This document shows positions 1-64,000 of a stretch of 64,000 nt of DNA, piece by piece. The position numbers and the translations under genes were made by a program. A model generated the notes under the pieces. That model was not told the DNA's origin. It worked only from the letters and a program-made list of their open reading frames with translations, and made no database searches. The DNA is from Fistulifera solaris. Taxonomy: Eukaryota > Bacillariophyta > Bacillariophyceae > Naviculales > Stauroneidaceae. The stretch spans positions 1,550,001 through 1,614,000 of the forward strand of contig AP026123.1 of assembly GCA_030295235.1 (NCBI GenBank), in the 5' to 3' direction. The number at the start of each line of letters is the position of its first letter. The first letter of the stretch is position 1.

Positions 1-116
1 TTTTCGCATCTACATTGCACAGATGTCAACGTTCCCTTGTCCACCGTATTAGCTTCGTATTCGGAAGTAATAGCCGCCTTCGAGTTGAAAACAAAACGTT
101 GTTGGTACAAATGTAG

Positions 117-430
117 CAGCGCTTCGAATGTCTACGTACTTTCACGTGGCTCTCGTAGGGAAATTTATCGACAGAGGGGGAACCCGGATATCGAGTAAAT
201 TCGATCACGCCATCTTTCGCGTCGCTTGGACGCCAATGTCAATGTTACTGTGCCCAACATCGCTAATGCGTGCCATGTGCCATGCAACAAAAACCAAATC
301 GATCTTGGTTGGACAGTAGTGAAACACAAATGAGTAAAAAGATACAACGCTTCCAATGTCTACGCGCTTTGCACGTAGCCGCCCTAGGAAATTTATCTCT
401 ACAGGGGTACCCGGATATTCTCTAATTTTT
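117..430. repeat. Diverged direct duplication of about 85 bp, spacing 228 bp
   Basis: Bases 117-200 and 345-430 are two diverged copies of one stretch. Shared words include AATGTCTACG, GGAAATTTATC and CCCGGATAT, in the same order and with the same spacing. The copies lie just upstream of the plastid reductase gene, so they could be duplicated promoter or upstream-UTR sequence. No open frame in bases 1-470 looks coding. A pyrimidine-rich tract ending GCGCAG at about 450 could be a splice acceptor of an untranslated leader exon. Confidence 0.55.
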
Positions 431-470
431 ACATTTTTTATTTTTGCGCAGCTCTTTTCATATTGACACG

Positions 471-1860
471 ATGAACCTTCCATTCTTAGTAGCATGTCTC
501 TTCATTATTGTGCGGCAAACACTATCATTTCGCTCTCCTCAAACTTCTCTCCAACCTTTAAGTCGCAGAGGAGCAGCGGGTAGGCCGCTGGATTATGCGA
601 CAGGATGGCCGCAAAAGTTCCCCGCCAAAGATCATTGCTCGCGGTGTGGTTTGTGTGAAACAACCTTTGTTTCACGTGTCAAAGATGCTTGTGCGTTATT
701 ACCTGAGACCGGTATGAGTCGAATGCACGACTTGGAAGTCAAAGTGCACGGTCGTAGCCGGAATACGCACCATGCAATGGACACAGCCGACGAAGGTCGA
801 TTTGGTGTTTTGCACGAGGAAATGAAACTGGTAAAGGGCGTCGGAATGAATGACTCTCAGTGGACTGGAGTCGTAACATCGATTGCTCTCTCGATGTTAG
901 AAGCAAAGAAAGTTGACGCAGTTGTCTGTATTGCCGGAGAGCAGGATAGTTGGGCTACTCCCGAAGCGATTGTAGCAAAATCTGCGGAACAAATTTTGCG
1001 TGGACGAGGTGTAAAACCTTCTTTGGCTCCCCAGTTTGAAAGTCTTGGATGAAATTAAAGAAGATAGATCGATTCGAAAATTGTTATTTTGTGGAGTAGG
1101 ATGCTCCGTTCAAGCTTTTCGAGCTATTCAAGATGATCTTGATCTTGACGAAGTCTACGTGCTGGGAACGAATTGTGTCGACAACAGCCCGACTCCCAAA
1201 GCAGCTGAAAATTTTGTTCGGGTGGGACTTGGCTTGAAAGATATTGAAGAAGTGAAGGGTTATGAATTCATGCAGGACTTTCGCGTTCACGCAAAGACAA
1301 GTGACGGGTACTTGACGAAGCCGTACTTTTGTTTACCGGGAGTGATTGCTAAGCCATCCATTGCAACATCTTGTTTGGCGTGTTTCGACTACACAAATGG
1401 GCTAGCTGATGTCGTGGTTGGTTACATGGGAGCACCACTGGACTCTGGAAGGCGTATGGACGAATCCTTTCAAACTTTAACAATAAGGAATCAGAAAGGG
1501 GCAGACATGATCGAGACAACCAGAAAACGTGGCCTACTATCAATTGGACCGACAGCAACGGGAAAAGGGAGTTTTGAAGACTTTGCTTTGTCCACATTGA
1601 AGTCAGATGCTATTGTACAGTCGATGATAGGAGGTTCAATTATGGAAAAGGGATTGCCCGATTGGCTTGGTACTATGCTGGCTTTCTTGTTGCAAAGAAT
1701 TGGTCCAACGGGCATAAACTTTGCGAGGTACAGTATCGACTACCATATCCTCCGAAACTACATGCATGTTGTTGGCGAATGGGGAGAAACTTCCGCCAAG
1801 AAATTTGTCCCTGCATATGCCCAGAAGATCATCAAAAGTATCTCGAGAAAGATTCCATGA
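471..1860 (+). CDS. 7-hydroxymethyl chlorophyll a reductase / 8-vinyl reductase (HCAR/BciB family), plastid-targeted; one-base frame break
   Basis: This is a ferredoxin-dependent FeS-flavoprotein of the F420-hydrogenase beta-subunit family, which reduces chlorophyll intermediates in the plastid. Seen: CSRCGLC near residue 55, GVGC in the middle, SCLACFDYTNGLADVVVGY, and a C-terminal SIDYHILRNY block typical of the family. ATG 471 is chosen because the longer frame would start at TTG. It gives a hydrophobic signal peptide followed by TLSF, a plausible bipartite plastid signal. The frame moves once: frame 3 ends with a stop at 1052 and the protein continues in frame 1. Removing one A of GAAAG at 1038-1041 restores a family-like join, and the product is then 462 residues, about the plant HCAR length. 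HCAR and BciB are homologous and I cannot tell which activity applies. The convergent neighbour is the Polo kinase, with a repeat array between them. Confidence 0.85.
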
Positions 1861-2035
1861 CAAATCTTTTGTCACAGATCCATCAGAACAGCGAATACAG
1901 TAGCCGTAAATCTAGAGACCCCTACTAAACTAGTAAGCAGAGATCCTTCTGTAGTTTCCTTGAATGTTCCAATTTCACCCCTCATGTCATAACTCGCGTT
2001 TGACACGGTGTTTTGGATCCTACTGAAATGCTGTG

Positions 2036-2815
2036 CACGTTCGAGAACTTCTGGACACGGTGGTTTTGGATCATAACAAAAGAAGGTGCACGTACCAGAA
2101 ATTCTGGATAAATTATTTCTGATCATACAGAAATTCTGCGGTGCTCCAGAAATTCAGGACCAGTTTTTCTGATCCCCGATGATACTACCGAAATGCTCTG
2201 CACGCTCCAGAAACTCTGGACACGGTGTTTTGGATCCTACCGAAATGCTGTGCACGTTCCAGATCTTTTGGACACGGTGTTTTGGATCGTGACGAAAGAA
2301 AGTGCACGTTCCAGAAATTCTGGATAAATTATTTCTGATCATACAGAAATTCTGCGGTGGTCCAGAAATTCAGGACCAGTTTTTTCGATCCTTCGATGAT
2401 CCTGCCGAAATGCTGTGCACGCTCCAGAAACTCTGGACACTGAGTTTCGGATCCTACCGAAATGCTGTGCACGTTCCAGATCTTTTTGACACGGTATTTT
2501 GGATCGTGATGAAAGAAAGTGCACGTTCCAGAAATTCTGGATAAATTATTTCTGATCATACAGAAATTCTGCGGTGGTCCAGAAATTCTGGACCGGTTTT
2601 TGATCCTTCGTTGATACTACCGAAATGCTGTGCACGCTCCAGAAACTCTGGCCACTGAGTTCGGATCCTACCGAAATGCTGTGCACGTTCCAGATCTTTG
2701 GACACGGTGTTTTTGCATCATAACTCATAACGAAAGAAGGCGCAGATACCAGAAATTCTGGATACGTTATTTCTGCTCCTATAGAAATTTTGTGGAGAGC
2801 CAGAAATTCTAATTG
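2036..2815. repeat. Palindromic minisatellite array 1: about 54-bp subunits in a 216-bp higher-order repeat
   Basis: The array is built on the dyad CCAGAAATTCTGG and variants. A block that begins GTGCACGTTCCAGAAATTCTGG and continues with TTATTTCTGATCATACAG recurs at about 2086, 2302, 2519 and, more diverged, 2728. That gives roughly four copies of a 216-bp unit, each made of about four 54-bp subunits. It sits between the 3' ends of the convergent reductase and Polo kinase genes. Open frames across it are products of repetition and do not look like protein. Confidence 0.85.
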
Positions 2816-3069
2816 AAACGGAGGAACGTTGCAGCTATGAAGAAAGAAAACGAAAGGGTTCACGCAGGACCGAGTGACTGAATGAAAAGGGGGCAGATAG
2901 ACTAGTTGCGTCTGCAAGTTTCTTTTGAACGGCGCTCGAACGGAGAACCAATTTTCTGTTATGATACCAGACGATTTTCACGAACTACGTATTTTCCTGG
3001 CTTACCACTTTCGATCAAGATAAGTGTTGATAGTCACGATTAGTTGCTATAAAGATTAGTTGTTCTTTT

Positions 3070-5621
3070 CTAGCTTTTCTGCCCCGCCAAGAGCTGACTC
3101 ACGATTTCTTTGGTATACTTTAGGCGCTTTTCAATTTCAGACGACGTTCCAACAAGATCATCCGTCAAGCAATATGTGGCTCGAACTCGACTTTTGTCCA
3201 CATACGTTACGAAACGAGTGTCGGGAGTCAACAAGACTTCGGTTTGATCATAGAAGACAACTTGAATTGTCTGGTCGCTGAGACGAAACAAAATGGCGTG
3301 CTTTGTCTGAACCCATTTCTTGACGTAAATCAAATCGCCGTCGGCCGTCTTGGCACTTCCAAAGAACAGAGGTCCTTTGTCGTGATGTTCTTCAGCAGCT
3401 TTCTTCTGCTGATCGATCAAATAATTGCGGAAGTGGGTCAATAGGGTCACCTTCTTCTTCAGAGCCTCTGGGTAGGATACTAGAGTGTACGTGTCAATCG
3501 TTGTCTCAGGACGCCGACTTGTGGAAGCGTTCTTCTCATCTCTTTACGTTCAATGTATTGAAAGCAGTCCCCTTCGGATTCTAAAGCAGTCTTTGTGGAA
3601 TCATTGAAGTAAACGCCCGATCCACCGTCGTTCAGCAAAAACCCCAAGCCATATTTGCTCGTATAGTCAACGTATCGAATAACCCATTTTTGCGGCCCGT
3701 TCTGAGAAGAAACTTGTTGAAGCGAATGTGCGCGGTAGCTACCTTTGCGCGAATTAGCGATCGCTAGAACAGTGTCAAGCTGGTCGACCATATTGCGTAC
3801 AACATCGAAATCATTATCAGCTAACATGACACAATTTTCAGGGCTTTTGGAAGACACGCTGGGTGCTTTTGACATTTGCATGGCCGGGGAGGCAAGAGAG
3901 AGACTTGCGGTCCGAGTGACCAAGACATCGTCAGACGCTACCTCTGCAAAGGGCTTTGGAGATGCAACAATTTTCGGTTCGTCTCGCTCGGCTCTGATTC
4001 ATCGTATATTTGGAATTCGGAGGAGACGGCGGCTTTCTTGCTTGACATCCCTTTAGCGGGTACCAACATTGTGTTCATGTTGCGATTCGAATCCCCCTCG
4101 CGATCTCCCCTTCAAGGGTTTAAAGGATGATGTCGTACTTCTTGGCATGTTCGGATGGCGAGCGCCAAAAGGATGCCGCGAAGTAAAGCGAGGTAGAGAC
4201 GCCTTGCTGGATGTAGCAGATGTAGCATCACCCTCACAGACCAAAATGCCGAATTCATTTTCTTGCCAAACGGGCACTCGATGAAGAAGACTGGACGGAA
4301 GGTATTGAGGAAGCGGATTATCACTGAGGAAAGGATGTGCCATGATGGTCTCTAAGGAAGGCCTATCTTTGGGGTCACTTTGCAGTATGGAACGAATCAG
4401 ATCTTTAACACTTTCAGAGAGCTCCAACGCAGCTGGGAAGCTATATTCGTTTGCCAAAATCCGCTGATAAGTTGCTTTTACGTCCTTTGCTTCGTAAGGA
4501 GGTTTCCCAACCAGCATCGTGTACAAAATGACTCCAATTGACCAGACGTCGACCTCAAAAGAGTGACCTCGTTTCGACTTATCGCCCTGAATGATTTCGG
4601 GTGCTATGTAGTTGGGAGTACCACAAATAGTCTTCCGCTTTTCATCACGGTCCTCTACTCGAGTCGCCAGCCCGAAATCGCCGACCTTCAGTTCCATGTC
4701 TCGGTCAAGAAAAAGATTTCCCAGTTTGAGATCACGATGGATCACAGAGTTATCATGCATGAACTTAACGGAATCGAGAAGGTGACTCAAAAAATATGCA
4801 GCTTCAGGTTCGGTTAATCGTTTCCGTCGCTTAATCATTTCGTTTAGACTTTGGTTGTGGCAAAGCTCCAGCAAAATATAACAGTTACTGCGGTCCTCAA
4901 AGTAGTGCTTGTATTGACAGATGTGTCGATGTTTGAGGGTGCGATGAACTTTGATCTCTGTTTGTAGCTGAAAAAACACAGTCATGTCAGCGTTACCTAG
5001 CACTTGAAAAATCTTAAATTCTTCGCATCGCAAACTTACCTTTTGACGGGCTCGAGCTTTGACTAGATTTGATTTCCCCACCACTTTAACTGCGTATTGC
5101 TTTCCAGTATCCATTGCTGTGCACAAGTAAACTTTGGCAAATCCTCCTTTTCCGAGCATTCGACCACGAAGATATTGATGTATTGTGTGACCCTCACCAT
5201 CTGGGCATCTCCGTTTTTCTTCAATCATGATATCCTGGCTACCGTCATCGGAGGTCGCTGCCCGAGACGAAGCTGTCTTTTCCGATGCGCGAAGGAGGGA
5301 GGAAGAAACCGTATTGCGAAATCCAGAGCCCGTGTCGTTTCGTGCTTCGACAGTGCTTCGAGTACCCCGTGACGACACATCTCCTTGCGATATTACAAGC
5401 GGATAGGCCTGCGAAGATGACGAATACTCTTCTGCGTTAGAAGACGCTGAAGCATAGGTTCCTGACATCACCATGGCCTGGTTTTGTGCGTTGCTTCGAT
5501 TTTGACTGGAAGCGTTAACCATCGATCGGCTACCGTAGACTGTCTGGGGAAACTTGTTTGAATCAGATCGAGAATCTCGGAAAGGCGGAATGGTATCGAT
5601 TATCTCCAGTGCTGTAGACAT
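3070..5621 (-). CDS. PLK: Polo-like kinase (kinase domain plus two polo boxes); two introns and one frame break
   Basis: This is a cell-cycle Ser/Thr kinase. The kinase domain (about residues 150-400) has GKGGFAKVY, YAVKVV, HRDLKLGN, DFG and TICGTPNYIAPE. Polo box 1 contains KWVIRYVDYTSKYGLGF and FNDST, and polo box 2 begins at VTLLTHFRNYLIDQQ. Intron 4968-5039 (72 bases, GTAAG...TTTTTCAG) interrupts KARARQ/LQTEIK and is open in frame, so retention would add 24 residues. A second intron at 3944-4063 (120 bases) is proposed from GT/AG and frame, less surely. At about 3535-3545 the polo box 1 frame runs to a stop at 3480 while the linker and polo box 2 continue one frame over, as if a base were missing. 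The expected product is about 786 residues. Residues matching the phosphopeptide pincer of human PLK1 (W414, H538, K540) seem to be Y, Q and E. Confidence 0.93.
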
Positions 5622-6347
5622 GTTGAAGTGAACTGAGGATTAGCAATCCGTTCGAAGCAGAAAATAACTTTTGACGGCTAGATCCGACAACAAGCAAGAG
5701 CGGAAAATCACCAGTAGTGCCTGATGCGATGCGGACAAACGTATAACGAGAGCTTCACAAGTATGATGTTTGCTTTTCAATGTCAAGACCGAAAAGAGAC
5801 AGTAAGAAAGTGATTTTAACGAATCCTAAACACGTCTTCTTGGTTCGAACATAGGCATAAAAACGGCATAACCATGTGAGGGAAAAGAGAGATCTGGAAA
5901 CGGACAACGAACAAAAGTCAAGCTGGCGCGAAAATGGAAATTCAAACGAACCGGTACCAAAATACCGTATCTGCGCTTGTAATTTCTAAAATATACCGTA
6001 TACATACATTCAGGTCGGTAATCACAAGCCGTAAGTAAGACGTTTTAAACAATACGCCGAAACATCATTCAAAGCCTGACACAGATTACATTGTTGCAGC
6101 CTGCGCGGCGCCGCGCGATGCGCGATAGAAAGGACCACAAGGCGGGAGTGAGCCTCAATCACTAATTCGACGTTATCCATGATCGACGTCCGCGAGGCGC
6201 GAGGCATGTTTTTGTTGTAAGTTACAGTATTGTTGTCTTCATTTACTGTAAATAATCCATTTGGTTGTGTTATCCCATTAGTTGTTTTGCATCATCAGCT
6301 CCCCTCTTTCACGTCGCCCACTGAAGAGGGAGAACGCACTGCGCAGA
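5622..6347. other. Intergenic region with a GC-rich palindrome
   Basis: This is the shared 5' region of the Polo kinase (-) and a small membrane-protein gene (+). I see no coding frame. A perfect 14-base palindrome, GCGCGGC/GCCGCGC, lies at 6103-6116 in otherwise average-composition DNA. Confidence 0.5.
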
Positions 6348-6866
6348 ATGACATCAACCAACTCTCACCGGCAGCAATTAGATCAGCTTTTTGCGTTTGA
6401 CAGTATCGCCTCTGTTGTTTTTGGTGTATTGGCACTTTTATCTCCTCATCACATGGTCGAACAGCTTGGCGGAGGATACAGCCACTCGACACACGAAGCG
6501 TTACGGTACGTGACTCTGTGTGTCGAATGTTATACGGAGTATTCTGTATCTCGATTGTCGTTCTTATTATTATTCCGCAGTCTATACGGGTGTTTGCGTT
6601 TGGCTTGCGGATGGATACTCTGGCATGTAAGGAGGGTCGATGACGGGATTTTTCGCCGTCACGTATGTGAAGCACTGCTTACTTGCTACATCCTACAGTC
6701 GTTGGCTGTAATGAGAGCTCAATTCACTGACAAACACGTGCTGGTCAACTGGATAGCTATCCTGATCTTGCTGGGTCTGTCTGCCGCGTACGGTTCTTTC
6801 AGATTTGGAAGCGGAGGGCATATGATAAAAGTTTACGAACTTCCTACCTCTGGGACTTTACAATAG
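6348..6866 (+). CDS. Small multi-pass membrane protein, function unknown
   Basis: ATG 6348 is chosen because the longer frame begins at TTG. An intron at 6506-6580 (75 bases, GTACGTG...TTCCGCAG) joins EALR to LYGCLRLACGWILW. It is a multiple of three and lacks stops, so the genomic frame stays open through it. The spliced product is 147 residues with about four hydrophobic segments (near FGVLALLSP, LYGCLRLACGWILW, ALLTCYILQSLAV and WIAILILLGLSA). The pattern resembles small four-helix membrane proteins found across plants and algae, but I cannot name the family. Its 3' end faces MCM3. Confidence 0.75.
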   Translation: MTSTNSHRQQLDQLFAFDSIASVVFGVLALLSPHHMVEQLGGGYSHSTHEALRYVTLCVECYTEYSVSRLSFLLLFRSLYGCLRLACGWILWHVRRVDDGIFRRHVCEALLTCYILQSLAVMRAQFTDKHVLVNWIAILILLGLSAAYGSFRFGSGGHMIKVYELPTSGTLQ

Positions 6867-7255
6867 CAGAGACTTTATGACCTGCTTCGATTAATCGTCC
6901 GATGTCCGATACGACGCTCGAGAGCATGAATATGTTTCGACCGCTTTCCGACTCTCGCAGCCAAAGGTATGATAATTGGTTTTCCTACTCACAGAATGCA
7001 ACAACACGGATTTACAATTAACCAACAAACTATGTACATTCTTTGTTCCACCCTCTAACAGTTCTAACAATCAAAAATTATCAATCATCGCACGCACCCA
7101 AGTTCCGTCTACTTCCGTAACTAAACTACAATTACATTCATTCATGGAAACGTTCCAATCAGATTATTTTGATAAGCTTTATGATTACAAAACTAGAAGG
7201 GTATGACCAGACCAGGGCGGAACCTCCTCATAGCAATGAGTTATAACTCATTGCC
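6867..7255. other. Convergent intergenic region with a perfect 22-bp palindrome
   Basis: This is AT-rich sequence between the convergent membrane-protein gene and MCM3. Bases 7233-7254 form a perfect palindrome (GCAATGAGTTA and its reverse complement), ending one base before the MCM3 stop codon. Nothing else recognisable; the 76-residue open frame at 6976-7206 is low-complexity and not convincing. Confidence 0.6.
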
Positions 7256-9742
<2,487 letters not shown>

Positions 9743-10350
9743 TTTGAACACTAATTATAAATTATGTGCGCAATAGTTATTATTCGTCTGGTAAACCAAT
9801 ACGTTGTTGTTTGCTTCACGACGGCCTTGTTGGACCAAAACAATCAAGTGCGAAGTAAAAACAACAAGGTGAACGCTTCTGTTTCCTCGTCGGCAATGCC
9901 CGCGTCTTCCATCCAACGATGCATGGCTGACATAGCCATCGGATTCAAACTTGAGTACATGTAGAGAGAGAGTATATCATACTTAGGACACAGCTGTATT
10001 TCATTTAATGTAGCCTTGAGCTGGCGCGCGACATACTATCAGTTTTGTGTAGCCAGCAATTTAAATGACACCGGACCCTGCCGGGCTCGCTTTCCCGACC
10101 GGCTCGGAAAAGTACACTTTTGTATTGGAAAGAGGGAACGGTTTGATTCGTGATTCAAGTTCTTGTTTCAATCACAGACTTTTTAGTGATATCACAAACG
10201 TGAATGAGAGCTCTCTCGAAACAAGACAGAAGGGTTTCGGCTGCGTTCGATCCAGATCAGCGGCTTTTCACAGCGAAAAACACCATGATCATATCGTCTG
10301 AATTCTGTAATTATTACTTGCCCCATCAACAACGCTTATAACAAAACAAA
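9743..10350. other. Divergent promoter region MCM3 / Rpn10
   Basis: About 600 bases separate the start codons of MCM3 (-) and the Rpn10 gene (+), so both promoters must lie here. I see no coding frame with protein-like composition and no repeat or clear motif. Confidence 0.5.
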
Positions 10351-11518
10351 ATGCCTCTCGAGTCATGTATGATCCTGTTGGACTGTTCCGAGTACATGAG
10401 GAACGGTGATTACATTCCGACGCGACTCGAAGCACAAGTCGATGCAGCGAACATGCTGGTCGGGGCCAAGACACAGTCGCATCCCGAATCGACTGTAGGC
10501 ATTAGCGCAGGAACGGAACTTCTATTGAGCCCAACGACCGATGTCGGTATGATGCTGCGAGCCATTCACGGTCTGAAATTCACGTCAAGCGTAGACGATT
10601 TGTGCGCCGCGGTGCAGGTCGCGGGTCTCGCGTTAAAGCACCGTCGCAACAAAAATGGATCGCAGCGAATTATTGCGTTCGTCGGATCTCCTCTCACGGA
10701 TGTAGAAACACGAGCACTTCAAAAGGCGGGTCGACAACTGAAGAAAAATAACGTAGCAATCGATGTTGTGGCGTTGGGCGAGCTCGAGACGAACGAAGAA
10801 AAATTGCGTGAATTGGTAGATGCCGCTAACGGACGTTCGGATGAAGGTGGAGAGCGTACTTGTCACTTGGTCACAATTCCAGCGGGTGTTTTACCCAGTG
10901 ATGTGCTGGCGAACAGTCCCGTACTTGCGGCTGATGGGGAGCTTATGCCGCTGCAGCGGGGGCCATGGCAACGAGCGGATTTGATGGCGGAAATCAGTTT
11001 GCCGAGTTTGGCGGAGTGGACCCCAACATGGACCCCGAATTGGCAATGGCACTGCGTGTGAGTATGGAAGAAGAGCGCGTCCGACAAGAACGTGCTACCG
11101 CTGCGGCAGCACAAGAAGAAAGCAAAGACACTGACATGGCGGATGCAGCTACGGCTGATGCGGGTCTTTCGGAGGAAGATGCCCTTTGCAGCAAGCTTTA
11201 GCCATGTCAATGCAAGAAAATGATCCGGTACCTTCGGGAGACACAAAACCATCGGCTGCAGCTACCATGATGGAGACGGATGATGACGAAGATGCCGCCA
11301 TGCTCATGGCAATTCAAATGTCTATGCAAACAGAAGAGAATGATTCAAAACCATCTCAGGAAAGTACATCAAATCAGCAGTTTCAAGACCCTGCTTTTGT
11401 TAGCGAGCTCTTAGGATCGATGCCCGGTGTCGATGCAAACGATCCGGAAATTCAGGAAGCGCTAAGAAAGGCAGCCGCCAAGAAAGAAGAAGAGAAGGAC
11501 AAGAAAGGAGACAATTAG
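10351..11518 (+). CDS. RPN10: 26S proteasome regulatory subunit Rpn10 (S5a); two frame breaks
   Basis: This is the ubiquitin receptor of the proteasome 19S particle. The N-terminal VWA domain starts ESCMILLDCSEYMRNGDYIP and contains ENTVGISAG-type and IIAFVGSPL strands. It is followed by an Ala/Gly linker and three ubiquitin-interacting motifs: DPELAMALRVSMEEE, QQALAMSMQEN and AAMLMAIQMSMQTEEN. The C-terminus is a charged KKEEEKDKK tail. The three parts lie in frames 1, 3 and 2. A missing G at GGGG 10936-10939 and a missing T at TTT 11185-11187 would join them into 389 residues. The second break falls inside a UIM, so it cannot be an intron. ATG 10351 gives the standard N-terminus. Confidence 0.94.
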
Positions 11519-12190
11519 ATCCGTAAATTACTAGTTTTATCAATTAGTTGAAAGCTCCTTCGTTTCACTTTTAATGACCTTAGAGTCCAGCCATCGTCAT
11601 TTTGCCCCTTAGACAATTTGCTCAAGAAATATACCTTGTACCGTCTGATATCAAGATCTCGAATACAGTTGATGTGGCTGAGGGGGCTTCTTGCTCCTTT
11701 ATAACAACATCCGCGGAGTACTTTTCAAAGTTACTTCGCAGAAATACAATTATCTAGTAGACTAGTTTACCTTCGAAGAGATGACATGCAAGAACCGATT
11801 ATTCCCGAGTAATAACGAACCGTCTATTTGTCGAATGGAAGCCCGATTATGACTTTAATTTCAAACCTTTGTCAATTATTTTTAAAGAATACTCTATCAC
11901 TTAGATTCATGTATGACTAGTATTTGATTTTGCAATGCATTTCTTGGTTTTAATGTTGAAAATCGTCCCAAGTCCTCGACAATTGATTACTATCGCTCAA
12001 AGTGTTGTCCGTTTTGGCCATGAATGACTAGATTTCAGTCATGAAAGCGTTGAGAATTATTTCGCATTTCGCGAACATAATAAAAACACGACGCGTAACG
12101 CGTATAAAAACGACCATGGTGTCAACCCCGCTTTTGAAGCAAAGAACTCACGTGTAAATTTCATTTACATTCAATTATTGATCCCCAACA
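11519..12190. other. Intergenic region with a dispersed-repeat motif
   Basis: This is AT-rich and noncoding as far as I can see. At 12025-12047 it carries GATTTCAGTCATGAAAGCG, a variant of the Y motif that recurs near 33.05, 33.27, 43.2, 43.42 and 63.81 kb. A short inverted repeat, ACGCGTAACGCGT, lies at about 12091-12103. Confidence 0.5.
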
Positions 12191-12616
12191 ATGCTTCACA
12201 TACTGTACATGCTCCACAAACTGCAAAAGCTCTTTCTCAAGATATATCACGCGCAAGACAAGCGTGTGATTATTGAAGAGTTAGGGATTTCCGGAAGCAT
12301 CTTGTTCGTCATCGTTGTCGTAAGCCTTATCTATTGTATCACATCTCGCGTCTTCCGACATTTCGAGGTTCGAGAATACGATGATCTGAGAGACTTTCTT
12401 CTCGAAGCGGGTGACAACGAAGTGGGTCATGTCCATGAACCAGATGAAGAAGGGGGAATGCTTGAAGCTTCTCTGGATGATTTATTCCCTAACGTCCTTG
12501 CTACGGATAAAGATAAGAAAAAGAAACAGAAGGGGCAGCGTAGAAGGAATACAACTTCCGAAGAAGCGAAAGAAGGTGATGTTGAAGCACCAGAAGATGC
12601 GGAAGAAAACGAGTAA
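12191..12616 (+). CDS. Small single-pass membrane protein with acidic tail
   Basis: This 141-residue protein has one strong membrane segment at about residues 35-52 (SILFVIVVVSLIYCI). It is followed by a charged tail with a lysine cluster (DKDKKKKQKGQRRR) and a Glu-rich C-terminus. ATG 12191 is the first in frame after an AT-rich leader. I do not recognise a family. The lysine/glutamate-rich tail looks disordered and cytosolic, but topology is an inference. Confidence 0.65.
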   Translation: MLHILYMLHKLQKLFLKIYHAQDKRVIIEELGISGSILFVIVVVSLIYCITSRVFRHFEVREYDDLRDFLLEAGDNEVGHVHEPDEEGGMLEASLDDLFPNVLATDKDKKKKQKGQRRRNTTSEEAKEGDVEAPEDAEENE

Positions 12617-12856
12617 TGCAACGAATCGTCGTGCATTACCAATGAAGGAGCTGTTGAGAAAAGTGCGGTGTCTAAAATAATACTCCGTATATCTATTTCT
12701 CTGTTCTAGCACTACATTATTTAAGCTGTGTGTTGTGTTGTAATTGCTTTTCGAGCCCATGTGCAATAATAAAATTCGCCTCTACATCGAAATGCCGTTC
12801 GTTGTACCGTGCGTGAAGGACGCCATCCGTTTCATTCGTCTCACCTACCACGAAGC

Positions 12857-13516
12857 TTATAACTCTATCTGAGACGACGCAAAAACCTTTCGCACACTTG
12901 TAGCATTAGAGATCTCAGCTTCACGTCGTCGAAAAATGTCCAAGGGAGTCTCAGAAGTCGTATCTTTCATTTCAACAGCTTGTGGGGCAAATTCAAGAAG
13001 CTGGGACAAAAGCGCTAGAGGAATACAATCATGCCGCGCCATCAAATAATGCAACGGAGTCCTCCATTCCATGGTATCTGCCAGTTGAACCACCGAGCGG
13101 TTCGCGTCAACAATGCGCATCGCAATAGCCGTGTCCGAGTTACTATTCACTGTTTCGTCGTTTCCTGACGTGACATAAAGTTCCATGCAAACAATGTGCA
13201 AAGCCGTCCTCCCAAAAGCATCCTTAACCGAAGTGATTGAATGGTTCGCCTCGAGAATGCTTTCTACCGCTTTTCGCTTCCATTCCTGCATGTAACTTCG
13301 GGTCGTTTCATCGGCACAGCGCGTCGAATGTCGCAATAGCCGATGCAACGCCGTATCATGAGGAGGATACTTGTGTACATAAGCGGTTTCTTTCGGATGA
13401 GATCGACATCGCGCTGGAATCAAATCCCAATTATTTCCCGAAGATGCATATTTGTAGAGTTTGGGCAAACGGAAGCGTTCGTAAAGGCGTAAGCGACCTG
13501 TTCGCGATAGCAGCAT
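12857..13516 (-). CDS. Ankyrin-repeat protein
   Basis: This 219-residue protein has ankyrin-type helices: HDTALHRLLRH, DAFGRTALHIVCMEL, MEWRTPLHYLMARHD and TTSETPLDIFRRRE. The opening segment NWDLIPARCRSHPKE followed by HDTALH resembles ankyrin proteins repeatedly seen in diatom genomes (from memory, not checked). It is probably a protein-interaction scaffold; no catalytic domain is visible. The start is uncertain: an ATG at 13536 in another frame also reads plausibly (MTGDQLQCCYRE), which could mean one more frame slip near the N-terminus. Confidence 0.75.
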   Translation of the reverse strand: MLLSRTGRLRLYERFRLPKLYKYASSGNNWDLIPARCRSHPKETAYVHKYPPHDTALHRLLRHSTRCADETTRSYMQEWKRKAVESILEANHSITSVKDAFGRTALHIVCMELYVTSGNDETVNSNSDTAIAMRIVDANRSVVQLADTMEWRTPLHYLMARHDCIPLALLSQLLEFAPQAVEMKDTTSETPLDIFRRREAEISNATSVRKVFASSQIEL

Positions 13517-14231
13517 TGCAATTGGTCGCCGGTCATGGTAGTAGAGATCTGCGCGAGAAAGATTAATGAGCGTGTGTATCGCTAGCTGAACAAGATGTAA
13601 GTTAAGGAACGTAATTGTTGCGTGGCAGTCGACTCTCTCGACATCAAACTTTCTTCCTTATTGTTCTTGTGATAGTTGTGAGTTTTTCTTGCTGTGTGGT
13701 GCAAATGAGTTGCGAGTTGCGAGGCCTTTTGTGCGAGGTGCGAATGTGCGACAACGATGACGTAATGATCAAAGTACAGTGACAACGACTGTCTTTTCAC
13801 GACTAAAATCATTCCACGTTATCGTGTACTGTACATATTTCACTAAAGTGCGAAATACTTTGAGTCCCTCAAAATGTAGGCAAGTATCATATAGTACCGC
13901 TCCGACAGATCCCTTTTCGTTCACTTTTTCTTTCAAGGAACGATCACTTCACAAAATCAACCATGGCAACATTTTTTGTTGCGATTCTCATTAAACGAAT
14001 ATTACGAAATATCATTATCGATCTCAATCGGAACCGTGATACCCTTTTGTTGGAGCTATACGGGCGAACACGCTCCGTAACATACGAGAATGTTTTACAA
14101 AATGAGTGACAGTGCTCATTCTGGATGTTCGACAGTCTAGAGACGAAACCAATGACCAAAAATCATTAGAAAAATAAGAGGCTGATGGTTGAGGAGCGAT
14201 ATTTAAAACTTTATTCGCGTCGTAGTCTATC
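13517..14231. other. Intergenic region, no gene seen
   Basis: About 700 bases of AT-rich sequence between the ankyrin gene and the 3' end of the decaying paralogue. Several 60-80 codon open frames occur but none has protein-like composition or a recognisable motif. Confidence 0.4.
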
Positions 14232-17200
14232 TCATAAGCTGATGGCAGCAATAGCTTCACGAACTTTTTCATCCGACTCGAACCAAACTACTTGGTTTTT
14301 ATTGTCGTATAAACCTTCCCCGTTGTAATTCGCGGACGTACCGAAGGCCCTTATCGTACTTGCGCCTGTATCTGGCAGTAAAATACAAACAACCTTCTAT
14401 CACGTCCTTTCGTGGTATGCATCGAATGTCGTAAACAGAATCTTCACGCTCGCTCTGTCTTTTCTTCGCTTTATCGTCAGGCTCGTCAAATGGACCGTAT
14501 CCATGAAAAAGATGCACTTCTGTTCTCCTCGCACACATCGAGGCCAGTGTCTACAACGACCCTTTTCCCTTTGCCAACATTTGTCCACGAGTCGGCTAGT
14601 GGCTCAATGGCGACACGGGTCTGCCTGTGACCCACAATCGCCTCGTTGCCCCTTACAGCAATCCAATCACATGCAGCCAATGTTCTATAAATGGCAAGCA
14701 TAGCGTCTGCCTTGGTTGGATACCACCAAAGATTCTGGGGGCGAAGCGTACTCCATTTTTACCCCCTTCATGCGTGAATAGATCCGGCTTGTTCTCATGT
14801 TTCGTACAACTCGAGTACCATTTCGTGTAACAAAGTTGCCCCGTTGACGAACGTTCCTCTAAAATTTCAAAACAGTCAACATCATGATCAGGAACGGGAT
14901 GAGCCTGTGATTTTTCAAGTATACGAGAGAGATGTTCACCCAGTGATCGGTATCGATGAATAAAACAGCATCGATCATGACGCTGACAACTTTGAGATGA
15001 TTCAAATTCCGTGCACCATTGAGGATCTTGAACACGCAGTTCGAGCCAAGCGGAAACGGACAAAATTGGGGTGGCGGGATCAATACTAGCTTCTTCGCAT
15101 GCATTGACATTCACCTGTCCGCGCGTGGAGAGCGAATCGCCTTCCGGCAAACAATCAGTTATGTGACCCACTTCTGGTTCAGCATCTTGAAGAAGACTTC
15201 GATGATTTCGAAATCGGTGTGACAGCGTCGTTTTGAGGGCCGTGAGACAAACCAATTTGATCAAGAACACAGGGTAAATTGCTATCCGGTAATAGTGGGC
15301 TAGGGATATGCTCCGACACCAGCTCACCTTCCTCAAGATGGCCATCGGTGAGACTCTGACACGCTGTTCGTTTCGCGAGCGATTTCAGCGCATTAAAGTA
15401 ATCATCTGCTCAATTTGTGATTTCCGTAGCTGCTGAAGCTCACCGATAAGCGCCAGCAAGGTGCTCTACTTTTGATGAGCCATGGTAAAGGGGAACAAAA
15501 CGGAGTTTTCAAAAGGGATCCGCACCTGCAGCTAGAACTGATTGAAATACTGGCACGTCGTACAAAGCGATCGCGGCGTGGAGAAGTGTAAAGTGCTTTT
15601 CAGCATCAAAATGAATGTCCACTGAGAGTTTGGCTCCTTTGGATTCATCCAAATCATTGTTGAATGATTGAATTGAATGTACGCCCTCACGAATATACTT
15701 AAGTGCTTCATCCTTTTTTCGCCTCTCGTCTGGGGTAGCTTTTCGGGAGACTCGAAAGTCTACATAGAAAGCCTCTCCAATTATCGTTGATGTCATTCTT
15801 GTGTAATCAGCATAATCACAACCCACTTTGAACGCAGATAGGTCAGATTCCAAGATTTCCACCGTACCCAGACATGTTGCAATGTTTACAGCGACAGGTT
15901 TCGCCATTATCCGAATTGCAGTCTTCCTATTTGTTTCCCGCGTATTTGTTAAAGCTGATGGAGTAAGACAGATTCGATACTTGAATGACCCTCGGATTCC
16001 AAGGATATCGAAGACTTGTAGGTAATGTGAATGTATCCCATGCCGACACCTGGTCTGCTTCAAGGTAAATGGAACAATGGTCATGGTTGATACTCTGTGG
16101 AAGTTGTAAGTTTCTTATTGCTACAACTTGGATATCGAATTTCTCCCAGAACCGGAACGCTCGGGCTAAGTTAATAGCTCGAAGTGTTCGCGCGCAAATT
16201 TTCAATAACTTATCCTTGTTTTCCCGATCGCTGCATTCGTTTTGTCGAGTAGCACTACGAGCCTCGGCGAAATGCTTAACTGTGAGCTCGTCTTTCTTTT
16301 CCGTTCTTTTGCCCTTCGTACGAGCAGGATGAATGTATTCAATCAGGTCGTATATAGTCCCTCTTGCAATCGCGTCTTCCAGACTAGCGAAACGAGAGTG
16401 ACAATCAGAAGTAAGCATGAGACCACTTTGTCGCGCCCTGAGTCTCTGCGCCGCATGCATGAGTGCTAACCTCGTTCGTCAGAATTTCGTCTCGGTAAAA
16501 TTTTTTTGTCGAGTCGAATCCATTAAAGTGCACTTTTCGCGACGCAACCGTAACAGTAGAAAACTTCTCCTTGAGGGGAAGACAATCAGGCTTTGAAACC
16601 CCATCCCACCCTTGTAAGCTCGGCCCCCGCCACTCTCCTTCGTCGCCCCATTGTGCTCCCCCGAAACCTGCTCCTGAATGAAGAAAAATATGGATTGTCT
16701 GAGTCATTAGCAAACCAGATTTCAAAGGGCAGCCTCTTCCTCCTAGCAACCATCATGTGTCTTTTAAGATCTTGCGGACCCCAGATGTGTCGGACATTAC
16801 TGCCTTCATCGATTTCGTCTCTGTGCGGCGGAGGACCGTCGTGTTTGTCAGTCAAGTGGCTGAGCTGCAACTTTTCGGTAAAAATTCCGATAATTATTGT
16901 TCCTGATTGAATTCGCTCGTCTTTCGAAGCCTGGCCAGTCGGAGAAACAGAAACGACTCTACATGTGTTCGAAAGACGATCGTAGACAGAATAGAATCCC
17001 AAAGGAAGTTCTGGGTCAAGTTTAGTTTTCAGGACTTCTTGATGACCAGTATCGATGTAAGTTTCAGCGCTTGGTTTTAAGTAAGTGCTGCACGCTATGG
17101 GTTCCTTCCTCGTACTTCCTTTTTGTCTCGTTTGTTGAGACATACCTTGTACACGTATACTTAGTTCCTCATACGCTATAACTTGTGATGGAAGCTGGTT

Positions 17201-19066
17201 CGGTATCGACGCTCTTAAAGAATAAAACTCGTTTGTTCTAACGTCCTTGTTCACTTGTGCTACGGTCTGTGAACCAATTCGATCACTTCGTCTCTCCGAT
17301 TGTTGGTGTATCCGAGCGCGAGTGTTTGACATACAATTTGCCTCTTGTGTAATGACTTCCCTGTCTCTATACCCTGATTGCATCTCATTTGTGTAAAACT
17401 TGCTTTCTCGCCTCGTAGTGTAATCGCAAGAAGCATCGGTTTGGTCCCCAAAATAGTATCATGTCGAGATCGTTTACGCTGTAAAACTTCTTCGACATAA
17501 TCTGTTCGCTTCCTACTTCGTGAATTAAGAGAAGTCGAAAAAAACTCAACATCGCCGGTTTTTCGTGGGGCGACGAGATCACATCTCGAGTTCCAATCCT
17601 TCTTTCCCCGATTCTCAGTTGCAGTTCTTCGTTGCTCCACCGTCAAAGCATAATTTCTCTCCGGAGAAGACGGTAAAGTCTCGCGACTTGAGCCTTTTTC
17701 TGGCAAACAAACTATTGACCTTTTATCAATACGCTTTAAGTCAATAGAACGCGCCAAACACAGCTTAATCAGGATTGTTTTTGCTCCTCGTTTGCGAACG
17801 TCTTCAATACGTTTTTTCAGCTCTTCGACAGTTTTACAAGATGAGCCACCGGCTTCCACGATGATGGCCCCAGCAGCAAGATTTTCTGGCGAAATGATGT
17901 CTGCAAGTTGACCCTTGAAAGCATTTTCCTTCTTCAAAACTAACAGCCCGACTTGCTGATCATCGAAGCTCTCCACTTTGACACCCAAACTTTGCGCAAT
18001 ATCCACTTTTACTACCACTTCAATCCCCTTAGTCTTCAAATGGTCAATGTTATATAATGCAATAAGTTCTCTGAGTTTAACCCCCAACGTGCAAAGAAAA
18101 GTTTAACTGTCTCTTTAGGACCTTCGATGCCGAGCTTCCACGTTTGCGGTCTTTCGTCCATTTTCCATACATACATTTTCAGCTTGGGTCGCAATCCGTT
18201 CTTCATGTGTTGCTGCTTGAAAATTTTGGCGAATTTGAAGATAAAACTTCTTGAAATGAACAGTTTCGTATTTCCTGGTAAAAAGCGCGGTACCTTTGAT
18301 TGAGCCCTAATGATAGTGTCCGCCTTTTCACTGATTGTTGACTTTTTACACCGCCTTTCTATACCAGCGATACTGCTCTCCAAGCTTTGTAACATGTGTC
18401 TCTCTTCTGATCGACAAATTCTATTGTCTAGAGTATTAACCATTCAATCTCCTCAGCGCGACAAATGGACTCCTCTATTCGCGCCAACATATCTGATTCC
18501 ATTTTAGCATAGCATTCTTGCGGAGGTTGTGCGTCAATCAAAGAAGTGAGTTGTTTGGAGGAGTGGGATGATCCAGGAGACGAAACAATAGGATAGTCAT
18601 CAGACCATTCCGCCTCCTGATCAAAAAGAGGACTTTCAATTTCGCCATCCATGTCTTCGTCAGCCTCCATCGCATTTTTATCTGCTGCGGCGAAAGAAGA
18701 CGACCTACGCATATTCGCATCATGGCGTTCTTGCTGATGAAAGTAAGCAATCGCCTGGTCATTGCTGGGTCTCGAAATATTTAATTGTGCATTCAGATCT
18801 AGTTGCCCATTGTTTCTTTCGATCAAACAGTCGTTGCTACCCCCTTCAAGAGGTTGAGGTTGCTGTAGTTGCTCTTGACTGTTCCCCCAATGGAGTCCAG
18901 AACCCATCTGATTGTGATATTGCTGCAAAGAATTATGATGTGGATCGGCAAATCCAGTTGCTGGTTCGCCGCCAAGTCGAAGCCCCGACACTTCGCGTTC
19001 TTCGATTGCGACAAGTGTCCGGTTCGATTCGACCCCACGCGTAGGGTCGTCTTCGTCGTTTTCCAT
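14232..19066 (-). pseudogene. Decayed paralogue of the large PDZ/ankyrin/CCCH protein at 22.4-28.0 kb
   Basis: Translated pieces align in order with the intact paralogue: acidic N-terminus with AEWSDDYPIVSSPGSSHSS, a coiled region, a first PDZ-like domain (QSLGVKVESF...LADIISPENLAAGAIIV), a second PDZ-like domain (LPLGFYSVYD), a conserved block LLKICARTLRAINLARAF, an ankyrin-like HFTLLHAAIALYD, and CCCH fingers (CQRHDRCCFIH; CRHWPRC). At least ten frame changes are needed over 4.8 kb. Many sit at G or A runs and could be sequence errors. Near 15.4-15.5 kb two stops, TAG at 15466-15468 and TGA at 15385-15387, have homologous residues in the same frame on both sides, which single indels do not explain. 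The disruption density is far above that in the intact copy. I infer a pseudogene, but a badly sequenced real gene is possible. Confidence 0.7.
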
Positions 19067-19189
19067 GACATTCACAAGCTAATTTTGGTATTATAAGCTT
19101 TTAAAAATCCCTGTTGTCAGGCGCTTTAACCACCCCACTCGATTCCACTGCAAAAGTCTTGTCAACGGTTTGTGACGAGTGATGATGCC

Positions 19190-19442
19190 CATGTTTTCTG
19201 GGCAAGAAAAAACTCTGCTCTACCAGATTTTCTGGGAAATTGAAAATAACACTCCCCCAGATTTTCTGGAAACGTGAAACACCACACCCCCAAATTTTCT
19301 GGAAACGAGAATTTATCACACTCCCACATTTTCTGGGAGGTGAAAATACAACTGGTCCAGATTTTCTGGACCAATGCAGATACCATCTGCCCAGATTTCC
19401 CGGGAACGTGAAAAACAACGGGTCCAGATTTTCTGGACCGCA
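19190..19442. repeat. Palindromic minisatellite array 2 (CCAGATTTTCTGG), about 38-bp period
   Basis: About seven units carry CCAGATTTTCTGGA or CCCAGATTTTCTGGGA dyads separated by words such as ACGTGAAAA and ATAACACTCCC. The reverse complement matches array 3 at 47.3-47.5 kb, including the spacer word TTTTCACGTTCCC. It lies between the 5' ends of the decayed paralogue and the dioxygenase gene, within the 19067-19733 intergenic region. I see nothing else in that region. Confidence 0.85.
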
Positions 19443-19733
19443 GTGTAAATAATAATGATGCGATGGATGTTTTTACTTTGAACAAAATGTGATGGTTTTT
19501 CTTCGACAGTGCTGCAGCGTAGAGCAATGAATCAATTGGGTACAATAACCGAAACAAACAATACAAGAATCCTACTCGACTGGCATTCGTTGCGGCCATA
19601 ATTTTTACTCTGCTTCTCGCATCACAAGAGGACTTGCGCATCATATTCATGACGATAGAAAGATTTACCCCTTCCTTCTGTGTTTCCGTTTCATTGGATC
19701 ATTCGGAACCGCATCAAGCCAATCTTCCGCAGC

Positions 19734-20622
19734 ATGTCATTAATAACTTTCAAAAGAGGGCTTTGTCGTGTTCCCCAACGCTTTGTCGGCCCAAGATGTG
19801 AAGGATCTCAACGAAGAGTTAGAGCGAGTTTTAGGCGGATCCTACGATCGCGATCAAGCCCCGGATAAAATACCCCGAATAAAGATCAAACCAAATGAGA
19901 GTATTCTTACCAAACAATCCGGAAAGGTTATTCAAGTCATTAACGTCCACAAATCCAATACGCTCTTTCGTCGTCTCGCATGTCATCCCACATTAGGACA
20001 GATTGTGGCCGAACTCGCCGGTTGGAAGCACGGTACTCGGCTAGCGCAAGATCAAATTTGGGCCAAACCTCCCGGAGCCAAGCCGTTGGCGTTTCATCGT
20101 GATTCGCCGTATTTCATGTTTGAACCGAATGATGTTGTAACGGTGTGGGTGGCTTTAGATGACATGGCCGACGATGTCGGTCCTCTCGAATACGTCCGAG
20201 GTAGTCATTTGTGGCAGACAAAACAGCACGTGGGATCAGCCAAGCAATTTTTCCAGTCAAATGGTGGAATGAAGCTGTTGCATAGTGCTGCTGTACAAGC
20301 GGGTGTATTGGATGAACACTACGGGGAAGAGGAATGTGCTAACCAGCTAGAGTTTGTGACCCTGCAAGGACTTCAGGCGGGTGGCATATCAATACACGAC
20401 GGACGAACTTGGCATGGTAGTGGCAAGAATAAGACAACAAATCGACCGAGACGAGGGTTGGGACTGCACTTTGTACCGGCAGAGGTTCGATTCACAGCAG
20501 AAGCAGTCAAAAGTTCCTTGTGGCGACACTATGTCACGGAAGATGTTGACCCTGCATCAATCATTCTGCCACAAGAAGATTTTCCATTGACATGGCAAGC
20601 ACCATCAGTATCAGAAGCCTAA
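19734..20622 (+). CDS. Phytanoyl-CoA dioxygenase (PhyH)-like Fe(II)/2-oxoglutarate oxygenase; one frame break
   Basis: This is a putative 2-oxoglutarate-dependent hydroxylase. Seen: the metal motif HRDSPYF (HxD) with a distal His in GRTWHGSGKNKT, followed by a basic run RPRRGLGLHF that would bind 2-oxoglutarate. GPLEYVRGSHLW is typical of the family's core. The long frame begins at GTG 19768, but in-frame upstream codons read KEGFVVFPNAL, the usual PhyH opening. Joining these to ATG 19734 (MSLITFK) needs one A fewer in the AAAA at 19752-19755, giving about 295 residues. An upstream exon is the alternative. No signal peptide. The substrate cannot be inferred. It converges on the Translin-TRAX gene with only about 55 bases between stops. 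Confidence 0.85.
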
Positions 20623-20677
20623 CAACAGTTCTATGACCGCGTATGGCAAAACATTATAAGGAGTAGTGTTCATTTCT

Positions 20678-22083
20678 TTAATCGTCTCGATTACCGTCTT
20701 CATCCTCTCCCTGGTTGGAATCCGTCGTAGGAACGATGCGGCCGCCGGCAGCTTCCGACAGGCTCATATCGTAGAGCATACGCTCCAATTTCTCCTCCGT
20801 GCGACGGACGCCTTCCAATTTCTTTTGCACGGGGCATCGTTCCAGGCTTTGTAGAGCCGAAAGGACCGAGGAAACACCCTGTAACGACAGCTCCACGGCG
20901 GATTTGTCGCGAGCCGTACCACGTTGCACAGCATAGCGTCCGATCTCACCCGTCAAATCACAAAGCCCCCAAGATACTCTTCCGGCTCAAGTGCTACCTC
21001 GGTAAAGTCCTCCATCTGGAGAAAGACTCCAGAAACCTTCGAGCTACAAGTACCATCAGAAAAGAACGCATTACCGTACAACCAGGCTCCAAAGAGACGT
21101 GCCTCGACGTACTCCTCCAGCACACCCGTAAATGAACCAGCAGTTCGTAAAAACGGTTCCTCTCGCACAATGGGCATCAAGTCTTTTTGAATACAATCGC
21201 GACACTCGTTCAGTAAATCACGAGTGCGTTTCGTATCCCCGCGATGGAGTGCAAAATGGATTGTTTCGCCGCCTTTTGACCGTCTCGACTTTTCTTGATC
21301 AACGATTCCCGCAATTCATCACGATGATCCATGCGATCTTTGAGAGCTTGTAATTCTTCAGTGGGTATGAGTGCAGCAGTCTCGGTCTTGATGCGTTTTG
21401 CTTCGGAAGTTTCCGCGTAGGATGTATCGTCCACCGTGGCTCCGGTAATAGATAGTTCGTAAAGCAATGTTTCCAACGCTTGTAGGCTATATTTGACGCC
21501 ATCGTACTTTCTACGGAGAGGACCGTTTCGAAAATCCATTTGCAGCAAAAAATTCTGACATTCCGTCACCAAACTCGCTGCCGCCTTGACCGACGCAACA
21601 TCCCGCACGGTCGCTCGCCCCAGTCCGTAACGTCGAAGTTCTTGCGTCAATCCCATGACGGCGCCGGCCAAATACTCCTCATCCGTAAGAGTCGGATACG
21701 ACCGAGTCAATTCGGAAAGTGACACGAGCGTCCCTGTTTCTAAAAAATGCTGAAACGATTCGAGACGAACAATATCTTCCATGCGATTCGACAAATTCGC
21801 CAAACGCGGTTCTCTCGGGAGTACTCAACAACACGTGTTGACAAGTCGTTCGCAAGGATTCCATCGCTCCCTTCTCTCCCACGTGTTCTTTCGATACATT
21901 CACAACGACTTGTAAGTGTCGCCACAGTTCAAACGCTTCCTGTCGTCGGGCTTCAACGGCCGTAATGCGTGCCGACAAAGCGGAAAGATCCAGCACATTG
22001 GCTGCAGCGTATTTGAGGGGAAGGCTCGGCATAGTCGAAAGGAAGCGAGTTATTGATTTTGTTGGAAAACAGCGTTTGATCAT
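20678..22083 (-). CDS. Single-chain Translin-TRAX fusion; three frame breaks
   Basis: Two translin-family domains follow each other. The first (about residues 20-220) has MEDIVRLESFQHFLETGTLV, YLAGAVMGLTQELRRYG and LRRKYDGVKYSLQALETLL, which is Translin-like. After a linker TEELQALKDRMD comes RESLIKKSRDGQKAAKQ, the TRAX N-terminal helix, then LEEYVEARLFGAWL and LCDLTGEIGRYAVQRG. These carry the E-x-x-E and D-x-x-x-E positions of the TRAX nuclease site. Translin and TRAX normally form the C3PO endoribonuclease from separate chains. The linker and both flanking domain parts sit in one uninterrupted frame (21803 to about 21245), so the fusion does not depend on the frame repairs. Slips occur near 20966-20970, 21237-21240 and 21817-21819. 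The start is ATG 22083 (468 residues) or 22032 (451); the longer form adds a basic leader that could target mitochondria. Confidence 0.85.
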
Positions 22084-22418
22084 TCCAACCAATTTGCTGT
22101 TTGACAACAAATACTTTTGTCAGCCTTTCACTGAAAATGCCGCCGCCTGGCGAAAGATTTTTGGGTGAAAGACCCAGGATTCTGTCGACGTACCGGTACC
22201 CCTATATAATTTTATATAGTAGCTTACTTTTTTGACGGTATTCGATCAGTCACGAAGCTTCGTGATTCCGCACAAATCAAAGCTAAGGTCATGCTACGTT
22301 TACCTGGCATGATCCGAATCGGACCATTGAGCATACCTGCTACTAAACTAGTGATAGTATGAGCTATTCAGAAGGTTAATAGAAAATGCATGTCTTCATG
22401 ACACTTATTATCATCATT
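22084..22418. other. Intergenic region, promoter side of Translin-TRAX
   Basis: About 330 AT-rich bases. CTATATAATTTTATATAG at about 22203-22220 can form a 7-bp AT stem and could be TATA-like for the minus-strand gene. No coding frame seen. Confidence 0.4.
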
Positions 22419-25400
22419 TTATTTGCTGGCGGCAATCGCTTCGCGTACCTTTTCCTCCGATTCAAACCAGAATAGCTCGTTCGTTTGATCGAAGAAACCT
22501 TCCCCGTTGTAGTTGGGGACGTACCGCAGCGCGTTATCACTCGAAAGCCTGTATCTAGCAGTGTAGTACAATCGACCTTCTCTCAAGTCCCTGCTTTTGT
22601 GAAACCGCACGTCGGAAGGGGCGTCGTTTGCATCAGGGCTTTGATCGTTCGCTCGGACATTCGTATCCGACGACGGGTGGAATGGACCATACCCGTGAAA
22701 GTATCTGCACTTTTGATCATTGTCTTTGCATCGAGGCCAGTATCTACAGCGACCTTTCTTCCTTTTCGATAAATTCGTCCATGTGTCGGCAACAATCTCC
22801 ATCTCGACAAACTTCGTCCATTGGTGCTGAACTGGCATTTTCTTCTGTTGAGCAAGCCAGTCGTGCGCGGCCATTACTCGTTGAAGCGCAAACAAAGCGT
22901 TCTCCCTTTTCGGATACCACCACACGTTCTGTGATGAAACGACTCCATCCTGTCCCCCTTCTACATAGAAAATCTGTTTCTCTCTTTTGTTCGAATTGCT
23001 AAAGTAGCCACTGGTGAACCAAACTTGTCCTGTCGACGATTTCTCCTCCAAAATCATACAACAGCTGGGATCATGGTCCGGCACGATATGCTTACGAGAC
23101 TTTTCGAGAATAAGATTGAAATCTCCATCAAAGGACCTGTACCTATGAATGAAATGACATCTATCATGACGCGGACAAGTCTGAGATTTCTCAAAATGCC
23201 TGCATAATTGGGTCTGTCGAACTCGTATGTCAAGCCAGTTAGGATGCTTTAAGATTGGGGTGATGCGCTCTGTCATAGTTTCTTGTTCCGCTCTCGTCTG
23301 AACATCGATAGAGGGCAAGTCACAATACAGAGGTTCTGACTCCGGTTCCATTTCTGCTGCATGGTTGGTGTCTTGGCCTGTGCTGCGCTCGTTCATGAGC
23401 AGAATCATTTGTTCAATTACCGATTTCCGTTGCCGATCGATGTCTCCGTTAGCACTAGCCGATTGCTGACTCATCTGTTGAGCCATGTCAACAGGCGAGC
23501 AATACGGAGTCCTATATAAAGGATTCGCACCCAGTTCAAGAGCTCTCTCCAACGTCGGTCCATCATACATTGCTATGGCGGCATGGAGGAGGGTGAAGTG
23601 GTGTTCGCTGCTTGAGTGCATGTCCAACGAAAGTTTGACCTCGCTAGATTCACCCAGATCTTTGTTGAACGTCTGAGTTGAAGTCAATCCTTCATTAATG
23701 TACTTTATCGCTTCATCCATTTTCCGTCTTTCATCTGGTGTTGATGTGCGAACAACACGGAAGTCTAAAAAGAAAGGCTCCCCAATGATCGTAGATAAGG
23801 TCCTCGAGTAGTCGGCATATTCACCATTAGCTGTGAATTCAGACAGGTCAGCCTCAGTAAGATCAATAGTACCCAAGAGAATTGCCGCTCCCGCATTCGT
23901 GGGTCTTGCCATCACTCTGATCTTGGTTGTTCTATTTGTCTCGATATATTTGTTGAAGCTGATGGAATAACAAAGATCAGGGATCTCTATCGCCGTCGGA
24001 TTCCAAAGGAGCGACCGACTTGACGGAAGTGGTACTGTATCCCATGCAGAAACCTGCTCCGCTTCAAGGTATATGTAACAATTGTCATGCTTGATACTAT
24101 GTGGTAGTCGCAGACATCTTATCGACGCTACATGAATATCGAACCTTTCCCAGTATGGGAATGCTCGAGCTAAGTTGATGGCGCGAAGCGTTCTCGCGCA
24201 GATCTTCAGTAGCTTATCCTTCATCTCGACGTCACTTGATGCGTTTGCTCTTGTCAAACTACGAGCATTAGAAAAATGTCTTTGCGTAAGCCCCTCTCTC
24301 ATTTCGTTTCTTCGAGAAGGAAAAATGTAATCAATCAAGTCGTAGACAGTTCCCCTTGATATTGCATCTTCCAGGGTTCTGAAGGTTAGGTTCAGATTAG
24401 CAGTTGAGCCAGAGCTTACGTCACTCGTCCGATGATCATCGCCGTTGGACTCGCTCGTCATATTCTCCGTTCGGACAAATACATGAATCGAATCCTTGCC
24501 ACTGAACTTCACCCTACGTGAAGGGACTGAGACAACGGCGGATTTCTCTTTGGCTTTCAACGCTTTTGGTGGCAGCACACCGTCCCAGCCAGCAAAATTC
24601 GGTCCCCGCCATTCTCCTTCATCGCCCCATTGCGCTTCCCGGAACCGGCTCTTGAATGAATCGAAGTACGGATTGTCTGAATCGTTGGCAAACCATACTT
24701 CAGTGGGCTGCCTAGCAGCCATAATGTGTCTCTTCAGATCTTGTGGACCCCAGATGTGACGAACATTACTTCCTTCTTCAACTTCGTCTTTGTAGCTAGG
24801 AGGACCTTCATCATTTTTGCTTGGACTAGCTCGGGTTCCAAGCACGAGATTGTTCTGATTGGTATTGCCATTTTTCGCTAAATTGGCCTCAGAAGTGCTG
24901 TCAGTTTGCGTCTTCTTCTCTACAAATATACCGACGAGCTTCGTTCCTGGCTGTATTCGATCGTCTTTGGAGGCCTGACCCATCTTACAAACAGAAACGA
25001 CTCGGCAAGATTCTGAAACACTATCGTAGATACAATAGAAACCCAAAGGAAGTGCCGGGTCAAGTTTAATCTTGAAGACCTCTTGATGATCAGTATCGAT
25101 ATGAATATTCGCGTGCATGTCGATGATAGTGCTCTCCTTGGGCGGAGAAATTTCGTTCGTCTTTCGTTCAGAAACACGGAAAGTTTGGGTCATGGGATTT
25201 CCATCGCTACGAGAGCTATTACCAACTGTCCGCATATCAGCGGTTGCTTCTTGCGGTGCCGCCTGCTGTGGCATCGAGGAAGAGTCGACTCCACGAGATT
25301 CGGGGCGTGCTTGATCAAAGGCTTGCCAACCAATTCGATTGGTGCTGTTGTCACTTGCTGACTGCCCAGCTACCTCGTTACTAGCAGCTTGCTCCCTTCT

Positions 25401-27962
25401 CGAACGCATTGTACTTGCTTTCCCAGGCTCTGTATCTGTATTCCGTAAAGAAGACTTTTCCAGTACCAAATCGTCGTTTGAGTTTCCAACCTCCCCCGAG
25501 AAAACACTTCTGCTTAGTCCGCCATTTGTGTCCATCGACTTCGTGCTTATCTCCGCTCTTCCGTCAATTTGTTTTTTCGATTGCGAGTCACTTCGCAATA
25601 GAGTACTTGTCTCCTGAGCGATGAATTTACCACCTCCATTCAGCGAAGGCGTCTGGGCAAGCCCTGCCAAAGCAGTTGACTCTTTACCAGCAACGTGCTC
25701 TGTCCTGGGAATTAGGGTCCTTGATTGCTCGGTACCACGCGAAAGAGGCCGTTTCGGTATGGGTTCGTCGTACATATTATTAGAAGTGCCTATCGAAGAC
25801 ACACAGGCGGTCAATCTAGTATTATTGTTTGAAGCCTTGTTCATGCTTTGCTCGCCTGCGGCTTTCGCCGGAGGCATCGGGGCGGACCACCCAACCAGAC
25901 AAGTCGGGCGAGCCGGTCCTTTCAACTCGTTTCTGCCACCAGAATCTCGATGTGAAGTCAAAGTCGTAAGTCGCTTTGGTATGGGTTCACTGTACGTATT
26001 TACGACCTCCACTGGTGAAGCACAAATGTTTTGTCCGCCGTTCACTGGCTTCGTTGTCTTTTGTTCACTTTTGCCATTAGTCGGAGGCATCTGGGCGGAG
26101 CATCCTAAGTTGCTGACCGGGCGAGGTAGATTTATCGGCTTGTATCTAACACCGTATTCTGTGTTTGAGGTCATAGTAGTAGATTTGTCGAGCTCCGTAT
26201 TTCGCACCTTATTTGCTACCTTGATACCCTGGTTCAATCCATCATTCTTATCTGGCGGCTTCGTAGTCCTTTGTTCATCTTCGCCAATGGCTTTAGCCGA
26301 CGGCTGACCGCTTTGACCACGCAAGCCTGAATGGGAGTTTGATCTTTCATTCAAGTGCTGTTTACCACCTTCATCCACAAGCTGGATCTTCTTTTGCTAC
26401 TTTCACCGACAGACCTAGAGGGGCGACCATCGGAAGAAACCTTTTCATCGTTCCGGACTCGTTTTCGCTGTAGAGTTTCAATCGCAATATCGCTTTCTTT
26501 ACGCTTCTTGTTCCGTGAATCAGAAAAAGTCGCCGAAGTCTCAGCGCGGCTCATAGCAGGCGATCGAGGGTCACTTTCTAAATCTTCATTTGATGCCCGT
26601 TGCTGATCCCTGACAGACTCGAGTCGAAGGCAGCTTGCTACATGTGGAAGTGAAATAGTGTCGCCATTTGATCGGTCTACTGGTAGAGAGACTACAGCAG
26701 TATGATCGATCTTATTGAAATCGATTGTGCGAGCCAAACAAAACTTGATCTGAATCTCTTTCGCTCCTCTTCTCCGAACGTCTCCAATACGTCTTTTGAG
26801 GTCTTCAATAGTTTTGCAGGAAGCGCCATCGGCTTGCAAGATAATAGCCCCAAAAGCAAGGTTCTCCGGCGAAACCACATCGGCAAGTTGTCCTTTGTAG
26901 ACATCTTCCTTTTTCAAAACAAGCAGACCGAACTGGTTATCACTATTCTCTACTCTGACACCCAAGCTTTGCGTTGCATCTAATTTCAGTGTTAATTCGA
27001 TTCCCTTGAGACGCAGCTGCTGAATTGTATGACTTGCAACACGCTTTCTAAGTTGTTTTCCCCAGTGTGCGAAAAAGAGTCCCACTATTTCCTTGGGACC
27101 TTCCGCACAAAGTAGCCAGGTTTGCGGGCTGCCTTTGATATCCGTTAAAGTCGTTTTCAACTGCGTCTCTTTCGCTTTAGCCGCGCGTTCTTGTTCGAAT
27201 CTCGCCGTGCATTCGGTCAAAAACTCGCTTGTGACGAACTCTTTCTTGCTTCCAGGCAAAAGTCGTGGTACCTTCAGCTGAGCCCGAATCATAGTGTCTG
27301 GCTTTTCTTCAGTACGCAACTTTTCGACTTCCCTTTCTACCTCCACGATACGACTTTCCAAGTCTTTCAACAACTGCTTTTCTTCATCACGGCAAAGCAA
27401 GTCATCCAGAGTCTTGATCCACTCCTTTTCTTCGGCGCGACGAATGGACATTTCGATGCGCTCCAACTCGTCCGATTCCAACTTGGCGTAGCATTTATCT
27501 TCAACTTTCATTACAAAAACAGGAGTGAAACGACTGGAAGAGTGAGATGAACCGGGAGAGGAGACGATAGGGTATTTATCCGACCATTCCGCCGCTTGAT
27601 CGACTTGCATATTCCTCATGTCTTCATCAGTGTCATCATCGGCCTCCATTGCTTCATTAATTGCTTGACCTTCTCCTCCATTAGGCCTGTTCGCTTGTGC
27701 ATTAGCTACATGCTGCTCATTCTCGAGCTCCATCAAGCCCTCGTTTCGTTGCAAAGACGGATCAAGGTTGTTCCCCAAAAGCTGTTGAGCCCCGATATTA
27801 TTTTTGTAACAAGGGATCACGATGGAGATCTTCCAAAGGAAATAATGCAACGTCTTGTTCACGACCGAGACAAAGACCAGCAACTTGCTCGGTACGGCTG
27901 CGACGCTGTTCGTTCGGAACAATCGCCTGAATGAAATTTCCCCGCAAGGCCGAGTCGTCCAT
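22419..27962 (-). CDS. Large PDZ / ankyrin-like / CCCH zinc-finger protein, intact copy; two frame breaks
   Basis: The product is about 1847 residues with no intron. Order of parts: acidic N-terminus; AEWSDKYPIVSSPGSSHSS; a charged coiled coil (about 170-220); a PDZ-like domain (about 310-400, QSLGVRVENSDNQFGLLVL...PENLAFGAIIL); a long disordered Ser/Thr/Asn-rich region; a second PDZ-like domain with an insert (about 955-1100, LPLGFYCIYD...GTKLVGIF); a conserved block LLKICARTLRAINLARAF; an ankyrin-like HFTLLHAAIAMYD (about 1460); a CCCH finger C-x8-C-x5-C-x3-H (about 1590); and a second Cys/His cluster CRYWPRCKDNDQKCRYFH (about 1745). ATG 27962 needs one A fewer at 27801-27805, and the frame moves again at the A run 26392-26395. 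CCCH fingers suggest RNA binding, PDZ domains peptide binding. I know no named family with this order. Confidence 0.85.
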
Positions 27963-28540
27963 GGTCGTAAAAGTGGTTCTTTTGCTTAGTGCGTTTGAAT
28001 GCTGCCTTGTTGATAAAGAGTCGTCTTCGTTACAGAAAAAATTATGACGCTGCTGACAAGCGAGTATAGGCTAGTCCGGGAATAATGGCTTGATTATCAG
28101 CGTTCGGCCTCTCTTTACGGCATGGACACGGCGTTTGAACTGTGTTTATTCTTTTGGTCTCTCGTCTCTTTGCTGCTGCGGCGCTGCTTTGCTGTGTGCG
28201 CGGACGGTGGGAGAAAATTTCTGCCGCCGAAAGCGCCGGCCGAGCCAGACAAGTCTGACGTAGAGAGTAGCTGAAATAAGACTGGAAAGACAATGGTCTA
28301 AATAGTTAGTTAACGCGCAATGAGAATGTACATCTGATTACCGTTACGAGTTCGCAAAACCAATAGACGGATGAAGCAAGGACGGATAAAGCGAAACAAT
28401 AAACAACAACGACAAACGACAACGAAGCACTCTTTTCCTTCCGAAGATCTCCTTTATTATTCAATTACCGTACCAGTATCCAGCTCAACGAAGTTGCTTC
28501 GCATTCTATTCACAATCATTTACGTCGCATACAATCAGAA
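27963..28540. other. Divergent intergenic region
   Basis: About 580 bases between the starts of the large PDZ/CCCH gene (-) and a membrane-protein gene (+). No coding frame or repeat that I can support; promoters of both genes must lie here. Confidence 0.4.
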
Positions 28541-28998
28541 ATGGCGCCCATCAATGTCGTAACAATGATGCTCATGCCGGTGTCGCAAGCCGTCTCGTGG
28601 CATATGATTCTGACACAAGAACTCTACCCCACTTTGTTCAAATTGTCGTGCTTTTACGGAAGTTGGGCCATCTATAATGTTGTCACCGGAGGAAAAGATT
28701 TGGCGTTTGTCAGTTTTGGTCTTTTGGCGTCCGCCGTCCATTTCAAAAATCACAAATTCATTTTTGCGGCGAGTTCGTTGGTTTTCGTCAATTACGCTCT
28801 GCCCTTTGTTTTTGTGGCTCGATGGAGTGCGGCGAAACTAGCGAAAGTGATCAAAAAGCTGATGAAAGCACATTGGCTTTGATGTGGGGGTACATCTACA
28901 AGCTGTACTTTGTCAGCAACATCTGTCTTTGGGCATTTGTCATTTACAAAGTTTATACATCGTTTGAAGGCTACCGAAGAATCAACGGAGTCCAATAA
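28541..28998 (+). CDS. Small multi-pass membrane protein, function unknown; one frame break
   Basis: ATG 28541 opens a hydrophobic protein with segments near MLMPVSQAVSWHMIL, LAFVSFGLLASAV, FIFAASSLVFVNYALPFVFV and YFVSNICLWAFVIYKVY. The first frame stops at 28882. Continuing one frame over from about 28830 (RWS then GETSESDQKADESTLAL) adds a charged loop and the last membrane helix up to a stop at 28998, for 152 residues. One missing base around 28830-28838 would explain this. I cannot assign a family. Confidence 0.65.
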
Positions 28999-29246
28999 AT
29001 TGCAAGAGGGAACTGCTTTTCGTGCCTAAACAGGCTCCCTTTCCGTGGTAGATTCAGTAGAGTGGGGAAGCTGTCGGCTAGTGAGAGAAAATCATTACAA
29101 GAACTAGCTAAAGGAATAGATGACAAACGGCAATAATTTCTGTAGCTTCTTGTTCAACGGGAGTTTGTTCGTCTCGCATTTACAGTAGTCAAAATTAGCC
29201 TTCGAAGCAGGGATTAACTAGACTAGTCTAGCAAAAGATCCAAAAA

Positions 29247-29328
29247 CGTTGGCGACAGGACTCGAACCTGCGCGGGATAGACCCAAGTGATTTCTAATCA
29301 ATCGCCTTAACCACTCGGCCACGCCAAC
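29247..29328 (-). tRNA. tRNA-Ser (anticodon AGA)
   Basis: On the minus strand: a 7-bp acceptor stem GTTGGCG/CGCCAAC, D-arm GGCCGAGTGGTTAAGGC, anticodon loop TTAGAAA, a long class-II variable arm (GGGTCTATCCCGC) and the T-loop GGTTCGAGTCC. The long variable arm and AGA anticodon identify serine. No CCA is encoded and no intron is present. The rest of 28999-29522 shows nothing else. Confidence 0.96.
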
Positions 29329-29522
29329 TGTACCGCACAGTGGATGAAAATAAATTTACAATCCGATAGACTTATTGTGGATGGTCATTCACCAAAAAAC
29401 TTGAAACACCCATGGTCACAAAAGAGCAAACCAAAGTTTGTTATCGTCCTCTATTATCGAATTAGACCAAGAGAACGCAATAACTTATGAATGAAAATAC
29501 AGGCTCCTTGTGAGGCACAAGA

Positions 29523-30676
29523 ATGGACGCGGGCAAGGATTATCAACAACATGTCGCTCAAGCCAGAGGGGTTCACTCGAGTCATGCCTTGATATCTCTG
29601 TGTTTCGTACTCTCGCTTCTATTAACGGGCATCGAGTGGTCGTCTCTTTCACAAGATACTCTGGAATCAAATGTAGAGAAAGACATGTCGAATGATTTGC
29701 TACTTGGCGTTCGTCCAGCAGTCAATCAACCGATTCATTTAAGAGACATTCCGTCGAACGAAACGAGGAACGTTATCCTCGTTGAACCCGACATGATGGC
29801 GACCGAAACCATTTTTAAATTTTCTTTCCACGCGGGCTGCTTCACGATGCGAAACAGAGAAATGAGAAACAATTGCAATCGCAATGCGCCATACACCAAA
29901 CTAGACTCCATTCTAAAGAATGTCAACGTGTTATATCATCCACGTTTCGGCGCTACTCGGGACGCCACCACACTCTTTTCAACTTGAGGCACCCGGTAGA
30001 TCGACTCGTTACTTGGTACAACTATGCACACCCAGACAACTGTATAAATCAGTCACTTGGCTGTCTCACCAAACGAAAGATTGAGAAAGATCCGGAGGGC
30101 TGGGAGTTTCATTTCTTTCGACGATGTTTTCCTGTATTCGACAATCTCATCGAGACCTTTCAAAACGACTTTACCGAAGAGTATACCGGCAATTACAATT
30201 CAACATGTACTTACCTTGCCGAGAAACTAGTCAGTGGCGAGCGCGACGAGAACGAGATTGCTATTCATATGGCGGCGAACCTTCGCCACTATCACACAAA
30301 TACTATTGCTCTCTATCCTTACAAGGAAACATGGGTTGTCCGAACAGAACACGTATACGACGATCTCAATGCTCTCGAATTGCTATTAGGTGGCGAAAGC
30401 GATCAGTATGGAGGGAATGAGTTCTTTGCAAGTCTTACGAAGCATGTAGATGAGTTTCTCGTGAAACAGGTCGTGCCTCAACACACTGCAAAGCTTTTAT
30501 GCTGTGTGCTCATAGATGATCTGATTGTGTACAGTGACGTACTCAACCGGGCTGGGAATATGGACGAGATTTCTAAGCACGACGAGTGGAGCGATGTCAT
30601 GCAAAGATGTGGCGTCGATGCATGGACCAAATTGAAACAAGACTGTAGTACGATAAGTAAATTAAAGAACTCTTAA
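29523..30676 (+). CDS. Sulfotransferase-like type II membrane protein; one frame break
   Basis: ATG 29523 gives a short cytosolic tail, a signal-anchor helix (ALISLCFVLSLLLTGIEW) and a lumenal domain. That domain contains LRHPVDRLVTWYNYAHP, which resembles the 3'-phosphate-binding R-x-P-x-x-R-x-x-S/T-x-Y motif of PAPS-dependent sulfotransferases. A clear P-loop (5'-phosphosulfate) motif is not seen, so the enzyme class is likely but not certain. The frame moves at about 29960-29975 (RDATT...LFNLRHP), as if one base were missing. The corrected length is 384 residues. The expected place of action is the Golgi, on polysaccharides or glycoproteins. Confidence 0.65.
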
Positions 30677-30741
30677 TCCCAAGCGCTTGGTAACAATCGG
30701 TGCAATCGAATGACCAATGAATTCTGTAAGTAAGTGTTTAT

Positions 30742-32439
30742 CTATGCATTCATCAATTCCATCAACTCTTTATCAGCTTCCCTCATCATGGCGTCCAATC
30801 CAGACACGACATCTTCCAATGTCATATCGTCGGAACCGAGAGAAGCAGTTGCGTCCGTCGAGCAATCCCCGTCCACCTTAAACTGCTCAAAGCCCTCTTT
30901 AACTTCTTTCAGCAAGTTATCAACGTTTCTCTCAAACTCTTTATCGCTGAGCTTTTTCTTTTTCTCGTGCATTGGGGTCTGTGTCGTCGCTAGCTAGCAG
31001 CAGAGCACTACGCTCGAGTACTTCACCCTCTGGAATTTCTCCAGTTTTCGATGGCGATTCTTGATTCTCGCTTCGTTTGAAACTCCCATCAAGTATACTG
31101 ACCGTGAGCGGCAGCGCTAAAAATTTGCGCATGTGAATAACAACCTCTTCGTGACGCAGGTCTCCAGCAGCTTCAAATCTTTCCGCAGCTTGACGGTACA
31201 AATCCATAATCTCGTTGACCCTGTTAACCGTAGGGTCGTGCTTCAATGCTAACTCTTTTGTCTGTATTTCCTGCACCAGCTGCATCGCTTCGTTGATTGC
31301 TCGGTAGGCCGCTGCATTCGTGTGCTTACCCCTCACGCCGTGGTCTTTCAGAACTGACTGAATTTGATGGACGGCATCTGCTGAATCGGGACACATGTAA
31401 ATCAAGGGTTCATCCAGAGCAGGCTTGAAGAATAGCGAAAGAGACTCTTGTCTCCGGAACTTCAGTTTGGCGAGCATATCGATGGGAATGCAAAAAGTAA
31501 CCGTCCCGTTTGTCGTTTGCAATTTGCTGGCTTTCAATTCGATAATGTGCGTATCCGTAATCATGAGAAAAGTCTCTTCAATAATACTTCGAGCCGACTT
31601 TTGAAAAGAGCGTAGCATAGCGCCCGCGCTTTTAAAGGATTTTTGCTCTTCTTTATGAGATGCCGTCTGAATGATTTCATCCACAAAAGCTGGTCGCTTA
31701 ATGGCTTTGCACGAATATACACCCCGCGCATCGACCCACGGTTCGTCCAACAAATTGATTTCATCTCCTGCTTTGACATTACTAGGCTTTACAGCGCTTC
31801 GCGTCGGTGTTCCCTTTCCGCCTGCTGGCTCTTTGCTGCCAAACGCTTTGCTCAGACCTTTCGTTACATTGTCGGCGAATCGTCGCGCCCCTTTCTGAAG
31901 CTCTTCTACAGGATCGATAATCTCGCTTCCTTCTGCTGCCTCAAATGGTTCTCCTTCTTTGATGCTCTCTTTTACTTTAAGTGCGACATTCATGATAGCA
32001 TCCGTTAGATGAAGACTTGGCGTCCAGTCAATATCCATAGGAACGCGATTTCCGTCACGGATGGTAGAACCCGACGGAAAACAACCAGCGCCAGACTCTA
32101 AAATAACCACCGGAGGCGTAAAAGGATACGACGGAGTCTCTGCATCTAAACTTCCATCGGATCTTTTCCGAAGCGAAGCATCCACTTTCACCACAATAAC
32201 ATGCATCACTTCGGAACGGGGTGCCAATTTCGTCACCAATTCGATTGCGAAATCGACATAACATATTCCCTCCCAATATCCAATTTGTGATCTTTGATTG
32301 TAACAAAACTAGGAATGACGGAACGAACTTCATCGGTTGATCCAGCCGTGGCGTTGTCGGTCGTGAGCGCCAGGAGTTCGCGTTGGACCCGGGTCGACCA
32401 AATGTCCGCGTTGCTGTTGTGTTTCTCTTGTCCCGGCAT
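30742..32439 (-). CDS. E2-variant (UEV-like) domain fused to a PH-like domain; two frame breaks
   Basis: The N-terminus ADIWSTRVQRELLALTTDN is like a UBC first helix. SYPFTPPVVILESGAG, FPSGSTIRDGNRVPMDI and WTPSLHLTDAIMNV follow the E2 fold in order (YPF.PP, then the active-site loop, then W.P.L). The HPN motif is absent and no cysteine lies at the catalytic position, so it should be an inactive variant. The middle (about 270-400) looks like a PH-like beta-rich domain (VYSCKAIKRPAF...IIEETFLMITDTHIIELKA). The C-terminus is helical and acidic. The frame slips near 32264-32273 (missing G) and 30974-30977 (extra C on the coding strand). Corrected length 565 residues from ATG 32439. No named family recognised. 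Its neighbour is a second E2 variant. Confidence 0.65.
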
Positions 32440-33460
32440 TCTGTCCGCACAATCGTATATTCTTTGCTATGGGTTGCGATGAAAAGAACTACAAGAAAAA
32501 TAAGAAAGAATATTCAATATTGTGAGAAGGAAAAAGCAGGAAAAGCTCAACGTAAGATGCGAATGCAATTGCTGGACGGATGTACCGTTGTCCATCGAGT
32601 GTGTACTACGACTACCGCTGTCTCTTCTATCACAAGAAGCTCTCTTACCGAATGAGTTGTTTAATTATATTATGTATTTCGAAGTAAAGAATAAATATTG
32701 CTTCAGAGTCACACCCTATCTCCGTTTTATTTCTTTGTTATTCAAGTGCAACGCGAAAAAACTGCTCCACATGCAGTCTTTGTCGCAGTCGCATCGTTGG
32801 AGAGAAAGCGTGTAAGCAATGCACGTCATTCAGATCCTACCGGTACCCAAAATTCCGCCACAACAAAAAAGCAGCAATTTTCAAAAAAAGGCTACGAAAC
32901 TTCGGTTTGCTCAGCTTAACTGGTAAGCAGAATGAGTATCTTTCATTGCAACGCAACGATGCAGCAGCAATCGTGTTGCGTGCTTCGATTCTTTACGTCG
33001 AAATTCGTTGCGGGTCGTTAGTAAGTTCTAGCCATTTTTGATTGACTTTACCAAGACTGCATTTCAGTCATGAATCATTTTCTTTTACCGAGCCACTAGA
33101 CTGCCTTTAGTTTCTAGCTAGCTTAGTGCTCTAAAATTATAATGTAATTACAATACAACTACTTTCAGTATCATTTGCTAATGCGCGCCTCGATCGTTAC
33201 GTCGAGACTCGTTGCGGATCACTTTCTTGACCATTACTGTAGTCCTTAACTGTAGGAGACAATCACCACGACTGCTGTTTTAGTCACGAAAGTGTTAGCG
33301 ATTGCAAGATTTTTGCTCAAAACACCATGGACATTTAGCGCGTTCAACCAAAACACGTTGAACGCACCTCTGTCTCTTAAGAAACACCGACTGCCTAAAT
33401 AAATACAGGCTTAACGACGGCATCGTCACACGAGAGAAGTTTCGTTCGGAATAAGTAATC
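32440..33460. repeat. Intergenic region with about 210-bp dispersed repeat (X/Y modules)
   Basis: Two module types alternate: X, CGATTCGTTACGTCGA followed by CGTTGCGG, at about 32985-33015 and 33185-33222; and Y, GACTGCATTTCAGTCATGA, at about 33055-33075 and (diverged) 33268-33292. The period is near 205-217 bp. The same modules in the same order occur at 43.14-43.45 kb and partly at 63.78-64.0 kb. This is also the shared 5' region of the two divergent E2-variant genes. No coding frame seen. Confidence 0.7.
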
Positions 33461-34479
33461 ATGAGTACACCACTCCGAAGGTCGCCGCGTCAACCAATTT
33501 CGCCTATTGCTTCTGAGGTAGGTTCTTTTCCTCTTTGCGCCGTGTCTCGTGTTTGTTCTATCAGCATCGCATTAAAGTGACGATGACATCGAGTAGCAAA
33601 AGAACTGGGAAAAATGCGTTATTCGATCCGTTTTGGCATCGTATAGTGCAGGATTGTCTCGATCCTTCCCTGTCTGTCAGCTACAAAGCAAACACAACAG
33701 AACGGACACTACCAGAGAACTCAAACCAATTGACAGGACAAAGAATCATTATGCGGGAACCCGTTCGTCGCTCCTTCGGTCCACCGGAACCCAGTGTCTC
33801 ACGCGTTTTTCCTCAACCGACGAATCTTGTCATTCTGGACGACCTGCAGGAAGAACGAGAGCAAGCACTTCGTGACTACAAGGTAACGATCGAGTACAAA
33901 CACCTGAAATCTCATGCACCGGGTGGTGTGTACGTGATTCCTAGTTTGGATGATTTGCGAACCTTTTACGGCATCATTTTTGTGCGCCGCGGTGTCTTTG
34001 CGAATGGTATCTTCAAGTTCGTCTTGCGTCTACCACTCCTGTACAACGACGTCGATCAACACCCTCGCATTACGTTTCAATCGGAAGTGTACAACCCGTA
34101 CGTGGACGAAGCGACCGGTGAATTGGATATCAAGACAGCTTACCCGAATTGGGATCCGTCCAAGCATTATCTCGTTACTGTGTTGACGTTCTTGAAGAAA
34201 ATCTTTTACGCCAAATCCTTCGGGGATGCTCAAGCGAACATGGAAGCACGGCAACTTGCGGAGGAAAATACGGCCGTCTACAGAGCCAAAGTTGATGCCT
34301 GTGTCAGTAAATCGCAAAAGGACGTGTATGACAATGACCCGGAGTCGGTGGCAAAGTTCACCGAAGAGCAACTAAGTCACCGAGTTCTGAGGGACCTGTT
34401 GAAGGCAAATGTCAAGGATCCAGCGCAAGTGAGTAAGACGGCACTTTTGTCGATGATATCAAAAGCGAGTAACGTTTAA
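33461..34479 (+). CDS. AKTIP/FTS-like ubiquitin-conjugating enzyme variant
   Basis: The E2-like core has YKVTIEYKHLKSHAPGGVYV, FYGIIFVRRGVFANGIFKF, PRITFQSEVYNPYVD, TGELDIKTAYPNWDPS and the final helix FLKKIFYAKSF. The HP-x-VD...GELD-x-K...W pattern without an active-site cysteine is that of AKTIP (Fused Toes), part of the FTS-Hook-FHIP dynein adaptor in animals. Exon 1 is 33461-33517 (MSTPLRRSPRQPISPIASE) and a 47-base intron, 33518-33564 (GTAGG...CTATCAG), joins in phase to HRIKV. The longer frame would start at TTG inside the intron. The product is about 323 residues. The frame is intact throughout. Confidence 0.85.
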
Positions 34480-34752
34480 AATGGTTGAGGCGCTTTTGGA
34501 ATCATGAATTAAGCATTTTGTTTGTTTAGGTGATATCTACAAATCATTACGTAGAGGGCAATATGATGCCCTTTCTCTCAAATTTGAATACATGCCTGAA
34601 GAGAGGGAACGGTTGATACATCGCTGTTCGGCGTCGAAATAAATTGCGAAGCTTAGAAATGTCAAAATTTACGTGCTGAGCCTTGAGAATGATAATTTTC
34701 TCCCTAACATGAGATATAGTCAACTCAACGACCTATAATCAGCGCTGAAAGT

Positions 34753-35496
34753 TCATTTCGGCTTCGGTTTCCACGACAAGAGTTGAACAACCCTCCGTAA
34801 AAGTCTTCCGTCCTTTGAACTCTTGCGGCGCTGTTGACGTATTGTCGCTACTTCCAAACAAACATCACGTAACTCACGAAGCGAAAGCCCCGAGTCCAAA
34901 AGCTCATCCTGGCGAGACCGGGAAGGCGTCAGCATTTCCATTCGAATACGACGAGGAGGTCGTTGCTGTTCATAATCATCAATCGAAACTTGAATATGTT
35001 CGACAGCTTTCCATCCGATTCCTACCGGAGGTCCAGTCGAAGGAACGCTGGCTCCGAGACCCTTTTCGTGTACGTGAATATCAATTGTCGACCATCTTAT
35101 GGATGTGCTGCGACTGGTGGCGCGTTCAATTTCCGAATCACCGGCATCTACAGAGGAAGGCGGTGTTAATCGTCCAAACGATGAATCGAGTAAATCAAGA
35201 GTATAAGCTGCGCTATCGTTCCATGATTCTTCGACAGGTAACAGCTTGCGGGTATTCTCTAAGTTCTTCTTCTGCGGGCACGTAGCTTTTTGATCGGAAT
35301 GGTCTTTGGAGACGGGTATTTTGATTAGCTGTTTTTCATGCTCTGGGGGTTTCTGCTCCGCACTTCTACATCGATGCGTGGAAACTTTCCTTCTGGATGG
35401 GCTCAAATATTGAACAGCGTTAGCCATGGTTGTGAATTGCGTAATGATGGAGTAGATTTTGTGATGATATCCTCGTCCCCGGCGAATCGATGACAT
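34753..35496 (-). CDS. Unknown protein with IGWK...DDYEQQRPPRR module
   Basis: The product is up to 247 residues, starting at ATG 35496 or, more conservatively, ATG 35427 (MANAVQYLSPSRRK, 224 residues). The conserved-looking part is SIRWSTIDIHVHEKGLG, VGIGWKAVEHIQVSIDDYE, RPPRRIRMEMLTPSRSRQDELL and a helix ELRDVCLEVATIRQQRR. I recall similar IGW...DDYE..R..RR modules in many diatom proteins but know no function. It is Ser/Pro-rich and basic at the N-terminus, with no membrane segment. The frame is intact. Confidence 0.65.
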   Translation of the reverse strand: MSSIRRGRGYHHKIYSIITQFTTMANAVQYLSPSRRKVSTHRCRSAEQKPPEHEKQLIKIPVSKDHSDQKATCPQKKNLENTRKLLPVEESWNDSAAYTLDLLDSSFGRLTPPSSVDAGDSEIERATSRSTSIRWSTIDIHVHEKGLGASVPSTGPPVGIGWKAVEHIQVSIDDYEQQRPPRRIRMEMLTPSRSRQDELLDSGLSLRELRDVCLEVATIRQQRRKSSKDGRLLRRVVQLLSWKPKPK

Positions 35497-36073
35497 AGAG
35501 CAAGCGACCCGTTTGCAAAGCTTTGGGGGTTTGATGAAAAGCGACAGTTTGCAACGATAAAAAGAGAGCCAACAGGCTCAATCTGTTGTCGATCGTTCTT
35601 TTCATCCACGGACAAGAATTCCTTTCGCGTCCAAGAAAGACGTTCGATCCGATACCATCAGTACTGTCAGTGATGCTTTGCTTAAATAAGTCTATCGTAG
35701 CGGTACACACGTTCGGTCTTCGTAATTATGACTGTCAACACTCGTTGCAAAGTTCCTGTTGTGTGCTCGGAACTTTGTCAATCCTGTCGTGTTTCGTGTT
35801 TGAAGTCGTTCGCTTGTTGTGTCTGGCTCAGAAAGTAGGGGTACTTCAATGTTGAGAATCGCGCTACATTCTAGAAAATACAAAGGATTTATTATGAAGC
35901 TCAAAGTACTCCGGTAAAAACAGTAGCAATTCGTAAGACTCATTGTAATCACGGATGTGATTTTGGAAACTAACGAGCAACGCGAAACTGTGTTAGCCGA
36001 TTTCAGACTACGAGCGACAAGTCTACTTGAGCAACATCCAGTTACTAGTCTGTAAGTTTATTGTTAACGGCCC
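35497..36073. other. Intergenic region, no gene seen
   Basis: About 580 bases between the start of the DDYE-module gene and the 3' end of EDC4, both on the minus strand. Several short open frames, none with protein-like composition; no repeat recognised. Confidence 0.4.
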
Positions 36074-39000
36074 TCACATTTGCAAACCACGAACAATCTG
36101 AAGGATGCGGAGAAAATCACGATTGCGATGAATGTGCGTTCCCAAGTCGATCCGCTTGTTGATTGCACGAGTTAGTTCTTCGATAACTCGGGGTAAGTGC
36201 TGTCGAATCTCCCGGGCGGGTGGGTTCAGCGATAGCGCAATCTCTTGTAACCATAGTAGTGAAATTTCCATCTCTTTGTCATTGTTCGTCGCATTGATCA
36301 CTTGAGTCAAGTGCTGCATGATACAGAGCAAAATCAAAGCGGACAATTTTACTTTTTCACCACTAAAGACGGCTGTAATGTCAGCCTGTTGACAACATAG
36401 AAATGTGAATCGATAATCGGCAGCCGTGAGAGCCAAATTGAAAGCTTCCTCGTACTTCCGAGCAGCACAAAATTGAACAATTCCATTGCGTATCTCATCG
36501 GGTGACTTTTTTGGGCGGTGACGTGGTCGCAGGTGAACTTGCAGCTCGTTGCTGCGTTTCTACAGTTGTTCGTAGGCTTTGCATTTCCGTCGTCAATCGG
36601 GCTACGAGCTCGGTCATGCGAGTCATCTGAGCCGACATGGCGTCGATCTTGTTGTCTCCGTTATCTTTCAACGGAATCATGGACTGCTCAAGCTGATCAG
36701 ATACTTGTTTGAAAACGAGTCCCATTGTTGATTCCAAAGCGGGAAGAATAGCCGTCTTGACGGTGCTCTGGAATGCTGCTCGAAGGACAACATCTGCATT
36801 CTCCGCCACCGCTGATGATAGTTTGTTTGTCTCTTGAGCGCTCATTTCGCGTTTGGAAAGGTCAGAAATGGAAGCCATTATTGGACGAAGTACCACCTTG
36901 TTCACGGCGTCATTGACAGCCTTCTCTACGAGCGGGCCTAAAGATGCTTGGATTTCTTCCCTTACCAGACGTCTCAGATCATCCCCGTTACCAAGCTGTG
37001 TACTCATCGCGACGGTATCCCGGTTTTTGGGTGTTTTGCTACGACCGTCCGCTTTTGCCTTTCCCATTTCATCTCCTCGATTCGAGATCGTAGGAGTTGC
37101 CTCTCGTGTTGTTGTTGAAGTGAACAAGGCACTCAGGATTGAAGCGTTATCACTAGGCGCAAGCATGCTGTTTGCGGTGATAATTGCAGGGTCCTCTATT
37201 GGCGGTGGGATGTTTGTCGAAGTGATGATAGCTGGGTCGATTGGAGGTGGCATGTCCGCCGCAACAATGATAGCCGGGTCGATAGTCGGTGGTGGTGGCA
37301 GAGCGACGGGTGGTAGCTCGACAGCTTTGCTAGCACCTAAGGGCGGCAGCGATGACGGCTTTTCGGCCGCTAGACTTCCCAGCCAATTCGAAAAGGGGTT
37401 GGTTCCATTTGACGCTCCGCCGATAATTCCCGGAGGAGGGGGACGCGTAGAAGCATCAGGAGCTATATCAAATTCTGGTTCCTCATCGTCGTCGTCGTCG
37501 TCGTCTTCAACGTCGTACTCTTCGTCAAACCGTAATACTCCATCATCGGATCCAACATCCGACACATGAGCAGAATGCACATCCGTCCAAAGTCGCTCAA
37601 CTCGAACTCCATCCCAAGGGTCGACCCACTGGGAGGGCGGCGGAAGCAGCATAATACTTCTCAACGAAAGATCTTGAGCAGCTGAGCTCTGAAAAGCAAA
37701 AATTTGAATATCATAGTAGATAAGATTGCTTGACGACAGATCTTCGTCGTCATCCGTACTGATACTAGAAGCCTCCGTTCGTACCTGCCATGAGTACGTC
37801 GGAAACTTACACCGAAAGGGCACAACATAGTCACAGCCTTCCAGTACCAAGTGGTTTCCCTCCGACTGGCCTAGCTCACTGCTCCAGGTACCCTTCAAAT
37901 GCCAAGCAAAATTTTTCCGGCCGTGCGGTCGGCCATGACAACCATCGTCGAAGGTGGCGCTTTGGAAGGAACACCAGTCGGTGTGAGAGGCGGAGGTAGA
38001 ATATAGCAAGCATCAACCAAGTAAGAGAGGGATGGATTCTCAAGACCAAATACCTGTAGCCGAGACGGCTGTTTTCCGTCGGTTGTGAACGGAGACCATA
38101 AGGTGATGGTCGAGTTTTGCGCACTAGCCGTCAAGAAGCAGCGGGTCAATCCCGTCGCCCCAGAAGAGTCGCGGGAGTGCGTGTGAGGCAAAAATAGACA
38201 TCTGGAAACAGAGCCATCCTCTTGAACACGTCCCAATGCCGTTGCACTCGCATGAGGGTCACCTTGCATGGCCTCTGGTTTCTTCCAGTCGTACAAAACA
38301 ACGCTCCCTCCGTCATACGCCGCCAGCATGTGTCGTTCCGCAGTCCGAGACCACGCGAGGTCTGTCAAATTACCCCTGCTCCTTTGATTTGAACTGCGCC
38401 TTCTTTGATGCAAAATTCAGAGGCAAAGGTGCATACATAATGACCTGCCTCTGACCTGACCGAATTGATCGATTGCGTGCTAACATGGGTAGCAACGACC
38501 GTGTTATCTTGGTTTGTATGAATGACACACAGTTGCTAAATAGCAAGTAAAACGCGTTAGCGAAGATATCTTGACTGAAACTTAGCAAGGCATGACTTGC
38601 AGACTTACATTCATATCAAATGGATGCCAAACGATTCGCAACATAGCAAAATGTTCTGTTTTGAACTCAAGTAGAATCTGATAATTGATGATAGGTCCCT
38701 GTTGCGATAAACGACTGACAATGAGCGAAGATTGCTGACATTCTAAGGTAGGACCTCCGACACTGGCAAGCATATCATCTTGATTGAAAAACTGAACATC
38801 CGTAATGCGCTGTTTCGCGTGCTCTCGAATCAGTCCTCTCGCGCCAGATTTCTGGCGATCCATGATACGTAACATTCCCGTCTTGACAACATACACAACG
38901 AACTTTCGATTGGTCTGCAACAACGAACCGTTGATCACGTCATCGAACCTTCGGGCCTCAAAGGACGAGACGATATCGGCTTCGGCTTCTTGCGCATCGC

Positions 39001-39082
39001 ACTCCTCGTCATTGAACCATACGCGGACAGGGCTGCCGGCGGAGGATAGCGGCAATGGTGTTGTTCCAGCAAGTGACTCCAT
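36074..39082 (-). CDS. EDC4: Enhancer of mRNA decapping 4 (EDC4/Ge-1)-like scaffold; one intron, three frame breaks
   Basis: The N-terminal half is WD40-like (KFVVYVVKTGMLRIMDR, ITDVQFFNQDDMLASVGG, RIVWHPFDMN, LTDLAWSRTAERHMLAAY, GSVVLYDWKK). It is followed by an acidic stretch encoded by a GAC/GAT run, a Pro-rich linker, a Ser/Met-rich helical region and a C-terminal all-helical domain (FNLALTAADYRFTFLCCQQAD...ELTRAINKRIDLGTHIHRNRD). This order is that of EDC4/Ge-1, which holds DCP2 and DCP1 in P-bodies. The intron is 38536-38608 (73 bases), joining HPFDMN to QLCVIHTNQD. Frame slips lie near 38373-38376 (missing G), 37908-37911 (missing T) and 36507-36512 (extra A). Corrected length about 978 residues, shorter than the animal protein. 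Confidence 0.82.
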
Positions 39083-39667
39083 CCTTTTCTCAGTTATTTT
39101 AAAATACTAGATGCAAACAATGATATCCTTTCATGTCGATTTTAGTTTCAGAAGAGGGCGACTTTCGCGACACTCACCGTTTGAGAACACAGGCCATCAC
39201 CGGATGGACAGAAGGACGAAGCGCTAGGTATGAAACGAGCTCAGCGCTTTGCATAGCTAAGTAATGAAGATAATTATTAGTCTTCCTCTTAATGATTCAC
39301 TATGAAACTTTATTTGTTGAGAGATGCTAAATGATGATTGTCGAAACATGCGATTCGGACTGTAATTGGCATTTATGCAACGCCATTTTCCCGTGAGCCG
39401 TGAGCCGTGAGGGGACACAATAGTTGTCGTCTTTTGTTAAGCTTTGGCTATATATGATTGCTAAGAAAGCATTCAATTTGCTATGCGCACACTCAAATAC
39501 GCTGCGTGACTTTTGTGACGAAGCAAACACAGCAGTGTCAAGTCGAGTGGCGAATAACAAACGTGGAGTACTGTAGTTCACAAACCGCATGGGGACAAGC
39601 GAATCAATTAAGCCATCAACAAAAACAAAATATAAGACATGAACCAATTCATAATGTTCCTATAAAG
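39083..39667. other. Intergenic region, no gene seen
   Basis: About 585 AT-rich bases between the EDC4 start and the 3' end of the uL16 gene, both on the minus strand. It includes a short duplication GAGCCGTGAGCCGTGAGG at about 39394-39411. No coding frame recognised. Confidence 0.4.
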
Positions 39668-40321
39668 TTAATCCTGGCCAGCCAAGTAAAGGGCGCTCTC
39701 TTCCAGAGGTCCACGGCGGTTGTGTACCTTGACAATGTTTCCGTCCGCCGACAACTCTCCCGAACGGCGCATTCGTACGTAGTCTTCACGAGGATAAGCA
39801 GTGAATCCCCACTTAAGACTCTTTAGAATCTTCTGGCGACCAGCAAACTTAAACTTTCCTCGGCGGATGGCCTCAATCACATGTGGAGCGTGATTGTCCT
39901 TGGATCGTACCGAAATCAAGATTTGTCCGATATCGACACGGGCAGCAACACCAATGGGCTTTCCGTAACTGTGACGCATACCGGACGACAAGCGATCGGC
40001 ACCGGCACAACTCAACATCTTGTTGGCACGGAGAACATGGAAGGGGTGAGCACGGATACGAATGTGGTAGTTATCCTTTCCAATGTGCTTCGTCAAGTGC
40101 TTGTTGATGGCAACACGGGCGGCTTCCAAAGCCTCACTACTAATCTGCTGCTTTTCGTCGCAAACCAAGTGAGCTACGAAAGGGAACTGATCTACCGGAG
40201 CCTTCTTGGCACCCGTATCGAAAATACGGATCTTCGAATCGGGCACACCTCGGCAAAAGCGCGACTTAATGTACGGCTTGTTCTTTTGGTAGCGGTAGCA
40301 ACGAGCAGGACGACGACCCAT
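39668..40321 (-). CDS. RPL10: 60S ribosomal protein L10 (uL16)
   Basis: This intact 217-residue uL16 starts [17 protein letters not shown] and contains the invariant [20 protein letters not shown] and [13 protein letters not shown] segments. The C-terminus is [14 protein letters not shown]. uL16 completes the P-site and tRNA corridor of the large subunit. No intron. It is one of the few highly conserved genes here without any frame break, and serves as an internal control that the reading of the strand is right. Confidence 0.97.
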
Positions 40322-40670
40322 GGTTGAAGCGACGAATCAAGAATATAAAGAATAATAAAAGCTCGTCAATCGTAGGACTCGTTTCCCAGACACAGAGCAA
40401 CTGACCTCGGATCAACTTCGACGACGAGAGAAAGTCCCACAAAACCGACGTAGGCCCTGGTACAATTTTGACGTCGGAGGAACAAGTACATCGGTAAAAG
40501 GTAAAGGGACGACGATCAGACGGAGATGACATCATCATGCATGCATAAACACTAACGCTAAAAGCTACACTCTTTTCTACGTAGTACATTTCAGTAAATT
40601 TACTCCGAGTAATTGCTAAACAACATACACAGGAGCATTAGATAATATCGAATTTTTATTTGCATGAATA
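40322..40670. other. Intergenic region, promoter side of uL16
   Basis: About 350 bases upstream of the uL16 gene (-), following the 3' end of the plastid-targeted gene. A long pyrimidine/purine-rich stretch and ATG-free leader are all I see. Confidence 0.4.
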
Positions 40671-41891
40671 TCATGGGTGAAGACGCGGTGATCGCCTGGC
40701 AGCATCGTCTTCCGAGTTGATCTCGCGGCGTCCCATGCACCCTACTTCCATTTTTCCGAGGATCCTATACTCTATAGCCACTCCTTTTATAGTCTTGCAG
40801 CAAACACCACCGTCCTTGGTCAGAGCAACATCTCCTTTGTTTGAAAGACGGAGTTGTGAACGTTCGGGGTCTTTCTGTCGAGCGCGCTCGACATCTTTCG
40901 CCGCGCTTTCAATCCTCTTTCGTAACGACCACTGCTCTTTCAGTCTCTTTACGTGCTCTATACTGAAGAGACGAGTATCATTATCAATCTGTTGTCGCAA
41001 TGCCTCATACTGCATAACAAGGTCATGGTAATGTTTTGCCAAAAGATCCTTTACTGCGTGCGAGTGCGGACTAGTGGAAAAGTATCCACAGGTGCCATAA
41101 ATTCGTCCAGCAGGGACAACGACGTCGCTCTTGTGATCTTTGAAGGTAAGATCCTCATCTAGAGTGATGTAAAATCGTAGGATATCGGTCCCGGCTGGGC
41201 CTTGTCCTCTGGCAACTTGAAAAATTCCGGTAGCATCGACCGGAAGAGCTTGTCGGCCAACGCTGTGCGATCCGACTCCAGATGGAAACACAAAGCCGTC
41301 AACAACCTTACAAACTTTGGTAGGTGCTGAAGAGGTCATAAAGAATTCATCCGATGTAGCCGTAAATTCCGGTGTAAAGTCCAAAACAACTTGAAATCGT
41401 AGTCGATCTCCTGACGCTCCCCACTCGGGGGGCATCCATGTTCCTTTCTCACGTCCGATGTTGAACGCTATTTTCCAGCGGGTATCTTCAAGAAGATCTA
41501 AAGGAGCGTGAATGACAGATTCAAGTTCTTTCTTTTGCTCTTCTAGAATGGGTAAGGTTTGTTTCTCCACCGGTTCCTCGAAGAAGGCATGTGATTGGAC
41601 CGTCGGAGGCGGAGTCAATTTCAAAGTTTTGGACGGAAGCTCCGACCGTCCCTTTGTTTCGCTCTGCTTATGCTGCATCTCCTCCATCTGATGCTCCAGA
41701 GCTTCGAGTCGCTTCAAGGCTTCCTTTCTCATTGCCTCAATATCTTCTCGCATCTGGTCTGTTTGGGGAGATTCTTTCAAGCTCGCTGGCAGGGTCAATG
41801 TGGTTCGTCGCTGTGGTAGCGACGAAGGTAGCCATGCGGACGAGAAGAAAGGGATTACGGCAAATAGGTTAGTGAGTAACAAGATCTTCAT
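40671..41891 (-). CDS. Plastid-targeted protein of unknown function
   Basis: This intact 406-residue frame starts with a signal peptide (KILLLTNLFAVIPFFSSA) and continues WLPSSLPQRRTTLTL. An aromatic residue directly after the predicted cleavage site plus a Ser/Arg-rich stretch is the diatom plastid signal. A coiled coil (about 45-75, MREDIEAMRKEALKRLEALE) is followed by a globular region with DTRWKIAFNIGREKGTWMPP and PAGTDILRFYITLDEDLTF. A second basic helical region ends in a conserved-looking GGVCCKTIKGVAIEYRILG. I do not recognise the domain. Confidence 0.75.
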   Translation of the reverse strand: MKILLLTNLFAVIPFFSSAWLPSSLPQRRTTLTLPASLKESPQTDQMREDIEAMRKEALKRLEALEHQMEEMQHKQSETKGRSELPSKTLKLTPPPTVQSHAFFEEPVEKQTLPILEEQKKELESVIHAPLDLLEDTRWKIAFNIGREKGTWMPPEWGASGDRLRFQVVLDFTPEFTATSDEFFMTSSAPTKVCKVVDGFVFPSGVGSHSVGRQALPVDATGIFQVARGQGPAGTDILRFYITLDEDLTFKDHKSDVVVPAGRIYGTCGYFSTSPHSHAVKDLLAKHYHDLVMQYEALRQQIDNDTRLFSIEHVKRLKEQWSLRKRIESAAKDVERARQKDPERSQLRLSNKGDVALTKDGGVCCKTIKGVAIEYRILGKMEVGCMGRREINSEDDAARRSPRLHP

Positions 41892-43140
41892 GTTGGCTGT
41901 TGTTTATTTTTATATGAATGTTTTGGTTTGACAATTTGATGGATCGTTGCTCGTCGTTTGCCGTGCAAAAGGCTGGCTTCTTTGTGTTCTTCGAGTGCAC
42001 TTTCCTCGTTTTCACGGTTTCATGGGTTTGCCAAGGTTTGCGATTGCGATTTGCGATCCTGACTTCAGTGAAATCCAACCAATCAGCAGTCAGCATTTTG
42101 ATCGGCTGACCAATCAAAATGGAGCAATACGGTTTACGGAGTATGTGGCAAGGCGAAGTACATTCTCGTACAGTCGTTTAAGTCACACTACGATGAAGTG
42201 TAAGAACGCTACGACCATGGAATGTCAAACCTGTACTCTAATGCGGTTCCGTAATGGGAAGGGGATGTGTGCAATGACTCCTCCGTAGTTTTGCAGATTT
42301 CTTTTGTTCTCTTCCGACTAGACATGTGACTTTTCAAAATTTTCGTGAAAGTCAAGTGAAAGTAAAGTCAGTGGCCTTCAAGTGAAGTTTGCAGTGAACA
42401 GTGAACTAAGCAGTAATGAATTACTATCGTGTTTTGTGTAAGAAACGGTGTCGCACTGAGCTTATGAAAGTTAGCCCTTTCCCTCTCATCCCTAATCTAC
42501 GCAGTCCTACGTACATTTACGTAGGTTGGGTACTTCAAGTGAACTCACCGAAGTCTCAAGTAAAGTGAAAGTAAAGTAAACTTCAGGTGCTCAAGTGAAG
42601 TTGCAAGTTACAGTGAAAAAGCCACATGTCTACTTCCGACATTAGGTTTTACGCCTCTTCAGCTACGAAGAGGGAAGAACAAACATTTGCAATTGTTTCA
42701 ATGAAAAGCAGCCTGAAATCTTGTGTTGACGATTATTATTTTGGGCACTCCAGTCATGTATCAGGATATTTCCGAGCTAGACTGCTACCTTAACGTTCAT
42801 TTTGTTAGCTCGATATGCTTGATTTGTCGTAAACTTAATAGCATTACCTTTAGCTTTATTTGCAATGCATGTATCGATTCATTTTGTCGAAAAGCCTTAC
42901 AATCACCGATTTACTATAGACAAAGTGTTGTAACACGAAAAATCGAGTTGCACGGTGTGTAAATAATTTTTGAGCGTGATTTTCTGCGAGTGCGTAGGCC
43001 GATGCCGATGTAGAAAAAGTACGAGAGGACTGTCCGTTTGTACGAGAATTCTTAGCAGCTATTTTGGCCACGGCCAGACGGGGTCGAGTGAGTAGCCTCC
43101 TTACTCTTACAGTACCTCTTACCTCTTAAGGTTTACTGTT

Positions 43141-43460
43141 ATTGCTCTTTCCTTGCTCTTTGACTATAGACCCAAATTGTGATTTCAACTTTATCAAGAC
43201 TAAATTTCAGTCATGAATAAATATTCTTCCGAGCCACACTGCTAGACTAATTTATTTGTTTGCTTTCGTTCTGCTATTTTCGTAATCACCACTATCTCTA
43301 ACAAGATGCAATTACATCCAACAACATTTGCAATGCGCGCCCCGATTCGTTACGTCGAAAGTAGTTGCCGATCCGATCTCGTCACTTTTTACTGTAGACC
43401 TCAGATGTAGGCGGATTCAGACCACGACTGAATTTCATTCATGGATCTATTTCAATTTAA
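43141..43460. repeat. Dispersed X/Y repeat, second locus
   Basis: Module Y (AGACTAAATTTCAGTCATGAA at about 43198-43218, and ACGACTGAATTTCATTCATGG at about 43424-43444) flanks module X (GCGCGCCCCGATTCGTTACGTCGAAAG, about 43336-43362; cited in parts). Following TTTACTGTAGACC matches the TTACTGTAGTCC seen at 33.24 kb. Order and spacing agree with the 33-kb locus. Confidence 0.7.
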
Positions 43461-44222
43461 GTCGGGCTTCGATCTTCCTAAAAGTCTTTAGGCTCTTCGC
43501 TGTGGAGCGATCAGCGATGTAACTTTTGACTGTACCACACACAAAACAACCATCGTTAACACGCTCACAGAGACCAGACACGCATTACGCGAACTTAATC
43601 CGTAATCTTACCAACCACGTGACGTGGACGTGGACTACTATGCTTTTTTTGTCGCGGAGAGGCTTTCCGCTTTCCGCTTTCCCTTGTCTTTGTTCATGAT
43701 TGCTGTACAATGACCAGTCCCAGGTCCCAGTCCCAGGCTTAAGAAAGCCTCGACCTGGAAACCGGAACTGAACCTAGAGACCCTAGGGACCCTCTCTAGA
43801 GAAGCTCAAGGCTCAAGGCCAGCTCGCAGATCGCACAGGATCGCAGACACGCAGACCACCGAACTTTATGTTTGGTCTTGCAAGGGGCTTGGATCTTGGA
43901 CCTTGAACCGTTATTCTTCGGTTCTTCATGGGTGCAAGTGCAATTAGCAATGAAGCAATGAAAGGTGTACGATGTACCACGGTGTTTTTCCTTAGTTTCC
44001 TTGGTTCTTTTCTCTGTTCTCTTGTTCTCCTCCGTTGTCAACTGTCAAGTGTCAATTCCTCACGCAAAAGCCGAAACGATAAACATCTGTCTAACATCTC
44101 CGATCTCCGCGATGATCGATGATGGTTGATGGTAAATGGTAAATGGTCACACTTATACCTTATACGTACACGTCACATGGTGCATGCATGGTAGATGCTA
44201 GAGCGTTTAGACGTTGGACATC

Positions 44223-44303
44223 TGGAAAGGACGTTAAAATTCTGCCTCTCGGTACAAGTTTCTACGTAGCCTACGGTGAGGCAGAATTTTAACGTCGTTT
44301 CCA
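44223..44303. repeat. 81-bp inverted repeat with 26-base arms
   Basis: The arms 44223-44248 and 44278-44303 are reverse complements except for one position. The inner 19 bases, starting GACGTTAAAATTCTGCCTC, pair perfectly. The loop is about 29 bases. Such a stem could be a small foldback element, a hairpin RNA precursor or a slipped duplication; no flanking target-site duplication is obvious. Confidence 0.75.
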
Positions 44304-44908
44304 TGAAAATGATGATTCACGCATTATTTACTTGTTATCCCTGGTACTGTACTTGTTACGAAGTGTTCTCTTCACACTACTTCATACTTCACCCTTCACC
44401 CTTCACACCTTTCATTTTCACCTCTCTTGTTGACATCACACTGTGATGTCAACATCACACACATAGTTTACTGTTTACTCTTACTTCTTTAATCTTTACT
44501 CCCGAGAGTCGCGAGTCGAGAGTCGAGAGTATAACCGTGAAGCGTGAAGCCGTGAAGGTTTTTTCATCAATTATGCATTATGCATCAAACACAGATCCTG
44601 ATCACCGCCGGCGCCGGCCGCCGGCAGTACTACTTCGGCTGTAGGGAACACGGAAGAATAATAATAGACAAAGAAAGTACAACCAAGTAGTGTAATTTTC
44701 CTCCTCTGTGTCAGATGTCAGTTGTCAGTTGTCAGTTGTCAGTTGTCAGGGTACCACGTACGTAGTACAGTAGGCGCTTTTGGCTTTCCGCTTTCCGGAT
44801 CTGTGTCCGAGAAAAGCATTCGTCTTCCGCAGTTTCGTCATCATTCATCATTCCTTCATCATAAAAAAATCTCGTCTTTTTTACCGCACGCAAACGAAGG
44901 ACAGCGCC

Positions 44909-47142
44909 ATGGGACGAATTACTCTTTTCACTTCGCCCGACACATACTCGGTCTTCGTCAAGAAGGAACTTGACAAGCGAGGACTGCCGTTTCAAGAAAT
45001 CAATCTCGCAGCTTACCCCTCGCGGCGCATCGACCTTGAATCTCTCACCTCCAGCTCTGCCGTACCTCAAGTCTTCTTCAATACGAGGCACGTCGGTGGA
45101 ATCAACGAAACTTTGGAGGAACTGAAGAAATGGGACAAATGTACTCGTTATGGCTCGCTTTTGGAGCGTTACGAGGCCCAAATTGGCAAGATGCCCGACC
45201 CCAAGGACAAGCGACTTTCCCTACCAGCAGAGAACGATACTCGGAGAAATAGTTTTACTTCCGATCTTTACCTAAGAGAACGAGCTGTATTGGAGCTACC
45301 AGATGGAACGCTGACAACTGTTCTAGATATCACGGAAAAACTTCAAGATGCTTTGCCAAGAGGCGAACACCGGTACAAGGACACTCTCTACCTCAATGCT
45401 TTTACAGGTAAAGAAGCAGTTGATGCGTTTCAAAACACCTAAACCTTTCCAGGAAAGGTGCGGTTGCTTTGGGCCGAGGATTGCAGAATGCAAACGTTCT
45501 GCATCATGTCTACCCAAGCATCAGTAACAAGTATGATTTTCAAGACTCCGCCGATGAAATCTTCCGCCTTCAATGCTTTAAGAGTCCCGACGTGCTTAAC
45601 TCGTACCGCATCTGGGATGAGCCCGTCCTACACGATGACTTCAAGCTTGTATCAGACATGGATCGGATGCTTACCGTCATGGAATTGAGCAGCATGGACA
45701 ACGAAGGGAAATTTGATTATTTGGCCTTGGCTGAATCTGACTTCCTTCCGGCCTTTGGAAGAAGCGACGTGCCAGCTCCAAAAAATCGAAATCAAGGACA
45801 TGGAAGAAGCCGAAAAGAAGGCCTTTTGTATCAATGTATACAGATTGATGATGCGTTATGCTTTCGTTAAAGTTGGGTCATTTACAAGCGCCGCCGACAA
45901 AAGTCCTTTCTCCGACAGGTTAAATTCAATATCGGGGGTCGTCTTTATTCACTTCAAGAATGGGTTGACGGAATCCTTCGATGCAACCGCAAGTCGTCGG
46001 CAATGTCGAGAGCTCCCTTCGGCAGATTAGATTCACGGAGACGAAAGTACCCCTTGTCCGATTTAGATAACCGAATTCATTTTGCCTTGAACGTTGGTCC
46101 AGCTTTCGCGTCCACTGGCAGCCTACCATTCTCGCAGTTCACGCCTACCAACGTCGACGAAGAGCTCGATATTGCTGCGCGCATCTTCTGCGATGATGAT
46201 TCCAATGTATCGATCTCCGTAGAAACAGGAAAGGTCCGCCTCGGGCATGTTTTTTCTAGGTATCGCAGCGACTTCGCCAAGTCTGACAAAGGATTGTTGG
46301 AAAGTATATCGGCGAACCTCACCGGCTACAAGGCGTTGAATATGAGAAAGGTTATGTCGTCGCGGTCCGGAAAGGTTGTATTTGACGATATGAAGCTCGG
46401 CAACAGTGCGGCTAACTCTCCTGTCTACGACGCACATGCAGCTAAGACAGAATTCAAGGGTCTCATTGCTCGTGTCACGCATCGATTCCAAGCGCCCAAA
46501 AACCCGGAGAACGAGCGAAGTCGTATGATCACACTTCGTGAGTTGAATCTTCTTGACACACTTCCGGATGAGCGCTTCGACCGTATCACTCGAAAGGTAC
46601 AAGAAGAATTTGAAGCACCGGTCGTTCTAGTGTCTCTCATGGATGACGAGCGCAACTGGATGAAATCGTCTCAATGGGTATTCCCCGGTGAATGCCCGAA
46701 AGAATCACCTCGAGAAATTTCTTTTTGTGGACATGCCATCAGTACGTGCACTGACGATATCTTTATGATCCCTAACACGTTAGAAGATGACCGCTTTGCT
46801 GATAATCCCTTGGTGACTGGACCACTCGGTGTTCGATTCTATGCGGGCTTCCCAATTCGAGTTCCCTCTTTTGACGGATCTGAGCCGGTGACCTTGGGGA
46901 CACTCTGTATCTTTGATGTGAAGCCTCGCGATCTGTCGGACACACAGGTTGACAAGCTTCGCGAATACGGATCACTCGTCCGCAAAGAGATTGTTCGACA
47001 GGGTCGCCCGGGTACCTATGTAAAGAAAGCCGGTAATTCGGCACATCATGGCCTGCAATCGGTGACAACGTCGCGCTCGGGTGTATTGTCGAATCGCATC
47101 AAACCAACGCTCCGGTCTTTTGTTTTTTGTTTAGCCTTTTGA
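44909..47142 (+). CDS. Glutaredoxin-DEP-DUF547-GAF multidomain protein; three frame breaks
   Basis: ATG 44909 (MGRITLFTSPDTYS) opens a glutaredoxin-like domain whose CxxC is replaced by SPDTYS. QVFFNTRHVGGINETLEEL matches the glutathione side. A DEP-like domain follows (YLNAFTGKEAVDAF...AVALGRGLQNANVLHHVY), then DUF547 (AFCINVYRLMMRYAF...DGILRCNRKSS...LSDLDNRIHFALNVG) and a C-terminal GAF domain (RELNLLDTLPDERFDRIT, FCGHAIS, FADNPLVTGPLGVRFYAG). Glutaredoxin-DEP-DUF547 is a known eukaryotic combination; the GAF tail suggests small-molecule sensing. Frame slips lie at 45433-45436 (missing A), about 45741-45745 (extra base) and 45963-45965 (missing G), giving 744 residues. The lost CxxC argues against ordinary thiol-disulfide chemistry. 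Confidence 0.85.
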
Positions 47143-47276
47143 ACTTTTACGCGACTGTGAGGGCACCTGTGACTCTCGGTGTCATTCTGATTAGTTTTTA
47201 AAAAAAAATAAAAAAAATTAGTTGCTGTTTTATCCTTTCCACAACTCCACAACTCTTCGATTACTCTCCTTTTACA

Positions 47277-47497
47277 GTGGTCCAGAGAATCTGGCTGGGC
47301 CTGCAGTATTATCAAGTTTCCAGGAAATCTGGGTGAGTGGTATTTACTAAGTCCAGCCTGCTGTAATTTCACGTTTCCAGTAAATCTGGGAGTGTGATAT
47401 TTACAGTGGTCCAGAAAATCTGGACCTGCAATATTTTCACGTTCCCAGGAAATCTGGGGGCTTGGTATTTACACTGGTCCAGACAATCTGGACGACG
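47277..47497. repeat. Palindromic minisatellite array 3, inverted relative of array 2
   Basis: About six CCAGAAAATCTGG-type dyads (for example GGTCCAGAAAATCTGGACC) alternate with spacers TTTTCACGTTCCC and GGTATTTACA, with a period near 35-38 bp. Array 2 read on the opposite strand has the same dyads and spacers. It lies between two plus-strand genes, about 120 bases before the Listerin start codon. A run TTAAAAAAAAATAAAAAAAAT at about 47198-47218 precedes it (poly-A-rich, likely 3' end region of the previous gene). Confidence 0.85.
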
Positions 47498-47612
47498 ACT
47501 TACTTGCGACGATCGATAATAAAACCAGATGCACACTCACTCAATATAACACCCACACAAACGACTTCTTCATCTTATTACAATCCGAGAACGTCTCAAC
47601 AATTCGTAAAAC

Positions 47613-50600
47613 ATGGTCAAAGAGAAACGAAAAGGTCGGCTCGACAAATCCGCAGGAGCAGGAACGGCGCATGCTGAATTCATCGGCTTTTCCTCCTTTG
47701 CGAACAGTGCCTCTGCGTCAGAGGCGTCGTCGCCCTCCTCCTCGTGGTCCCCCATTTATACGGGAAGTGATGAAACGTTGCAGTTACTATTCCCTCGAAT
47801 CAGTCAAAAGCGCGATGCCACCACCAAAGTCAAGGCGCTGCAGCAACTGCAATCGTTCTTGTCGTCTTCGTCCTCGAATGCCGATGCCGATCGAAGTTTA
47901 CGTCGACAACAGGTCGAGGCCATCCAACATTTTGCATGGTTGTATTACCAAAAATTGCACTTTGATGCGAGTCCCGTCGTTCGTGCGGCTGCTTTGGAAG
48001 TGTGGGTGCGAGCCTACGATCGCATCCCCAAGGCGGTGGCGCAATTGGTGACCAGCGTGCAACCCGAGCTACTGGGAATGATGTATACCGCCAGTCAGGC
48101 GGACCGAGGATTGCAAAGCCAGCACGCGGCTTCCATTCAACAGCTGATTGAACGTCAGCCGGATTGGCCGTGGGAACACGGTTTGGTGGAGTTGTACGCG
48201 TTGCGGATGTTGTCGTTTGGTCGAAGTTCGGCCATGCATGAGGCGCTGTTTGCGAAGAAAAACACGAAAGTTGACGATCCTTCGTCCAAGGTCGAAATGT
48301 CGGAATCGCATAAAGATGCGGCCGAAGAGCAGTTTGAACGCATTGTAGGAACGTGCATTGATGCGCTTCGTGTGTGGATATCCTCCGCAGTGAAACAAAA
48401 CGAGAAACGGGATACGTCCATCTGGTGGAAAACACTGGCGTCTGGATTGCCTGCGTTACGCCTTAAGACTTTACATTTGCTGATGTCATGCTGTCAAAAT
48501 AAAGTTGCGATACCATCGCAAGTGGCAAATATGCTGAACCAAGAGCTTTCGTCGGAACGCCACGTCACCAATGTACCGGCTGCGATCAATGCTTTGGTCG
48601 CGTATCTATCGTTTCTCCGACAATATCCCGATGAAAAGGTAGATGTCTCATCGTTTGTCAAGCCGGTCACCAAGATTTTGAAGAAGGCGTGCTACGGCGC
48701 GCCAGCCATCGATTGGGCACCGGCTTTATTGCCGCTCTCGTTTTTGCTGGGAACGGTTAAGGCGGAATACACGAACACAATTTTGGCAGCGGCGTGGGAT
48801 GGAAGAAGTCTAGTTCTTGGTGGAGACCGTGATCGGTTCACATTGGCAAAAGCTATGGCGGAATCTGTTTCTCACTGGCTGCTGCTACCGAGGCCATCCC
48901 TCACCGACAATCTCGAAGAGCAATTAACATTGTCAATACCCGCTCGAGAGTTAGTGTCGCTGTGGGCGGAGGCGTTTCACTTTTCTTTGTCGGTTCGACT
49001 AGATCCATCAAAGACATCACCTCTTGCGGTGGCACAATCGGTTTTACTAGACCAGTTGTACAGTGATATGGTTCGATTTTATCAAGCAACCGATGGGAGC
49101 GACAGCGCGTTTAAGTGCCTGATCGATCAGGACATGTTCTGGACCGAGTCCTTTACTGTGGATGAGTGTGATCTTGAAACGATGTCGGTCTTTTTGGAAC
49201 GTCTTACAAGTTTTACTGGAAAAGACAAAATGATGCCTAAAGTGCGAAAACTTTTTCATGACACTCTGACGCCTTACCAGCAGTCTTCGGGAGCCTCTCC
49301 ATCGGAGGAAACTTATCGTTTCTGTTGCTCGGCATTAAGATGTTATAGTGCTCGAAGTCTGTTTGACGAGAAAGACGAACAGCTGAAAAAGTTTATCTTG
49401 AATGATTTGTTGCGGTGGATGATCTTGCATACAAGTCGTATTTCGGAGGTTGTACAATCGTCATGGACTGTCGAACGCGATTTCGAGTTTTTGTATTATA
49501 CATTACGCGGCCTTCCTGGACGACAAGAGCTTTGGAATGTCATAGTGCGTGAACTAATTTCCGCAGAATGCGATCTTAAGTATTTTACGATCGGTCTTGA
49601 CTTTCTTCTTTCAACTTTCAAAGACGACACGGCCTGGATTGCCTGCTCTTTCCTGTCTCAATTTGCTGTGTCACAAGGAAAATACGTTAGTCAGCTTGAT
49701 GAATTCGCTGACCATGAAGAAAGCGAGAAAAAGGATGCGGGCGTTCTAGCACAAGATGAATATGATTCATATCTTCACTTTTTCTCGACGTGCGTCGGAA
49801 TTCCCGTCCGAAATAGTATCGGCGATGAAAAACGGTTTGTCGAATACTCCGGCAAAGCGTGTGAGTGCCAGCCTGCGCTGATAGGTCACAACGACTTTAA
49901 GGAGTGGATAGATTCAGCGACTACATCATCGCACTCAAAAATTTCGCCACTTTTGGAGACGCTCATGCAGATGATGGTAATTGGGAAGAAAGGTCCAGGA
50001 CTTGATGTGCCGTTTGCCATGTCGGAGGACGACCAAGTCGGTATTTTATTGCAAGCATGGAAGATCAGCGGAAATGACTGTGGTAGCTTTCTCGAATACC
50101 AACTTTCTCAAGACAGCTCGCTACAAGGTCGATTCTTGACTTCTGCGTCGGAGCATTTGTCTAAAGAGCTCTCTGGTGTACTTGAAAGTGATCGCAAATC
50201 TGGCAGGTCTCTTAGCCAATGGGTGTTTCATGCGTGTCGTCTTTTCAGTCTTACCGAGGTGGCTAATCAAGCGAATGCACATCTAGCTGCACAAGTTCGA
50301 CGTAGTATTCTACTCCAGCATGGCGAAGATTCGGATCCGTTTGCGCTTTGGAAAGCTTACAAAACTCTTATGTGCAGTTGCGCTATTGCATTTTTTAACG
50401 AACTGCCATCTTCGTCGCAACGCGTATCTGCTCTACTAGGTGATGCGCGCGACTTGTCCGACGAATCAAACATGAACACTATCCTTCTTCTTCTCATGCA
50501 TGCAACTGAAACGTTCCAGCTACCTTCATTGAGTACATCGTTCCATAGAAATGGAATGAGTAGACAACTTTTGAGTTACTCGTCGGTAATGGAGGCTTAG

Positions 50601-52993
50601 ATCGGGAATTTCTTCGGGCTGCTGCTGACAGATTGATATTAGATTTGAACATGAAACTCACTGGAGGAGATAGCAAAGAAAGCATCAATGAAGCACTGAA
50701 AATATTTTCTGTTCTTTCCGTCGTTATAATGTGCTTGTTTGGGTCACCCTCTAATTTCTCGCAACTTTCTCCCGAAGATATTGTGGAAGGTGAAGAAGTC
50801 CAATATATTATCAATCCTGAACAACCCAATAAAACAGTCCCGGCCAAGGTAAAGAAAGTGCATTTCGACTCTCAAACCGGCTTTTACTACTCAATTGCTA
50901 TCGTCGGTCAATGTGAGACTACTGAGCGCCAGACGGTGCTCGAAAGATTACGCAAAGACAAGAGTACAACTATAGGACAAAGCAGTGTTCCCGTACTTGC
51001 CGAGGTCGGCTCACAAGCCGAGCGACTTCACATTAGAAATATGATAGTTTCGAAGCTGGTCAAACCTTTTCTCATTCCATCGGTAAACATCACAGCTTTG
51101 GTGCCGCTGCTTGCTGAATTGCTGACCCTTCTCGGGGGTTATGTGGGGTTGGGAGAAGAAAAAGGAATTGGATCTCCAAAGTATGAAGTTCACCAAATTT
51201 TGACTTTGTGCGATTCAAACCTGCAAAAGTCATTAGATTGCGACGATTACGACAGTGCTACTCGACTTCTTTGGTTCTCGTCCCTAGGCCTAGGATACGG
51301 TCTTTATTGCGATACCGTCAGATGGTCTAATCAGGTTCTCCAGCTCAGTTTTACTCACTCACTGAGAGCGATTGACTCCAAGTACAACTCAAAGTGGCCT
51401 TCAGGGAATTTCGAATTGGATTGCGCGGTGCTAAGCTGGCTAACTGGAATCCTGTTTCATATCAATAAGGAGAGCGTAGCGAGCGGAGGGGACTCTGAGA
51501 TGCCCATGACGGTCTTGAATCTGATTTCCAAACTTGCGACAAACGTTCTTTCGGTTGCGATAGACGCCAATTACACCAACGCTGTTAGTATCGGTTCAGT
51601 TGCAATCGAAGAGAGTGCAAAATTTATTAGTCGGAATCCAGAAGCAGCGATGAATGCATTGCCGCTTGCAACAGAATCATTTAGCATGCTAATTCGGTGT
51701 TTCTGCTCTAAGTCTAAAGGCGCGGTGTATTGGAATAAGTCGCCCTCATCAAGTTTGGAAGATGTTATCAATTCGTGTGTGAACAGAGATACACTTCTCT
51801 CGTCTTTCGCTGCCGCATGCAACACACATTTTAAAGAGTTACTCGCAGTGCTCTTCGATCAAGAGAAATGTTACCTTGCTTTCCGTCTGTTACAAATAGC
51901 TTTGGACGTAAGGACGGAATCTCAGACGTCTGAAAATGCTGCGTTTCCGAAATCGCTGTCGTTACGTTTACAAAGGTGGTCGGTGGGACTATCCCCTGAC
52001 GAGATCGAGGAGTTGGAGGAAGACATTTTCATCGTTTCGGAATGGATTCCTGAAAAGATGTTAACGACTATGGAACACTGGGCAACAGAAGATCTGGACG
52101 GCCTAGGTGAAGAACAGACAACAGGGCAGCTATTATCATGGCTCATTTGTTTGAGCACGCTAGAGAAAGCAGCGTCAACAAGCTTTAGGAACCGACCGGC
52201 ATTCGTATCATATCTTTCGAAGTGCGGAGTGTTCAGTCATATTCTCAATCTCGCGCTATTGAACGAAGAAACGGTTAACAGCGGAAAACGAACTTGCCCG
52301 TCGCCTGTGCTTCTCTTTGAAGATCTGCGATTCGACGACGGACACATCCCCTTGTCCGGTATAGCCTCAGTGGTACTGTTTCGAAGCATTGAAATACTTC
52401 CAGCACTCGCAAAGAGATGGTGGGAAGAGGATTGTCCAAAAGTATACATATCTCCGGTGCAGTCTTTTGTTGAAAAGTACGTGGGGCCAAAGATTCTGGA
52501 AAGAGAACTCGAACGGATCAGAAATGCCCCGGGCGTCTTTGGTAACATGAACGTTACCGCGAGCTCAGTTAGTCGCGAAATTAGAGCGGAGTACGTACAG
52601 GATGACTTTACACTCAAGGTTTTGATAAATCTCCCCGCTGCTTTTCCGTTCAGGAGTGCAGAAGTGGACTGCAGCAAGACTCTTGGCGTCCCGCAAAATC
52701 GCTCGAAACGATGGAGCTTGCAAATCATGATGATGTTGAACAGTCAGGGAGGAACCCTTATTGACGCTTTGATTCTTTGGAAGGACAATGTTGATAAAGA
52801 ATTCGAAGGAATCGAAGCCTGTCCTGTCTGTTACTCAGTGCTGCATGTGAAGACGCACAAGCTTCCTGGCTTGCAATGCAAGACTTGCTCCAATCGCTTT
52901 CATAGTGATTGCTTGATGGAGTGGTTTCGAAGTAGCGGGAAGAGCCAATGTGTACTGTGCCAGCAACCTTGGGAAGGAACTCGAGTGCTTTGA
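47613..52993 (+). CDS. LTN1: E3 ubiquitin-protein ligase Listerin; one frame break
   Basis: This is the ligase of ribosome-associated quality control, which ubiquitylates nascent chains on stalled 60S subunits. A basic N-terminus is followed by GFSSFA and by TTKVKALQQLQSFL, the conserved Listerin NTD motif. A very long HEAT-like helical body comes next, then a C-terminal RWD-like region and a RING (about residues 1737-1785): CPVCYSVLH...LQCKTCSNRFHSDCLMEWF...CVLCQQPW. The length is about 1793 residues, near the human 1766. One slip at the TTTT of about 50571-50574 moves frame 3 to frame 2 (SRQLF...ELLVGNGGLDREFL); otherwise intronless. ATG 47613 gives MVKEKRKGRLDKSAG. Confidence 0.95.
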
Positions 52994-53203
52994 TACCTTT
53001 CTGACTAGACTAAAGTTTGAAGTAATAAAGCTGCAACAGTTTCACCATGGGCCTATTTTTTGCTTACTTGTATTGTGTGTATTAGCGTTAAAGTTACCCT
53101 CTACAAAAAAATGAGGCGCAAAAGATATTTGCGTTGCCTCCAAACGATGAACGCGATGACGAATGACGAATGATGATTGATTATCTTGTTTGCTAAGAAT
53201 ACG

Positions 53204-53662
53204 ATGAAATTGAACATTTTGTTCTTTTTGTTGAGCGCATCCGTTCCTGTTCATGCTTTCGCAGCTCACAAGAAGAGTCGTCCTCCACGGAAAACCGATG
53301 ACCTGAAACGTTTTGCAGTCAAGGGATACAACGACGACGCCTTTGGTTTGGTGTTTCTTGGAAGTTTATTTGGAGGCCAGGACTTCGTATTCGCATCTAC
53401 CTTTGTTGGTGTCTCCGCCATTGCTGCCACGGCAACCAACATGGGCTACATTCCGAGCCAAGAGGCTCGAGTACCTGGTGCTGTTGCCGTAGTGAATCTA
53501 GCACTTTCCACGCTGCTCAAGCTGACCGTATTCAAAGATGCAGCTACCGATATCCTCCCTTCTGCTATGTTTATTGATGTAGGAGTTAGCACGGCTTCGG
53601 TTGCTTGGTCCTTCACAAAGTGGAAAATGTCGCAACAGAGTGAGAAGAATCAGAAATTCTAA
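53204..53662 (+). CDS. Small plastid-targeted membrane protein
   Basis: This intact 152-residue protein (ATG 53204) has a signal peptide KLNILFFLLSASVPVHA followed by FAAHKKSRPPRK. The A-F junction and basic Ser/Pro-rich stretch form a textbook diatom ASAFAP-type plastid signal. The mature part has two or three hydrophobic segments (ASTFVGVSAIAATATNMGY, VPGAVAVVNLALSTLLKLTVF). No family recognised; thylakoid or envelope location is an inference. Confidence 0.8.
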   Translation: MKLNILFFLLSASVPVHAFAAHKKSRPPRKTDDLKRFAVKGYNDDAFGLVFLGSLFGGQDFVFASTFVGVSAIAATATNMGYIPSQEARVPGAVAVVNLALSTLLKLTVFKDAATDILPSAMFIDVGVSTASVAWSFTKWKMSQQSEKNQKF

Positions 53663-53922
53663 TCAAGCAACGGCCGTGCGGACGCGAATAACGTGAAATG
53701 CTGCCATTCATAATAGACAGTAAGAAACACCAACAAACTTGACAAATGGGCAGGACGGATGAAAGTCTAGTCTAGCAGTCTGGCTTGGAATGAAGATGAT
53801 AGTTAGTTCATAGATTGGTTTTTCCATAAGTTTCTAGTGGTTTACTTCGACAAAAATGAATCCCTACAACGTGGATAGGACTTAAAATATGAATCTCAAA
53901 TCGTTATTGTTATTGTTATTAT

Positions 53923-54515
53923 TATACACTTCGCGCTTTTCTTTGAGGGACCACTTTGGTGGCGTTTCAATGCCGTTTTCTTCTTTTGATAGTGACTGAA
54001 ATTATTTAGTCGCGATCGTGTACAACCTACACGTCATCACTATAGTGAAAATGGCAGTTGACGATACGGATGCTTTTCGACGAAATAGTTGCGTTTCGAA
54101 CGAAGATGATAGACCCTAGTTGGCTTACATAATGGTATTTCATAGTATCTGAGTATACACTTCGCGCTTTTCTTTGAGGACCACTTTGGTGGCGTTTCAA
54201 CGCCGTTTTCTTCTCTTGATAGTGACTGAAATTATTTAGTCGCGATCGCGTACAACCTACACTTTACTACTATAGTGAAAATGGCAGTCGACGATACGGA
54301 TGCTTTTCGACGAAAATAGTTGCGTTTCGAATAAAGATGATAGTGAGCCTACAAATTGGCATTTCCATGGTATCTGATTATACATGTCGCGCTTCAGTTT
54401 GAGGACCACTTTGGTGGCGTTTCAACGCCGTCTTCTTCTTTGATAGTGACTGAAATTTAGTCGCGCTCGCGTACAACCAACACTTTACCACTATAGTGAA
54501 AATGGCAGTCGACGA
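53923..54515. repeat. Tandem repeat, about 230 bp, 2.6 copies
   Basis: Copies start at about 53923, 54154 and 54379, each opening TATACACTTCGCGCTTTTC (third copy TATACATGTCGCGCTTCAG). Each carries GGACCACTTTGGTGGCGTTTCAA, GTGACTGAAATT...TAGTCGCG and a CACTATAGTGAAAATGGCAG dyad region (cited in parts). The third copy is cut off after GTCGACGATACC. The internal GACTGAAATT..AGTCGCGA resembles the Y module of the dispersed repeat. The rest of 53663-54680 is AT-rich with a TTATTG microsatellite near 53903-53923 and no gene. Confidence 0.85.
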
Positions 54516-54680
54516 TACCACTGCGCACAAAATCCGCCCTATCAGCCGCCCTCATAAACGCTGTTAACAAAAGGCAATGACGCTGAAATATTCTGCTTCT
54601 TGCGTAATAGGTGTTCATTTTCTTTATCATATTATCCATTTTCACGGACATTTACGTCCGCAAAGAAGGTCTGATCGTCA

Positions 54681-55100
54681 ATGACTTCTAGGAAACGTCG
54701 TAGTGACACGGCCATCATTCACACCGCGTCGGAGGCCTCCGCCAACAACACGAAAGTCGAATCATTGCTCGCATCAAACGCCACCGCTCCTCGCATTCGA
54801 GTCCGCATAAGACGCTTTCATGGTGTTGCGCACTGGAGCTGGAACGCGAACGATGAAGTTTGCGGTATTTGCCAGTCTGCTTTCGAAGGAACAGCGCCCG
54901 GCGTGAAATATCCTGGAGAAGATTGCCCGGTTGTATGGGGAAAGTGCGGACATGCATTCCATCTTCAGTGCGTCTCCACCTGGCTAGGGCAAGCAACGAG
55001 CCGTAATTCGTGTCCTATATGCCGACAAGCATGGGAATTTGGACAGAATCCTGTGAATACCGATAATCAGAGAGGAACTACTTCGAATGCGAGTGGATAA
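54681..55100 (+). CDS. APC11: Anaphase-promoting complex subunit 11 (RING-H2)
   Basis: This intact 139-residue protein ends in the APC11 RING: RIRRFHGVAHWSWNANDEVC, CGICQSAFEG, GEDCPVVWGKCGHAFHLQCV, WLGQ and CPICRQAW. The tryptophan-rich lead-in and the V-W-G-x-C-x-H core separate it from generic RING-H2 proteins and from RBX1. It carries an extra N-terminal stretch of about 40 residues compared with the usual 84-residue subunit. It provides E2 binding in the APC/C and so acts with the Polo kinase and MCM3 pathway genes in this window. Its stop is close to the convergent cyclase-like gene. Confidence 0.93.
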   Translation: MTSRKRRSDTAIIHTASEASANNTKVESLLASNATAPRIRVRIRRFHGVAHWSWNANDEVCGICQSAFEGTAPGVKYPGEDCPVVWGKCGHAFHLQCVSTWLGQATSRNSCPICRQAWEFGQNPVNTDNQRGTTSNASG

Positions 55101-55159
55101 TTATGAAGTGTTTTCTAGTAGATTTAAGATTTAAAGAGAGCGAGAATCACAAAAGCAAA

Positions 55160-58100
55160 TTATTTTCTAGTCAAAGAATGCCAGCCGTTCCATCCCTCTG
55201 GAGCAATGCCGCCGTGGCTATTCATGAAGTTTATCAAGAAGATACTTGGTCCGTCACCATTTTCCCGCTTCAAATCGTCAGCAGCCTTGGTAAAGTCCTG
55301 ACCGGCATAAATTTGCAGTTCATTGAACTCGTCCTCGAGGTAACCTTCTTCTACTGCAGTTTCAAACATAATGTCATTCGCTCGAGACAGCAATTCTAAT
55401 GCTTTCGGCCAGTCACCCTTCAAGTAAGCTCGATGCCCTTCGCGGTAATATCTCAAGAACTCTTCCGTGATATGCTGCCCCATTGCCTTCAAATCTTGAT
55501 CCGTCGTCCATACGTGACTTCCATATTGGTGTGCATCCAAATCTGCCTGTTCATCTGATCTTCCGTACAGAAAGAAATCAACACCCTTGGCTTTGCAATC
55601 GAACGTGTAAATCCTTTGTATGACCGATGACCCCTTCACCGTAACTGTATCAACGTGGCGCAATTTAGCTCGCGCCGCTTCGCTCATGAGTTCTTGAACG
55701 GCTTGACTAAGCATGATTGTTACACCGTACTGCTTACAAGCACCTGTCATTCGACTTGCCATGTTGACGTGTGGCGACAGATAGGTTGCATCAATCTTGT
55801 ATTCACTTCCGACGGCCCCTTCTACCGCCCAACCTGCATCCATGCCGAAAATCAACGATACGCGAAAGGCGCCCACGCCCGCTGACAGCCGGAAATCCTT
55901 GCTCCAGTCTAGCACTTTTTGATCACGATAGATTCCTGCAAATGATTTCAGCATGCCAATAACTGCCCTATCCGTAAATTCACTGATTCCAGGCAATGAT
56001 TGCAGCGAAAGGCCCATCGCTTTCGTGGCGACTTGCCTATTCTTGCTGTCTTCGATCATCTTACTACTGGACAAATGAGAGCTTCGCGACTTGAGCGCAC
56101 TGGCTCGTTTCGAAGAGCTAGGTGTTTGCCCACTCCAAATCACGTCCTGTGCCTGCTCAAGCTTTTCTATCACCTCTTCAACAAGACCTATACGAAAAAC
56201 CATCAAAAAAGCACTGCCAAGATTCTTATTGCACTGACCGGAATCGTTGAGTCCCCAACGAAACACTTCGTCATGTAAAACTTTCGCAACGTCGTTGATT
56301 AGTTTCATGACATCTCGATTCAAATTGCGCAAAGCATGGTCAAAGCCGTCAATAGCAGCAAAGGCGAATAAAGCGTAGACACTTTTTCCCGGAACGGTTG
56401 GATTGAATACACCCAGCGCCCCCTCCCGTGTTGCAAGATTTGTGGAAATGATATCAGCACCGGCAACACCCCAACACTTTCGCAGCAAATCCGTGATATT
56501 TGTCACAGCAGTGATCAGTTGTTCCGCCTCGTAACTGCCAAGAGAATCACCCACATCGGCCTCATCATCACTATCCTCCTCAAAGTCATTCCCGTCATTC
56601 TTAACATTGGACGCCTTGCGATGCAAGACCCGTGTGTGAGACCTTACCTTGGGCGGGACGAGTGGATTCATCGCATATCTTGCAACGATTTTCAACATGC
56701 GCCGCAATGGCCCGAGTACCAAGATTTCGGCATCACGACGTAGAAAAGACAGCCCTCCCAACACAGAAAGAACGAGGAGCATTTGAAGGAAAAGTGACGA
56801 TAACGACCTGTTCGAAGACTACCCGTGAGTTATGTCACTAGCATGTCTTGTCCCCTGTGATACTTACGCAGTTTTGATCAAATGCGAGTGATTGAAATTA
56901 GCAATCACAGAAAATTCTACCAAGATCGACGGCGGGGTAGAATTACCAGGTAACGATCCGACCCATCCGAGATGCGCCTCCACGTATTCGACTATCGAGC
57001 CTTCCCTGATTCCGTAGGAAGTCGCGACGTCCTCGCCTTCATCAGCTAACAAATTGCTTTGGTCGAGACCACACCGGTATGGCTGCACATCGACACTGAG
57101 CAGAAATGGATCCTCAATCATGTTCCCGTAATGTACGCTTGAAACGCTTCTAGTCCAGGAGTTAATGCTCGAGAGCAAAAATTCACACGTCGAATCAGAG
57201 GTATCGTTCGCGAACATATTAATCGACTGAAGTTGTTGCGTCATTTCAAGGCCAAGGGCATTGATAGCAGAGCTGCTGAGACTGATCAAAACAGGAAAGA
57301 GACCAGTAATGGCCCAAAGAGTTATGAGTGCCCGATAGGAATTTGTCACCATCAAGGCTGTGCCAATATTAGAAGCGTTAATTAACGTCAGTTCCTTGAT
57401 TTTTTCCTCTCTTTTCTCGTCATCAAGTTGGTCATGGTGCGCCAGAGATTTGCGGTCGTGATAGGTGCGCGAACCAAGGGAGGGAATGAGCATCGAAAAT
57501 AGACCTGATCGCTTGACTCTCCATTTCATGTTGATGAAAGTATTAGTTATCCACATGTTTCTCCAATGCCGAACTAGTCCGAATATTCTCAAACGAATGA
57601 GAGCCATGTATGCACGTCCATAGAAGCAATCCCTCCTCGTTGGTCCAACAATACCTAACAAAACCGCGTTATGAAAAGAAAAATCATAACGCTTGCTGCA
57701 AGATTCAGAATTCCAAATGCACAAAAACTCCGGAATGAACACCAGGAGACAGAATGTCTCTACAACCAGATGAAAATTGTTGATGTACCGCAGTGTCGTT
57801 GGCGCGTATGCTTTGTCAGATATAGTAAGCCTCCGAAAACCATCCGGTCGGATGAAAACTTCGGTCACTAGCTCAAAACTAGTACAAGCCACACTCCAAA
57901 GTTGATTGTGGCGACAAGACCATCCGCTTCGGGTGCAAAAAACGCCAAGCGAGCCTGGTCTATGAAGACAAACCACGTACTGCAGAAGACCATCAGGTTG
58001 ACCATTGTGATTCTGAGTCTACAAATAAAGGGCTCTCTTCCATTCAAAATCAGTCTCGCCTTGGCCCTAGCAAAAGCACTCGCTCTTCTCCAGTTTGGAT

Positions 58101-58946
58101 TTACCACGCGCACCCAAAACACGTAGACTAAATCGTATATACAAATGAACGGAAACACCAGGACGTAGCAACAGAACCGAACACACCGAGCCAGGTTGCT
58201 TTCGGGAACTTCCTCCGAAAGATCGTCTTCGAGCGGATCCTTGGTCGTTTCCCCCACCCGCGCCGTCGCCGCTCGCTTCGCCGCCAGTTCCCCTTGCGGG
58301 CTCCGGACCGGTTCCATAAACTCTTGATCCGCCCGTTGATCCGTTTTGGTGTCACAACGTGTGACCGTATAAAAATGGCTGTTTCTTCGAAATGTTTGTG
58401 TTTGACGGTCGCCAGCACGTAGGAATAAGGACCTTTCTGTTCGTCGGACGATTCTCCTTCGCCCGGTGGGAAACCAAAGCGATTCACCAAATTGGCAAAC
58501 TTGGATTGCTGTACACTAATGAGAACGTAATCACCAACATTGTAATTTCGCAACAGTTTCGTTGGTGCGTTGCTGTCCGTCATTCCCTCGTTCTGGGAGT
58601 TTGAGCGCCCCAACCGACTCCGGAGCGGGCGCCGCGCAAATGGACTGATCATCGATTCGCGTCGCTCACCGGTTTGTGATGTTCCGCTATTCGAGCTGAC
58701 ACTGGAGCGTATGGATTGCCGGACGCTATCGGTGAAGTGGCGGCGTTTTCGGGTTGATGCCGGCGTCGCAGTATGAGTTGTTGTATTTGAAAAGGACGGA
58801 GAAGAAAGAGAACTCGATTGTGGTCGTTTCGTGTCATCTAAAATCGCTTTTTTGAGAGTAGCCATTTTGATTCGCATATCAGCTGAGGAATCATTATGCA
58901 CCTGAGAATGCTTCTCAGAGGAATCATCAGGTTGTGGTGCACTCAT
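55160..58946 (-). CDS. Six-helix membrane protein with class III cyclase-like domain (possible pseudocyclase); one intron, two frame breaks
   Basis: A disordered Ser/Arg-rich N-terminus (about 1-190) is followed by about six membrane helices (CYVLVFPFICIYDLVYVFWV, MVNLMVFCSTWFVFI, ATINFGVWLVLVL, HLVVETFCLLVFIPEFLCIW, LITLWAITGLFPVLISL and the pair before AEILVLGPLRRM). A nucleotidyl cyclase homology domain comes next (about 740-1060). Substrate-side residues look present (YKIDATYLSPHVNMASR), but the two metal aspartates appear replaced: FAFAAIDGF where FxFCDIR is usual, and NKNLGSAF where NKNIGDAF is usual. The intron is 56808-56867 (60 bases). Frame slips occur near 57876-57880 and 58371-58376 (missing T in each). 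Product about 1242 residues. Confidence 0.8.
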
Positions 58947-59548
58947 TTTATAAAGGCGTCAGAGCGGATCGCCTCCTCGTTTCACGGCAATCGAATCGAT
59001 TTAGATGGATGCAGCGTAACTTATCACTGCGTCTATGAAAGCAAGAGTGTGTGAAGAGACATTCAGCAACAAGAAAAGAGACGCTTTACTCTTTATTCCT
59101 GGTATGTCTATCAAAGTTGCTTGTTGCTCAAAGAAGCGCGACAACAACAATAAAGCCCGCGCGTGCGGCACTCAAAAACCTTTTTAATACCTAACTCTAA
59201 TGAACATGTGAACAATCGGGTAGTTATAATTTTTTTGCTTATAACTTATAGTACTCTAAATACTACAGTATGGACAAAATGACCATGTGAAATTTGGAAA
59301 CAGCAACAAGCGGTACCGAATCCGTCATAGGTGCAGATTTTGTTCCTACATTGTACTTAGACGTTTTGAGTCGCGCTTCACTATGTTCTGTGACCTTCAT
59401 GTTCATGACCTTCACTACTTGGTTGACCTTCAGACCATTCCCAAGAACTCATCGTTCATTGTTGCACTTTTGTTTTTGTCCTTCTCCCATTGTATCTCAA
59501 CAAACAAAGCAGCAGCTGAATAGCAATGCTAGCAATACAAACAAAGTC
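58947..59548. other. Divergent intergenic region
   Basis: About 600 AT-rich bases between the starts of the cyclase-like gene (-) and the choice-of-anchor gene (+). A frame at 59294-59548 is open upstream of the chosen ATG, but its residues do not look like a signal-bearing N-terminus. No repeat seen. Confidence 0.4.
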
Positions 59549-61404
59549 ATGTTGTCATTGATCTTTTGTATCTCTCTTCTATGGTCGCAGGTAGATGCCC
59601 AAAATATCATGGAGAGGGCGAGAAGGCGTCGAAGTAAGTGTTGTCAAAACAACTCAAGGTATCTTCTTCCGTTTGATCTCAACTCGTCCTTTTGTTCGTT
59701 TCGTAGGACCAGCACGTGCCACCGCCATGTATAATGAAATGTGCCTCGGTGCGAATCGAAATCCCTCACATACTCCGTGTATGTGCGACTTTCTCCGGAC
59801 GGTAGAAGAAGGTATCTTCGACATGCCGTCCTATCGAGGAGCCGAGATTCCTTGCATCAATAGTACCATCGATACTGGTGATTACAAGTATCCTTGTCAA
59901 AACGTTGTACTCTTGTCGATGGTCGGGTTAATCGAACTTCTGCAGGGCGGCGACAATGAAGAGGGCAGTGACTGCTGGGGATGGACCGCATCGACGGGGG
60001 AAGAGATTGCCATGATCGGATTGGAGTCCATGGTCGGGTTCGTGGACATTACCGACCCCGTGAATCCCATTTATTTGGGAAGATTGCCCGCCCGTGGCAA
60101 TCGTTCGTACTGGCGTGACATCAAAGTCTACGGCGATTACGCGTTCATCGTGTCCGAGAACAACGATCACGGAATGCAGGTACGTTGGGCAATGCATCAC
60201 TGAAAATACATTATACGATAGATTGTAGTTCTTACTTTGCATTTGATCGAACCAGGTGATTGAAATGACGCAAATGGTGGGTTTGGATGTGTCTCAAGGA
60301 CCCGTCACGTTTGCCGAGACGGTTCACTATGCGGGATTCACGACGGCCCACAACATCTTCATCCATGAAGAAACGGGCTATGCCTATGTAGTTGGCTCGA
60401 ACATGTGTCAGAGTGGTCTCTACATCGTTGATATCAAGAACCCTCTTTCACCGACATTCGAGGCATGTTTTAGTGAAGACGGATATGTGCACGATGTGCA
60501 ATGTAAGTCGGCGATTCTTGCCCTTAACGAACGATCGATTCGAATGTTTCTCACACAAAGTTTTCTCTCTAGGTGTCATTTACAATGGAGCCGACACTCG
60601 ATACACCGGTCGCGAAATATGTTTTGCGTAAGTCGCAGATTGATTTTCGCTGTGAATATTGCCTCCATGAGGAGTCGAAAAATCTCATGCTCGTTTTTTA
60701 GGTGCAACACTGATACGGTCACCATCATCGATGTGACAGACAAGTCGAATATGGTGATGCTATCCAGGACGACTTACGTCAACGTCGCGTACACACATCA
60801 AGGTTGGCTCACGGAAGACCACAATACATTCTTCTTCGGCGACGAGAATGATGAAATGAATCATAACACGAAAACGAGGACGATGGTACTGAATGTGAAG
60901 AATCTTCAAAAGCCGATCGTTGTAGGGGCGTATACAGGCGCAACATCCGCAATCGACCATAATCTCTACGTTTTGGGCAAATATATTTATGAGGGAAATT
61001 ATGCGAACGGTCTAGAGGTTCTCAGGATGGGCGACTCGATTGACCGAAAGGTCGATCTAAAACAGGTGGCGCAATTTGATAGCTATCCAGAAGGTAAAGC
61101 TTCCACTTTCAACGGGGCATGGTCTGTGTATCCATATTTTGCTTCGGGAAATATAATAATCAGCGACATCAACCGTGGCTTGATTGTAGTGAGAGTCGAC
61201 ACCGAAGGAGATGACCCGCCCATAGAGGCAGTTTTGAGTTGCTACAAGCCGGAGGCAAGCTGCGGTTTACTTGATAGAAGAAAAGGCTTTTTTATGAACC
61301 GTCCATCTTTCACAGGTCTTTTCTGCAGACGACGATGCGTCCCCGAAGACGATATCGAACGTCGTCTGTCAGCAGGTTGGAAATGCGGACGATGTCGTAA
61401 CTAG
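59549..61404 (+). CDS. Secreted choice-of-anchor B (LVIVD-repeat) protein, five exons
   Basis: Exons are 59549-59633, 59707-60179, 60256-60502, 60573-60627 and 60702-61404, with four GT-AG introns of 70-76 bases. They sum to 1563 bases, an exact frame of 520 residues with no slip. The signal peptide is LSLIFCISLLWSQVDA. Repeats of the LVIVD/beta-propeller type are seen: MVGFVDITDPVNPIYLGRLP, SYWRDIKVYGDYAFIVSENN, HNIFIHEETGYAYVVGSN, GLYIVDIKNPLSPTFEACF, GYVHDVQC and THQGWLTEDHNTFFFGDE. These are the hallmarks of choice-of-anchor-B family proteins, thought to be extracellular. A Cys-rich tail (CRRRCVPEDD...CGRCRN) ends the protein. Substrate or partner unknown. Confidence 0.88.
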
Positions 61405-61500
61405 TGAGATAGAGGTGTCATTTGTCATCCTGTAAGCAAATTTCCCACGGCAAAAACATATCATTAGCACTGGTACCGATTTTTGGCTTCCTACGGGCCT

Positions 61501-63001
61501 TTACATCATGTCCACGAAACGATCCACGAAGGATGAGGCACGCTTAACTAAAGCCTTTGCACCGCGAAAGAACTGCACGAATTTTCGACCAACCCGAAGA
61601 CATCCGAATGGACTTCCGATAGCCACAATACACGTTTCAAATGTCACGTCTCCGGAAGAATTTCGGCGTATGCGCTTTCCCAAAAGGAGAGACCACATGA
61701 ATTCGAAAGCAATTGATAAGATAGAGCTTGGCATTGGTTCAAGAATAGTTTTCTTCCAAATTTTCGATAATTGTGGATGTCTAATGTCTGGGGCCTGTAT
61801 GCGATAAACTGCTAGTGCGCCATCTGTATCCAACCGGGCAACATATTTGCTTGGACGCCGGTCTCTCTCAAGGTCGGGTTCACTGACCCAGACGACGTAA
61901 CCTTCATTCTCCGCAGCGGTGTACAAGAAGAGCTGACTCGCTTGTAGCTCCAGTCGACAATCGCCGAAATAAGGGTGTACTCTTACGCTTTCTCTAAGCG
62001 ACCATATTAGTTGCGGATCATCGTCGTCGTTAATCTTACGATAAGAAATCAAGTCGCAATCAGCCGATAATTGCACATAATGTGACCCGCGGCGCATCGT
62101 ACTCCCCCCTTACCAAACTGACATCTGGCCACAAAGAGGAAGGGTCCATAAACTGAGGAATATAGCCCGACTCGTTTTCGGTCCTTGAGCTATCACCTTC
62201 AAGTGCAAATACATCTTCTTGTAACACAACAGGTGCAATATGCAGCGGCTGATATATGAATCCACCCGTGTAGAAATCTTGCTGCCGTACGTAATCCTGG
62301 GCAACGGTATGCATGAAACCTAGACTCTCATCAAAATAACTCGCTGTTTCGATTTTCCGTAAGATTCGTTGACCGTACTGGTCCATGAGAAATTCTTCCT
62401 CTTCGGCAAAACGATCGGGTGAACGACTCCCCTTCTTGAAATGATTGTGTACCAAACGCATCGTTAAGATAGCTTGGTTGATAGTACGATTCACTTCTAG
62501 CGTAACCGCTCGAATAAAAATCACTAAAAAAGTCTTGAAAAATGGCCCAAGGATCAATCGGCTCATGAAAGGGTGCCACGCCGTGTCCTCTGCACTGTCA
62601 GCAGACGGCGTACGCGAGAAGTCGTTGTGCGTTTGTTGATCGCGTTGTCGCAAATAGTTGTCATATTCTTGCTTTTCCTTCGAAAGGACTTGATATGCTT
62701 CCGCAACACGCGCAAATCGATCATTGCCTTCCTGAGTCGTTGTCGTGTTGTCTCCCACCAGTTTATCCGGATGCCATTGCTGTGCTTGCTTTCGATACGC
62801 TTTCTTGATCTCTTTTTCATTGTATTCGACATTTCGGTCGAGTCCTAGTATCTTGTAGTGATCCCAGTGCTCCCATTCGTATGTGTCATTCACTGCGGTA
62901 GAAGCGAACACATGGCTCAGGGGTAAGAAACGATACGGTGCAAACGTCTGCAGAATAAACCAACAGCCGATCAGAAACAGCCGTGACCACCCCGACTTCA
63001 T
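61501..63001 (-). CDS. ER-lumenal J-protein with bulb-lectin-like C-terminus; frame breaks
   Basis: ATG 63001 gives a signal peptide (LFLIGCWFILQTFAPY) and then a J domain (about 40-115): HYKILGLDRNVEYNEKEI, KKAYRKQAQQWHPDKL with the HPD motif, and FARVAEAYQVLSKEKQEYDN. The next 60 residues read better one frame over (HEPIDPWAIFQDFFSDFYSS), needing a slip near 62570 and its reversal near 62430. The alternative in-frame reading is hydrophobic. The C-terminal part (from about 62100) needs one G fewer in the G run at 62104-62109. It resembles a mannose-binding bulb-lectin fold: YVQLSADCDLISYRK, LIWSLRES, CRLELQASQLFLYTA, VVWVSEPD, VARLDTDGALAVYRI. Total about 499 residues. A J domain should recruit the ER Hsp70; lectin activity is inference. 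Confidence 0.75.
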
Positions 63002-63125
63002 TCCAATGCATAAAAGACGATCACCACAAAGAGCCGAAGATGCTTCGTATCATTCGTTTTAATAATTTATTTTGTAGTTATAAGTTTCTAATTATAACGC
63101 GGCGTGACAAAAATGAATAAGCGAG

Positions 63126-63770
63126 CGACGAAGTGTTTCGAGTCACACAGAAAATCTGTGGATGTTCGAGAAAATCTGAAATACCCGGTACCGTGTTTTG
63201 CGTCACATCGAAATTTTGTGGACGTTCCAGAAATTCTGGAATAAGAGTTTCGCGTGACACAGAAAATCTGTGGAAGTTCCAGAAAATCTGGAATCGGTGT
63301 TTTGCGTCACACCGAGATTTTTGGTCGTTCCAGAAATTCTGGAATTGGTGTTTCGCGTCAAACAGAAAATCTGTAGAAGTTCCAGAAAATCTGGAATCGG
63401 TGTTTTGCGTCACAAAGAGATTTTGTGGACCTTCCAGAAATTCTGGAATCGGTGTTTTGGGTCACACAGAAAATCTGTGGAAGTTCCAGAAAATCTGGAA
63501 TCGGTGTTTTGCGTCACAAGGAGATTTTGTGGATGTTCCAGAAATTCTGGAACCGTTTTTTTGGGTCACACAGAAAATACGTATTGTGCCAGAAAATCTG
63601 GAATCGGTGTTTTGCGTCACAAAGAGATTTTGTGGATGTTCCAGAAATTCTGGAATTGTTGTTTTGCGTCACACAGAGATTTTTGTGGACGTTCCAGTAA
63701 TTCTGAAATCGGTGTTTGGGTCATGCAGAAAATCTGTGGCTGTTCCAGAAGTTCTGGATCTGTTGTTTTT
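63126..63770. repeat. Palindromic minisatellite array 4, about 53-bp period, 12 units
   Basis: Each unit has TTCCAGAAAATCTGGAA or TTCCAGAAATTCTGGAA plus a second dyad CACAGAAAATCTGTG or CACAAAGAGATTTTGTG, joined by CGGTGTTTTGCGTCAC. The two spellings tend to alternate, giving a 106-bp higher-order pattern. Long open frames on both strands follow from the lack of stops in the unit and are not taken as genes. It follows the 5' end of the J-protein gene. Confidence 0.9.
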
Positions 63771-63779
63771 ACTCTAGGC

Positions 63780-64000
63780 CAAAGTGTAGTCGCCTGTCAA
63801 CTTTTCCACGACTGCATTTCAGTCCTGAACCAAGCTTTATCGAGCCCCGCTGCTACCCACCCTGCGATTGTTTCTTAATGTTGTTGAATAACATTACTTT
63901 TTTAAAATGGGTTTCATTACAGTATTCAACTTTTAGCATCATTCTGCTATACACACAGATTTTTTTACGTCGAAAGCTTGGGGATCGTTGCCTTCCTTCT
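63780..64000. repeat. Dispersed X/Y repeat, third locus (cut by window end)
   Basis: ACGACTGCATTTCAGTCCTG (Y, about 63808-63827) is followed by CCAAGCTTTATCGAGCC, matching the TTACCGAGCC and TTCCGAGCC after Y at 33.1 and 43.2 kb. A shortened X (TTTTTTACGTCGAAAGC...GGATCGTTGCC) lies at about 63961-63990. Order and spacing agree with the other two loci. Confidence 0.65.

Follow-up and report, generated by a model that had tools for sequence, protein, structure and literature searches.

Fistulifera solaris encodes a single protein chain in which a Translin-like half is followed by a TRAX-like half. This chain is fairly likely to be a C3PO-type endoribonuclease of diatoms that arose when a single-gene Translin-family protein was duplicated and the copies were joined. 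An earlier note on this DNA had described Translin and TRAX in one polypeptide. There is indeed one chain, with a dead Translin-like half and a TRAX-like half that holds the acidic residues, but the joining of animal-type Translin and TRAX genes is not borne out, as joint orthology of the two halves is rejected with the five reference rows used here (p-AU 0.0024). The name Translin-TRAX fusion describes the likeness of the halves rather than their most likely source.

The gene and its reading frame

The window is the whole stretch of DNA that was analysed, 64,000 nucleotides, and corresponds to positions 1550001-1614000 of contig C3 in a 51.7-Mb assembly of 61 contigs. The nearest database protein, P0005 (FisN_17Hh202) of F. 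solaris, is identical to the window by tblastn at 446 of its 452 residues, spread over three frames. The features of the gene are listed in Table 1.

Table 1. Features of the two-domain Translin-family gene in the window
Feature	Position	Strand	Basis or remark
Two-domain Translin-family gene, P0005 (452 aa)	20678..22032	minus	tblastn of P0005 on the window: four pieces, three frames
Translin-like half, P0005 residues 1-200	21435..22032	minus	helical bundle without catalytic residues, with basic RRKYDG motif
Linker, residues 201-233	21336..21434	minus	structure prediction; inside the single frame 21210-21803
TRAX-like half, residues 234-430, with putative catalytic residues	20747..21335	minus	
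Putative catalytic E308 and E311	21103..21114	minus	correspond to human TRAX E126 and E129 by alignment
Putative catalytic D360 and E364, motif DLTGE	20945..20959	minus	correspond to human TRAX D193 and E197 by alignment
Frame break in Translin-like half, window copy	21804..21820	minus	C4 copy open here; not in P0005
Frame break right after junction, window copy	21250..21265	minus	ORFs, C4 copy alignment, P0005 tblastn
Frame break right before DLTGE, window copy	20960..20975	minus	ORFs, C4 copy alignment, P0005 tblastn

The junction, RESLIKKSRDGQKAAKQ, is composed of the C-terminal helix of the Translin-like half, the linker and the N-terminal helix of the TRAX-like half. It lies within one open frame (ORF 21210-21803, minus strand), in agreement with the earlier note. 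The wider claim that the whole stretch is one uninterrupted chain does not hold for the window copy, which is frameshifted near 21.81, 21.26 and 20.97 kb. A second copy is found on contig C4, in a 5.3-kb stretch that is ~85% identical to the window. This second copy accords with the allopolyploidy of F. solaris, which PMC5935921 describes as having 42 homoeologous chromosome pairs. The C4 homoeolog is open at all three break points of the window copy and has a single break of its own, ~20 bases from the middle one. P0005 has none of the frame breaks of either copy and is one chain of 452 aa. Because P0005 is one chain and the C4 copy is open at all three points, assembly error is the most likely cause of the breaks in the window.

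The gene end first proposed, 22083, corresponds to an in-frame ATG upstream of the P0005 start at 22032. In both homoeologs, the open frame continues upstream past the MPSLP start (22033-22083 in the window; 3570-3620 of L005 on C4), and this extension holds the in-frame ATG and a basic stretch with RFLS at its end. Among the 144 relatives that have the start of the first domain, 56 have at least 35 residues ahead of it. The upstream frame could possibly provide an alternative start and an organelle presequence.

A neighbouring ORF, which we take by recognition to be dioxygenase-like, converges on the C3PO gene from the plus strand (19768-20622), and its counterpart on C4 lies at 1190-2164 of L005. 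It is 284 aa long in the window versus 324 aa on C4. Inspection by eye shows a frame break near the start of the window copy.

Two domains with complementary residues

The PF01997 profile matches P0005 in two stretches that together score 137 bits, against a cut-off of 25.9, and all four genomic pieces exceed the cut-off. The two-half plan is more than chance, because both halves score over the PF01997 cut-off and the 120 relatives listed by the first protein search (the best 120 of 197 matches) all have both halves in the same order, Translin-like first. The predicted fold of P0005, a single-chain model with a pLDDT of 85.3 and a pTM of 0.80, is composed of two helical bundles and matches human TRAX and mouse Translin chains. 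The linker is of low confidence at residues 200-218, and helix 1 of the TRAX-like half starts at residue 225. Among solved structures, the best match of the first half is Translin, and that of the second half, when searched with profiles, is TRAX. When the second half is searched as one sequence, Translin chains are matched before TRAX.

We take E126, E129, D193 and E197 of human TRAX to be its catalytic residues. The motifs LEEYVEA (21100-21120) and DLTGEIGR, which had been said to keep these positions, are both found in the window. In the alignment of 150 relatives, the E308 and E311 columns hold E in every protein, while the D360 column holds D in 149 and the E364 column E in 148, the remainder being gaps. 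A regular-expression check of the motifs on 120 proteins missed 12 and 4 of them; the aligned columns of these are E and D except for gaps. E is likewise present at the E308 and E311 columns in 20/20 TRAX halves, 8/8 stand-alone (solo) proteins and 16/16 DPANN/CPR proteins. The column of TRAX D193 is different in the Translin-like (TSN) halves, where 17 of 20 have G, two have A and one has a gap; all 8 solos and all 16 DPANN/CPR proteins have D.

The basic residues follow the reverse pattern. The column of human Translin R192 holds R in 20/20 TSN halves, 8/8 solos and 16/16 DPANN/CPR proteins, and in 1/20 TRAX halves. Translin motif B3 (192-RKRY-195) is kept in the TSN halves, with R at the R192 column in 20/20 and R or K at the next two columns in 20/20, a count that left out residue 195. 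Motif B2 (86-RFHEH-90) is not kept; the R86 column is R in 16/20 TSN halves and the H88 and H90 columns are never H. In the three reference Translins, these two columns hold H in 1/3 and 2/3, respectively. By the aligned residues, the loss is complementary: the first half is without the putative active site and retains the basic motif, and the second half is the reverse.

Between the homoeologs, dN/dS is 0.17 in the first half, 0.38 in the linker and 0.05 in the second half. The values of 0.17 and 0.05 mean that both halves are constrained, and both are under purifying selection.

Occurrence in diatoms and other genomes

The first two protein searches together (the second giving the best 120 of 386 matches) list 150 distinct proteins, and both halves are present in 150/150, in lists that favour proteins having both halves and in which some entries, such as P0122, are partial. 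A fusion peculiar to the F. solaris genome is ruled out, as the same plan is found in these relatives. The two-half proteins with species names come from Fistulifera, Cyclophora, Thalassionema, Amphora, Epithemia, Nitzschia, Pseudo-nitzschia and Seminavis, and others come from Bacillariaceae MAGs. All of the named genera are presumably pennate diatoms; the lineage was looked up for Fistulifera, Thalassionema, Cyclophora and two Pseudo-nitzschia. Both halves are spanned by MMETSP entries from Thalassionema frauenfeldii and from two Pseudo-nitzschia species, and by a UniRef entry of Cyclophora tenuis. CAMPEP entries are, we assume, MMETSP transcript assemblies, and therefore transcripts cross the junction.

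The third search used the second half alone as the query and was confined to short proteins, a length limit that shuts out whole chains. Among the best 120 of its 1099 matches, 80 have no first half upstream, as expected from this limit. Both halves are present in 25 of the 119 new proteins under the stricter cut-off and in 39 under a looser one. Some of the proteins that have the second half without the first, such as P0168, P0171, P0173 and P0191, begin at the first methionine of that half. P0249 and P0256, two MMETSP ORFs labelled as complete, contain the second half only in part. The second-half-only proteins may come from internal starts, from exon pieces or from truly separate genes. Divergent two-half pieces (P0237, P0240, P0246 and P0247) suggest that the two-half form extends past the named diatoms. 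By the database entries, the two-half form is common, and many pennate diatoms share it. A search for relatives in viral contigs gave 28 pattern matches, of which 0 were confirmed. In the titles and abstract beginnings of the open-access papers listed, no description of a Translin-TRAX fusion in diatoms was found; an earlier notice is possible.

Separate Translin and TRAX genes elsewhere in the F. solaris genome, which the earlier note had named as refuting the fusion if this locus were unexpressed, were not found in six frames with PF01997, human Translin or human TRAX. The PF01997 profile search of the 51.7-Mb assembly matched only the C3 and C4 homoeolog loci. The six-frame genome search, which could miss a much-split gene, gave no other loci matching human Translin or TRAX up to an E value of 10. 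Human TRAX has two weak matches in the genome (E 0.03 and 0.15), and these lie on the first half, not the second.

Single-gene relatives

Stand-alone proteins of ~235 aa were found by the third search in Bremia (P0273), Cafeteria (P0267), Monoraphidium (P0260) and others. Single-gene members of the Translin superfamily have reportedly been noted in some unicellular eukaryotes by Gupta, Kale and Kumar in 2012. When bacterial and archaeal genomes were scanned with the stand-alone proteins, 94 pattern matches resulted, from which 16 loci were confirmed, 36-51% identical to P0273. These are eight Woesearchaeota, three other DPANN, one other archaeon and four CPR bacteria. Over the best segment, the identity to P0273 is 49% for the Woesearchaeota locus L006 and 51% for L007. 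The best solved match of P0273 is NEQ131, with 55 bits versus 37 for human TRAX. NCBIfam models NF011156-NF011161 (PRK14562, haloacid dehalogenase superfamily protein) are the best matches of P0273 and L007, below their cut-offs, and the name looks wrong.

Similar membrane-protein ORFs adjoin the Translin-family gene at L006 (1-279) and L007 (3-464), perhaps as a conserved neighbourhood. The ORF downstream in L007 looks by eye like the beginning of an aspartyl-tRNA synthetase. Together with the similar flanking membrane-protein ORFs, this makes it unlikely that the Woesearchaeota contigs are contaminated.

The profile of the first half scores 79-147 bits with the solos, 135 and 124 with L006 and L007, 40-96 with the other DPANN/CPR proteins, 49 with human Translin and 37 with fly Translin. 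The second-half profile scores 148-169 bits with the solos, 144 and 149 with L006 and L007, 74-125 with the other DPANN/CPR proteins, 55 with human TRAX and 52 with fly TRAX. In the reverse direction, human Translin has a median of 31.5 bits with first halves versus 17.2 with second halves, and human TRAX has 26.7 with second halves versus 2.2 with first halves. The medians of animal Translin and TRAX are higher with solos or DPANN rows than with either half, except that for fly TRAX the solos are level with the TRAX halves. Among the proteins compared, both halves thus appear closest to the stand-alone protist and Woesearchaeota proteins.

Phylogenetic placement of the halves

The reference set of the trees has five animal/fungal rows and no plants, which is its main weakness. 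A tree of 59 rows was built after 12 of 71 rows were removed, namely Archaeoglobus, NEQ131, four CPR rows and six partial or divergent halves. In this tree, both halves and eight solos are grouped (95/95), and this group is then joined by Woesearchaeota L007 (99/97). Animal/fungal Translin and TRAX are separate (100/94), and the TRAX halves cohere weakly (85/13). With the long rows included, the 71-row tree has a weak backbone and the TRAX halves do not come together. Its placements of animal TRAX together with NEQ131 among DPANN rows, and of the Archaeoglobus C3PO among the TRAX halves, are doubtful.

Topology tests reject the joint constraint of the first half with animal/fungal Translin and the second half with animal TRAX, at the p-AU given above. 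The second half with animal TRAX alone is rejected as well (p-AU 0.0148). A constraint that places only the first half, with animal/fungal Translin, is not rejected (p-AU 0.13). The two halves as sole sisters are rejected (p 0.007; p 0.020 with P0269 added). Therefore, the duplication may predate the split from some solo lineages, with two separate genes perhaps joined later, or else the fast first half may be misplaced. The grouping of both halves and P0269 with the animal/fungal rows, away from the other solos, is also rejected (p 0.028). Because all eukaryotic rows as one clade are not rejected (p 0.26), lateral transfer from archaea is a possibility only.

Alternative explanations

The eukaryotic Translin and TRAX genes could instead have fused in the diatom lineage, with fast animal evolution masking their orthology to the two halves. 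This is unlikely, although much of the residue and structural evidence would fit it: a dead half with the basic C-terminal motif next to a catalytic half, best solved-structure matches to Translin for the first half and, with profiles, to TRAX for the second, the preference of animal Translin for first halves and of animal TRAX for second halves, and the grouping of the first half with animal/fungal Translin, which is not rejected (p-AU 0.13). However, the single-gene protist proteins outscore the animal proteins by about 1.6 to 3 times with both halves, and both the second half with animal TRAX (p 0.0148) and joint orthology (p 0.0024) are rejected by the tests. Moreover, the second half as one sequence reaches Translin chains before TRAX, and the only genome matches of human TRAX, weak as they are (E 0.03 and 0.15), lie on the first half. 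Duplication and joining of a single-gene protein is the reading that we prefer, and it could still be correct for a chain that acts as an RNA-binding scaffold or a monomer and not as an octameric RNase. Translin alone binds nucleic acid, according to PMC3299731, the linker allows other arrangements, and the structure prediction covers a single chain only. Such a role is nevertheless improbable given that the acidic catalytic residues of the second half do not vary except for gaps, and that this half is under the stronger constraint (dN/dS 0.05).

The remaining alternatives concern the locus itself. Decay of the gene into a pseudogene in F. solaris would explain why the window copy is broken three times and the C4 copy once, but the two copies are broken at different places and P0005 is free of breaks. 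The adjacent dioxygenase-like ORF likewise looks shortened in the window and is whole on C4, and dN/dS values of 0.17 and 0.05 also make decay very improbable. Hardly credible at all is an artefact, in which two neighbouring genes are read as one or are joined by the assembly or gene model. The three frame breaks, the predominance of metagenome gene predictions among the relatives, and the proteins with the second half alone (P0168, P0171, P0173 and P0191) or part of it (P0249 and P0256) would be in its favour. Against it, the junction is open in both homoeologs, P0005 is one chain, the Thalassionema frauenfeldii and two Pseudo-nitzschia MMETSP entries and the Cyclophora tenuis UniRef entry span both halves, and both are present in every one of the 150 proteins from the first two search lists.

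Proposed origin and function

The ancestor of the diatom chain would have been a single-gene Translin-family protein of the type found in Woesearchaeota and some protists, with an acidic active site and a basic C-terminal RNA-binding motif. Its gene would have been duplicated and the copies joined into one chain, in a timing and order that we infer. In the first copy, the active site would then have been lost and the basic motif retained; in the second copy, the opposite would have happened. The halves would have degenerated complementarily, as Translin and TRAX did.

The chain is probably an active single-chain C3PO. The halves would most likely pair with each other like the up-down dimer of Translin and TRAX, and four chains would form a 4:4 octameric barrel with four active sites inside. 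The Translin-like half would supply the partner that the TRAX-like half needs, at a ratio fixed at 1:1. The earlier note had contrasted this ratio with the unequal ones reported for animal and fungal complexes. A 1:1 ratio within the chain follows from the architecture, but it is not outside the reported range, because 4:4 is listed for separate chains among the compositions in PMC3299731 (4:4, 5:3, 6:2 and 4:2). Candidate substrates would be short RNAs, either single-stranded or duplex, for example pieces of passenger strands, tRNA leaders and tRNA fragments.

Piwi, PAZ and RNase III domains are all found in the genome by profile search, so that a role in RNAi or in tRNA processing is possible. 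On contig C7, a Piwi domain (127985-128785) and a PAZ domain extending to 129839, with one stop inside, lie ~5 kb from a paired RNase III (135104-135910). On contig C8, a PAZ domain (106907-107191) with no Piwi match lies ~5 kb from a paired RNase III (100748-101632).

A bolder version of this origin is plausible but tentative, and we hold it with less conviction than the duplication itself. The division of C3PO into a dead partner that grips RNA and a live one that cuts it may have arisen twice, once as Translin and TRAX, and once in diatoms, perhaps also in other ochrophytes, within one chain. The source of this chain would be a woesearchaeal-type homo-oligomeric enzyme that was passed between DPANN archaea and protists, and the diatom chain would have replaced the classical pair and would force a 4:4 barrel.

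The compositions of C3PO vary between reports, and the diatom chain bears on why one partner is dead and which ratio works. With its ratio fixed at 1:1, a natural chain of this kind would allow a direct test of the 4:4 composition through a single gene. Descent of the halves from an archaeal-type ancestor would mean that the split into dead and live partners evolved at least twice, and the single-gene relatives would then give a picture of that ancestor. The diatom chain is also a concrete nuclease candidate for work on small RNA or tRNA in diatoms.

Comparison with known C3PO systems

Eukaryotic C3PO, known from the human (3pja) and fly (3axj) Translin-TRAX structures, shares with the diatom chain a dead basic partner and a catalytic acidic one, the same fold and the aligned TRAX residues. 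It is composed of two chains, whereas the diatom protein is one chain with a fixed 1:1 ratio. Of the Translin RFHEH motif, the diatom first half keeps only the arginine, and the diatom halves are not joint orthologues of the Translin-TRAX pair by the topology test with five reference rows (p-AU 0.0024).

The archaeal single-gene C3PO proteins of Nanoarchaeum (NEQ131, 5jr9) and Archaeoglobus (3zc1), together with the Woesearchaeota proteins L006-L009, L011-L013 and L018, share the catalytic residues and the fold. They have one domain per chain with both functions and no dead half, whereas the diatom chain has two domains between which these features are divided. The stand-alone protist proteins of Bremia (P0273), Cafeteria (P0267) and Monoraphidium (P0260) are the nearest relatives of both diatom halves among those compared. 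Each is a single domain in which the catalytic and basic motifs are both present, and the diatom chain splits these motifs between its two halves.
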